Part shown: positions 1-43,913 of the stretch, piece by piece
Numbering within the stretch: the stretch's first letter is position 1
Layout: each line of letters opens with the position of its first letter
From: Candidatus Omnitrophota bacterium
GTDB lineage: Bacteria > Omnitrophota > Gorgyraeia > Gygaellales > Profunditerraquicolaceae
DNA: 43,913 nucleotides
Direction of reading: 5' to 3'
Assembly (NCBI GenBank): GCA_026387405.1
Contig: JAPLLV010000061.1
Span: forward strand, 1 to 43,913
Position numbers and translations under genes: made by a program
Notes under the pieces: generated by a model
Told to the model about the DNA's origin: nothing
Database searches by the model: none
The model's input: the letters and a program-made list of their open reading frames with translations, nothing else

Positions 1-141
1 TTAGAAACTCAGTATTTGCTATCAATTGATTTGGGCTATACCGATAGCAATATAACAATAACGAATTTAATGAAAGAAGTCGGTAGCATGCTTTATTGTA
101 TGATAAATCCTAAACGCTATCCGCTATCCGCTAAACGCTAA
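1..141 (+). CDS. Possible 3' end of an unidentified gene (partial)
   Basis: Frame 1 is open from the first base to a TAA at 139-141 (46 codons), while the other two forward frames have stops early. The last ten residues are encoded by a heptanucleotide tandem repeat, so the true C-terminus may have been extended by repeat insertion. I do not recognise the remaining 36 or so residues, and no family motif is visible. It lies just upstream of the ferredoxin gene, so it could belong to the same operon. It could also be a chance open stretch in AT-rich intergenic DNA; confidence is low. Confidence 0.3.
   Translation, partial: LETQYLLSIDLGYTDSNITITNLMKEVGSMLYCMINPKRYPLSAKR
110..140. repeat. Heptanucleotide tandem repeat (CTAWACG type)
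   Basis: Four full 7-base units follow one another: CTAAACG, CTATCCG, CTATCCG, CTAAACG, then a partial CTA. The array ends only five bases before the ferredoxin ATG and occupies the place where a Shine-Dalgarno sequence would be expected. Closely related units occur in the trpB-trpA gap at 24921-24995. Confidence 0.75.
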
Positions 142-145
142 AATC

Positions 146-595
146 ATGAAACAACTTTATTACGACGTTAAAAAATGCCTGGGTTGTAAGTCTTGCGAGA
201 TCGCCTGCGCGGTAGCGCATTCGCTGACTGGTGAATTGTTTAAGGCGCTCGCAGAGGAGAAGAAATCTTTGCCGCGCAAGAAAGTTTTGGCAGCGGGAGG
301 AAAGAATTATCCGGTCTCTTGTCGTCATTGCGAGGACCCTAAATGCGTGGATGCCTGTATGTCCGCCTGTTTAACTTATGATAGTGAAAAAGGAATCGTC
401 CAGCACGATGAAAGCCGCTGCGTAGGATGCTGGATGTGCGTGATGGTCTGTCCGTATGGTGCGATCCGGCCGAATCTTAAGACGAAGATCCCCATACGTT
501 GCGATAAATGTAAGGATAAGGACGAACCTGCCTGTGTCAAGGCCTGTCCCACCGGCGCGATCATCTGGCAGGAAGAAGTTTTAGTCGAGAAATAG
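146..595 (+). CDS. CooF-like polyferredoxin, four [4Fe-4S] clusters
   Basis: A 149-residue electron-transfer protein of the CooF/HycB/DmsB ferredoxin type. Four cysteine groups suited to [4Fe-4S] clusters are visible: CLGCKSCEIAC near residues 11-21, CRHCEDPKCVDAC near 59-71, CVGCWMCVMVC near 92-102, and CDKCKDKDEPACVKACP near the C-terminus. There is no signal peptide, so it should act in the cytoplasm. In CO dehydrogenase clusters such proteins carry electrons between the CODH and a partner oxidoreductase. Here the next two genes are an FAD oxidoreductase and acetyl-CoA synthase, which supports that role by context. The start ATG has no clear Shine-Dalgarno, because a tandem repeat fills the upstream bases. 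The exact redox partner is inferred. Confidence 0.88.
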   Translation: MKQLYYDVKKCLGCKSCEIACAVAHSLTGELFKALAEEKKSLPRKKVLAAGGKNYPVSCRHCEDPKCVDACMSACLTYDSEKGIVQHDESRCVGCWMCVMVCPYGAIRPNLKTKIPIRCDKCKDKDEPACVKACPTGAIIWQEEVLVEK

Positions 596-659
596 ATTTG
601 TTTGTTCTTTGTTTACTCGGGATGCAGCCTGGATTTTCTGGTTTCGTTCCCGGAGCTGA

Positions 660-1170
660 AATTAAGATGCTCCTGGCAATTTTCCTCGCTCAAGTCGCTT
701 TTCCCCCTCAATAAGCTTTTATCCAGGGGGATGCCAGAGGTCTTTCGCATTTTCGGCGGCTGCTGAACTCGTCGCATTTGCTCCGGCAAATGCTCCTCAA
801 ACAGCATCGCCGTCCCGATATTGCCCCTTCGGGGCATCGGGATTCCCGAAAATGCTCAAGCTCCTCTGGCTAAAAGCTCCATTCGCTCGTAAAACTGCCA
901 GTAGCATCTTAAAGCAATAAGCTTTGAGCGGGTGGCGAGGATAGTTTTAAGTATTCTTAGGCTTTTTGGTTGCGAGGGATATTGTGAGCGCACAATTACC
1001 CCGAAACATATACCTGAATAATATTCTTTAAGGTAAAAGTTTTGGGGGCTGCGCGAATTGAGCACCTTAACTTTTTGTCTAGCGAAATCCCTGCGAGCGT
1101 AAGCGAGCAGGGGCAATGTCCCGACGCAAACGAAAAGCGAGCAGTGATGCGACGAACATGACTCGACAGC
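660..1170. repeat. Multi-hairpin repeat element, copy A
   Basis: This non-coding block fills the gap between the ferredoxin and the FAD oxidoreductase. It matches, in reverse complement, the block at 23200-23677. The core (662-912) has terminal inverted repeats of about 22 bases (662-683 and 891-912). Inside them lie nested stems: AGCTTTTA 714-721 with 871-878, GCCAGAGG 733-740 with 863-870, and GCATTTTCGG 747-756 with 846-855. Within these are two hairpins, 774-793 (8 bp, TCCG loop) and 814-841. The outer part (913-1165) keeps ATTGTGAGCGCACAATTA and AATGTCCCGACG blocks with another hairpin, near 1089-1112. No convincing reading frame lies inside. Confidence 0.85.
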
Positions 1171-1197
1171 CGCTACATAGTAAGGTATGGTATAAGG

Positions 1198-2466
1198 ATG
1201 GTTAAACAATTCATAATTATCGGTAATTCGGCGGCGGGGATCGCGGCGGTTGAGGCGATCAGAAAACGGGATAAGGCGTCCAAGATCACCGTTATCTCCG
1301 ATGAGGAGTATTCCGCCTATTGCCGCTGCCTTATCACCGCTTATTTATCCGGAGAGATAAAAGAAGAGCAGGTTTTCTTTCGCCCGCAGGATTTTTATAA
1401 AGCGAACAATATCGAGCTGCTCTTGAATAAAAAAGTAGCCCGGGTTGATCCTAAAAAGAATCGTATTGTCCTGGAGGACAAGGCTCAATTGGGTTATGAC
1501 GCGTTGATGATAGCTACCGGAGCGCGCCCGAAATTCCCTGAACTAAAAGGCATTAAAAGGACAGGCGTGTTTGGTTTTCGCACCTTAAAAGACGCGCAAA
1601 ACATCTCCGGATTGCTGCCGGTGACTAAAACCGTCTGCGTTTTAGGGGGAGGGCTCATCGGCCTAAAGGCGGCCTATGCCCTGAAGAAAAGGAATATCGA
1701 CGTCAAGGTGATCATTAAGTCCCGCCAGGTTTTGTCGCAGTTGTTGGATTCTGAGGCCGCCGGATTTGTTCAGCAAAGATTAGAAAGTCACGGCATCGAA
1801 GTGCTTTTAGGCCAGGATGCGGCCGAGATAATCGGGGAGGGCGATATAAAGGCGGTGAAGCTTGATTCGGGAAAGGCTATTGGTTGTTCCATGGTTATCG
1901 TAGGTAAAGGCGTTTCCCCGAATATAGAATTGATCAAGGAAACGCAGGTGCAGTCTAATGAGGGGATTATCGCGAATAACCTCTTGCAGACCAGCGTTCC
2001 GAATATATTTACCGGCGGCGATTCTTGCGAGAGTTTTGACATAACCCTGGGAGAGCATACTATTAATGCCCTCTGGCCCGTGGCGGTGGAACAGGGTAAG
2101 ATCGCCGGAGCCAATATGGCCGGGGACAGCCTTAATTATGAGGGTTCAGTAGGGATGAATTCCGTTGAATTTTTTGGATTGCCGATCGTGTCATTGGGCA
2201 TATATAAGATCAAAGAAGGTAATGCCGCAGTTGAAGAGCTGAAGTTAAACGATGCAAAACGAAACCTGTATAAGAAATTAATCCTGGAAAATAATATTTT
2301 GGTAGGGGCAATATTAGTCGGGGATATAAAAAATAGCGGTGTATTCTTGCGTTTGATCCGGGAGAGGGTCGACGTTTCCCCGTTTAAGAGTGAGCTGCTC
2401 GGGGAAAATTTTGGTTATCCTACAATCAAGGATTTCGTTAAAACCAAGGAGCGCTTCTATGTCTAA
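1198..2466 (+). CDS. NAD(P)/FAD-dependent oxidoreductase (FNOR-like)
   Basis: A 422-residue flavoprotein of the pyridine nucleotide-disulfide oxidoreductase class II family (NADH oxidase, rubredoxin reductase, nitrite reductase FAD subunit). The N-terminal FAD fold starts IIIGNSAAGIAAVEAIR (residues 5-21). The NAD(P) fold shows VCVLGGGLIGLKAAYAL near residue 148, and the second FAD motif is NIFTGGDSCES near 270. SAYCRCLITAYLSG near residue 39 is the usual early motif of this group. It probably exchanges electrons between the upstream polyferredoxin and NAD(P)H; a CooF plus FNOR pair is known beside CO dehydrogenase in several acetogens. Its last eight bases overlap the start of acsB, so the two are probably translationally coupled. 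The nucleotide and partner specificity cannot be read from the sequence. Confidence 0.85.
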   Translation: MVKQFIIIGNSAAGIAAVEAIRKRDKASKITVISDEEYSAYCRCLITAYLSGEIKEEQVFFRPQDFYKANNIELLLNKKVARVDPKKNRIVLEDKAQLGYDALMIATGARPKFPELKGIKRTGVFGFRTLKDAQNISGLLPVTKTVCVLGGGLIGLKAAYALKKRNIDVKVIIKSRQVLSQLLDSEAAGFVQQRLESHGIEVLLGQDAAEIIGEGDIKAVKLDSGKAIGCSMVIVGKGVSPNIELIKETQVQSNEGIIANNLLQTSVPNIFTGGDSCESFDITLGEHTINALWPVAVEQGKIAGANMAGDSLNYEGSVGMNSVEFFGLPIVSLGIYKIKEGNAAVEELKLNDAKRNLYKKLILENNILVGAILVGDIKNSGVFLRLIRERVDVSPFKSELLGENFGYPTIKDFVKTKERFYV

Positions 2467-4642
2467 GATCGTCGCAACTGCGGTTATTCGCGGGGCAAAT
2501 GAAATTTATAAGCAGGCCGAGGAATTTTTAAACAAAGCGATCAAAGAAAAAGGCCCCAGCCAAAAGATCGGCTTTCCGGAAACCGCCTTTTATCTGCCCA
2601 TGGCCAATGCCTTATTGGGGGCAAAAGTTGAGACCCTTAAGGACGCGCAGGGCATACTCGCGCACGCCAAGACCTTGTTGCCGCGGGCCGTCCCTTCCGA
2701 TAGAGTTTGGTTGCCTTATTTAGGCGATGCCTTAAATGCCGGCATGTCCTCGTTATTTTGCGAAGAGATAATCGTGGTCCTGCGTTACCTGTATAACCAG
2801 GAACCGCAAAAAGATTGCAACGGCTTTTTCACGGATACGATCATGCGTTCGCTCGGCATCCAGCTTGTCGATGGACGCATGCCGGGATTCGCCGCAATAT
2901 TGGGCGCCGCGCCCGATAATAAAACCGCCGTCCAGATAATACGGGAATTGCAGGAGAGAAATATACTGATGTTCGTGGGTTCCTCGGTGAACGGCCGCTC
3001 CATCATTGACCAGCTCCTGGAAGAGAACGTGCAGATGGGCTGGGATAATTATATCGTTCCTTACGGCCGCGACACTATCTCGGGTATTTATCCTTTAAAC
3101 TGGGCGATCCGTTCGGCATTAACTTTTGGAGGGTTGAAACCCGGGCAGGCCGAAAAGTGTCTTTTGTATACCAAAGAACGCGTGTTTGCCTTTGGCTTGG
3201 TCTTGGGAGAGCTGGATGATATAAAATATGCCACCGGAGCCGGGGCGATAAATATGGGTTTCCCAATAATCGCGGATACGGATATCCCGGAGATAAAGCC
3301 GTCGGGGATCACTACCTACGAAGCCTTGGTCAAGGAATTGGACCACCGCAAGATCGTCCCCCGCTGTATAGAGGTAAGAGGGGTCAAGGTAAGGGTGTCT
3401 TCAATACCGATCCCGGTCCCTTATGCCGCGGCATTTGAAGGCGAGCGCGTGAGAAGAGAACAGCTGTATGTCGAATTTGGCCAAAAGGCCTCTACTGCTT
3501 TTGAGTACCTGGCGACCAGGGATTCAAGCGATATAGAAGATGCGAAAGTCGAGGTGATCGGGCCGGATATAGATAAGTTGGAAGAGGGTACTAAATCCAT
3601 GCCTTTGGCGATCATCGTTGAAGTTTCCGGGCGCAAGATGCAGAAGGACTTTGAACCCATATTGGAACGGCAGATCCATCGTTATACAAATTATTGCATG
3701 GGCCTTATGCATATCGGCCAGCGCGACATGAACTGGATAAGGATCAGTAACGACGCCTTTTCCAAGGGGTTTCGCCTGAAGCATATCGGCATAGTTTTGC
3801 ATGCAATGCTGCATCAGGAATATAGCGCGATAGTGGACAAAGTCCAGGTTAAGCTTTATACTAGGGAGCCGGACGTAAATAAACTTTTGCTTGAGGCTAA
3901 GTCGGCATACGATGAGCGGGATGAGCGCATGAGCGGGATGACCGATGAAAGCCAGGATACGTTTTTCTCATGCCTGTTGTGTCAGTCTTTCGCGCCCAAT
4001 CACGTCTGCGTGATTACGCCTGAGAGACTGGGATTGTGCGGCGCATATTCCTGGCTGGATGCCAAGGCTTCTTATGAGATCACGCCCAGCGGGCCGAATC
4101 AACCCATCTCTAAAGGAGCGGTGGCTGACGCAAGGCTGGGGCAGTGGAAGAACGTGAATGATTTTGTGTTTCAAAAGTCAAACAAGAGCATAGAAAAAGT
4201 AAGTATGTATTCTCTTATGGACGCGCCTCAAACCTCTTGCGGCTGCTTTGAGTGCATCCTGGCGATCATCCCCGAGGCAAACGGGGTGATGGTGGTGCAC
4301 CGCGATTACTCCGGGATGACCCCCTGCGGTATGACCTTTACTACGCTTGCCGGTTCGGTAGGCGGAGGAATGCAATCCCCGGGTTTTTTAGGCGTGGGTA
4401 AATTATACCTGGTAAGCAAGAAATTCATTGCCGCTGAAGGCGGTTTAAAAAGATTAGTCTGGATGCCCAAGGAATTGAAGGAGCTATTGTCAGATAAACT
4501 AAAAAACCGCGCGAAAGAAATAGGAATGCCGGATTTTCTGGAAAGAATAGCCGATGAAACGCAGACTGTAAATGCCGAAGGGCTGCTTGAATTCATGCAA
4601 AAAGTCAAGCACCCGGCATTGGGAATGGATCCCTTATTATAA
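2459..4642 (+). CDS. acsB: Acetyl-CoA synthase (CODH/ACS complex, bacterial type)
   Basis: A 727-residue protein that builds acetyl-CoA from CO, a corrinoid-borne methyl group and CoA, the last step of the Wood-Ljungdahl pathway. The A-cluster ligands are all present: C505, C508, C517 and C527 for the [4Fe-4S] cube, and C594-G-C596 for the distal nickel. Each is one residue below the Moorella enzyme numbering, and the length is nearly the same, so the whole bacterial architecture with the N-terminal CODH-contact domain is kept. The open frame extends 23 codons further upstream, but the ATG at 2459 has AAGGAG just before it and gives the family N-terminus. It overlaps the previous gene by 8 bases. 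No CODH subunit, corrinoid protein or methyltransferase gene is in the window; these must lie upstream or elsewhere. Confidence 0.97.
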   Translation: MSKIVATAVIRGANEIYKQAEEFLNKAIKEKGPSQKIGFPETAFYLPMANALLGAKVETLKDAQGILAHAKTLLPRAVPSDRVWLPYLGDALNAGMSSLFCEEIIVVLRYLYNQEPQKDCNGFFTDTIMRSLGIQLVDGRMPGFAAILGAAPDNKTAVQIIRELQERNILMFVGSSVNGRSIIDQLLEENVQMGWDNYIVPYGRDTISGIYPLNWAIRSALTFGGLKPGQAEKCLLYTKERVFAFGLVLGELDDIKYATGAGAINMGFPIIADTDIPEIKPSGITTYEALVKELDHRKIVPRCIEVRGVKVRVSSIPIPVPYAAAFEGERVRREQLYVEFGQKASTAFEYLATRDSSDIEDAKVEVIGPDIDKLEEGTKSMPLAIIVEVSGRKMQKDFEPILERQIHRYTNYCMGLMHIGQRDMNWIRISNDAFSKGFRLKHIGIVLHAMLHQEYSAIVDKVQVKLYTREPDVNKLLLEAKSAYDERDERMSGMTDESQDTFFSCLLCQSFAPNHVCVITPERLGLCGAYSWLDAKASYEITPSGPNQPISKGAVADARLGQWKNVNDFVFQKSNKSIEKVSMYSLMDAPQTSCGCFECILAIIPEANGVMVVHRDYSGMTPCGMTFTTLAGSVGGGMQSPGFLGVGKLYLVSKKFIAAEGGLKRLVWMPKELKELLSDKLKNRAKEIGMPDFLERIADETQTVNAEGLLEFMQKVKHPALGMDPLL

Positions 4643-4650
4643 AATATTAG

Positions 4651-6837
4651 ATGCGTGCGCAAAGTTTTAACGATAAAGACGCTAAATCGCGCACCCCGAT
4701 AAAGGGTTATTTCGGGATACGTGAAAAATATAGCTTGCTTACCATTTTTATCGTTTTGGTGGCAAGTTTTTTTATTTTTATCGTTATCACCCAGTTTAGA
4801 AGACAGATAGACTACCTTACCGAATCCGCGGAAAAGCTTACCGTGGCCTCGCTCTACGGGCAGGCGAACAAGGAGGCCAAGTCCTTGGTTGTGACCCTGG
4901 CCAAGAGCCTGGCCGGCCCTATTTCCAGCGGAGAACTGGCGCAAATAAATGAATTGCTCAGAACGGTAACGCAGCAGAGGGATGTCGTATATGCCTATCT
5001 GTTTGACGCCAAAGGAAAGGTCATTGACGACGGGAAAACCGACAGCGTCCTGGTCGGTCATGCCATGGAAGACGACCTTACCAAAAGGACGCTTTCCTCT
5101 ACCGATGTTCTTATCTCGCGCCACGGCGACATATTGGATGCGGCAATGCCTATCTATATAGGCAATAAAATGATCGGCGGTTTGCGGGTAGGTTTTTCCA
5201 ATAAGAGGGTAAAATCAGATATCCTCCGGGAAAGAGAAATCATATCTTCGGTGATACAGAAGACCAGCAATAATACGCTTATCTTTCCTATCATGATCAG
5301 CGTGACGCTTGCGCTTTTGGGGGTATTTTTTTCTTCGCGGGTCACGGCCTTATTAGTCAAGCCTATACTCAGGCTGGCAGAGAGCGCCAGGGAAATAGGC
5401 AAAGGCAATCCGTCGTTGAAAGTCGATATAAAAAGCGGTGATGAGATGGAAGAGTTGGCGCATTCTTTTAACCAGATGGCCGCGAGTTTGGCAAAACACG
5501 AAGAGGAATTGAGCGTTCTCCATGATTCAGCCAAGGCCTTAACCAAGAATTTAGAGTTGGATGTTCTCATCAACGGCGGTCTAAATACTATCCGGGAGAT
5601 CATTAAGGTCTCTAAGGGCTCTATCATGCTGATCAAAGACGGGTATCTGGTTGTGGAAGGCGTTTTCGGTTGGAAGCCGGGGGAAGTAGTCAGGAAGCGT
5701 TCGTTCACTATCGGAGAGGGGATCGCGGGTTTAGCCGCCCAGCGCAGGGCATCCATTATGGTAAACGATGTTAATAATTCTCCTTTATTTGTACGGGAGG
5801 GGCAGAAGGTCTGGCGTGGTTGCCAGAATCTACTCTGTATTCCCATGATCCATGAAAACCAGCTAAAAGGCGTGATCAATATACAGGATAAGCTTGATGG
5901 GACCCCTTTCAGCAAGACGGACCTGGAATATGCCGAGATCATTGCTTCATCCATGGCGATCTCGTTGAGCAATATTGAGTTGGTGCAGGAAAAAATAACA
6001 AAGACCCGCATGGAGGTGGAGCTTAAGACTGCCGAGGCAGTGCAAAAGACGCTTCTGCCTAGAGAGGATCCCAGCGACGATAGGATAGAATTCGCCAGCT
6101 TCTTTGATCATGCCAATGAGACCGGCGGGGACTGGTTCGGGTATGTCGCAGACAAGGAGAGGGATAGATTAGCGATCCTTATCGGTGATGTTTCGGGGCA
6201 TGGCGCTTCAGCCGCCCTGGTCACCGCTGCGGTAAACAGCTTTATTAAGACGTTGATGATATTAAAAGAGCAACTCAGCAAAAACGGCGCGCAGGGCAAT
6301 TCGGCGGTCTCTATGAGGCAGGAATTGGATAGGTTATGTGAGCCGGGAAATCTCTTACGCCTTTTAAACCGCATAGTGCTTGAGATCGGCCAGGGTCAAC
6401 TGGTGATGAGTTTTTTTGCTTGTTATCTTGATCTTAGACTTATGGAATTGCATTTTGCCAACGCCGGGCATAATCAGCCGTATCTGCTGCGGCAAGAGCC
6501 TTCCGGAGCGGATGCCGCTTCGGGGGATAAGCTTAAGTTGACTATATTAAAGGCTAGCGGCCCGCGCTTAGGCGATATAGAGGCCCCGGAATTCGAGGAA
6601 GCGACCATAGGGCTTAAGAAGAACGATTGTATTTTTTGGTTTACCGACGGGTTAGTCGAGTGCGAGAATAGCGAGCAGGAAGAATTCGGGGACAGGCGCC
6701 TGGAGGAGGTCCTGAAGATGAGCGGTTCTCTGAGCGCCTCGCAGGTCAAAGATAGCGTAGTTGCCGCTGCGTATAAGTTTTTCGATAAATTCCCGATAAG
6801 GGATGATATAGCTTTTATTGTGGCAAGGATAAGATAA
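4651..6837 (+). CDS. Membrane sensor SpoIIE/RsbU-type protein phosphatase (HAMP-GAF-PP2C)
   Basis: A 728-residue signalling protein. TM1 is near residues 28-47 and TM2 near 210-232, enclosing a periplasmic sensor of about 160 residues. A HAMP linker (LLVKPILRLAESAREIGKGN) follows, then a GAF domain (about 290-440), a short coiled stretch, and a C-terminal PP2C-like SpoIIE phosphatase (about 470-728). Metal-binding acidic motifs are intact: GGDWFGY, GDVSGHGASAALV, FWFTDGLVE and a final RDDIAFIVAR. This class removes phosphate from STAS-domain antagonists in partner switches. The next gene encodes a HATPase plus STAS protein, its probable substrate. The ATG lies 8 bases after the acsB stop with no evident Shine-Dalgarno, so it may be co-translated with acsB. 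The ligand sensed is unknown. Confidence 0.9.
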   Translation: MRAQSFNDKDAKSRTPIKGYFGIREKYSLLTIFIVLVASFFIFIVITQFRRQIDYLTESAEKLTVASLYGQANKEAKSLVVTLAKSLAGPISSGELAQINELLRTVTQQRDVVYAYLFDAKGKVIDDGKTDSVLVGHAMEDDLTKRTLSSTDVLISRHGDILDAAMPIYIGNKMIGGLRVGFSNKRVKSDILREREIISSVIQKTSNNTLIFPIMISVTLALLGVFFSSRVTALLVKPILRLAESAREIGKGNPSLKVDIKSGDEMEELAHSFNQMAASLAKHEEELSVLHDSAKALTKNLELDVLINGGLNTIREIIKVSKGSIMLIKDGYLVVEGVFGWKPGEVVRKRSFTIGEGIAGLAAQRRASIMVNDVNNSPLFVREGQKVWRGCQNLLCIPMIHENQLKGVINIQDKLDGTPFSKTDLEYAEIIASSMAISLSNIELVQEKITKTRMEVELKTAEAVQKTLLPREDPSDDRIEFASFFDHANETGGDWFGYVADKERDRLAILIGDVSGHGASAALVTAAVNSFIKTLMILKEQLSKNGAQGNSAVSMRQELDRLCEPGNLLRLLNRIVLEIGQGQLVMSFFACYLDLRLMELHFANAGHNQPYLLRQEPSGADAASGDKLKLTILKASGPRLGDIEAPEFEEATIGLKKNDCIFWFTDGLVECENSEQEEFGDRRLEEVLKMSGSLSASQVKDSVVAAAYKFFDKFPIRDDIAFIVARIR

Positions 6838-6868
6838 AGAAGGCGAGAATAGGCAGGGAGCCGTAAAA

Positions 6869-8317
6869 ATGGAAAAAAGAAGAGTTCTTTTGGTGACGGA
6901 CAGAGAAGCGCTTGAACTAAAGGGAATATTTTTCGATCCGGACCGCTATAAAACAGAGATCGTCCGTTCCTTTCAGGCGGGGTTAGATATGCTGGCGAAT
7001 AAAGATTTTGATGTCGTCATCGCCGACCTGAAAGGTGTGCGCAGCCATTTGGACCTATTCAGAGAGGCCAAAGAAAAAAATTTTTGGGTAAAGACAGTTT
7101 CCGTTGCCAACTTTCCTCTGGAGATTTTTTTGGTCGAGATTGCCTCCGAGGGATTAAGTCTGAATGCGGTTTCCGGCGGCGACTCATTTGACTTTGGAGA
7201 GTTGTCTTTGGCGATCGAGAAATTATTCTCCAAAGATATTTTCGGTATAGAAAAATATTTAGCAAAAGATGCAAAGTCATTTGAGGTCGAATTGCAGCAT
7301 TCTAACCGGAAGCAGGAGTGTATGGATAAGGCGGCTCTTTTTGCCGCAGGGTTTACTCAGGATAGAAGGATTTTAAGCGCCGTCCAGAATACAGTGGATG
7401 AGCTTTTTATGAACGCGTTCTTTGATGCCCCCTGTAATGAGAAGGGGGAGTATACATATCTCCAGGAGGATAGGACAAAGTCCGTAACCCTGCCTCATGA
7501 TGAGGCGGTTGTTTTACGGTGCGCCTGCGATGGTAAGAATTTGGCGATCTCCATGACTGACCGTTTCGGCAGCCTGGAGAGGTCAAGATTCTTCGGGTAT
7601 CTGGTCAGGTGTATCACCAGTTCCGATACCCAGGTTGAGATCAAACCCGGCGGAAGCGGGGTAGGCGTGTATAATGTCCTGCAAAACTCAAGTTCTTTCG
7701 TGGTTAATCTCCATCCCCTAAAACGGACAGAAGTTATTTCTATCCTGGATATCGGTTCATCCATGCGCGAATTCCAAAAGAAGGCCAAATCCTTCCATAT
7801 CTTTACCGTCGAAGAAAAGATCGAGATAGGGGAGTCTTTGAGCGTAGAGCGGCAGGATACGCAAGACGCGTTGTTCATCAATTTTTACGGCATTATCGAT
7901 GAGAATTCCATCTTCGGCAGGGTATTTGAAACCGACAAGAACAGGATCGTGGTCAACCTGCGCGGAGTAAAGAGGATCAATTCCTGCGGGGTGAGGGAAT
8001 GGGTCAATGCCCTGCGCAGCATACCGCAGGAAAAAAGATTGGAGTTTGTAGAGTGCTCCCTGGCGATGATCAAGCAATTTAATATGATCTCCAATTTCGG
8101 TTCCCACGGCAGGATACGATCTTTCATGGCTCCATATTTCTGCTCGCGCTGCAACCGGCAGTTTGATAAAGTAGTGGTACTAAAGGAGCACCTGGATAAA
8201 TTGCTCGATCTTAAGGCGCCGGATTTTACTTGTTCTGTCTGCCAGGATGTGTTAAAATTTGACGACCTGGAAGACAAATACTTTCAGTTCATTGTCCGGC
8301 AGGAAAGCACCCTTTAG
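6869..8317 (+). CDS. One-chain partner-switch protein: receiver-like, HATPase, STAS, zinc knuckle
   Basis: A 482-residue protein with four parts. Residues 1-120 look like a degenerate response-regulator fold (VLLVTD near 6-11, possible acceptor D53 in VVIADLKG). Residues about 135-300 look like a GHKL/RsbW-type ATPase, with an N-box-like TVDELFMNAFFDA, a G1-like MTDRFGS and a glycine loop GGSGVGVYNVL. Residues about 325-415 resemble a STAS antagonist (VVNLRGVKRINSCGVREWVN), with Ser/Cys at the usual phospho-site region. The C-terminus has two CxxC pairs (425/428 and 455/458) suited to one zinc. The usual anti-sigma kinase and its antagonist are therefore joined in one chain behind their likely phosphatase. 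A GGGAG ribosome site precedes the ATG by about nine bases. Domain calls are by eye; which partner it controls is unknown. Confidence 0.75.
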   Translation: MEKRRVLLVTDREALELKGIFFDPDRYKTEIVRSFQAGLDMLANKDFDVVIADLKGVRSHLDLFREAKEKNFWVKTVSVANFPLEIFLVEIASEGLSLNAVSGGDSFDFGELSLAIEKLFSKDIFGIEKYLAKDAKSFEVELQHSNRKQECMDKAALFAAGFTQDRRILSAVQNTVDELFMNAFFDAPCNEKGEYTYLQEDRTKSVTLPHDEAVVLRCACDGKNLAISMTDRFGSLERSRFFGYLVRCITSSDTQVEIKPGGSGVGVYNVLQNSSSFVVNLHPLKRTEVISILDIGSSMREFQKKAKSFHIFTVEEKIEIGESLSVERQDTQDALFINFYGIIDENSIFGRVFETDKNRIVVNLRGVKRINSCGVREWVNALRSIPQEKRLEFVECSLAMIKQFNMISNFGSHGRIRSFMAPYFCSRCNRQFDKVVVLKEHLDKLLDLKAPDFTCSVCQDVLKFDDLEDKYFQFIVRQESTL

Positions 8318-8360
8318 CTTAACGCTTTAACCCGTAAGAAGATAGGAAGCTATACAAAAC

Positions 8361-9383
8361 ATGCAAAAGTTGACTCTTAAGAAGATACTGGAAAATAAGG
8401 AATTGCTGGATATTATTAACGATCCTTTGTATATCGTTGATAAGAATAAAAAGCTTATTTATTATAATTATGCTTATTTGAATTTAACGTGTTTAACCCC
8501 GCGGCAGATCAAAGATATGAACGATTGTTATGAATGCTTTTCCTTGGATATCTGCAAGGATAAATGTATCTTTGAGGAGATCATGAGTAGAAAGCAGCCG
8601 CTGCAATTGCGCGAGGTGAGTGCCTCCGACCGGCAGGGTAATGCCCTTTCTTTCTGGGTTAATGCCGTTCCGCTCTTCGGTGATAACGGCGAAATCGAGG
8701 GGGCCCTTATCATACTTCGCGATATGACCAGCGAAGTCCAGATCCATTCTAAATACAAGGTCCTCTATGAGCGCGAAAGGGAGTCCCGCACGCACCTGGA
8801 AGAGATCGTTAAGGCCAAAACCGGGGAACTGAGGGTCGCCAATACAAAGCTTAAGCTGATCAACAAAAAACTGGAGGAGCTTTCTATCAGGGACGGCCTG
8901 ACTAACCTCTATAATCATCGTTATTTTTTTGAAAGGATCGACCTGCTTTTTAAAGAGACCGAAGTTAACAAGAAGCCGCTATCCTGTCTTTTGCTGGATG
9001 TGGATTTTTTCAAATCTGTGAACGACCATTACAATCACCAGTTCGGCGACTTTGTCTTGCGCAGGCTCGCGGAAGTGCTTTTGGAGATTGCGGGTAAGAA
9101 CGCCATACTGGCTCGGTACGGCGGAGACGAATTCGCCATCATTCTGGTTAATACCGACTATAAGTCCGCTGTCATTTCAGCCAGGAAGATAAACCGGCAG
9201 ATCCGCGAGCAAGTCTTTAAGGACGATGGCTTTTCCAAGAAGATCTCCATAAGTATCGGCGTTTCAAGCTTCCCCGCCGATATAGTCTCATCCGCGGATC
9301 AGCTGGTTAAGCTGGCTGATGAAGCCCTATACCGGGCTAAGGGTTTAGGCAGGGATAGGGTCTTCTGCTATAAGGACATATAG
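8361..9383 (+). CDS. PAS-GGDEF diguanylate cyclase
   Basis: A 340-residue cytoplasmic c-di-GMP synthase. An N-terminal PAS domain (about 10-130) contains a cysteine cluster CYECFSLDICKDKC near residues 55-68, which could bind iron, an Fe-S cluster or a redox signal. A coiled coil (about 130-175) leads into the GGDEF domain (about 175-340), with RDGLTNLYNHRYF at its start, the metal-binding LLLDVDFFKSVND and an intact YGGDEFAII at about 253-261. The RxxD product-inhibition site expected five residues before GGDEF is absent. No EAL domain is fused. It is the third signalling gene in a row, 43 bases after the partner-switch protein, so all three may answer the same cue. Confidence 0.92.
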   Translation: MQKLTLKKILENKELLDIINDPLYIVDKNKKLIYYNYAYLNLTCLTPRQIKDMNDCYECFSLDICKDKCIFEEIMSRKQPLQLREVSASDRQGNALSFWVNAVPLFGDNGEIEGALIILRDMTSEVQIHSKYKVLYERERESRTHLEEIVKAKTGELRVANTKLKLINKKLEELSIRDGLTNLYNHRYFFERIDLLFKETEVNKKPLSCLLLDVDFFKSVNDHYNHQFGDFVLRRLAEVLLEIAGKNAILARYGGDEFAIILVNTDYKSAVISARKINRQIREQVFKDDGFSKKISISIGVSSFPADIVSSADQLVKLADEALYRAKGLGRDRVFCYKDI

Positions 9384-9390
9384 GCGTTCG

Positions 9391-9512
9391 CACCTCGCGC
9401 TAATAAGGCACCTGGCCCAGATCAGGCGCCCGGCGCTTATTTGAATTGCGCCGGTGTTCCCTCGTGGGAAAATTGGGCCAGTGTTCACCTCGTGGTGAAA
9501 AGTGCGCGGGTG
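9391..9512. repeat. CACC(C/T)CGCGC-bounded nested palindrome, copy 1
   Basis: The ends are CACCTCGCGC and GCGCGGGTG, an inverted pair. Inside are smaller hairpins, CTGGCCCAG... paired with TTGGGCCAG, and TTCACCTCGTGGTGAA near 9484-9499. The same frame recurs at 15033-15062 and 18577-18652 with different inner lengths. Being directly after the diguanylate cyclase gene and before a T-run at 9531-9537, this copy may also end transcription. Confidence 0.75.
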
Positions 9513-9538
9513 CTGTCCTTTCTGGATAGTTTTTTTAC

Positions 9539-9566
9539 TTGACCGCAAGCCAAGAAACCGTATAAT
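9539..9566 (+). promoter_or_regulatory. Sigma70-type promoter, near-leaderless
   Basis: TTGACC at 9539-9544, a 16-base spacer and TATAAT at 9561-9566. The ATG of the TPR gene is at 9578, so the predicted transcript starts only about five bases before it and has no room for a Shine-Dalgarno. Confidence 0.75.
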
Positions 9567-9577
9567 AATATCAATAC

Positions 9578-10432
9578 ATGGGTCCTTCCTCTTTAAAGAA
9601 AACCATAAGTGTTCTTACCTTCGTATTTATAGCTTTTGGTTGCTTACCTTTGGTTTTTGCCGGAGAAAACTCCGATACAACAGTCAACGATAAAAATCTC
9701 GCGCAATCCCGGGAAGCATTCGATATAGAAAAGTATCCTGACCTTTATGCATCCGCCAATCTTGAGAACGAAAAATCTCGAAGTGATAAAGAGAAATTAA
9801 CGACTTTGCAGACCCAGGCAAGGGTTTACCGCAATGAGGGACTCCAGCAGCAGCGGGCGGGGAATAATCTTGAGGCAATGGGTTTGTACTTGAAGGCCGT
9901 ACAGTTGGACCCTTTTTATGCCGTTGTATATAATGACCTGGGCGTAGTTTATGAGGCTAACGGGCTGCTTGACCGTGCGGAAGAGAGTTACCTGAAGAGC
10001 ACAAGGATCGACCCCGGATATTTAAGCCCTTATTCGAATCTTGCTTCGCTGTATGAGGCCAAGCGCGATTTGAAAAACGCGGCATATTATTGGAAGAAAC
10101 GTGCCCAGATGGGGGATCCCGATGATATCTGGACCCAGAAGGCCAGGCGCCGTTTAGAGGACCTGCGACTGGTCTTAAAGGATAACAACCCCGGCCCTTC
10201 AGAAGAGAATATCATTGATCTTACCAAATACGTGGCGATCAAGAAGTCCATCATGCGTTATGACGACCACGCCCTGGCCAGGGATTATTTTGATAAGGCA
10301 AAGACTTATTTTAAGAAAAGCGATTACGTGACAGCCTTGAAATACGCGGTGGATGCACTGCTTCTGGACCCCGAGAACAAGGAGATCGATGAGTTTGTAG
10401 AAAAGCTGCAAACGCGCTTATTATCGAAATAG
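9578..10432 (+). CDS. Exported TPR-repeat protein
   Basis: A 284-residue protein with an N-terminal export signal: two lysines, a hydrophobic run VLTFVFIAFGCLPLVF and a likely cut after FA near residue 29. The AFGC inside the run is a weak alternative lipobox. Residues about 80-185 hold three TPR units with the usual alternating small and aromatic pattern (for example AVVYNDLGVVYEANGLLDRAE). A further TPR-like hairpin sits near the C-terminus (ARDYFDKAKTYFKKSDYVTA). TPRs bind other proteins, so it is probably a periplasmic or envelope scaffold. It has its own promoter and is monocistronic, separated from polA by a probable terminator. The specific partner is unknown. Confidence 0.8.
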   Translation: MGPSSLKKTISVLTFVFIAFGCLPLVFAGENSDTTVNDKNLAQSREAFDIEKYPDLYASANLENEKSRSDKEKLTTLQTQARVYRNEGLQQQRAGNNLEAMGLYLKAVQLDPFYAVVYNDLGVVYEANGLLDRAEESYLKSTRIDPGYLSPYSNLASLYEAKRDLKNAAYYWKKRAQMGDPDDIWTQKARRRLEDLRLVLKDNNPGPSEENIIDLTKYVAIKKSIMRYDDHALARDYFDKAKTYFKKSDYVTALKYAVDALLLDPENKEIDEFVEKLQTRLLSK

Positions 10433-10439
10433 TGTAAGT

Positions 10440-10484
10440 CCTTTGCCTGCGCGCAGGTGAAGGGTGAACCGCTAAGGTTTTTTT
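10440..10484 (+). terminator. Probable terminator after the TPR gene
   Basis: A self-complementary stem at 10440-10463 (12 bp with two G-U pairs) is followed by a small AACC/GGTT hairpin and a run of seven T at 10478-10484. The distance between the strong stem and the T-run is longer than usual. Confidence 0.5.
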
Positions 10485-10524
10485 GGTCCTACCTTAAATT
10501 CCATAATCCCATGTTATATCGTTA

Positions 10525-13062
10525 ATGGAGAGCAAGCGTCTATATCTAATCGATGCGACGGCATTTTGTTATCGGGCATTTTACGCTTTGGGAAATCTGG
10601 CAACTTCCTTTGGCCAGCCCACCAACGCCATATACGGTTTTACCACGATATTGAATAAGATCCTAAAAGATCACCATCCTGAATACCTGGCGGTGTGTTT
10701 TGACCTGTCGCGCGACACTTTCAGGCAGAAGAGATTCGCGGACTATAAGATACAACGTTCTCCCATGCCGGACGGGTTAAAAAGCCAGATCCCCCTCATA
10801 AAGGAGATAATCGCTGCCTACCGGATAAGCCTCTTTGAAAGAGAAGGTTTCGAGGCGGACGATATTATCGCGACTTTAAGCCGCAAGGCCAGGGAACACG
10901 GGATAAGCGTGACCATTGTCAGTTCCGATAAGGATATCCTGCAGCTGGTGGACGATAAGACCGTGGTCTTCAGCCCTTATGAAGCAGGGGGCACGACTTA
11001 TGATTATCAGAAAGTAGTCGAGCGTTTCGGGGTCGGCCCGGAACGCGTTCCCGACATTATCGGGCTCATGGGGGATTCCGCGGATAATATCCCCGGCGTG
11101 CGCGGTGTGGGCGAAAAAACCGCAGAAAAATTATTAAAACAGTTTGGCAGCGTAGAGGAATTGATCCGCAATATCGGGCAGGTCAAGCAGGATAAATTAA
11201 GAAGCACCCTGGAGGCAGGTATCGAGAGCATGCATTTAAGCAAAGAATTGGCCATCCTTGATAAAAATATCGACCTTGACTTTGATCCGGAAGGGCTGCG
11301 CAGCAAGGAACCGGATTACAAGGAGTTGTTCCGCCTCTTCAAACACCTGGAATTTAAACGCCTCATTGATGATCTTCCGGAGCAGCCTGAAGCAGGGGCC
11401 GCCTGCCAGGACGCGCCTTTGTTGCAAGGCGGGGAGCTAAAGAATATCCTGGGTAACAGCGAAGAGTTATATATTAACGCCAGCAGCGCGCACGATCTGG
11501 TATGCGCCTGTGCGGGGAAGGCTTTTGCAATAGAAGATATCGGGGGGTCTGCCAGAAGCGCGCTCAGGGATCCCGCAATAAAAAAGATCGGTTTTGATCT
11601 TAAGAAGATAAAGCTTACGCTAGCCCAAGAAGGTATTGAGCTGGAAGGTTTATATTTTGACGTTATGATCGCCGCTTACCTTTTGAACCCGACCAGGACC
11701 GGATATACCTTGAATGATCTGGCCTGGGATTATCTTAGCCAACAGCTCGGTACGGTCTCGAGTCAAAAGGGTTTAGATCTGGTTTTAAAGGCAAGGCCCG
11801 TATTGGAAGGTCAGTTGCGCGACAAGGATCTATATAGGCTTTTTCGGGATGTAGAAATGCCTTTGGTTGAGGTCCTGGCCCGGATGCAAATGACGGGGAT
11901 TAAGATCGACGCCAACTTTCTAAAAGACCTGGCGCGCGATTTAGAAAAGAGATTGATAAAATTGATAGAACAGATCTATGATTTAAGCGGCAGCCAATTT
12001 AACATCAACTCGCCAAAACAGCTCAGGGAGATCCTTTTTGAGAAGTTGAAGCTTCCGGTTTCCAAAAGAACCAAGACCGGCCCTTCTACCGATGAAGAGG
12101 TGTTAAAGAATTTAGCTAAGGAGCACAAACTGCCGGCATTACTTCTTGAATACCGCCAGTTGACCAAGCTCAAAAATACCTATATAGATACGCTTCCGGA
12201 AATGGTTGATGCCAAGACGGGGAGGATCCACGCTAGTTTTAATCAGACCGGCACCGAAACCGGCAGGCTTTCCTCCAGCGCCCCGAATTTACAGAATATA
12301 CCCATAAAGACAGAAATCGGCGCAAAGATCCGCCAGGCGATAATCGCCTTCAGCGAGAACAGTTTTATTGTCTCCTGTGATTATTCTCAGATCGAGCTGC
12401 GTATCCTGGCGCATTTATCCGGAGACGAAGAGCTTATTGCGGCGTTTAAGTCAGATAAAGATATCCACCGCCGCACCGCAGGCTTAATTTATGGGGTCAA
12501 AGAAGATGATGTTGACGATAATATGCGGGAGTCGGCGAAGAGGGTGAATTTCGGGATAGTCTACGGGCTTAGTCCATATGGATTAGCCAGGGACCTTGGG
12601 GTTTCGGTTGATGCGGCGCAGGCCTTTATTGAAGCGTATTTTTCCACCTATCCGCGTGTTAAGCGCTATATTGACGAACAGATCGAGCGGGCTAAACGCG
12701 ATGGGTTTGTAACTACTATACTGGGCAGGCGCAGGTATATCCCCGAGATCGGCAATAAAAATCAAAACATCAGGGAGTTTGCCCAGCGCCAGGCAGTGAA
12801 TACCCCCATACAGGGTTCGGCGAGCGATTTGATAAAACTGGCAATGGTCAATATCCATCAGGACATTTTAAAACAAACGCTTGATTCCCGGATGATCATT
12901 CAGATACATGATGAGCTGGTTTTTGACGTGCCTGCGAAAGAGCTGGGAGATTTGCTGGCGCTGGTAAGGAGCAGGATGGAGAATTGTTTCACATTAGCGG
13001 TTCCGATAAAGGTCAGTATAAAAAAGGGGAAGAACTGGTTGGAAATGGAGGAAATAAAATGA
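10525..13062 (+). CDS. polA: DNA polymerase I
   Basis: An 845-residue family A polymerase for Okazaki-fragment processing and repair. The 5'-nuclease domain (about 1-290) shows YLIDATAFCYRAFYAL, EADDIIATL and the helix-hairpin-helix GVRGVGEKTAEKLL. The polymerase domain has motif A DYSQIELRILAHLSGD, motif B KRVNFGIVYGLSPYGLA and motif C QIHDELVFD, all intact. The middle 3'-5' exonuclease domain (about 305-460) keeps the fold, but the DxE pair and most other metal-binding acids are missing, so it probably lacks proofreading, as in Thermus and many Bacillus enzymes. No clear Shine-Dalgarno precedes the ATG. It overlaps glgA by 4 bases (ATGA). Confidence 0.97.
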   Translation: MESKRLYLIDATAFCYRAFYALGNLATSFGQPTNAIYGFTTILNKILKDHHPEYLAVCFDLSRDTFRQKRFADYKIQRSPMPDGLKSQIPLIKEIIAAYRISLFEREGFEADDIIATLSRKAREHGISVTIVSSDKDILQLVDDKTVVFSPYEAGGTTYDYQKVVERFGVGPERVPDIIGLMGDSADNIPGVRGVGEKTAEKLLKQFGSVEELIRNIGQVKQDKLRSTLEAGIESMHLSKELAILDKNIDLDFDPEGLRSKEPDYKELFRLFKHLEFKRLIDDLPEQPEAGAACQDAPLLQGGELKNILGNSEELYINASSAHDLVCACAGKAFAIEDIGGSARSALRDPAIKKIGFDLKKIKLTLAQEGIELEGLYFDVMIAAYLLNPTRTGYTLNDLAWDYLSQQLGTVSSQKGLDLVLKARPVLEGQLRDKDLYRLFRDVEMPLVEVLARMQMTGIKIDANFLKDLARDLEKRLIKLIEQIYDLSGSQFNINSPKQLREILFEKLKLPVSKRTKTGPSTDEEVLKNLAKEHKLPALLLEYRQLTKLKNTYIDTLPEMVDAKTGRIHASFNQTGTETGRLSSSAPNLQNIPIKTEIGAKIRQAIIAFSENSFIVSCDYSQIELRILAHLSGDEELIAAFKSDKDIHRRTAGLIYGVKEDDVDDNMRESAKRVNFGIVYGLSPYGLARDLGVSVDAAQAFIEAYFSTYPRVKRYIDEQIERAKRDGFVTTILGRRRYIPEIGNKNQNIREFAQRQAVNTPIQGSASDLIKLAMVNIHQDILKQTLDSRMIIQIHDELVFDVPAKELGDLLALVRSRMENCFTLAVPIKVSIKKGKNWLEMEEIK

Positions 13063-14450
13063 AGATAGCGTTTTGCGCAAGCGAGATGGTGCCTTTTGCA
13101 AAGACCGGAGGACTGGCGGATGTGGTAGGGGCCCTGCCGCAGGCGTTGGAAGAATTAAAACACGAAGTTATCGTGATTTTACCACGCTATAAATCGATCC
13201 AGGATACGAAGTTCAAGCTCGAGCGGGTAAAACAGGATGTTTCGTATACTGTGATAGGGAAGAACATAAAAGTTTATTTTATTGAGCGCGACGAGTATTT
13301 TGCGCGCGACAATCTTTACGGAGATAAGGCGGGTGACTATAAGGATAACCTGGACCGGTTCTCGTATTATTGCAAAAGGTCCCTTGGGTTACTGAAAGAG
13401 ATAAATTTTAAACCGCAAATTATCCATTGCCATGATTGGCAGTCGGGGCTCGTGCCGGTATACCTAAAAAACCTTTTTGTTAAGGATAGTTTTTACAAAG
13501 GGGTAAGGACGCTTTTTACCATACACAACATCGGCTATCAGGGGTTATTCCCCAGGGATGAATTTTCCAAGCTCGGATTGAGCTGGGACCTTTTTAACAT
13601 GGAGTATATGGAATTCTTCGATAAGATAAATATCTTAAAAGGCGGGATCGTTTTTTGCGACCTGATCAACACCGTCAGCAATGCTTATAGCAAGGAGATT
13701 CAGACCAAAGAATTCGGTTTTGGGATGGAAGGCATCTTGTCCAGGCGCAAGGATTCTTTATTCGGCATCATAAACGGCCTGGATTATTCCATCTGGAATC
13801 CGGAATCGGATTCTTACATCGCCAAGAATTATTCGGTGAAGAATCTAAATGAGAAGGCCAGGGATAAGGCCGATTTACAGAAGATCTGCAAACTGCCTGT
13901 AAAAAACGAGATTCCGCTATTCGGCATTGTGTCAAGGCTGGCGGAGCAAAAGGGGTTTGATATACTGGCAGGGGCTATCCAGGATATCTGCAAGCTAAAG
14001 TTGCAGCTGGTGATTTTAGGTACAGGAGACCAGAAATACCACGTGCTTCTCGATGATATTACCAAGCAATATCCTGAAGTAGTGTCTTTGAACCTGAAAT
14101 TTGACGATTCCCTTGCCCACAAGATCTACGCGGGTTCCGACATATTCTTGATGCCTTCAAAATATGAACCTTGCGGATTGGGACAGCTTATCTCTTTAAG
14201 TTACGGCACGATACCTTTAGTGTTTAAGACGGGGGGTCTGGCGGATACCGTAACCAAGGCTAACGGTTTTGTCTTTGATAAATACAGCGCGGAGGAGTTA
14301 TTAAAGACCATAAAGAGCGCGGTCAAAGAATTCAGCGCCGAGAAGAAATGGCAGCAGTTGATGCAGAGGGCCATGCAGTACAATTTTTCCTGGGAGGAAT
14401 CCGCCAAGAAATATGTCCAGTTGTATGAAAAAGCAGCTCGCCAGAAATAA
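13059..14450 (+). CDS. glgA: Glycogen (starch) synthase, ADP-glucose type
   Basis: A 463-residue GT5 glycosyltransferase that adds glucose from ADP-glucose to a growing alpha-1,4-glucan. The N-terminal SEMVPFAKTGGLADVVGALP carries the KTGGL substrate-binding motif. The C-terminal half has EPCGLGQLISLSYGTIPLV and a second KTGGLADTV. The open frame reaches further upstream inside polA, but the ATG at 13059 has GGAGGAAATAA just ahead and gives the family start. The ATGA overlap with polA implies coupled translation. No other glycogen gene is nearby, so glgC, the branching enzyme and the phosphorylase must be elsewhere. Confidence 0.96.
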   Translation: MKIAFCASEMVPFAKTGGLADVVGALPQALEELKHEVIVILPRYKSIQDTKFKLERVKQDVSYTVIGKNIKVYFIERDEYFARDNLYGDKAGDYKDNLDRFSYYCKRSLGLLKEINFKPQIIHCHDWQSGLVPVYLKNLFVKDSFYKGVRTLFTIHNIGYQGLFPRDEFSKLGLSWDLFNMEYMEFFDKINILKGGIVFCDLINTVSNAYSKEIQTKEFGFGMEGILSRRKDSLFGIINGLDYSIWNPESDSYIAKNYSVKNLNEKARDKADLQKICKLPVKNEIPLFGIVSRLAEQKGFDILAGAIQDICKLKLQLVILGTGDQKYHVLLDDITKQYPEVVSLNLKFDDSLAHKIYAGSDIFLMPSKYEPCGLGQLISLSYGTIPLVFKTGGLADTVTKANGFVFDKYSAEELLKTIKSAVKEFSAEKKWQQLMQRAMQYNFSWEESAKKYVQLYEKAARQK

Positions 14451-15048
14451 GAAGCTGATTATTGGCCTTACCGGTAGTTTCGGAAGCGGAAAATCCATGG
14501 CGGCGAGATTCTTTATGTCCCATGGTGCCGAGATAATAGACGCGGATAAAATCGCGCGCAGCCTACTTACGCCCGGCAGCCCTTGCTATAAAAAAATTGT
14601 GGCTATCTTTGGCGGTTCGATCGTAGGCAGCCGCAGGCGCATCGATAGGAAAAAACTGGCGGGGTTGGTATTTACCGACTCAAGATCGCTCAACCGGCTT
14701 AATAGCATTATCCATCCGGAGGTGGTCCGGAGCGTAAAGAAAACGGCTAAAAAGTCCTGCCGTAAGGTCATAGTCATAGATGCCCCGCTTTTGATCGAGG
14801 CAGGCCTGGTACCTTGGGTAGATAAGGTTATCGTTGTCACGATCAGCAGGAAAGAGCAGCTTAAACGCATTATAGGCAGATCAGGTTTGAAAAAAGAAGA
14901 TATTGAAAACAGGATAAAGGCGCAGATGCCTTTATCGCGCAAGGTCCGCCTGGCGGATTTTATCATAGATAATAACGGGACTGTCGCTCGAACTAAGGAG
15001 CAGGTAGAGAGGATCTGGAAGACGATAATTAGCACCCCGCGCAGATAG
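14425..15048 (+). CDS. coaE: Dephospho-CoA kinase
   Basis: A 207-residue P-loop kinase that phosphorylates dephospho-CoA at the 3'-hydroxyl, the last step of CoA synthesis. It shows the Walker [15 protein letters not shown], the substrate motif IIDADKIAR and the lid region [16 protein letters not shown], all in family order. Two ATGs are possible (14413 and 14425); the later one is chosen because it gives the smaller overlap with glgA (26 bases), but neither has a good ribosome site. The final STPRR residues are encoded by the left arm of a palindromic repeat, so the C-terminus seems to have been remodelled by that element. CoA supply fits with the nearby acetyl-CoA synthase only loosely. Confidence 0.93.
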
Positions 15049-15062
15049 GATTTGCGCGGGTG
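15033..15062. repeat. CACCCCGCGC/GCGCGGGTG palindrome, short copy
   Basis: A simple stem with arms CACCCCGCGC and GCGCGGGTG around a short loop. It is the smallest member of the family also seen at 9391-9512 and 18577-18652. It covers the end of coaE and lies just before the rho ribosome site (AAGGAGGT at 15077-15084). Confidence 0.75.
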
Positions 15063-15088
15063 TGCACTTTCTGTGCAAGGAGGTAGTT

Positions 15089-16345
15089 GTGGAAAAACTG
15101 GATATCGGAAATTTAAAAGAGATGAAGATTTCGGAGCTGAATAAGCTCGCTAAGGAATTGAACGTAAACGGGCTAAGCGGCCTGAAAAAACAGGACCTGA
15201 TCTTCAAACTGCTTCAGGCGCAGGCGGAAAAAGAAGGCCTTATGTTCGGCGAAGGAGTATTAGAGATCTTACCCGAAGGCTTTGGATTCTTGCGTTCGCC
15301 CAATTACAATTATCTCCCTTGCCCGGACGACATCTATATCTCGCCTTCGCAGATCCGCAAGTTCGATCTACGGACAGGGGATACGGTGAGCGGACAGATC
15401 CGTCCTCCCAAAGAAGGCGAGAAATACTTCGCGCTGCTAAAGGTCGAGGCGGTTAATTTTGAGAACCCCGAAGAGGTAAAAGAGAAAGTCCTTTTTGATA
15501 ATCTGACCCCTATCTATCCTCACGAACATTTTATCCTGGAGACCAAACCCGACGAGATATCCATGAGAATTATGGATTTACTGGCCCCTATAGGAAAGGG
15601 GCAGCGCGGCCTGATCGTAGCCCAGCCTTACAGCGGCAAGACCGTGCTTTTGCAGAAGATCGCCAACTCCATTACTACCAATCACCCGGACGTGATACTG
15701 ATCGTGCTCTTGATCGATGAGCGGCCCGAGGAAGTCACGGATATGCAGCATAACGTCAAGGGAGAGGTTATCTCGTCTACTTTTGACGAGCCTCCGGAGA
15801 GACACGTCCAGGTAGCTGAGATCGTCCTGGAAAAGGCAAAGCGTCTCGTAGAGCATAAGCGCGATGTGGTTATATTGCTGGATAGTATCACGCGTCTTGC
15901 GCGAGCGTATAATTCGGTAGTGCCGCACAGCGGCAAGGTGTTGTCGGGAGGCGTAGATTCCAATGCCCTGCAGAAACCCAAGAGATTTTTCGGAGCGGCG
16001 CGCGCGGTGGAAGACGGCGGCAGCCTTACTATTATTGCTACAGCCCTGGTTGATACGGGCAGCAGGATGGATGAGGTCATTTTCGAAGAATTCAAGGGTA
16101 CCGGTAATATGGAATTACAACTGGACAGGAATCTGTTCCAGCGCCGGATATATCCCGCGATCGATATCAAACGCTCCAACACGCGCCATGAGGAATTGCT
16201 TTTAAAGCAGGAGATACTGCAGAAGGCCTGGATACTGCGTAAGGTTTTGAATGAATTGAACAACGTGGAGGCAATGGAGCTATTGATCGAAAAGCTGGCC
16301 AAGACCAAGAATAATGAAGAGTTCTTAAACAGCATGAACCAATAG
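15089..16345 (+). CDS. rho: Transcription termination factor Rho
   Basis: A 418-residue hexameric RNA helicase that ends transcription. The N-terminal helical domain reads [14 protein letters not shown]...[10 protein letters not shown]. The RNA-binding OSB fold holds [20 protein letters not shown] (about 53-72). The ATPase core has the P-loop [33 protein letters not shown] and the Q-loop region [12 protein letters not shown]. The GTG at 15089 is chosen because AAGGAGGT lies directly upstream and the length equals the family norm; a GTG at 15062 would place that ribosome site inside the gene. The rho-rpmE-prfA-prmC-murA order links it to translation and wall genes. Confidence 0.97.
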
Positions 16346-16356
16346 GAGGCATTAAA

Positions 16357-16563
16357 ATGAAAGACAAGATCCACCCCAAGTATCAGGATTGCGTGATCGT
16401 GTGCGCCTGCGGTAATACCATTCATACCCGTTCCACCAAGCCCAATATCAGGGTCGAGGTTTGCTCGAAATGCCATCCCTTTTTTACGGGCAAGCAGAAA
16501 TTCGTTGACTCTGCCGGAAGGGTGGATAAGTTTATGAAGAAATACGCCAAGAAAAGCGCTTAA
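16357..16563 (+). CDS. rpmE: Ribosomal protein L31, zinc-binding form
   Basis: A 68-residue large-subunit protein of the C+ type. It starts [20 protein letters not shown], and its zinc ligands are the CACG and CSKCHPFF cysteine pairs. The ending [18 protein letters not shown] is typical. A strong ribosome site (AGGAGGC) sits 5-10 bases before the ATG. It lies 11 bases after rho and 2 bases before prfA, so the three are surely one transcript. Confidence 0.97.
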
Positions 16564-16565
16564 AG

Positions 16566-17627
16566 ATGTTTGACCGGCTGGAAAGATTCGAAAAAAGATA
16601 CCTTGAGCTTGAAAGTCTCTTGGGGGCCCCGGAAGTGGTCTCTAATAAAGAGCAGTATAATAAATACGCCAAAGAGCTCTCGGACTTGCAAGGGGCGGTA
16701 TTTTTATTTCGTGATTTTAAGAAAACGGATAATGAGCTTCAGGGTCTGGAAAAAGTGGTTAACGAAAAGCACGATAAGGAATTCCTGGATATGGTCAGGC
16801 AGGAGCTCGTGGATTTAAAAGAGAAGAAAGTCCAATTGGAAGCCAGGTTGAAGAAACTCTTGGCCGGAGAAGACAAGGATTTGAATAAGGACGTGATCAT
16901 GGAGATCCGCCAGGGCACGGGGGGCGAAGAGGCGGCGTTATTCGCCTCTGTTCTTTATCGTATGTACACCCAGTACGCGGCCAATAAGGGTTGGAAAACA
17001 GAGCTGCTTTCTTCCAGCCCTACGGAGCTGGGGGGTTTTAAGGAAGTAATCTTCAGCCTTAGCGGTAAAGAGGCTTACAAGCGCCTTAAATTTGAAAGCG
17101 GGGTGCACCGAGTGCAGCGCGTGCCTTCTACCGAAGCCCAGGGCAGGATCCATACTTCTACTGCTACTGTAGCAATATTAGCGGAGGCCCAAGAGGTAGA
17201 TCTGGTGATCGAGCCCAAGGATCTAAGGATCGATACCTATCGTTCCTCGGGCCCGGGCGGGCAACATATGCAGAAGACCGATTCCGCGGTAAGGATTACG
17301 CATATCCCGACAGGGACCGTAGTCGCCTGCCAGGATGAGAGGTCACAGATAAAAAATAAGAATAAGGCCATGCGTATCTTAAGGGCGCGTATCCTGGCCG
17401 TGAAGAAAGAAGAAGAGTCTAAGAAGTTGACCCGGGAGCGCAAGTCGCAGATCGGCACCGGCGACAGGAGCGAGAAGATCCGCACTTACAATTTCCCGGA
17501 CCGCCGCATTACCGACCACCGTATAAATTTCACCGTGCATCAACTGGAGGCGGTCTTAGACGGCGACCTGGAAGAGTTATCGAATGCCTTGTTGAAGGCG
17601 GCCGAAGAAAAACAGGCAAAAGGATGA
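16566..17627 (+). CDS. prfA: Peptide chain release factor 1
   Basis: A 353-residue factor that releases the finished peptide at UAA and UAG. The codon-reading tripeptide is PST (in [17 protein letters not shown]), a PxT form that marks RF1 rather than RF2. The catalytic loop is [18 protein letters not shown], with the GGQ glutamine that PrmC methylates. The conserved [15 protein letters not shown] is present near the C-terminus. It starts 2 bases after rpmE and is followed by its methyltransferase gene after an 81-base gap with strong inverted repeats. Confidence 0.97.
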
Positions 17628-17628
17628 A

Positions 17629-17709
17629 CCCCCGCACCTTCTTCGAATTCAAATTTATATATTTAATAAGAAGGTGTGGGGATTGAAGAATAAAGAGAAG
17701 GTGCGGGGG
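17629..17709 (+). promoter_or_regulatory. Two alternative hairpins covering the prmC start
   Basis: One left arm (17629-17643, CCCCCGCACCTTCTT) can pair with either of two right arms. The near arm is 17668-17681 (14 bp with one G-U). The far arm is 17696-17709 (14 perfect bp) and ends on the first base of the prmC GTG while covering AAGGTG, the only Shine-Dalgarno-like bases. The two pairings exclude each other, so this could switch prmC translation on and off. It may also be merely a mobile palindrome. Confidence 0.55.
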
Positions 17710-18575
17710 TGAACGAAGCAGAGTTGGTGTTGAGCCGGATACTGCAAAGCGACAGGCCATCGCTTTATCTTAGCAGGAATGTCCGCTTGGATAAAGCTGT
17801 TGCGGGTGCGATATCCTCGGTCTTAAAAAGAAGGATAAAAGGGGAGCCCCTGGCTTATATCCTGGGCAAGGCGGATTTTTTCGGTTTGGAGTTCAACATT
17901 TCACCAGACGTCCTGGTGCCCCGGCCGGAGACGGAAATTCTGGTAGAGACAGCCCTAAGGCAGTCGTTGGTCGTTGGTCGTTGGTCGTTAGATTTAAGAA
18001 TTCTGGATCTGGGGACAGGATCAGGCTGTATTGCGATTTCATTAGCGAAAGAATTGCCTTTTGCTAAAATAGACGCGGTTGATATATCTCAAGGGGCTTT
18101 GAAGGTCGCTCAAGAAAATGCCAGGTTTCATAACGTGGAAATAAATTTTAGGCAAAGGGATTTATTCAGTACCGAGTTTGCAGAACTCGAAACATCTTAT
18201 TTGAGCGAGCCAACAAATTTATCTTCTCGACATGGCTCGAAGAATAAATTTGTTGGCGAGTCGAGAATATATGATTTAATTGTTTCCAATCCTCCCTACA
18301 TCCGTTCAGCAGAAATAGAGGGGTTGCAGCCGGAGGTGCGGCAGGAGCCGCGCGTCGCCCTGGACGGAGGCAGTGACGGCCTTGATTTTTATCGACGTAT
18401 AACTAAGACGGCGCCGCGGCATCTGGAAGAAGGAGGCTTATTGGTTATGGAGATGGGATATAACCAGCGCGAGGCGATTGAAAAGATCTGTCAGGGGTCA
18501 GGAAGATTAAAGGTACTTGAGGTGGTGAAGGATTATAGCGGTATAGACAGAGTAATAGTCACGAAAAAGGGATAG
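17709..18575 (+). CDS. prmC: Release factor glutamine methyltransferase, with two repeat-derived insertions
   Basis: A 288-residue SAM-dependent enzyme that methylates the GGQ glutamine of release factors. It shows LVPRPETEILVE, the SAM motif ILDLGTGSGCIAISLA and the catalytic SNPPYI. The GTG start is taken from the family length and the position right behind prfA. Two stretches look added. Residues QSLVVGRWSLDL (about 85-96) are encoded by a TCGTTGG tandem repeat. About 25 residues around 160-188, just before the NPPY strand, are encoded by a palindrome at 18210-18256. The frame stays open through both, so the gene is probably still functional, with surface loops enlarged. Confidence 0.94.
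   Translation: MNEAELVLSRILQSDRPSLYLSRNVRLDKAVAGAISSVLKRRIKGEPLAYILGKADFFGLEFNISPDVLVPRPETEILVETALRQSLVVGRWSLDLRILDLGTGSGCIAISLAKELPFAKIDAVDISQGALKVAQENARFHNVEINFRQRDLFSTEFAELETSYLSEPTNLSSRHGSKNKFVGESRIYDLIVSNPPYIRSAEIEGLQPEVRQEPRVALDGGSDGLDFYRRITKTAPRHLEEGGLLVMEMGYNQREAIEKICQGSGRLKVLEVVKDYSGIDRVIVTKKG
17964..17991. repeat. TCGTTGG heptanucleotide repeat inside prmC
   Basis: Three TCGTTGG units and one TCGTTAG unit lie in tandem within the coding frame. The same heptamer occurs three times at 19981-20001, ahead of trpG. Related methyltransferases have a shorter loop here, which points to insertion. Confidence 0.8.
18210..18256. repeat. Palindrome embedded in the prmC coding sequence
   Basis: Left arm 18210-18229 begins CCAACAAATTTAT and right arm 18237-18256 ends ATAAATTTGTTGG; they pair over about 18 bp with one-base bulges and an 8-base loop. 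It encodes part of an extra segment before the NPPY motif. Being both strongly self-complementary and in frame, it resembles the palindromic elements known inside Rickettsia genes. Confidence 0.75.
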
Positions 18576-18576
18576 T

Positions 18577-18652
18577 CACCCCGCGCTAATAGTACCTGGC
18601 CCAGATAGGTATTGGGCCAGTGTTCACCTCGTGGTGAAGATTTGCGCGGGTG
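18577..18652. repeat. CACCCCGCGC/GCGCGGGTG-bounded nested palindrome, copy 2
   Basis: The outer arms CACCCCGCGC (18577-18586) and GCGCGGGTG (18644-18652) enclose two inner hairpins, CTGGCCCAGAT...ATTGGGCCAG and TTCACCTCGTGGTGAA. Long stretches match the copy at 9391-9512, which carries extra bases between the inner hairpins. It starts two bases after the prmC stop. Confidence 0.78.
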
Positions 18653-18666
18653 TTAACGCAGAAAGC

Positions 18667-18711
18667 GGACACTTGCCCATCCGATTGGGCAAGGTGTGTC
18701 CTTGGGGGACA
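18667..18711 (+). promoter_or_regulatory. Hairpins in the murA leader
   Basis: GGACAC...TTGCCCA (18667-18679) pairs with TGGGCAA...GTGTCC (up to 18702). The TGTCC at 18698-18702 can instead pair with GGACA at 18707-18711, a small hairpin holding the GGGGG ribosome site of murA (ATG 18713). The two folds exclude each other. Confidence 0.45.
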
Positions 18712-18712
18712 A

Positions 18713-19975
18713 ATGGATAAAATAGTCATTGAGGGCGGGATAAGATTAAGGGGGGAGATAACGGTTTCCGGTTCCAAGAATGCCGTGCTGCCTATTATAG
18801 CGGCGACACTTTTGACCGAAGATGCCTGCATTATAAAAAGCGTGCCGAATCTCCGCGATACCAATACTATGGTCAAGATATTGCGCGCACTCGGCAAGAG
18901 CGTTGATTTTGATAAAGGGGTTATTACCGCCACGCAGGGGAAAAACACTAATTTCACCGCGGATTATAAATTGGTTTCGACTATGCGCGCTTCTTTTTGT
19001 GTTTTAGGGCCCCTCATCGGAAGATTCAGGAAGGCCAAGGTTTCTCTGCCCGGCGGATGCATTATCGGGATCAGGCCGGTAGACCTGCACTTAAAAGGAC
19101 TGAAGGCCTTAGGCACCGAGATAAATATAGAAGGCGGCTATGTGGTGGCTTCGGCCCCTAAACTTAAAGGAAACTATATCTATCTGGGCGGAGAATATGG
19201 CTCTTCGGTTTTAGCCACAGATAATGTAATGATGGCTGCTGTGTTATGTCCGGGAAAGACCGTGATCGAGGCCGCAGCCTGCGAGCCGGAGGTTGCGGAC
19301 CTGGCAGAGTTTTTGATCAAGATGGGGGCCAAGATAAAGGGCCATGGGACTCCCACGATAGAGATTGAAGGAGTAAACAAGCTGCACGGCGCAGAACACA
19401 GGATAATCCCCGATAGGATCGAGGCAGGCACGCTTATCATAGCCGCTTTGATCACCAAAGGCGATATTACGCTCAAAAACGCTTCTTATAAACACCTGGG
19501 CGCTATAATTGATAAGTTGGAAGAGGCCGGGGCATATATCCATAAAGTTGACGGCTCAATCCGTATCTGCTATAAAAAACAGCTTAAGCCTATAAATATT
19601 ACCACCTTACCTTACCCGGGATTCCCTACCGATATGCAGGCCCAGATGATGAGTCTGATGGCTGTTACTCCCGGGATTAGCGTTATCACCGAGAAGATTT
19701 ATCCGGACAGGTTCATGCATGTCGCGGAGTTAAACCGTATGGGCGCGCACGTGCAACGGGAAGGGCCGCATGCGATCGTGCAAGGGGTAGAATTTCTTTC
19801 CGGTGCTCCGGTTATGGCCTCGGACCTACGCGCCTCGGCAAGCCTGGTCCTGGCAGGGCTGGTAGCCCGCGGTAAAACTTCGGTTTCGAGAATCTACCAT
19901 TTAGAGCGCGGGTATGAGAATCTAGAAAAGAAGTTAGAAGCCTTGGGGGCTAAAATTTTAAGGGAGAAAGAGTAA
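18713..19975 (+). CDS. murA: UDP-N-acetylglucosamine 1-carboxyvinyltransferase
   Basis: A 420-residue enzyme for the first committed step of peptidoglycan synthesis, transfer of enolpyruvate from PEP to UDP-GlcNAc. The start [20 protein letters not shown], the substrate-binding [16 protein letters not shown] and [13 protein letters not shown] are all typical. In the active loop the residues that would carry the fosfomycin-reactive cysteine read [15 protein letters not shown], so Cys is present. An in-frame TTG/ATG extension reaches back to 18650, but it lies in repeat sequence; the ATG at 18713 matches the family start and follows GGGGGAC. It is the last gene of the rho-to-murA block. Confidence 0.97.
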
Positions 19976-19980
19976 ATTTG

Positions 19981-20001
19981 TCGTTAGTCGTTGGTCGTTG
20001 G
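19981..20001. repeat. TCGTTGG heptanucleotide repeat before trpG
   Basis: TCGTTAG, TCGTTGG, TCGTTGG in tandem in the 62-base gap between murA and trpG. It is the second copy of the array found inside prmC. Confidence 0.78.
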
Positions 20002-20037
20002 TTTAGACTATCGACAAGATGCCAGAGGGTGGTTAAA

Positions 20038-20601
20038 ATGATACTAATGATTGATAATTACGATTCCTTTACCTATAATCTCGTACAATATCTGGGTGAG
20101 TTAGGCGCGAATACAAAGGTATTCAGGAACGATAAGATCACGCTCAGCGGGATTAAAAAATTAAGGCCGGCAAAGATCGTGATCTCGCCCGGGCCGGGGA
20201 GGCCCGAGGATGCGGGTATCTCCTGCGGGGTGATCCGGGAATTCGCAGGTAAAATCCCTATTTTAGGGGTGTGCCTCGGCCACCAGGCCATAGGTTACAG
20301 TTATGGCGCTAAGATCGTCGGCTCCAAATATCTTATGCACGGCAAGACTTCTTTGATATACCATAATCGAAGCGATATATTCAAAGGGCTGCCTAATCCT
20401 TTTGAGGCGACCCGTTACCACTCCCTGGTTGTAGAGAGGAAGAGCTTGCCGGAGTGCCTCCAGATCACCGCCTGGACTAAGGATAAGGAGATCATGGGGC
20501 TCAGACACAAGAAGTTTCCTCTGTGGGGAGTACAGTTTCATCCCGAGTCCATTCTGACCCGGGTAGGAAAAGACTTGTTAACCAATTTCTTGAAACAATG
20601 A
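20038..20601 (+). CDS. trpG: Anthranilate synthase glutamine amidotransferase
   Basis: A 187-residue class I glutamine amidotransferase that feeds ammonia to TrpE, and possibly also to PabB. It begins [19 protein letters not shown]. The catalytic cysteine sits in [11 protein letters not shown] and the His-Glu pair in [11 protein letters not shown]. The ATG at 20038 follows AGAGGGTGG and gives the usual length; the longer open frame starts inside tandem-repeat DNA. It overlaps trpD by 4 bases (ATGA). No trpE lies beside it: murA is upstream. The synthase subunit must therefore be encoded elsewhere, and a dual TrpG/PabA role is possible. Confidence 0.95.
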
Positions 20602-21605
20602 TTAAGGATATACTTAAAACTTTAGCCCAAAAAAAAGACCTGACTGCCGGAGAAATGCAGCAGGTAATGCAGGAGATCCTGACCGGAGCCACGGATACCG
20701 CCGATATAGTGATGTTTTTGACAGCCCTTAACGAAAAAGGGGAGACTGTAGAGGAGTTGACCGCGGCGGTCGAGGTAATGCTTAAATACGTGGATGCCAT
20801 TGTGGTGGATAGGCCGAATATCCTGGATACCTGCGGTACGGGAGGGGACAAGAAAGGAACTTTTAATATCTCTACGGCTGCTGCCTTTGTGGCCAGCGGC
20901 GCCGGGGTCACGGTGGCTAAGCACGGCAATCGTTCGGTTTCAAGTAAGTGCGGCAGCGCCGACGTCTTGGAGGCATTGGGCGTAGATATTAATATGGATA
21001 AGCACAAGATTAAAAGGTGTCTTGAGGAGATCGGCATTGCCTTCCTCTTTGCCCCGAACCTGCATCCGGCCATGAGGCACGTAATGCCGGCAAGAAAGAA
21101 GATCGGCAAAAGGACCATGTTCAATATGCTGGGCCCTTTGATCAATCCGGCAAGGGCGACAAACCAGCTGATCGGCGTTTATAGCGCGCAATGGGCTACT
21201 GTCTTGGCCAGGGTGTTGCATAATCTGGGCACGCGCCATGTCCTGGTGGTGCATGGCAAAGACGGCCTGGATGAGGTGACTACTACCGCCACGACATTTA
21301 TCTCGGAAGTCAAGGCGGGAAATTTTACGGAATACGATATCGCTCCCGAAAATTTTGGTTTTAAAAGGGCAGCGCTGAATGATTTTTTGGGGGGGAATGC
21401 CGCGCAGAACGCGGATATTATTAAGGAAGTCTTAAGCGGTAAAGGCGGCCCCCATCGCGATATAGTTTTATTAAACGCGGGATGCGCTATCTACGCGGCA
21501 GATAAGGCTAATTCAATTATAAACGGCATTATGCTTGCCCGTCAGTCTATTGATTCGGGAAGCGCCATGAAAAAATTGGAATTATTAAAAGGATATTCGC
21601 AATAA
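20598..21605 (+). CDS. trpD: Anthranilate phosphoribosyltransferase
   Basis: A 335-residue enzyme joining anthranilate to PRPP, second step of tryptophan synthesis. The PRPP-binding loop is [17 protein letters not shown], followed by [23 protein letters not shown], both hallmarks. Further family blocks are [18 protein letters not shown] and GKDGLDE. The ATG overlaps the trpG stop and a longer open frame inside trpG is discarded. The stop TAA shares one base with the trpC ATG. Confidence 0.97.
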
Positions 21606-22390
21606 TGGCAAAAGACGCTTTAAAGGAAATTGTAGCCAGGAAGAAAGAGAAGATACTTTTGGCCAGGCAGGCTTTTCCTGAAGAAGAGCTCAAAATAAAG
21701 GTGTTGGGCCTGCCGGAAACCAGGCCTTTCCGGGAGGCGATTGTCAAGCCCCGGACGATCTCGCTTATTGCGGAGATAAAAAAGGCCTCGCCTTCAAAAG
21801 GCGTTATCCGGGAAGATTTTGCTCCCGCGGCAATCGCTAAGGTTTATCAGGATGCGGGGGTGCAGGCGATCTCCGTGCTTACCGAGGAAGATCATTTTCA
21901 GGGGAATATTACTTATTTAAATGAAGTGAAAAATGTCACCACTGTTCCGGTTTTGCGCAAAGATTTTATCCTGGAGGCATATCAGATTTATGAGTCGCGT
22001 TGGTTTGGCGCGGACGCAATATTATTGATCGCGGACCTGCTTACCAGGGACCAGCTTAACGAGTTTATGGGCCTGGCGGACAGCCTGGGCCTGGATTACA
22101 TAGTGGAAGTGCATACCGAGAAAGAACTAAAGAAGGTATTGAATTTAGAGGTGCCGGTAATAGGTATAAATAACCGCAACCTGCATACGCTGGAAGTGGA
22201 CGCAAAAACTACCGAGGAGCTTTTTATCCTGGTTCCCAAGGATAAAGCGGTGATAGTGGAGAGCGGGATCAAGACCGCGCAGGATGTATTATTCCTTAAG
22301 ATCTTAGGGGTCAGCGCGGTACTGATAGGCGAGGCCTTTATGCAGTCCCCGGATATCGGTAAAAAAGTGCAGGAATTAATGGGATGGTGA
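21605..22390 (+). CDS. trpC: Indole-3-glycerol phosphate synthase
   Basis: A 261-residue (beta/alpha)8 enzyme that closes the indole ring. The substrate-binding IAEIKKASPSKGVI, the VLTEEDHFQGN strand, PVLRKDFILEAYQIYESRWFGADAILLI and VIGINNRNLHTLEVD are all present. It shares one base with trpD (TAATG), so translation is coupled. A 78-base palindromic repeat separates it from trpF. Confidence 0.97.
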   Translation: MAKDALKEIVARKKEKILLARQAFPEEELKIKVLGLPETRPFREAIVKPRTISLIAEIKKASPSKGVIREDFAPAAIAKVYQDAGVQAISVLTEEDHFQGNITYLNEVKNVTTVPVLRKDFILEAYQIYESRWFGADAILLIADLLTRDQLNEFMGLADSLGLDYIVEVHTEKELKKVLNLEVPVIGINNRNLHTLEVDAKTTEELFILVPKDKAVIVESGIKTAQDVLFLKILGVSAVLIGEAFMQSPDIGKKVQELMGW

Positions 22391-22410
22391 TGGAATAATC
22401 GATCAATTTC

Positions 22411-22488
22411 CGTCATTGCGAGGAGGCCATAGCCGACGAAGCAATCCCAAAAGCGAGATTGCTTCGGGCTAAAGCCCTCGCAATGACG
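22411..22488. repeat. CATTGCGAGG-bounded palindrome, copy 1 (trpC-trpF gap)
   Basis: The ends are CGTCATTGCGAGG and CCTCGCAATGACG, a perfect inverted pair. GCAATC and GATTGC inside give a second stem. Longer relatives lie at 25801-25940 and 28288-28451. Such elements are widespread in bacterial genomes and behave like MITE or REP sequences. Confidence 0.88.
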
Positions 22489-22507
22489 ATGTTTAAACGT
22501 CTTAAAG

Positions 22508-23128
22508 ATGATTAAAGTAAAAATTTGCGGGATAACGAATTTAAGAGATGCTCTGGCAGCGGTGGATGCAGGCTGCGACGCGCTGGGATTCAATTTTTGC
22601 AAAAAAAGCCCCCGTTATATCAGGCCTCAGGCCGCTTTAGAGATAATCAGTAATTTGCCTAAGAGTGTTGTTAAGATAGGCGTGTTTGTGGATGAGCAGG
22701 AAAAAACCATAAAAAGCATTGCAAAATTATGTAAACTGGATATACTGCAATTTCATGGCCGGGAGTCTCCCGGGTTTTGCCGTAAATTCAAGGGCCTCAA
22801 GATAATCAAGGCCTTCAGGGTCAAGGATAGATTAGATCTAGAGGGTATCAGGGAATATAAGACTTTTGCTTATCTATTTGATGCCTTTAGCAAGTCCAGC
22901 CCGGGGGGAGGTACCGGGAAAAACTTCAACTGGGAGCTTTTGAGGCACCTGGCGGATATGAGGCAGCCGATCTTTCTCTCCGGCGGCTTGAATGCGCGTA
23001 ATGTGCGCAGGGCGATCGCGGCTGCGCAGCCGGACTGGGTGGATGCCTGCAGTTGCATTGAGCGCTCACCCGGCAAAAAAGATTCAGCCAAGGTCAGGAG
23101 ATTTATTCAAGCAGCTAAAGGCAAGTAG
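22508..23128 (+). CDS. trpF: Phosphoribosylanthranilate isomerase
   Basis: A 206-residue (beta/alpha)8 enzyme, third step of tryptophan synthesis. It starts MIKVKICGITNLRDALAAVD with the catalytic cysteine in KICGIT. GFNFCKKSPRYI, KIGVFVD and LDILQFHGRES are family blocks. Near the end, FLSGGLNARNV and DACSCIERSPGKKD form the phosphate site; the usual SSGVE reads SCIER here. It is followed by 600 non-coding bases. Confidence 0.95.
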   Translation: MIKVKICGITNLRDALAAVDAGCDALGFNFCKKSPRYIRPQAALEIISNLPKSVVKIGVFVDEQEKTIKSIAKLCKLDILQFHGRESPGFCRKFKGLKIIKAFRVKDRLDLEGIREYKTFAYLFDAFSKSSPGGGTGKNFNWELLRHLADMRQPIFLSGGLNARNVRRAIAAAQPDWVDACSCIERSPGKKDSAKVRRFIQAAKGK

Positions 23129-23199
23129 TAATTGAATGTATAGTAGTTATCGCTCATTGATTAAGCAGCACTAAAGGTATCTTGCGTGTGTTGAGAAGT

Positions 23200-23677
23200 A
23201 TCTTTCGCATCACCGCTCGCTTTTCGTTCGCGTCGGGACATTGTTCGCGCACGAATTTTTTCGCCGTGCACTACGGCTTACGGCTCGCGTCAGCTCGCTT
23301 CTTACGCCTTTGAGCGTAGGTAACTCGCTGACGCTCGCCGTAAGACCTTGTGCACTTTTGCCGAAAAAATTCTAATTGTGCGCTCACAATATCCCGAGCA
23401 AACGAAAAGCCTCAAAGCTTGTTGCTTTAAGATGCTACTGGCAGTTTTACGAGCGAATGGAGCTTTTAGCCAGAGGAGCTTGAGCATTTGAGGGAATCCA
23501 AACACGGAAGTATTTGGACGGCGAGCATGTTTGAGCCCGTCCTGGCGCGAGAGCGCCGACGGGCGAGTTGCGAAGCCGCCGAAAATGCGAAAGACCTCTG
23601 GCATCCCCCTGGATAAAAGCTTATTGAGGGGGAAAAGCGACCTTGAGCGAGGAAAATTGCCAGGAGCAGCTTAAATA
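23200..23677. repeat. Multi-hairpin repeat element, copy B (inverted relative to copy A)
   Basis: Fills most of the 611-base gap between trpF and trpB. The core is 23427-23674, with terminal inverted repeats 23427-23448 and 23653-23674. Its framework matches the reverse complement of 662-912. The two inner hairpins are new sequences at the same places: 23497-23518 (loop GGAA) and 23536-23563 (stem CCCGTC..GACGGG, loop GAGA). The outer part holds a long palindrome near 23273-23344, where TTACGGC-type arms repeat, and shared blocks near 23207-23245 and 23373-23402. No reading frame is convincing. Confidence 0.85.
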
Positions 23678-23739
23678 CAAAAATTTTAACACTGAGAACT
23701 AAATAGAAAGTCCATATCACTTGAATATTGGAGAAAGTT

Positions 23740-24918
23740 ATGTTGCCGGATAAAAGAGGGCATTTTGGGGAGTTTGGCGGAAAGTTTGTGCCGGAGACGC
23801 TGATCTCGGCGCTGGATGAGCTGGAGAAGGTATATAATAAATCCCGGCGCGATAAGAAATTCCGCCAGGAATTGGATTATTACCTGCGCGAATATGCCGG
23901 CAGGCCCACGCCTTTATATTTTGCCGAGAACCTGAGCAAGGACCTGGGGTTAAAAATATATTTAAAAAGAGAAGACCTTTTGCATACCGGCGCGCACAAG
24001 ATAAATAATACCCTCGGGCAGGCATTATTGACCTTAAGGATGAAGAAGCCGCGGGTGATCGCGGAAACCGGGGCAGGCCAGCACGGCGTAGCCACGGCAA
24101 CCGTGGCAGCGCTCTTTGGGCTTGAGTGCGCGGTCTATATGGGCGAAGAAGATATGGCCCGCCAGAGCCTGAATGTTTATCGCATGAAGCTGCTGGGGTC
24201 AGAGGTAGTGCCGGTCTCAAGCGGTTCCAGGACTTTAAAAGACGCGCTTACCGAGGCGTTAAGGGATTGGGTGACTAATGTGCGCAGCACCCATTACATT
24301 ATCGGCAGTGTTGCCGGTCCGCATCCATACCCGGCAATGGTGCGTGATTTTCAGGCGGTGATCGGCCGCGAGGCCAAAAAACAGATATTAGAGAAAGAGG
24401 GAAGGCTTCCGGAGGCTCTTTTAGCCTGTGTAGGCGGAGGAAGCAACGCTATGGGATTATTTTATCCCTTCTTTAACGATAAGAAAGTCAAATTTATCGG
24501 AGTGGAAGCCGGCGGCCTGGGATTAAGTCCGGGCAAACACGCGGCAACCCTGGTAACCGGCAAAGTTGGGGTCTTGCACGGTTCAAAATCGAATCTTTTA
24601 CAGGATAAATACGGCCAGGTTGAGACCACGCATTCGGTTTCCGCAGGCCTGGATTATCCCGGCGTTGGGCCGGAACACGCCTATTACAAAAAAATAGGCC
24701 GGGCAAAATACGTGGCCATAAACGATACCCAGGCCTTGGAAGGTTTTAAACTTCTTTCGCAGAGAGAGGGTATTATCCCCGCCCTGGAATCAGCGCACGC
24801 GGTTGCCTATTTGAAACAGGCGCGCCGCATCCTGAAAAAAGACGCGGTGGTGATAGTCTGTCTTTCCGGAAGAGGGGACAAGGATATGGGGATTGTGACT
24901 CGAGAGTTAAAATTATAA
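23740..24918 (+). CDS. trpB: Tryptophan synthase beta chain
   Basis: A 392-residue PLP enzyme that joins indole and serine. The PLP lysine is in [20 protein letters not shown]. The phosphate loop is [15 protein letters not shown], and [14 protein letters not shown] is typical of the TrpB1 class that works with TrpA. The ATG at 23740 is chosen because GGAG lies six bases before it; a TTG 12 bases earlier is possible. Element B separates it from trpF, so it may depend on readthrough or its own promoter. Confidence 0.97.
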
Positions 24919-24920
24919 GT

Positions 24921-24995
24921 TTTAGCGGTTAGCGTATAGCGTTTAGCGTATAGGAAATCTTTTATCTACGCTCCACGCTATACGCTCTACGCTAG
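24921..24995. repeat. Heptanucleotide repeats forming a palindrome (trpB-trpA gap)
   Basis: Units of the AGCGTAT/AGCGTTT type run at 24921-24953; units of complementary type (ACGCTATACGCT) run at 24966-24995. The two arrays can pair over most of their length. The left array is nearly the reverse complement of the one at 110-140. Confidence 0.75.
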
Positions 24996-25003
24996 CAATA
25001 TTG

Positions 25004-25795
25004 ATGACGAGAATAGAGCATAAATTTAGAGAATTAAAAAAGAGCGGCAGAAAGGCCTTTATTGCCTTCATTACTGCCGGTTATCCGGATCTTAGGATAA
25101 CCGAAGGGCTGATCAGGGAATTTGATGCCATAGGAGTGGATATTGTTGAGCTGGGGGTTCCTTTCACCGACCCTATGGCTGACGGCCCGGTTATCCAGGA
25201 GGCTTCTCAAGCGGCGCTCAAGAATAAAACCCACCTTATAGATATCCTGAATCTGGTAAAAAAGGTGCGCCGGGATGTAAGGCTGCCGATATGCCTGATG
25301 ACTTACTATAATCCCATATTTTGTCTGGGCGAGGCAAGATTTGTCGCTAAGGCCGGGGAATGCGGAGTTGACGGCGTAATTATACCGGATCTTCCTCCTG
25401 AAGAAGGCGCTGGTCTTATCAGGCGCGCGCGTAAGACGGGTTTAGATGTGATCTCTTTTCTTTCGCCGACCAGCAGCCCGGAACGCATAAAACACATCGC
25501 AAATAGAGCCCACGGTTTTATCTACTATGTTTCGCTGACCGGTGTTACAGGCGCGCGCAAAGATCTGTCGCGGGATCTAAAGGAGAGCATAAAGGGCGTT
25601 AAAAGGTATGCGAGAGCCCCCGTGTGCGTAGGTTTTGGCGTCTCCACCCCGGCCCAGGTAAAACAGGTCCGGGCTTTTGCCGACGGAGTGATCGTGGGCA
25701 GCGCCATCGTAAAAAAGATCAAAGAGAATATCGGGAAGCCTAATTTAATAAAAAAAGTTAGTAGCTTTGTCCAAGGATTAAGAAAGGTCTTTTAA
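25004..25795 (+). CDS. trpA: Tryptophan synthase alpha chain
   Basis: A 263-residue (beta/alpha)8 enzyme that releases indole from indole-3-glycerol phosphate. The two catalytic acids lie in VDIVELGVPFTDPMADGPVI (the Glu of VELG and the Asp of DPMAD). The phosphate site VCVGFGVSTPAQV and GVIVGSAIV near the end are present. A TTG at 25001 directly precedes the ATG; ATG is taken as the start. No good ribosome site is visible, because the upstream bases are tandem repeat. Confidence 0.96.
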   Translation: MTRIEHKFRELKKSGRKAFIAFITAGYPDLRITEGLIREFDAIGVDIVELGVPFTDPMADGPVIQEASQAALKNKTHLIDILNLVKKVRRDVRLPICLMTYYNPIFCLGEARFVAKAGECGVDGVIIPDLPPEEGAGLIRRARKTGLDVISFLSPTSSPERIKHIANRAHGFIYYVSLTGVTGARKDLSRDLKESIKGVKRYARAPVCVGFGVSTPAQVKQVRAFADGVIVGSAIVKKIKENIGKPNLIKKVSSFVQGLRKVF

Positions 25796-25800
25796 ACAGT

Positions 25801-25940
25801 CGTCATTGCGAGGAGCCAAAGAGATTCCTCGCCAGTCATTGCGAGGCACCGCAGGTGCCGAAGCAATCTCTATAACAGGCTCGGAACAGGCTGCGCAATC
25901 TCAAAAACGTGATTGCTTCGCCCTTCGGGCTCGCAATGAC
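25801..25940. repeat. CATTGCGAGG-bounded palindrome, copy 2
   Basis: Begins CGTCATTGCGAGG and ends CTCGCAATGAC. A second CATTGCGAGG start occurs inside near 25837, so this looks like one element nested in or fused to another. GCAATCTC and a later GATTGC form an inner stem. It fills nearly all of the gap before the M16 protease gene. Confidence 0.85.
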
Positions 25941-25953
25941 ATAGTGGATAAGA

Positions 25954-27222
25954 ATGTATAAAAAAACAAGATTAGATAACGGCGTAAGCATTATTACCCA
26001 TCGCATGCCCGGTATGCAGTCCGCGGCTTTAGGGATATGGATAAAGACCGGCGGCAGATATGAAAATGCTTCAAATAAAGGTATCAGCCATTACCTGGAG
26101 CATATGCTTTTTAAAGGCACCAGGCATTATTCCTGTAACCAGATCAAGGAATATATCGAAGGGGTAGGCGGCTCTTTGAATGGTTTTACCTCAGAGGAAT
26201 TCACCTGTTATCTGGTGAAACTACCCGCCAGGCATCTTGAAGTGGCGCTGGATATCTTATCGGACATGGTTATCAATCCCGCCATTGATGAGGCAGAATT
26301 TACCAAGGAAAAGACCGTGATCCTTGAGGAAATAAAGATGTATAAGGACCAGCCGCAGAGCCACGTACAGGACTTGCTGGATGGATTACTCTGGCCCGGG
26401 CATCCCCTGGGTGAGCCTATCATTGGCAGCGAGGGGTCGGTGGGAAGATTGGGCAGGGACGATGTTGCTGTTTATCAGAAGAAACACTATACCCCCCGTA
26501 ACATTGTGGTCAGCGCAAGCGGGATCGTAAGTCATGATTGGCTGATAAAGAAGGTCAAGGCCAGGTTTTCCCATCTGAAGGATAAGAATCTAAATTCCTT
26601 TCTTGAGGTCAATGAACAACAAGATAAACCGCAGCTTAAGATCCTCGCCAAAGATACCGAGCAGTCTCACCTGGCCCTGGGTTTTCATGGGTTTAGCCGG
26701 GATCACCCTATGCGTTACGCCCTGGGGTTATTAAATATAATACTGGGCGGGAATATGTCCAGCCGCCTTTTTAATGAGGTAAGGGAGAAGAGGGGGTTGG
26801 CTTATGAGATCGGCTCGCAGGTCAGGCGTTTTGCCGATACCGGAGCCTTTATGGTGCACGCGGGGATGGATAACCAAAAATGCGGGGATGCGCTTGCCCT
26901 CATCTTAAAAGAGCTGTATAAAACCAGGTCTACGCTTGTGACTCCCGATGAGTTCAAGCGGGCCAGGGAATTTTACCTGGGGCAGCTTGAGCTTATGATG
27001 GAGGATACCCTGGATCAGATGCTTTGGATCGGGGAATCAACCGCCGCGCTGGATAAGGTATATACCTTGAATGAGATCATAAAAGGGGTGCGTAAGTCAA
27101 CGCGCCAGGACCTCAAAATTGTAGCCGGGGATATTTTCAAAAAAGAGAAATTGAACGTTGCCCTGATCGGCCCGCTTAAAGAACAGGAAGGGCCGATACT
27201 AAAGATCATAAAGAGCCTTTAG
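25954..27222 (+). CDS. M16 family zinc metallopeptidase
   Basis: A 422-residue peptidase of the insulysin/processing-peptidase family. The inverted zinc motif HYLEH (HxxEH) lies in NKGISHYLEHMLFKGTRH near residue 48, and the third ligand region VILEEIKMYKDQP follows about 75 residues later. A second, inactive M16 half follows, with MSSRLFNEVREKRGLAYEIGS. No signal peptide is seen, so it may be cytosolic. It cleaves peptides, but the substrate is unknown. Only two bases separate it from the CNNM gene. Confidence 0.92.
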   Translation: MYKKTRLDNGVSIITHRMPGMQSAALGIWIKTGGRYENASNKGISHYLEHMLFKGTRHYSCNQIKEYIEGVGGSLNGFTSEEFTCYLVKLPARHLEVALDILSDMVINPAIDEAEFTKEKTVILEEIKMYKDQPQSHVQDLLDGLLWPGHPLGEPIIGSEGSVGRLGRDDVAVYQKKHYTPRNIVVSASGIVSHDWLIKKVKARFSHLKDKNLNSFLEVNEQQDKPQLKILAKDTEQSHLALGFHGFSRDHPMRYALGLLNIILGGNMSSRLFNEVREKRGLAYEIGSQVRRFADTGAFMVHAGMDNQKCGDALALILKELYKTRSTLVTPDEFKRAREFYLGQLELMMEDTLDQMLWIGESTAALDKVYTLNEIIKGVRKSTRQDLKIVAGDIFKKEKLNVALIGPLKEQEGPILKIIKSL

Positions 27223-27224
27223 CC

Positions 27225-28232
27225 ATGTTAGCTATCTCGATATTCTTATTGGTTTTCGCGACTATTTCTTTTTTCCTTTCTGCCGCGGAGACATCCATCA
27301 TCGCCTTAAGCAAGATCAGGCTCAAGCATATGGTCGCCAAAGGAGTAAGGCGCGCCAACCACGTGCAGAACCTGGTGACCAGGCTGGATAAATTTATTGC
27401 TACCATCCTTGTGGGGAATAATTTTATCAATATAGCTATGTCCAGCATTCTCACCGGTATTCTTGTGCGTAAGTTAGGGTATAACTGGGGAGTAGTTATT
27501 TCCGCCCTGGTGTCGGCCTTATTCATCGTGGTCCTCTGCGAGATCACCCCGAAGATCCTGGCTACCAAGCATCCGGAGAAGGTGGCCCTGTTCACCGCCC
27601 CGATCATGGAGGTTTTGGTCACATTTTTTAATCCGGTTACACGTATCTTTACCAGCGTGAGCAATTTTCTTCTACGCGTCTTCGGCGTCGGCCCTTCCAA
27701 AAGGTCGCCTCTTATTACCGAAGAAGAGCTGCGGTTGATGATCGAAGTAGGCAAAGAGGAAGGGGTTTTAAGCGACGAGGAAAGGAAGATGCTGCATCGT
27801 ATCTTTGAATTCGGGGATACCCGGCTTTCCGAAGTCATGGTGCCTAGGGATAAGATGGTCGCGGTCAATATCAATACCAGCCCGGAAGAGCTGCTCAATA
27901 CTTTTTTAGAGGAAGGGCACGCACGGCTGCCGGTATATAAAGATTCTACCGATACGGTGATCGGCATTATTTATGCGCACGACCTCTTATATATCCTTAA
28001 GGAGAAGGGGCTTTTTTTACTCCAGGACCTGCTGCATCCGGCCTATTATGCGCCCGCTTCCATGCGCGTGAATGAACTTTTAAAAAAATTCCAGGCAGAT
28101 AAAATCCAGATGGCCATTGTAGTGGATGAACATAAGATGGCTTTGGGGCTGGTGACACTGGAGGATTTGTTTGAAGAGATAGTCGGCGAGATCGAAGAGG
28201 AGCACGTTACCCATTCATCCCCCAAGAAATAA
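27225..28232 (+). CDS. CNNM/CorC-type membrane protein with CBS pair, lacking the C-terminal domain
   Basis: A 335-residue inner-membrane protein of the HlyC/CorC (DUF21) family, linked to magnesium or other cation transport. Three membrane segments are visible in the DUF21 domain (about 3-25, 62-85 and 90-120), with the family motif AAETSI near residue 20. The two CBS domains follow (VMVPRDKMVAV onward and VNELLKKFQADKIQMAIVVDE). The protein stops soon after EEIVGEI, so the usual C-terminal CorC/HlyC domain of about 80 residues is missing. It probably shares a transcript with the upstream peptidase. Confidence 0.9.
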   Translation: MLAISIFLLVFATISFFLSAAETSIIALSKIRLKHMVAKGVRRANHVQNLVTRLDKFIATILVGNNFINIAMSSILTGILVRKLGYNWGVVISALVSALFIVVLCEITPKILATKHPEKVALFTAPIMEVLVTFFNPVTRIFTSVSNFLLRVFGVGPSKRSPLITEEELRLMIEVGKEEGVLSDEERKMLHRIFEFGDTRLSEVMVPRDKMVAVNINTSPEELLNTFLEEGHARLPVYKDSTDTVIGIIYAHDLLYILKEKGLFLLQDLLHPAYYAPASMRVNELLKKFQADKIQMAIVVDEHKMALGLVTLEDLFEEIVGEIEEEHVTHSSPKK

Positions 28233-28260
28233 TTGACAGTATTTTGAGGTGTGATATAAT
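28233..28260 (+). promoter_or_regulatory. Consensus sigma70 promoter
   Basis: TTGACA at 28233-28238 and TATAAT at 28255-28260, both perfect, with a 16-base spacer. It starts on the base after the CNNM stop. It should drive the zinc-ribbon gene, and perhaps rsfS-argS-recJ, through a leader of about 230 bases. Confidence 0.8.
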
Positions 28261-28261
28261 T

Positions 28262-28288
28262 GAGAAGTGTGCATTAGGCACACTTCTC
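28262..28288 (+). promoter_or_regulatory. Perfect 11-bp hairpin at the transcript start
   Basis: GAGAAGTGTGC and GCACACTTCTC flank the loop ATTAG. It lies directly after the -10 box, so the 5' end of the RNA would be folded; it may protect the transcript. It has no T-run and is not a classical terminator. Confidence 0.6.
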
Positions 28289-28451
28289 ATTGCGAGGAGC
28301 CGTAGGCGGTTGCGAGGCGAAGCCGAAGCAAACCAGCAGCCAGCGAAAGATGGGATTCCTCGCTGCGCTCGGAACAGGCTGGGCAATCCCATAAGCGAGA
28401 TTGCTTCGCCCCCTGCCTTGCCGGCAGGCAGGCTTCGGGGCTCGCAATGAC
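28288..28451. repeat. CATTGCGAGG-bounded palindrome, copy 3
   Basis: The ends are CATTGCGAGG and CTCGCAATGAC, with GCAATCCC and GATTGC inside and an extra CTGCCTTGCCGGCAGGCAGG hairpin near 28411-28430. It is the longest copy of the family in this window and sits in the leader of the zinc-ribbon gene. Confidence 0.88.
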
Positions 28452-28495
28452 AGTAATTTGTCTTAATTGTAGCGTAAAACAAAGGAGGATGCAAA

Positions 28496-28645
28496 ATGGC
28501 AGAAAAAGGTTATTGCGTGAAATGCAAGGCTAAAAAAGACATGAAGGATGAGCAGAAAGTGACCATGAAGAATGGCCGCCTGGCAGCAAAAGGCAAATGT
28601 CCTGATTGCGGTACCGGCATGTATAAAATCCTAGGCAAAAAATAA
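28496..28645 (+). CDS. Small zinc-ribbon protein (DUF5679-like)
   Basis: A 49-residue protein too short for most gene lists. It has two CxxC pairs, YCVKCKAKKDM at residues 6-16 and CPDCGTGMYK near the end, separated by a basic stretch with VTMKNGR. This pattern matches the small DUF5679 zinc-ribbon family as I remember it. AAGGAGG lies eight bases before the ATG, the strongest ribosome site in this region, and a perfect promoter lies upstream. It is very probably expressed. Its role is unknown; nucleic acid or protein binding is a guess. Confidence 0.85.
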   Translation: MAEKGYCVKCKAKKDMKDEQKVTMKNGRLAAKGKCPDCGTGMYKILGKK

Positions 28646-28661
28646 TTTTTGGGCAAAAATT

Positions 28662-28714
28662 GGAGACGGTCCTCAAAAGAACATAAATACTTTAAGAGAA
28701 CCGTCCCCATTTTT
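28662..28714 (+). terminator. Inverted repeat with T-run after the zinc-ribbon gene
   Basis: GGAGACGGTCCTC (28662-28674) pairs with GAGAACCGTCCCC (28696-28708), followed by ATTTTT. The stem is interrupted by single mismatches. It could end the small gene's transcript ahead of rsfS or may be a GGGGACGGT-type repeat. Confidence 0.5.
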
Positions 28715-28731
28715 AGAAGAGGCGGTAAAAA

Positions 28732-29100
28732 ATAGAAAGCAAAAAATTAGCCCTACGTATCGCCGGCATCGCCAAGTCTAAGAAAGCCGAGGACGTGCGC
28801 ATCCTTGACCTAAGGAAACTCGCGGCCTTCTGCGATTATTTTGTGATCTTGAGCACTCAATCGCTTCGGCAGACCAATGCTATTGCCGAGGCCCTGCAGG
28901 AAGACCTAAGCAGGCTAAATTTAAAGCCCCTCTCCCGGATCCCCGCCGAGGATAAATCAGGCTGGATCGTGCTTGATTTTAGAAGCGTCATTGTGCATAT
29001 TTTTCATAAACCGCTTCGGGAATATTATTCCCTGGAGCGGCTCTGGCAGGATGCCAAAAAAGTCCGTATCTCTATCCGTAAGAAATCGCCTACCCGTTAA
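28732..29100 (+). CDS. rsfS: Ribosomal silencing factor RsfS, apparent AUA start
   Basis: This protein binds L14 and keeps ribosomal subunits apart in starvation. The core KKAEDVRILDLRKLAAFCDYFVI is the family signature. It continues through QTNAIAEALQEDL and SGWIVLDFRSVIVHIFH to the YYSLERLW ending. The first conventional start (GTG at 28795) would cut off the first helix and part of the signature. Family-like sequence runs upstream through LALRIAGIAKSKKAED to an ATA codon at 28732, with a stop just before it and no ATG, GTG or TTG between. GAGG lies nine bases ahead. A rare AUA start is therefore proposed (122 residues). The alternative is a start at 28795 with a shortened protein. Confidence 0.85.
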   Translation: MESKKLALRIAGIAKSKKAEDVRILDLRKLAAFCDYFVILSTQSLRQTNAIAEALQEDLSRLNLKPLSRIPAEDKSGWIVLDFRSVIVHIFHKPLREYYSLERLWQDAKKVRISIRKKSPTR

Positions 29101-29116
29101 TTTGTTATAAAATACC

Positions 29117-30757
29117 ATGGAACTGGATCTGCAGGCCACAATAAAAGAGTTGATTCAGGGCGCGCTCAAAGAGCTTGATAATGACCTTGAGCCCAAGGAC
29201 CTGGTTTATCTGGATTTTCCCACCGATAACCGTTTCGGAGAGCTGTCTACGAATATCGCCATGCGCCTAGCAAGGACGCTCAAGAAATCTCCTGCCCAGA
29301 TAGCCGGCAGGCTTATCCCCATATTAGAGGAAAAGATAAAGTCGCAGAAGCTGGATATTTATATAAAAGATATCAAGCTTGAAGGCGCGGGTTTTATAAA
29401 TTTTTATTTTACGGACAGATTTTTCTACGACCGGCTGAGCGATCTGATCGTCAAAGGCCGGGATGCGCTAAGGATAAATTTAGGGCATGCGGCTCCGGTC
29501 ATTATTGAATTTGTAAGCGCCAACCCCACCGGGGCGCTCTCGGTAGCCCATGCCCGCCAGGCAGCGGTAGGCGACATTCTCGCCAATGTAATGGCGTTTA
29601 CCGGGTTCAAGGTGAATCGCGAATACTATCTTAATGACGAGGGCAACCAGATCAACATCCTGGGCGAATCCGTGGTTTTGAGAATGAAGGAACTGGCCGG
29701 AGAAAGAATTGAGTTTCCCGAGAATTACTATCAGGGAGATTATATCTATGATATTGCAAGAGAAGTCGCCGGCCGCCGGCCACAAGTCGTCAGTCCGGGT
29801 GATTTTGCCGCGGGGCATATCTTAGGGATCATCAAGAAAGAGCTGGAGGATTTTGGGGTTAAATTTGACAGTTGGTACAGCCAGAAAAGCTTAAGGGAGA
29901 GCGGTAAGATAGACGAGGCCCTGGCTTTTTTAAAAGATAAAGGTTTCTTATACGAAGAAGATGGGGCGCTCTGGTTCAAATCTACCCAGTTCGGCGACGA
30001 CAAAGACAGGGTGGTCATAAAAAGCGATGGTTCTTATACCTATCTAGCTCCGGATATCGCTTATCACCGGGATAAATACAAGCGCGGTTTTAAAAAAATA
30101 ATCAACCTTTGGGGTCCGGATCACCACGGTTATATCAACCGGCTCAAGGCTGCTGTCCTGGCCCTGGGTTATGATGCCGGCTCCATTTCCATCATCATCG
30201 TTCAGCTGGCTACGATATCCAGGGGTGGTCAGCCTGTGCTGATGTCTACCCGCCGCGGCCAGTATATCACCTTAAGAGAGGTGTTGGATGAGGTGGGTAA
30301 AGACGCGGCAAGATTCTTTTTTCTTATGCGCCGCACTTCCAGCCACCTGGATTTTGACCTGGAGGTGGCCAAGAAGCAGTCTTCCGAAAACCCGGTATAT
30401 TATTGCCAGTATGCCTACGCCCGCATTGCCAGTATCCTGCGCAGCAGTTCCCCCGTGCTTAAGCCCGGGGAACTGGATGTGCGCGCGCTTCAGGAAAAGG
30501 AAGAGTTGGTTCTGATCAAGAAGATATGGCAGTTTAATTCTATCCTGAATATATGCGTGATCACCGAAGACCCCTATTGGCTCACCGTATACCTGCAGGA
30601 ATTAGCGGAGACTTTTCATAAATTCTACGACCTTCACCGCGTCTTGGGCCAGGACAGCCGGCTGACCTCGGCGCGCCTTGCGCTTATTCAGGCGGTGCAG
30701 ACGGTTTTAGGCACAGGCTTAGAGTTGTTAGGAGTTTCCCGCCCGGAGAGTATGTAA
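29117..30757 (+). CDS. argS: Arginyl-tRNA synthetase
   Basis: A 546-residue class I synthetase. The N-terminal Add-1 domain (about 1-115) is followed by the signature SANPTGALSVAHARQAAVGD near residue 134, in which the usual HVGH reads SVAH. The second site, LMSTRRGQYITLREVLDEVG near residue 375, replaces KMSKS in the ArgRS manner. The C-terminal anticodon-binding domain has YCQYAYARIASILR. Only 16 bases separate it from rsfS and 16 from recJ, so the three form an operon. Confidence 0.96.
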   Translation: MELDLQATIKELIQGALKELDNDLEPKDLVYLDFPTDNRFGELSTNIAMRLARTLKKSPAQIAGRLIPILEEKIKSQKLDIYIKDIKLEGAGFINFYFTDRFFYDRLSDLIVKGRDALRINLGHAAPVIIEFVSANPTGALSVAHARQAAVGDILANVMAFTGFKVNREYYLNDEGNQINILGESVVLRMKELAGERIEFPENYYQGDYIYDIAREVAGRRPQVVSPGDFAAGHILGIIKKELEDFGVKFDSWYSQKSLRESGKIDEALAFLKDKGFLYEEDGALWFKSTQFGDDKDRVVIKSDGSYTYLAPDIAYHRDKYKRGFKKIINLWGPDHHGYINRLKAAVLALGYDAGSISIIIVQLATISRGGQPVLMSTRRGQYITLREVLDEVGKDAARFFFLMRRTSSHLDFDLEVAKKQSSENPVYYCQYAYARIASILRSSSPVLKPGELDVRALQEKEELVLIKKIWQFNSILNICVITEDPYWLTVYLQELAETFHKFYDLHRVLGQDSRLTSARLALIQAVQTVLGTGLELLGVSRPESM

Positions 30758-30773
30758 GTTGTCGGCTCATTAA

Positions 30774-32462
30774 ATGCACCCTCACAAGATCTTAAAAGTC
30801 AGCGCGCCCCAGGCGCACCTGCAGGATTTAATATCCGGGGAGCTCGGTATTTCCAGGATCCTGGCCCAGATATTAATTAACCGCGGTATAAAAAGCCCCC
30901 AAGAAGCGGAAGGTTTTTTGCATCCAAAATTGGCGGATCTGGGAGATCCGTTTTCCTTCCTGCATATGTCCCGGGCAATAAAGCTTATTCATAATGCGCG
31001 GGAATCAAAAGAAAAAGTCATGGTCTTTAGCGATTATGACGTTGACGGCTTAACGGCTTTAGCCCTGCTTAAAGACGCGCTCGCTAAAATAGGCATCCAG
31101 GCGGAGCATTATCTCCCGCACCGCATTAAGGAAGGTTACGGCCTTACTAAAGATATCGCGCAACTGGCCAAAAAGAGGGGTATAAAACTTCTTATTACCG
31201 CTGATTGCGGCACAAACAGCCATATCCAGATAAAAGAATTAAGGCAGCGGGGCATCGAAGTTATCGTTACCGATCATCATGAACCATCGACAAAAGAGCC
31301 TTCATCTGCCTCAAGCATTATCAATCCCAAGACAAAAGATTCGGGGTATCCCTTCCGGGATCTGGCCGGGGTGGGGGTGGCTTATAAGCTGGCCCAGGCG
31401 CTTAGCGGCAAAGACCTGGCGGAAGACCTGGACCTGGTTGCCCTGGGGACTATTGCCGATGTCGTGCCTTTGACGGGAGAAAATCGTATTATTGCCAAGT
31501 TTGGCCTGGAGCGTCTTTCCCGGACCAGTCGGCCGGGCTTGCAGGCGCTGATCAAGTCCAGCCGCTTAAAGACAAGAAATATCAATTCTACTTTTGTTTC
31601 TTTCATCATCGGGCCGCGGCTTAATGCCAGCGGGCGCATGGATACGGCGGAGACCTCCTTGCTTTTATTATTAAGCAAAGACCTTAAAGATGCGCAAGAG
31701 CTGGCAGGCATTATCGAAGGACATAATCGCCTGCGCCAGAAGGTCGAAGGCAAGATCATGGAGGAGGCCCTGGCCTTGATCGCCGAGGATGTAAATTTTA
31801 AGGAACAAAAAGTCATTGTCCTGGCCGGTGAGGACTGGCATCAGGGGGTCCTGGGTATCGTGGCCTCGAAATTGGCAGACAGGTTTTACCGGCCCACGAT
31901 CTTGATATCTAAAACGGGGCAGTTGTGTAAAGGTTCCGGCCGCTCCATTAATAATTTTCATCTTTTTCAGGCGCTCCTTGAGTGTGCGGGTTTGCTGGAT
32001 AATTTCGGAGGGCATGCCCATGCCGCGGGCCTGACTGTGGCCAGGGATAATATAGCTCTTTTAAAAGAGAGGATCAATGACCTGGCGGATAAGAGGCTCC
32101 TCCTGGAAGACCTGCTGCCCGTTTTAAATGTGGATATGGAACTGGGTTTAGGCGATATAGATATGTCTCTGGCAGAGGAGTTGGAGCTTTTAGAGCCGTT
32201 TGGCACGGCCAACCCCGAAGCGCAATTTTTTACCAGGAACCTGAAATTAAAAGGCGAAGCGCAAGTCTTAGGCAGGGATACCTTGAAATTCTGGGTAAGT
32301 GACGGTCAGTTTACTTGTCCGGTGATAGGGTTTGGAAAGGGCATTCTAAAAGAAAGCCTGCTGCAGGCAGGCTCAATTGACCTTGTATATACCCCGAAGA
32401 TAGACCATTGGCTGGAAGAGTCTTCTGTGATTCTTGAAATAAAGGATATTTTCTTCAGGTAG
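30774..32462 (+). CDS. recJ: Single-strand DNA exonuclease RecJ
   Basis: A 562-residue DHH-family 5'-3' exonuclease for recombination and mismatch repair. The catalytic motifs are VMVFSDYDVDGLTALALL (near residue 82), LLITADCGTNS, VIVTDHHEPS (DHH) and GPRLNASGRMDTAE. The DHHA1 region shows the GGHAHAAG motif near residue 414. The C-terminal OB fold is normal. A strong hairpin ends the unit before the convergent rpmB. Confidence 0.96.
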   Translation: MHPHKILKVSAPQAHLQDLISGELGISRILAQILINRGIKSPQEAEGFLHPKLADLGDPFSFLHMSRAIKLIHNARESKEKVMVFSDYDVDGLTALALLKDALAKIGIQAEHYLPHRIKEGYGLTKDIAQLAKKRGIKLLITADCGTNSHIQIKELRQRGIEVIVTDHHEPSTKEPSSASSIINPKTKDSGYPFRDLAGVGVAYKLAQALSGKDLAEDLDLVALGTIADVVPLTGENRIIAKFGLERLSRTSRPGLQALIKSSRLKTRNINSTFVSFIIGPRLNASGRMDTAETSLLLLLSKDLKDAQELAGIIEGHNRLRQKVEGKIMEEALALIAEDVNFKEQKVIVLAGEDWHQGVLGIVASKLADRFYRPTILISKTGQLCKGSGRSINNFHLFQALLECAGLLDNFGGHAHAAGLTVARDNIALLKERINDLADKRLLLEDLLPVLNVDMELGLGDIDMSLAEELELLEPFGTANPEAQFFTRNLKLKGEAQVLGRDTLKFWVSDGQFTCPVIGFGKGILKESLLQAGSIDLVYTPKIDHWLEESSVILEIKDIFFR

Positions 32463-32468
32463 GTTTGT

Positions 32469-32497
32469 CCCGTTAGAAAACGAAGTTTTTTAACGGG
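32469..32497. terminator. Bidirectional terminator between recJ and rpmB
   Basis: CCCGTTAGAAAAC pairs with GTTTTTTAACGGG over 13 bp (one G-U) with loop GAA. The A/T tract in the arms lets it serve both converging transcripts. Confidence 0.7.
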
Positions 32498-32505
32498 GCG
32501 GGGTT

Positions 32506-32733
32506 TTAGGCCCTTAGGATCTCGCCTTTTTTGATGCATTTGGTGCAGACATATACCCGGCGGGGATGGTTGTTGACTAAAATCCGCATTTTCTGCAGAT
32601 TAGGCAGGAATTCGTGCTTACTGGAACGGCAGATTTTGCTTCCTGTCCCGCCCTTTTGTTTGGCCAGGCCTTTTCTGGAAACGACCCTTCCTACTAAGTC
32701 ACCTTTTCCGCATATAGCGCATTTTTTTAGCAT
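32506..32733 (-). CDS. rpmB: Ribosomal protein L28, zinc-binding form
   Basis: A 75-residue large-subunit protein, the only gene on the minus strand. It shows MLKKCAICGKGDLVGRVVSR and, near the end, RVYVCTKCIKKGEI; the two CxxC pairs would hold zinc. The central KMRILVNNHPRRVYV block is typical. GAGGAAA lies just before the ATG. It has its own promoter 110 bases upstream and a leader with two strong hairpins. Its solitary, divergent placement is unlike the common rpmB-rpmG pair. Confidence 0.95.
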   Translation of the reverse strand: MLKKCAICGKGDLVGRVVSRKGLAKQKGGTGSKICRSSKHEFLPNLQKMRILVNNHPRRVYVCTKCIKKGEILRA

Positions 32734-32784
32734 AGTTTCCTCTTAAATTCCTGAAAAAAATCAAGAGATGCAATAATGATGTTA

Positions 32785-32839
32785 TCCCGCACACAGTGCG
32801 GGATAAAAATAAACCTAGGAAGCAGAGCTAGGTTTATTT
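32785..32839 (-). promoter_or_regulatory. Two hairpins in the rpmB leader
   Basis: On the minus strand the transcript first meets a 12-bp stem (32828-32839 with 32807-32818), followed by a T-rich stretch like an intrinsic terminator. Next comes an 8-bp stem (32796-32803 with 32785-32792). The first stem begins two or three bases after the -10 box. The arrangement suggests attenuation or transcript protection. Confidence 0.55.
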
Positions 32840-32841
32840 TT

Positions 32842-32869
32842 AGTATACTTTAAAATATCCCCTTGTCAA
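32842..32869 (-). promoter_or_regulatory. rpmB promoter
   Basis: On the minus strand, TTGACA (32869-32864) and TATACT (32847-32842) with a 16-base spacer. Its -35 box overlaps that of the divergent addA promoter within the palindrome CCCCTTGTCAAGGGG at 32859-32873. Confidence 0.78.
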
Positions 32870-32891
32870 GGGGTAATAAGCGCGCTAATAT
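32863..32891 (+). promoter_or_regulatory. addA promoter, probably leaderless
   Basis: TTGTCA at 32863-32868, a 17-base spacer and TAATAT at 32886-32891. The addA ATG at 32899 is seven bases after the -10 box, where transcription would begin. No Shine-Dalgarno is visible. Confidence 0.55.
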
Positions 32892-32898
32892 TACAACT

Positions 32899-35800
32899 AT
32901 GCCTGACGATAAATCTAAACTGTTTCAATTCCCGCAACTTTACGCCGTGGAGGCTTCCGCAGGGTCAGGAAAGACCTATTGCCTCGCCCGGCGCTACCTG
33001 CAGCTCCTGATCAATCCCTATTTAAAACCCGAAGAGATCCCTTTAGATACGATCCTCGCCATTACCTTTACCAATAAGGCGGCCCTGGAGATGAAGGAGA
33101 GGATCCTGGACCTGCTTAAAAGAATAGCCTTGAATAAATTTCCCGATCGCAAAGAGGAAGAAGAGCTTTTGAGTTCCCTGGGGGTGGATGAAACATACGC
33201 CCGCCAAAAGGCCTTTAGGATAATGGATCACATCCTTAAGAATTATAATTTTTTCCAGGTCCAGACTATCGACAGTTTTATTAATGCGATACTCTCGGGA
33301 TGCGCATTCAAGCTTGGTTTATCCGCAAACTTTACTACTGAGAGGGAATACCGCGAATATCTCGTTTTAAGCCTGGATAAGCTTATCGAGCGCGCGCACG
33401 AAGATAAAGAGGTCCTGGCTATTTTTCATAATTTCTTGAGGCAGTATATATACCTTGAGAACGCGCCGGGCTGGTTTCCCAAACAGAACATCATGTCCAT
33501 AATCACCTCACTGTATTCCAAGAGCGCGAGGTTTTCCGGAAGTTTTATAGCAAGCTCTATTAAGTACGGGGATATCCTGGCGTTAAAGAAAGATATCCTG
33601 TCCTTTGCGCAAAAGCTTAAGGTCTGCCTGCCTGAAGGGACGGACAAGCGTTTTATAAAAGCGCTCTCCGTATTCCTTACCGAAAACAAGGAAAATTTTG
33701 ACATTGATGAGGTTTCGACTTTTTTTAAACGCGAAGAATTGCCTTTGAACAAAAGCTCACTCCCTTCAGCAAAGGCGGATAAACTATGGCAGCGCATAAG
33801 AGAGCGCTTGCAAGAGTTGGCTGAATCTGAATCTTTGTTCATGTATAACTACTATATTGATATTTTTAACGCCGCGCTGCTGGACCTGGAGGCAGAAGTC
33901 CGGCGGGATGATATCTTGTTCCTGGAGGCGCTGAACAAAGAAGCGGCGATCTTGTTCCAGGAGAAAAATCTTAATCTGCCGGAGCTTTACTGGCGCCTGG
34001 CCACGCGCTTTGGGCATTTTCTGCTTGATGAATTCCAGGATACCTCCGGCCTGCAATGGGAGAATCTCAATCCCATGGTCAAAGAGGCCCTCTCCACGTC
34101 GGGTTCATTATTTTTCGTGGGAGATAAAAAACAGGCGATCTATCGCTTCCGGGGCGGAGAAACAGGTCTTATCGGTTCGATAAAGAAGGAGTTTGGCAAG
34201 ATCAACTTTATAAGTGAGTCCCTGACCAGGAATTTCCGCAGCCAAAGGCAGATCGTTGAATTCAACAACCTGATCTTTTCGCGCGCGAACCTCGAGCGGT
34301 TCCTCGATGCCTTGTCGACGTCAAAAAAAGACGATCCTCTTTTAGGGGAAGCGGATAAAGAAGCGGTCCTGGATGTGTTTTCCGCCGCGCGCCAGGAGTA
34401 CCTTGAATCCAAACCAGGCGGGTTTGTATTGCTGGAGCGATCGGGAGCAAATAATATCCGGGATAAAGAAGCTGAGGCTAGAGAGAGATTAATTCCCCTT
34501 GTCAAAGAGTTGACGGTTAGGTTTAATCCGGAGGATATCGCGATCCTGGTAAGGAAGAACGATGAGGCAGCGCTGGTGACTTCCTGGTTCCTGGGAGAGG
34601 GCATCCCCGTAGAAAGCGAGACCACCCTGGATATAAGGCAGAATCCTTATATAAAAGAGCTGGTATCGTTCTTGCGTTTCTTGAATTCTCCGATCGATAA
34701 TCTTTCCTTCGCCTCTTTTATATTGGGGGATATTTTTTCCCGGGCCTCGGGGTTGGAAAACATAAAGATCAGGGATTTTATATTCGATCTGCATCGCGGC
34801 GGGCAAGCCCGCGGCTATCTCTACCGGGAGTTCCGCCAGGCCTTTCCTGAAATATGGGACGTATTGCTGGAAGAATTTTTCAGGAACGTGGGATTTGTTC
34901 CACTCTATGAGTTGATGGTGAGCATACTGGGGAAATTGAGCGTCCTGAAGGAGTTCCCGGAATACCAGGCTTTTTTTATGGGTTTTCTTGAATTGATCCG
35001 CAGGCAGGAAGAGGAGACCCCGGGTATAACGGGTTTCCTGGAATTCTTCAGCGCTGCCAGGGCTGAGGAATTATACGTTAACTCTTCATCCAACCAGGCG
35101 ATCAAGGTGCTCACCATCCATAAAGCCAAGGGCCTGGAATTCCCGGTTGTCATCGTCCCGTTCTTAGAGATCAACATCAGGGTCGATGACGAGATCGTGG
35201 TGGAGAATGACTTAGGCCTGACCCTGCTTTACAGTAAGAAAAGTTACGCGGATTTTTCTCCCCGGATGCGCCGGATACGTTCGCGGGAGTATCTTAAAGC
35301 CTTGACCGACGAATTAAACGCTGTCTATGTAGCTTTGACCAGGGCGGCGCATGAGCTATACCTCTTTGTCCCGGAAAAAGGGGAGCGGGGAGCGAATATT
35401 GCCTGCGGGCTTTTCACGCAGGAGCATATGGAAAGCGGCGAGAGAACTACGCGCGGAAAAGATATATCCGCAGGGCCTCTGCCTATCGATATCCCCGTAT
35501 CGGAGTATAAGGATTGGATCCATCTCTTAAGGGATGAATTTGTCGAAAAAGGGGTATTGCGTTGGCGCGATAAAGTGCAGAGAGGCGAGATATTGCACTA
35601 TATTTTAAGCTGCATCGGTAATTTATACAAGCAGGATAAGAAGGCCGCGCTTGAGCAGGCATTGGAGTTATGCCGCGCGCGTTTTCCCCTGATCGAGGAC
35701 TTCGCTGAATTCAAAAATACGCTCCAGGCCCTGTTAAGCAGGGAGGAACTCCGGGACTTTTTCGAGGTCGCTGCCGGCAATGTTTTTACCGAGAAAGAGA

Positions 35801-36018
35801 TCGTGAATAGATTCGGGGATACCAAAAGAATAGACCGGCTGGTTATCACCCCTGTCGAGGCCATTATCCTAGATTATAAGAGTGAAAAAGAGGAGGCTGG
35901 CGACAACCAGGAGCAGGTGCGGGAGTATATAGCTATAATCCGGGAGATTTATCCTAAGCTGAAAGTCAGAGGATTATTGTTATATTTGGATGATCTAAGT
36001 ACGGAGGAAATTAGATAA
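32899..36018 (+). CDS. addA: AddA-type UvrD-like helicase/nuclease
   Basis: A 1039-residue superfamily 1A helicase fused to a RecB-type nuclease, for processing of double-strand breaks. Helicase motifs in order are AVEASAGSGKTYCLARRYL near residue 15, LLDEFQDTSGLQW near 374, FVGDKKQAIYRFRGGE near 404, LTRNFRSQRQIVEFNN near 440, VLTIHKAKGLEFPVVIVP near 736 and YVALTRAAHELYLF near 809. The nuclease at the C-terminus shows TKRIDRLVITPVEAIILDYK, with the Asp and DYK expected of the PD-(D/E)XK fold. The open frame extends back to a TTG at 32863, but the ATG at 32899 fits the promoter and family. The addB-type gene follows after 3 bases. Confidence 0.92.
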   Translation: MPDDKSKLFQFPQLYAVEASAGSGKTYCLARRYLQLLINPYLKPEEIPLDTILAITFTNKAALEMKERILDLLKRIALNKFPDRKEEEELLSSLGVDETYARQKAFRIMDHILKNYNFFQVQTIDSFINAILSGCAFKLGLSANFTTEREYREYLVLSLDKLIERAHEDKEVLAIFHNFLRQYIYLENAPGWFPKQNIMSIITSLYSKSARFSGSFIASSIKYGDILALKKDILSFAQKLKVCLPEGTDKRFIKALSVFLTENKENFDIDEVSTFFKREELPLNKSSLPSAKADKLWQRIRERLQELAESESLFMYNYYIDIFNAALLDLEAEVRRDDILFLEALNKEAAILFQEKNLNLPELYWRLATRFGHFLLDEFQDTSGLQWENLNPMVKEALSTSGSLFFVGDKKQAIYRFRGGETGLIGSIKKEFGKINFISESLTRNFRSQRQIVEFNNLIFSRANLERFLDALSTSKKDDPLLGEADKEAVLDVFSAARQEYLESKPGGFVLLERSGANNIRDKEAEARERLIPLVKELTVRFNPEDIAILVRKNDEAALVTSWFLGEGIPVESETTLDIRQNPYIKELVSFLRFLNSPIDNLSFASFILGDIFSRASGLENIKIRDFIFDLHRGGQARGYLYREFRQAFPEIWDVLLEEFFRNVGFVPLYELMVSILGKLSVLKEFPEYQAFFMGFLELIRRQEEETPGITGFLEFFSAARAEELYVNSSSNQAIKVLTIHKAKGLEFPVVIVPFLEINIRVDDEIVVENDLGLTLLYSKKSYADFSPRMRRIRSREYLKALTDELNAVYVALTRAAHELYLFVPEKGERGANIACGLFTQEHMESGERTTRGKDISAGPLPIDIPVSEYKDWIHLLRDEFVEKGVLRWRDKVQRGEILHYILSCIGNLYKQDKKAALEQALELCRARFPLIEDFAEFKNTLQALLSREELRDFFEVAAGNVFTEKEIVNRFGDTKRIDRLVITPVEAIILDYKSEKEEAGDNQEQVREYIAIIREIYPKLKVRGLLLYLDDLSTEEIR

Positions 36019-36021
36019 TTT

Positions 36022-38865
36022 ATGGAACGCGTAATCACCTATAATCTAAGCGATAATTTTATCCTTAAGCTTGCGGATCATATTGAGGATAATTATCTAA
36101 AAACCGGCAAAGACATTTCCCGGCTTTTGTTTGTCTTTGGCGGGCGCAGGCCCGCACTTTTCCTTAAAAAAGAACTTGCCAAAAGGATAAAGAAAGGTTT
36201 CCTCTCTCCGCGCTTTTTTTCCATTGACGAGTTCGTGGAATACATACTGCTGAAAAAAGAGGCGGTAAAACCGGTTTCGGACCTGGACGCCTGTTTTAAC
36301 ATATACAGCCTGGCTAAAGATATCGCCCCCGCGATCTTAAAAGGCAGGGAGGGCTTTTCGGCATTTTTACCCTGGGCAAGAGAGATACTTTCTTTTATTG
36401 AACAGCTGGACCTGGAGGATTCCCGGGCCCAGCTGCTGGAGAACGTTCAGTCCAAGGCCAGGATCGGCTTTGATGTCCCGGAAAATATAAATGCCCTGCT
36501 GGGCAGCATTATCTCCATCCGCGGGGCGTATCACGAATTACTAAAGAGCAAAAAGGCTTATTCCCGCGGCCTGAAATACCTGACGGCGGCAAAATATATC
36601 CGCGAGGTTGACCTTGATGAGTTCGAGCAGGTTTTTTTCTGCGGCTTCTTTTATCTGCATAAGGCGGAAGAAGATATTATAAAGGCGCTTTACGAGAATA
36701 AAAAATCCACGCTCTTTTTTCAGGGGAGTCAAAAAGACTGGAGCGTGCTGGAGAGGGTCGCGAAAAACCTTTCTATTTCTATCGAGCCCGGGGAACCCGT
36801 AGCCTTCCAGCCCAATTTTACTATCCAGGCGGGCTTTGACGTGCATTCAGAGATCTGCCTGGCCAGAGAGGCCCTGAAACAGATTGATGATCCGGATAAG
36901 GTCGTAGTTGTGCTTCCTGATCCGGATAATGTTATACCGCTCATGGTCGAGATATCCTCGCAGGTGGAAGATTTTAATGTCTCATTGGGTTACCCCTTAA
37001 GGCGCAGCTCACTTTACGCGCTTTTCACCTCGGTATTCAAGGCGCAGAATAATAAAAGGGGGGCAAGTTTTTATGCCAGGGATTATCTCACCGCTCTCTC
37101 TCACCCCCTGATAAAAAATCTAAAGATCTTTCCTCATCCCGGCCTGACCCGGGTGCTGGTGCATAAGATCGAAGAGGCGTTTTCGGGCATAGAAGAGACC
37201 GCGCTGGCAGGCAGCCTTTTTGTCACCCTGGATGAGATCGAGAAGTCCCGGGAGTTGTATGAATTGTCTATACGCACCATAAAATCCATGGGCCTGGAGG
37301 TAACTTTTGGCGAGCTTGAAGATGCCGTTAAACAGTTGCATCAGGTGCTTTTCAGGTCCTGGGATGATATAGACAGTCTATATGGTTTATCAGAGGCCCT
37401 GGACGGGCTCATCTCCATATTGATCGAGAAGAGTCCTCTGGGTGATTATCCGCTTAACTTAAAAGTTGCGCAAGAAGTGCTCAACATAAAAGATGAGTTC
37501 AAGACCGCTGTCTTTGGCAGGGAAAAATTCCCTAAAGAAGACATATTTAAGATCTTTGAAAATAAACTGGAGAACCAGGCGATCTCGTTCTCCGGGTCGC
37601 CTTTAAAGGGTTTGCAGATCCTGGGGTTATTTGAGACCCGCTCTTTAAATTTTGACCACGTGATCATACTTGATGTGAATGAGGCGGTGCTGCCTAACCT
37701 CAAAGTTTACGAGCCCTTGATCCCCCGAGAGGTGATGATCAGCCTGGGCATAAACCGCCTGGAAAAGGAAGACCAGATCCAGCGCTATCAGTTTATGCGG
37801 CTTATCTCTTCGGCCAAAAATACGGTATTGATATATCAGGATTCGCCGGATAAAGAAAAGAGCAGGTTTCTTGAAGAACTGGTCTGGGACAGGCAAAAAA
37901 AAGGCCTTGCGCAAGACCCCGCGGTGCAGCGCGCCTGCTTCAGGCTTAAGGTCCTGCCTAAAAGATCAGAGATAATTAAAAATGACAAGATAATAGAATT
38001 TTTAAAAACCAAGGAATATTCCAGCTCCAGCCTAAACACGTATCTGGCCTGCCCTTTAAAATTTTATTATCAATATTTGCTGGGCCTGGAGGAGAAAGAG
38101 GATTTATTGGTTGAACCGGAGGCAAAGGATATAGGTACTTTTATTCACGAATTGCTTGAGGCGCAGTTTAGCCAATTCCTGCATAAGAAGCCTGTTATTG
38201 ACGCTAGGTTCAGAAAAGATTTTTTTGACGCGCTTGAAGATAAATTCGACCGGGAATTCCAAAAGAAGGCTCGCTCCGATGCCTTTATGATCAAGGATGT
38301 GCTGATCTTTCGCATGGAAAAGTTTCTGGATATGGAAAGACAAAGGAACGTGACCCAGATATTATGTCTGGAGAAGGAATTTAGCGATACGATAAGTTTT
38401 AAGAGCGGTAAATTCAGATTCAAGGCGATCATAGACCGCATTGACCTCTTGGAAGATAAAAGCGCGCTTATCCTTGATTATAAAACCGGCGGCAGCGGTA
38501 TTATGCCTAAAACCGATCCCGAACGGATCGAGGAGGCTGGTTTTACCAGGGAAGCGCTTAAGGGTACTATCCGTTCATTTCAGCTGCCGTTATACCTTTA
38601 TCTGGTTGAAACTAATGCGCAATTCCGGGGATCTCATTTGAATGCCTGTTTATATTTTATCAAGGACCTAGGCAAGAATAACGGGTTGGTTCCCTTGTTT
38701 GCAAAAGAAGAGGGTGCTTCCCAGAGAGAAAGATTGATGAATGTGTATCTTAAGGCCCTTGATTCTTTGCTCCAGGAGATCCTTGATCCTGGGGTTGTTT
38801 TTAAGGCCGATGAAGAAGAGGCGCGTCTCTGCGCTAATTGTCCATTCTGTTATCTTTGCCGGTAA
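36022..38865 (+). CDS. addB: AddB-like PD-(D/E)XK nuclease, helicase half degenerate
   Basis: A 947-residue partner of AddA. The C-terminal nuclease domain is clear: SSSSLNTYLACPLKFYYQYL near residue 668, then RFKAIIDRIDLLEDKSALIL and DYKTGG with the catalytic Asp and Lys, and a final cysteine cluster CANCPFCYLC. The first Cys near 677 plus three of these would hold the iron-sulfur staple known in AddB. The N-terminal part reads LLFVFGGRRPALFLKKELA where a helicase P-loop would be, so it probably cannot hydrolyse ATP and acts as a scaffold and Chi reader. Coupled with addA, 3 bases apart. Confidence 0.88.
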   Translation: MERVITYNLSDNFILKLADHIEDNYLKTGKDISRLLFVFGGRRPALFLKKELAKRIKKGFLSPRFFSIDEFVEYILLKKEAVKPVSDLDACFNIYSLAKDIAPAILKGREGFSAFLPWAREILSFIEQLDLEDSRAQLLENVQSKARIGFDVPENINALLGSIISIRGAYHELLKSKKAYSRGLKYLTAAKYIREVDLDEFEQVFFCGFFYLHKAEEDIIKALYENKKSTLFFQGSQKDWSVLERVAKNLSISIEPGEPVAFQPNFTIQAGFDVHSEICLAREALKQIDDPDKVVVVLPDPDNVIPLMVEISSQVEDFNVSLGYPLRRSSLYALFTSVFKAQNNKRGASFYARDYLTALSHPLIKNLKIFPHPGLTRVLVHKIEEAFSGIEETALAGSLFVTLDEIEKSRELYELSIRTIKSMGLEVTFGELEDAVKQLHQVLFRSWDDIDSLYGLSEALDGLISILIEKSPLGDYPLNLKVAQEVLNIKDEFKTAVFGREKFPKEDIFKIFENKLENQAISFSGSPLKGLQILGLFETRSLNFDHVIILDVNEAVLPNLKVYEPLIPREVMISLGINRLEKEDQIQRYQFMRLISSAKNTVLIYQDSPDKEKSRFLEELVWDRQKKGLAQDPAVQRACFRLKVLPKRSEIIKNDKIIEFLKTKEYSSSSLNTYLACPLKFYYQYLLGLEEKEDLLVEPEAKDIGTFIHELLEAQFSQFLHKKPVIDARFRKDFFDALEDKFDREFQKKARSDAFMIKDVLIFRMEKFLDMERQRNVTQILCLEKEFSDTISFKSGKFRFKAIIDRIDLLEDKSALILDYKTGGSGIMPKTDPERIEEAGFTREALKGTIRSFQLPLYLYLVETNAQFRGSHLNACLYFIKDLGKNNGLVPLFAKEEGASQRERLMNVYLKALDSLLQEILDPGVVFKADEEEARLCANCPFCYLCR

Positions 38866-38918
38866 GGGGACTTCCCCGCAGAGCTATACCGTTAGTAGTG
38901 TTGGAGGGGACTGTCCCC
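38866..38918. repeat. Pair of short GGGGAC palindromes
   Basis: GGGGACTTCCCC at 38866-38877 and GGGGACTGTCCCC at 38906-38918 lie between addB and the next gene. Similar GGGGACGGT arms occur at 28662-28708. They look like a small dispersed repeat. Confidence 0.5.
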
Positions 38919-38938
38919 ATCCGTAGCCGGAGTAAACT

Positions 38939-39328
38939 ATGCTCAATTTAAAGCAAAAAATGTCCAAACTGAAGCTTAAAGAAGAAGATATCATAGAGAG
39001 TTTTGTGCGTAGCTCCGGCCCCGGAGGCCAGAATGTGAACAAAACCTCTACCTGCGTATACCTGAAACATCTGCCTACCGGCATAGAGGTGAAATGCCAG
39101 AGAGAGCGTTCCCAGGCTGCCAACCGCATCCTTGCCCGGAAGATCCTTTCAGAAAAGGTTCATGCCTTGATTTCTAGTCGCCTCCTTGAGGAGAAGCAGC
39201 GTAAAGCAAAAGCGCTGCGCAAGGGCCGCCGTCGTCCGCAGGGGCTTAAAGAGAAGATCCTTGAGGAAAAACGCAGACACTCTTTAAAGAAGTCCTCCCG
39301 CCAACCTATCAAATTCGACGAAAGCTAA
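38939..39328 (+). CDS. Small GGQ release-factor-like protein (ArfB/MTRFR class)
   Basis: A 129-residue protein with the release-factor catalytic fold only. It reads [20 protein letters not shown] near residues 19-38, with an intact GGQ, then [20 protein letters not shown]. There is no codon-reading domain. The C-terminal third is very basic ([17 protein letters not shown] and further lysines), like the tail that ArfB and MTRFR-type factors place in the mRNA channel. It probably frees peptides from stalled ribosomes or ribosome halves. GGAG lies seven bases before the ATG. Confidence 0.88.
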
Positions 39329-39363
39329 TAAAGGAAACGCTTTCAGAAATTTTGTGTTTATCC

Positions 39364-39391
39364 TTGAAATGTGAGAAAGTTGTGTTATACT
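39364..39391 (+). promoter_or_regulatory. Promoter of the secreted-protein gene
   Basis: TTGAAA at 39364-39369, 16-base spacer, TATACT at 39386-39391. A leader of about 60 bases follows, with AAGGTGAAGA just before the ATG at 39458. Confidence 0.7.
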
Positions 39392-39457
39392 TACTTCGAA
39401 AATAGCATTTATAAACATTTTAAGAAGTGAGAAAATTAAACAAGGTGAAGAATTAAT

Positions 39458-40909
39458 ATGGCAAAAGGCAAAAAGATCACTGCCATTTTTTTATCGTTTT
39501 TACTATTACTGCAGCAAGCTGGTTTTGCCCAGGTTGCCGGAGAGATAGATATCGCCGGCCACCTCGCGCAGATGCACCGCGCCTTTACCGTGGATCGTTT
39601 TAGGCCGCTGCACTTACGTTATCTAAATTTTAATCCGCAAGAGGGTAAATTCAGGCTGCTTTTGGATAAAGGCAATGTGCCGCTTTTAACCCAAGGCAAC
39701 GTTAAAGCCACCAGCAAAAACCTCCTGGAATATTTTTTTATCGGTTTAGCCCTGCCCAATGATACCTTTTGGGTTAACCTGCGCCCGGATTCTTCCAATG
39801 AGATCATTGACGTTTTTCTGGCGCGCACCGATGTAGGGCGCATTATGCTCGAGACAGACCTGCAGTTGAAAAAAGACGTAGCCCTGGCTACTTCCCCCGA
39901 CACTGCCGAAGGCAAGATCTATTGGGATAAACTTTACCGCAAGGCCGGGGAGATCTTTGGCAATGAAAACGTGACTATACCTACATTAACCCGCCCCTGG
40001 ATCGTGCCTGATGAAATTATTATCCGCGAGACCGGGGATTCCGCCTATATATATAAAGCAACTTTGAAGGTTATGCTGGAGCAGGATTTCCTTAAAGGTT
40101 CGGCGACTTACAACTTTAAAGATGAACGGCTCAAGGCCTTGAATGAATATTCCTCGCAGCTTATCCGCGAACTGATCATTCCAAAGATCAGCAGGGAGGT
40201 CAATTCTTCAAAAAGATATGCCTCTTTGCGCCAGGTCTATTATTCCTTAATTATGGCCCAGTGGTTCAAGAGCCGCTACAAGAATATCCCTACTGACTAC
40301 AGGCGGTTTATTGACGCCAGGGACCTGACTATGCTTACCTCGGCTCAACCCTGGTCAAAGGAAACTTTCTTTAAGGAATACCAGAAGTCTTTTAAGGACG
40401 GCGAATATAATATGCAGGTGCCGGCATATACGGCATCAGGCAAGGTTATCCGCAGTTATTTTAGCGGAGGGCAAATGTTGCTGGCAGAAACAGCAATACG
40501 AGAAGGAGAATTTCCAGGTTTGGATTCAAATCCTCCGCAACAGGCCGGAACCACGACGGTTGAAATGGGCACCCGTGGGACTGGAGTACCAGGAGAAGCT
40601 AAGGTTGACCCAGAACTTCTTGCTGCTGCGCCTGAAACTGCTGGAGCAAATCTTCAGTTAACGCCCAGTGTGCCTAAAAGACAAAATATTTGGCAAAAAG
40701 TCCGGGGGAAGGCCGTTAGTTTCATTCTTCTTTCTCTTGCTGTATTTAATATGCACGCCGCTCCGATAAAGCCTCCTAAGGATGCTGCAGAGGCATGGGC
40801 TCGCGTTAAGACGATAGAGCTGCAAAAGCCGAATCCTCACATCGGCATGAGAGGCGGCGAATATCTTGTAAAAGTAAACTCTTGGAAATTTGAAAGAGAT
40901 AGAGCGTGA
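39458..40909 (+). CDS. Exported protein of unknown function
   Basis: A 483-residue protein with a clear signal peptide (MAKGKKITAIFLSFLLLLQQ, cut likely after GFA near residue 24). The body (about 35-345) is rich in charged and aromatic residues, with blocks such as FRPLHLRYLNFNPQEGKFRL, EYFFIGLALPNDTFWVNLRP and RYASLRQVYYSLIMAQWFKS. I recall similar N-terminal regions on large exported proteins of Omnitrophota, but cannot name a function. A low-complexity stretch (about 350-415) leads to a second hydrophobic segment, KAVSFILLSLAVFN (about 422-435). It ends with GTGA, overlapping the following giant open frame, so the two may be translated together. Confidence 0.8.
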   Translation: MAKGKKITAIFLSFLLLLQQAGFAQVAGEIDIAGHLAQMHRAFTVDRFRPLHLRYLNFNPQEGKFRLLLDKGNVPLLTQGNVKATSKNLLEYFFIGLALPNDTFWVNLRPDSSNEIIDVFLARTDVGRIMLETDLQLKKDVALATSPDTAEGKIYWDKLYRKAGEIFGNENVTIPTLTRPWIVPDEIIIRETGDSAYIYKATLKVMLEQDFLKGSATYNFKDERLKALNEYSSQLIRELIIPKISREVNSSKRYASLRQVYYSLIMAQWFKSRYKNIPTDYRRFIDARDLTMLTSAQPWSKETFFKEYQKSFKDGEYNMQVPAYTASGKVIRSYFSGGQMLLAETAIREGEFPGLDSNPPQQAGTTTVEMGTRGTGVPGEAKVDPELLAAAPETAGANLQLTPSVPKRQNIWQKVRGKAVSFILLSLAVFNMHAAPIKPPKDAAEAWARVKTIELQKPNPHIGMRGGEYLVKVNSWKFERDRA

Positions 40910-43900
40910 AATTAGCGGAGCGGATGACCGCCGCGGAGAAACTAGGAAAACCGGCAGCGCCGGTTCAAACAGGCGCAGGCGCAGCTAATCTAGTGGTAAC
41001 GCCTCCAGCGGCTCCATCGACAGCGCCCGCTGCTCCTGGTGTCCAGAATGCCCCTAAGAGTTCCACTGAAATAATTCAAGAAATAGAAGCTCGTGTAAAC
41101 GAAGCCGCAAAAAGAGCGGCAGCACCAGGAAAACCAGCGCCAACAAAGCCGGGTCAAAAAGGACTTGATACTGGAAACGCGCCGCCTGCTAGCCCGCCGG
41201 CAGCACCTACGGCTACTGATCAAGGTAAAGATAAAACTAAAACTGAGCCAGGAGCAGGAGTTAATGCTGGAAAGCCTCCGTCGGACACAGGTGCTGCAAC
41301 AGGAATCCTGGGAAAACCTGATGCAGGCAAGGGGGCTCCTCTAGGGTCACCTTCCGCTACTAAACCAGGGACAGAAACAAAGAAGCCTTTACCGCCACCT
41401 CCCAATACACCAGGGGTAGAAACAAATAAGCCTCCGCTGCCTCCGCCTCCTCCGCCGCCTCATTCTTCATGGTGGTCCATGCGGGGGGCGATAGCTGGTC
41501 TGGGCACACTGCTGGTTGTTGTGGCAGGTGCTCTAGGTATTAAAACCTTGCGCGGCCGGAGAAAAGCAGCAACAGAAGTAAAGTCTCCGGGAGAACCAGC
41601 TGTTGCAGCAGGAAAAGCTACCTTGACCACAAAAGACGGTAATGACGAAGAAGTTACCTTTAAGGTGGGCGATCGATTTTATCAGGTAGATGAAAAAACA
41701 GGTGCTATAAATGGCCCTTACACCATTAAAGATATATCTTCCGGAGGAGTGCTCACGGATGAAAAAGGCGTGTTATATGCTCCTGGGATGGAGTTGCTTT
41801 TTAACAATGAAGCTTCTGCGAAAAAAAAGTCTGATGAGATTATAGCAAGTGTTAAACCAGGGGCACAACCAAAGAGGCTTGATCTTAACCCAGCACCTCC
41901 ACCCACGCCTCCTACTTCTGGCGCTACACCGCCTGCGCCTTCATGGTGGTCCAGATTGCGGCCAAGCGCACTGGGGACTGCTTTTAAAACCTGGCGCGGC
42001 AAGGGAAAAACAACAACAGGAGCAGGGGCTCCGGGAGGACCAGCTGTTACAAAAGACATAACTACCTGGCCGGCAAAAGACGGTAATGGCGATGAAGTTA
42101 TCTTTGAGAAGGGCCATGTGTTTTTTGAGGTAGATGCAACGACGGGCGATATATATGGCCCTCATGAGATTCTTAAAATTACTGCCGCAGGAGTGCTCGT
42201 GAACAGAAATGGCGAGGAACGTTCTCCTGCGACTCATTTGCTTTTTGACAATGCAGTTTCTGCGCAGAGAAAGTCTAGAAAGATTATAGCCTCTAAACGC
42301 CCGTCTCCAGATAAGACAAATGAAATTAGTTCTCTCTTGGAAGACATACGCAAGAATACTGATAATGCCGCCTTCCGCAATAACCTCGGGAATGCCTACT
42401 ATAGATTAGGTAAGTTTAAAGAGGCAGCGCAGTCTTATCAGGAAGCCATACGCCTGCAGTCTGATAATCCCGTCTACCAGGATAACCTCGGGAATACCTG
42501 TCTTATGCTAGGCAGGTATGAAGAGGCAGTGCAGGCTTTTAAGAAAGCCGTAGAACTCAGGCCTGATAATGTCTTCTTCCAGAATAATCTCGGGATTGCC
42601 TACTATGAGTTAGGCCTGCTTGCAGAGGCAGTGCAGGCTTTTGGGGAAGCCGTAAGACTCGATCCTAGTTTATTGAGTGGCCTTCCTAAAGATGTGCAGG
42701 CGGCTCTTTCTGGTAAACCTGCAGGCGGCGCGACGAATCCCACACCTCCACCCACGCCTCCTTCTTCTGGCGCTAAGCCGCCAGCACCTTCTTGGCGGTC
42801 TAGATTGCGGCCAAGCGCGCTGCTGGCTGCTGCTAAAAGCTGGCGCGACCGGGGAAAGGCAGCAACAGGAGCAGGGGCTCCGGCCGCTAAAACCCCGCCT
42901 AAAGAAGAGACAGGTGAAATTAAAGTTATACTGGAAGACATAAACAGTAATCCCAATGATGCCACATTATACAGGCGTCTCTCAATTGCCTACTATGATT
43001 TAGGTAGATTTGAAGAGGCGCTGGAGGCTATTCAGAAAGCCGTAAGCCTGCAGTCTGGTAATGTCCTCAATCAAAGCAGGCTTGGATGGGTTTACTATAA
43101 GTTAGGCAGGCTTGAAGATGCAGTGCAGGCTTTCCGGGAAGCCGTAGCACTAGATCCTAGCGTATTAAGTATTCTTCCAGGTGACGTGCAGACGGCTCTC
43201 TCTGGTAAACCTGCAGGCGACGCGAAGAACCCTCTGCCACCGCCTCCGGCAGGTAAAACTACCTTGCAGGCAAAAGACGGTAATGGCGAAGATGTTACCT
43301 TTGAGGTGGGTAAAAGGTTTTATCAAGTAAATGCAAAAACAGGTTCGATATCTGATCGTCCCCCCATTGATGAAATTAATGCAGGAATACTTGTGGCCTT
43401 TGGCGAGTCATATTCTCCTGAGGCTCATCTGCTTTTTGACAACGAAGTTTCTGCGAAGAGAAAGTCTGAGGAGATTAAAGCAAAAGCTCCAGCGGCTAAA
43501 GAAGAAGCCGCCCACCACTATGCTACCGGTAATTATTTTTATAGTAAAGGCGAGTATGAAAAGGCGCTTCAGCCTTATCAGGAAGCCATACGACTGGAGC
43601 CTAGTAATGCTACCTACCAGAACAAACTCGGGAATACCTTTTTTGCTTTAGGCAGGTTTCCAGAGGCAGTGCGGTGTTATCAGGAAGCCGTACGCCTGGA
43701 GCCTAATGAGGTTATCTACCAGCATAACCTAGGGAGTGCTTACAATAAGCAAGGTAATTATGCAGACGCAGTTCCGCCTTATGAAGCAACCGTACGCCTG
43801 GAGCCTAATAATGCTACCTACCAGAACGGACTTGGGCATACCTACTATACGTTACGCAGGTATGCAGACGCAGTTCCGCCTTATGAAGCAGCCGTACGCC

Positions 43901-43913
43901 TGGAGCCTAATAA
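40906..43913 (+). CDS. Giant modular protein with Pro-rich linkers, novel repeat domain and TPRs (3' end outside window)
   Basis: An open frame of 1002 codons with no stop to the window edge. Starts are GTG 40906 (overlapping the previous stop) or ATG 40924. Order: Ala/Pro/Lys-rich linker (1-185), a WWS motif and one membrane segment GAIAGLGTLLVVVAGALGI (about 193-211), and a basic stretch. Next come a repeat domain (237-315), Pro linker, second copy (386-464), three TPRs, another linker, two TPRs, a third copy (about 784-861), then at least four TPRs. The repeat domain has the pattern KDGNGxxVTF..G..FYxVdxxTG and LLFDNexSAkRKSeeI. The third TPR block is nearly identical from unit to unit in DNA, so it is expanding recently. 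I do not recognise the repeat domain; the function may be surface or envelope scaffolding. Confidence 0.8.
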   Translation, partial: MKLAERMTAAEKLGKPAAPVQTGAGAANLVVTPPAAPSTAPAAPGVQNAPKSSTEIIQEIEARVNEAAKRAAAPGKPAPTKPGQKGLDTGNAPPASPPAAPTATDQGKDKTKTEPGAGVNAGKPPSDTGAATGILGKPDAGKGAPLGSPSATKPGTETKKPLPPPPNTPGVETNKPPLPPPPPPPHSSWWSMRGAIAGLGTLLVVVAGALGIKTLRGRRKAATEVKSPGEPAVAAGKATLTTKDGNDEEVTFKVGDRFYQVDEKTGAINGPYTIKDISSGGVLTDEKGVLYAPGMELLFNNEASAKKKSDEIIASVKPGAQPKRLDLNPAPPPTPPTSGATPPAPSWWSRLRPSALGTAFKTWRGKGKTTTGAGAPGGPAVTKDITTWPAKDGNGDEVIFEKGHVFFEVDATTGDIYGPHEILKITAAGVLVNRNGEERSPATHLLFDNAVSAQRKSRKIIASKRPSPDKTNEISSLLEDIRKNTDNAAFRNNLGNAYYRLGKFKEAAQSYQEAIRLQSDNPVYQDNLGNTCLMLGRYEEAVQAFKKAVELRPDNVFFQNNLGIAYYELGLLAEAVQAFGEAVRLDPSLLSGLPKDVQAALSGKPAGGATNPTPPPTPPSSGAKPPAPSWRSRLRPSALLAAAKSWRDRGKAATGAGAPAAKTPPKEETGEIKVILEDINSNPNDATLYRRLSIAYYDLGRFEEALEAIQKAVSLQSGNVLNQSRLGWVYYKLGRLEDAVQAFREAVALDPSVLSILPGDVQTALSGKPAGDAKNPLPPPPAGKTTLQAKDGNGEDVTFEVGKRFYQVNAKTGSISDRPPIDEINAGILVAFGESYSPEAHLLFDNEVSAKRKSEEIKAKAPAAKEEAAHHYATGNYFYSKGEYEKALQPYQEAIRLEPSNATYQNKLGNTFFALGRFPEAVRCYQEAVRLEPNEVIYQHNLGSAYNKQGNYADAVPPYEATVRLEPNNATYQNGLGHTYYTLRRYADAVPPYEAAVRLEPN
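41896..42888 (+). repeat. Long-period (849-base) direct repeat in the giant gene
   Basis: The stretch starting at 41896 (Pro-rich PPPTPP, then SWWSRLRPSAL and a basic tail) recurs at 42745, exactly 283 codons later, with high base identity over about 140 bases. It marks segmental duplication of a linker plus domain plus TPR unit. Confidence 0.75.
43501..43913 (+). repeat. 102-base tandem TPR repeats
   Basis: The units repeat every 34 codons. The last two are almost identical, for example GCAGACGCAGTTCCGCCTTA at 43762 and again at 43864. The array runs off the window. Confidence 0.85.

Follow-up and report, generated by a model that had tools for sequence, protein, structure and literature searches.

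A family of mobile, non-coding palindromic elements with exchangeable hairpin cores in the phylum Omnitrophota

Two palindromic elements in each repeat

The window, by which we mean the whole stretch of 43,913 nucleotides of Candidatus Omnitrophota DNA that was analysed, contains two copies of a repeat, and both copy A (660-1170) and copy B (23200-23677) were found where the original prediction had placed them. The window genes near the copies (1198-4642 and 22508-24918) are ordinary, encoding by Pfam an NADH-type oxidoreductase, an acetyl-CoA synthase subunit, a PRA isomerase and a PLP enzyme. Each copy had been described as one repeat element; the copies are real, but each consists of two palindromic elements side by side, M1, which is the part described originally, and M2, which represents a second family. 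M1 is bounded by terminal inverted repeats of 22 nt that enclose nested stems. We designate as T the M1 strand that starts ATGAATCTGGCGGTTTTCGAGCGAATGGAG in the family consensus (minus in copy A, plus in copy B) and as S the opposite strand. The features are given below; all four terminal arms and both Pv3 hairpins were assigned by reading the sequence.

about 661-912, minus strand: M1 of copy A (nhmmer and covariance model R1, 223 bits, E 4.6e-54; fold z -9.9)
662-683, no strand assigned: terminal inverted repeat arm of copy A M1, TTAAGATGCTCCTGGCAATTTT, pairing with 891-912
703-730, minus strand: optional hairpin Pv3 of copy A
774-793, minus strand: variable hairpin Pv2 of copy A, core as in genome copy C43
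814-841, minus strand: variable hairpin Pv1 of copy A, core as in genome copy C43
891-912, no strand assigned: terminal inverted repeat arm of copy A M1, AAAACTGCCAGTAGCATCTTAA
961-1138, plus strand: M2 beside copy A, core type CCCCGAAACATATACC..., shell GCTTTTTGGTTGCGAGGGATATTG...CAATGTCCCGACGCAAACGAAAAGC
23219-23410, minus strand: M2 beside copy B, shell as in 961-1138, unrelated core (GAATTTTTTCGG...)
23427-23675, plus strand: M1 of copy B (model R1, 218.8 bits, E 5.4e-53; fold z -8.0)
23427-23448, no strand assigned: terminal inverted repeat arm of copy B M1
23497-23518, plus strand: variable hairpin Pv1 of copy B, GGAA loop, core as in genome copy C77
23536-23563, plus strand: variable hairpin Pv2 of copy B, GAGA loop, core as in genome copy C77
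23605-23632, plus strand: optional hairpin Pv3 of copy B
23653-23674, no strand assigned: terminal inverted repeat arm of copy B M1, with one mismatch (AAGCTGC against GCATCTT)

The four hairpins singled out in the original prediction (774-793 and 814-841 in A, 23536-23563 and 23497-23518 in B) fold as claimed. M1 of copy A has a predicted energy of -118.9 kcal/mol, whereas its shuffled versions average -71.2 (z -9.9), the corresponding z value being -8.0 for M1 of copy B, -6.8 for M2 beside A and -13.0 for M2 beside B, and for each of these four elements none of 200 shuffled sequences reached the native fold energy. M2 at 961-1138 ends in the terminal repeats GCTTTTNG.../...CGAAAAGC, and the core has been swapped there too. 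M2 is also found on its own at many places in the window's genome, where one M2 shell carries at least two unrelated cores, in agreement with the earlier proposal that the outer half of the repeat likewise contains hairpins of different sequence in a common frame.

Conserved frame, covariation and exchange of cores

When M1 of the two copies was compared, the outer arms were found to be 98% identical on the 5' side and 100% and 91% identical on the 3' side, whereas identity fell to 48% in inner hairpin 1 and 23% in inner hairpin 2, just as had been suggested from the window. The inner core of copy A is 96-100% identical to that of another copy in the same genome, C43, from which it differs in the outermost arms (only 70-79% identical), and the core of copy B is 100% identical to that of C77, with outermost arms of 57-77% identity. 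Because each core has its match in a copy with different arms, cores must have been exchanged between copies. We conclude that A and B are chimeras and that the difference between them stems mainly from exchange of whole cores.

The shell can accommodate quite different contents. In other genomes it encloses a single hairpin as core in three copies (L121, L092 and L155), an M3-type palindrome (see below) in L276, and nothing in L165, where the core has been lost. Mini-M1 forms of about 95 bp with a small hairpin, TACTTTTCGC...GCGAAAAGTA, are present in four copies in genome G262 and three in G223. The idea that the element takes up palindromes is thus supported to the extent that palindromic cores of different kinds are found in one and the same shell. 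In a further copy (L146, 5769-6043) an extra palindrome (TCCTCCACACTGCTTTGGCGGACGTCCGCCAACGATTTGTGGCGGA) lies between Pv2 and the CGAGTT block and looks like a nested palindrome insertion. We also considered the 22-bp palindrome TCCGCCA...TGGCGGA, which occurs as a core and apparently as the extra hairpin in L146, as a separate tiny mobile unit, and set this aside as there are too few copies.

Covariation was assessed in an alignment (A1) of 35 M1 copies drawn from about 28 genomes besides the window's own. It can be seen that standard pairs occupy 95.8% of the pair cells, and that 37 of the 51 pairs, in 239 cells, have changed on both sides, against 22.5 pairs and 55 cells in shuffled alignments (none of 500 reached the observed values). 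The signal was lost when pairing partners were slid by one to three columns, a shift of a single column reducing paired cells to 41-46%. Conserved structure with replaced stems, as first noted from the two copies, is therefore a property of the larger set. The most variable helix of M1 is the terminal stem (helix 1), which nevertheless has compensated changes in all 11 of its pairs; it is the pairing of the M1 ends that is conserved and not their sequence. The frame is held by conserved unpaired bases, namely GAATG, TTTTAG, CTTGAG/CGAAAGA, GGGAATCC and TTTGAG/CGAGTT. The original prediction was staked on other copies also having hairpins at the variable positions, and this was borne out: every one of the 65 distinct segments at Pv2 folds into a hairpin, as do 59 of 66 at Pv1. 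At Pv3 some copies have a hairpin and others a short linker.

The two strands of M1 are not equivalent. T folds more stably than S in 86 of 89 copies with RNA parameters and in all 89 with DNA parameters, and tandem G.A mismatches (GA/GA) make up 80 of 389 2x2 internal loops on T compared with 1 of 244 in shuffled sequence. GA/GA loops are likewise confined to one strand in M2 and in M3. G.U accounts for about 3% of M1 pairs, at equal frequency on S and T. Among the four-base GNNA loops of M1, 21 of 31 conform to GNRA and the remaining 10 break that rule, being cGNNAg loops with a pyrimidine in the third position; 15 cGNAg triloops were also counted. Triloops of the form cGNAg and cGNNAg loops with a pyrimidine third base match the stable hairpin loops of DNA better than they do the GNRA rule of RNA.

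Distribution, mobility and placement

BLAST recovered additional copies in the window's genome, and a covariance model (R1) built from the 35 copies of alignment A1 identified nine M1 copies there, one of them cut by a contig end. BLAST with one M1 copy gave matches in 49 of 117 relatives, and model R1 detected M1 in 61 of 285 genomes sampled over Omnitrophota, so that the search of relatives proposed at the outset did uncover a family. Copy number ranged from 3 to 16 per genome in the 14 genomes searched in depth. M1 is about 210-260 bp long, with a consensus of about 235 nt. A pattern scan of 84,980 species returned 90 stretches, and among the 80 listed all were titled Omnitrophota or Omnitrophica except two titled only 'bacterium'; among the matches listed, M1 was found only in Omnitrophota. 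No M1 was found in viral contigs, phages or plasmid records. The window had no match in Rfam 15 at the gathering score, a permissive Rfam 15 search of ten M1 loci gave none within the element up to E 5, and a literature search found no paper on such repeats in Omnitrophota. We conclude that the repeats of copies A and B are members of a hitherto undescribed family of palindromic elements, mobile and non-coding, which occurs throughout the phylum.

Copy B is about 95% identical to another copy, C53, with unrelated outer flanks. An intergenic site in genus g13, next to a gene start that reads from the sequence as that of a CTP synthase (the pyrG-side site), holds M1 and M3 in genomes G167 and G225, with 520 and 509 bp, respectively, between the flanks, and the two M1 copies are opposite in orientation and of different subtypes. 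M1 is thus present there in two species, and the site is empty in at least six, the stretch between the flanks being no more than 43-99 bp of different sequence in G062, G285, G177, G012, G210 and G303. This polymorphism represents gain or loss of M1, the direction being taken from the majority state. M1 is therefore mobile, and the earlier statement that the repeat is not a transposon stands as regards its non-coding nature and fails as regards movement. The pyrG-side site is a hotspot (L234, L220, L238-L261), with M2-like sequence in G244, M3-like sequence in G319 and a small palindrome in G210. At another locus (L228, 1150-1215) M1 is located right where a gene ends and provides the stop codon (CAATGAACC); a related genome has a small GIY-YIG endonuclease-like ORF in the place of this M1 (L104, 4800-4300).

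No target-site duplication was detected, the longest direct repeat in M1 flanks being 4.16 against a permuted mean of 4.20, and no coding version or parent transposon was present among the M1 matches. A general insertion site of the form GAG[hairpin]CGA was also considered and dropped, as the scan was ill-posed, with G pairing to C in that motif, and as the loci had been preselected for M1. Y1 transposases are present in 92 of 117 relatives; none was found in the M1-bearing genomes G030 (98% complete) and G043 (93% complete). Of 12 Y1 loci, 11 had no M1, M2 or M3 alongside and none was flanked on both sides, the sole exception being an IS200-like Y1 transposase ORF about 76 bp from M1 in G076 (L185, 1483-2165), which we take to be a chance neighbour. 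A Y1/RAYT transposase was accordingly rejected as partner of M1, since it is missing from some M1 genomes and is not flanked by the elements.

With 89 distinct copies analysed, S was in the sense orientation in 52 of 69 cases with codirectional neighbours and T in 17 of 69 (binomial p 3e-5). From the upstream stop codon to the 5' end of S the median distance was 19 nt, and it was no more than 20 nt in 33 of 61 cases; the next start codon beyond M1 was a median of 84 nt away. There was no overall enrichment of M1 between codirectional genes (56/60 compared with 440/486 in the background, p 0.64), enrichment being seen only for gaps of at least 100 bp (p 0.02). In seven genomes (L004, L076, L099, L108, L150, L160 and L170) the upstream gene, as read from its C-terminus, encodes an amidohydrolase, and in six of the seven M1 adjoins the stop codon. 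These placement cases are not fully independent because some copies share a gene across genera; recurrence at one gene in different genera could reflect a retained cellular role. Three pairs of loci from different genera (L010/L157, L069/L142 and L078/L115) share a gene neighbourhood and have M1 in opposite orientations; for L078/L115, where the terminal repeats are nearly alike, this suggests inversion in place.

Another palindrome, M3, of about 165 bp, adjoins 19 of the 89 M1 copies. For 18 of the 19 it is found at the 5' end of T in constant relative orientation, usually with a gap of 3-25 nt, and by the tandem G.A criterion its structured strand is opposite to that of M1. BLAST with M3 of the relatives found nothing in the genome to which the window belongs.

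Relation to known elements and possible recognition by shape

REPs are palindromes of 20-40 bp, mostly with stems of 6-9 bp, that bear a GTAG or CGTC tag; they lie near the 3' end of the upstream ORF at variable distance from the next, and REP subfamilies have alternative complementary stems and adjacent units in opposite orientation (PMC3733652). M1 resembles REP/BIME elements in being an interspersed extragenic palindrome near the 3' end of the upstream ORF, arranged in opposite-orientation mosaics with M2 and M3. It differs in its size of about 235 nt and multi-branched form, in a consensus that lacks a conserved GTAG or CGTC tag at its termini, and in that REPs are RAYT-associated whereas M1 does not flank Y1 genes (12 loci). 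The BOX elements of streptococci, boxA-boxB(n)-boxC, have conserved outer and removable inner modules, a predicted fold and an interspersed distribution (PMC3049150). M1 likewise has conserved outer parts, removable inner parts and an interspersed distribution; in architecture, however, BOX varies the copy number of boxB, whereas in M1 palindromic cores that are unrelated to one another replace each other, their stems covary, and the element occurs across a phylum. With MITEs M1 shares terminal inverted repeats, absence of coding sequence, interspersion and mobility, but it has no fixed terminal sequence, no target-site duplication and no parent transposon among the M1 matches. By kind, therefore, M1 belongs with the bacterial interspersed palindromes (REP/BIME, BOX and MITE), although it lacks both the tag and the RAYT association of REPs and the target duplication of MITEs.

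In integron attC sites and the ends of IS200/IS605 elements, one strand is recognised as folded single-stranded DNA by its shape, and the sequence of the stems is free to vary. On inspection, the R'/R'' boxes of attC (GTTRRRY...RYYYAAC) are absent from the ends of the M1 consensus, ATGAATCTG...CAGATTCAT, and M1 differs from both systems in its much larger, multi-branched fold and in having no linked integrase or TnpA. M1 stands out by its size, by covariation that spans the phylum and extends to the terminal repeats, by a tandem G.A design that three families have in common, and by its interchangeable cores.

Our favoured reading, which we regard as probable while leaving appreciable room for others, is that M1 is a non-autonomous mobile palindrome of the REP/BIME/BOX kind, special to Omnitrophota, that is recognised by shape, probably as folded single-stranded DNA. 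A structured RNA, as considered in the original prediction, might instead be spreading through the genome under selection for its RNA form, be it a ribozyme, an sRNA or a riboregulator. This would also account for the strong covariation, the many conserved unpaired bases on T, the predominance of GNRA among the GNNA loops and the greater stability of T. Selection as RNA was not borne out, however, by the scarcity of G.U pairs, which are enriched on neither strand, or by the ten GNNA loops that break the GNRA rule; furthermore T is antisense to its neighbours in 52 of the 69 codirectional cases, cores within the family can be replaced or even lost, and the tested loci had no Rfam relative up to E 5, and we therefore consider this explanation unlikely. 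The observations made from the window are confirmed, and their interpretation is supported in part. Loops, G.U frequency and the antisense position of T together are suggestive of folded single-stranded DNA in preference to RNA. A REP-like role at the 3' end of mRNA, for which copies would be retained because their S hairpins, once transcribed, make the preceding message more stable or bring about termination or attenuation within operons, is somewhat easier to entertain, given the sense bias of S, its closeness to upstream stop codons with the next start further off, the recurrence of some sites in several genera and the like placement of REPs (PMC3733652). We hold this too to be doubtful, since S is the less stable strand, M1 stands in opposite orientations at the three pairs of shared loci, and it has been gained or lost between sister species.

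The covariation itself might have been made by template switching during replication (quasi-palindrome repair) and not by selection on shape. In the per-pair table double changes far exceed one-sided ones, G.U is rare and equal on both strands, and hairpins are known to be created and mended in one step (PMC8794818). Repair of this kind would, however, erase the conserved mismatches (tandem G.A, asymmetric loops, GAATG and TTTTAG) that persist across genera, and it accounts for the kept pairing but not for the kept frame, and so we judge it rather improbable, a little less so than the structured RNA. An ordinary MITE, that is, a deletion derivative of a DDE transposon moved via its terminal inverted repeats, would fit the terminal repeats, interspersion, non-coding nature and insertion polymorphism of M1, and yet is very improbable: the terminal repeats vary between copies and covary (helix 1) instead of keeping a fixed sequence, no target-site duplication was found, the deep inner structure is conserved across the phylum, and no pair of coding parent and internally deleted transposon derivative came to light.

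Under the favoured reading of M1 as a mobile palindrome recognised by shape, a shell formed by the terminal stem and the tandem G.A stems would fold on T and carry the interchangeable hairpin cores. A putative mover would most likely read the folded T strand by its shape and not by terminal sequence, with the stems, G.A platforms and GNNA/GNA loops as possible cues; such recognition would explain why the terminal repeats change in step and stay paired. The recognised form would probably be single-stranded DNA exposed in replication or repair. Cores would pass from one copy to another when conserved blocks recombine or undergo gene conversion, and template switching may in addition repair or replace stems and so add to the clean compensation. 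M1 tends to be located directly behind stop codons within operons, with M2 and M3 palindromes as neighbours, a habit it shares with the mosaics of BIME and BOX. An effect on the upstream mRNA like that of REPs is possible as a secondary role. More tentatively still, and with a good deal of doubt, Omnitrophota might possess a phylum-wide set of shape-encoded mobile palindromes, M1, M2 and M3, with a common grammar of stems and tandem G.A platforms, in which a shell takes arbitrary palindromic cores and a putative enzyme reads the folded single-stranded DNA, terminal repeats included, by shape alone.

Most known mobile repeats are recognised through the sequence of their ends, and Omnitrophota has almost no cultured members. 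In M1 the ends drift yet stay paired, and whole hairpin cores swap within one frame, across a phylum. M1 also cautions against taking strong covariation of an intergenic element in bacteria as a sure sign of a functional RNA. It lends itself as a naturally occurring example on which to test how a mobile element is maintained by its shape and not by its sequence, and its many natural variants offer a direct probe of what a shape-reading mobility or processing enzyme needs.
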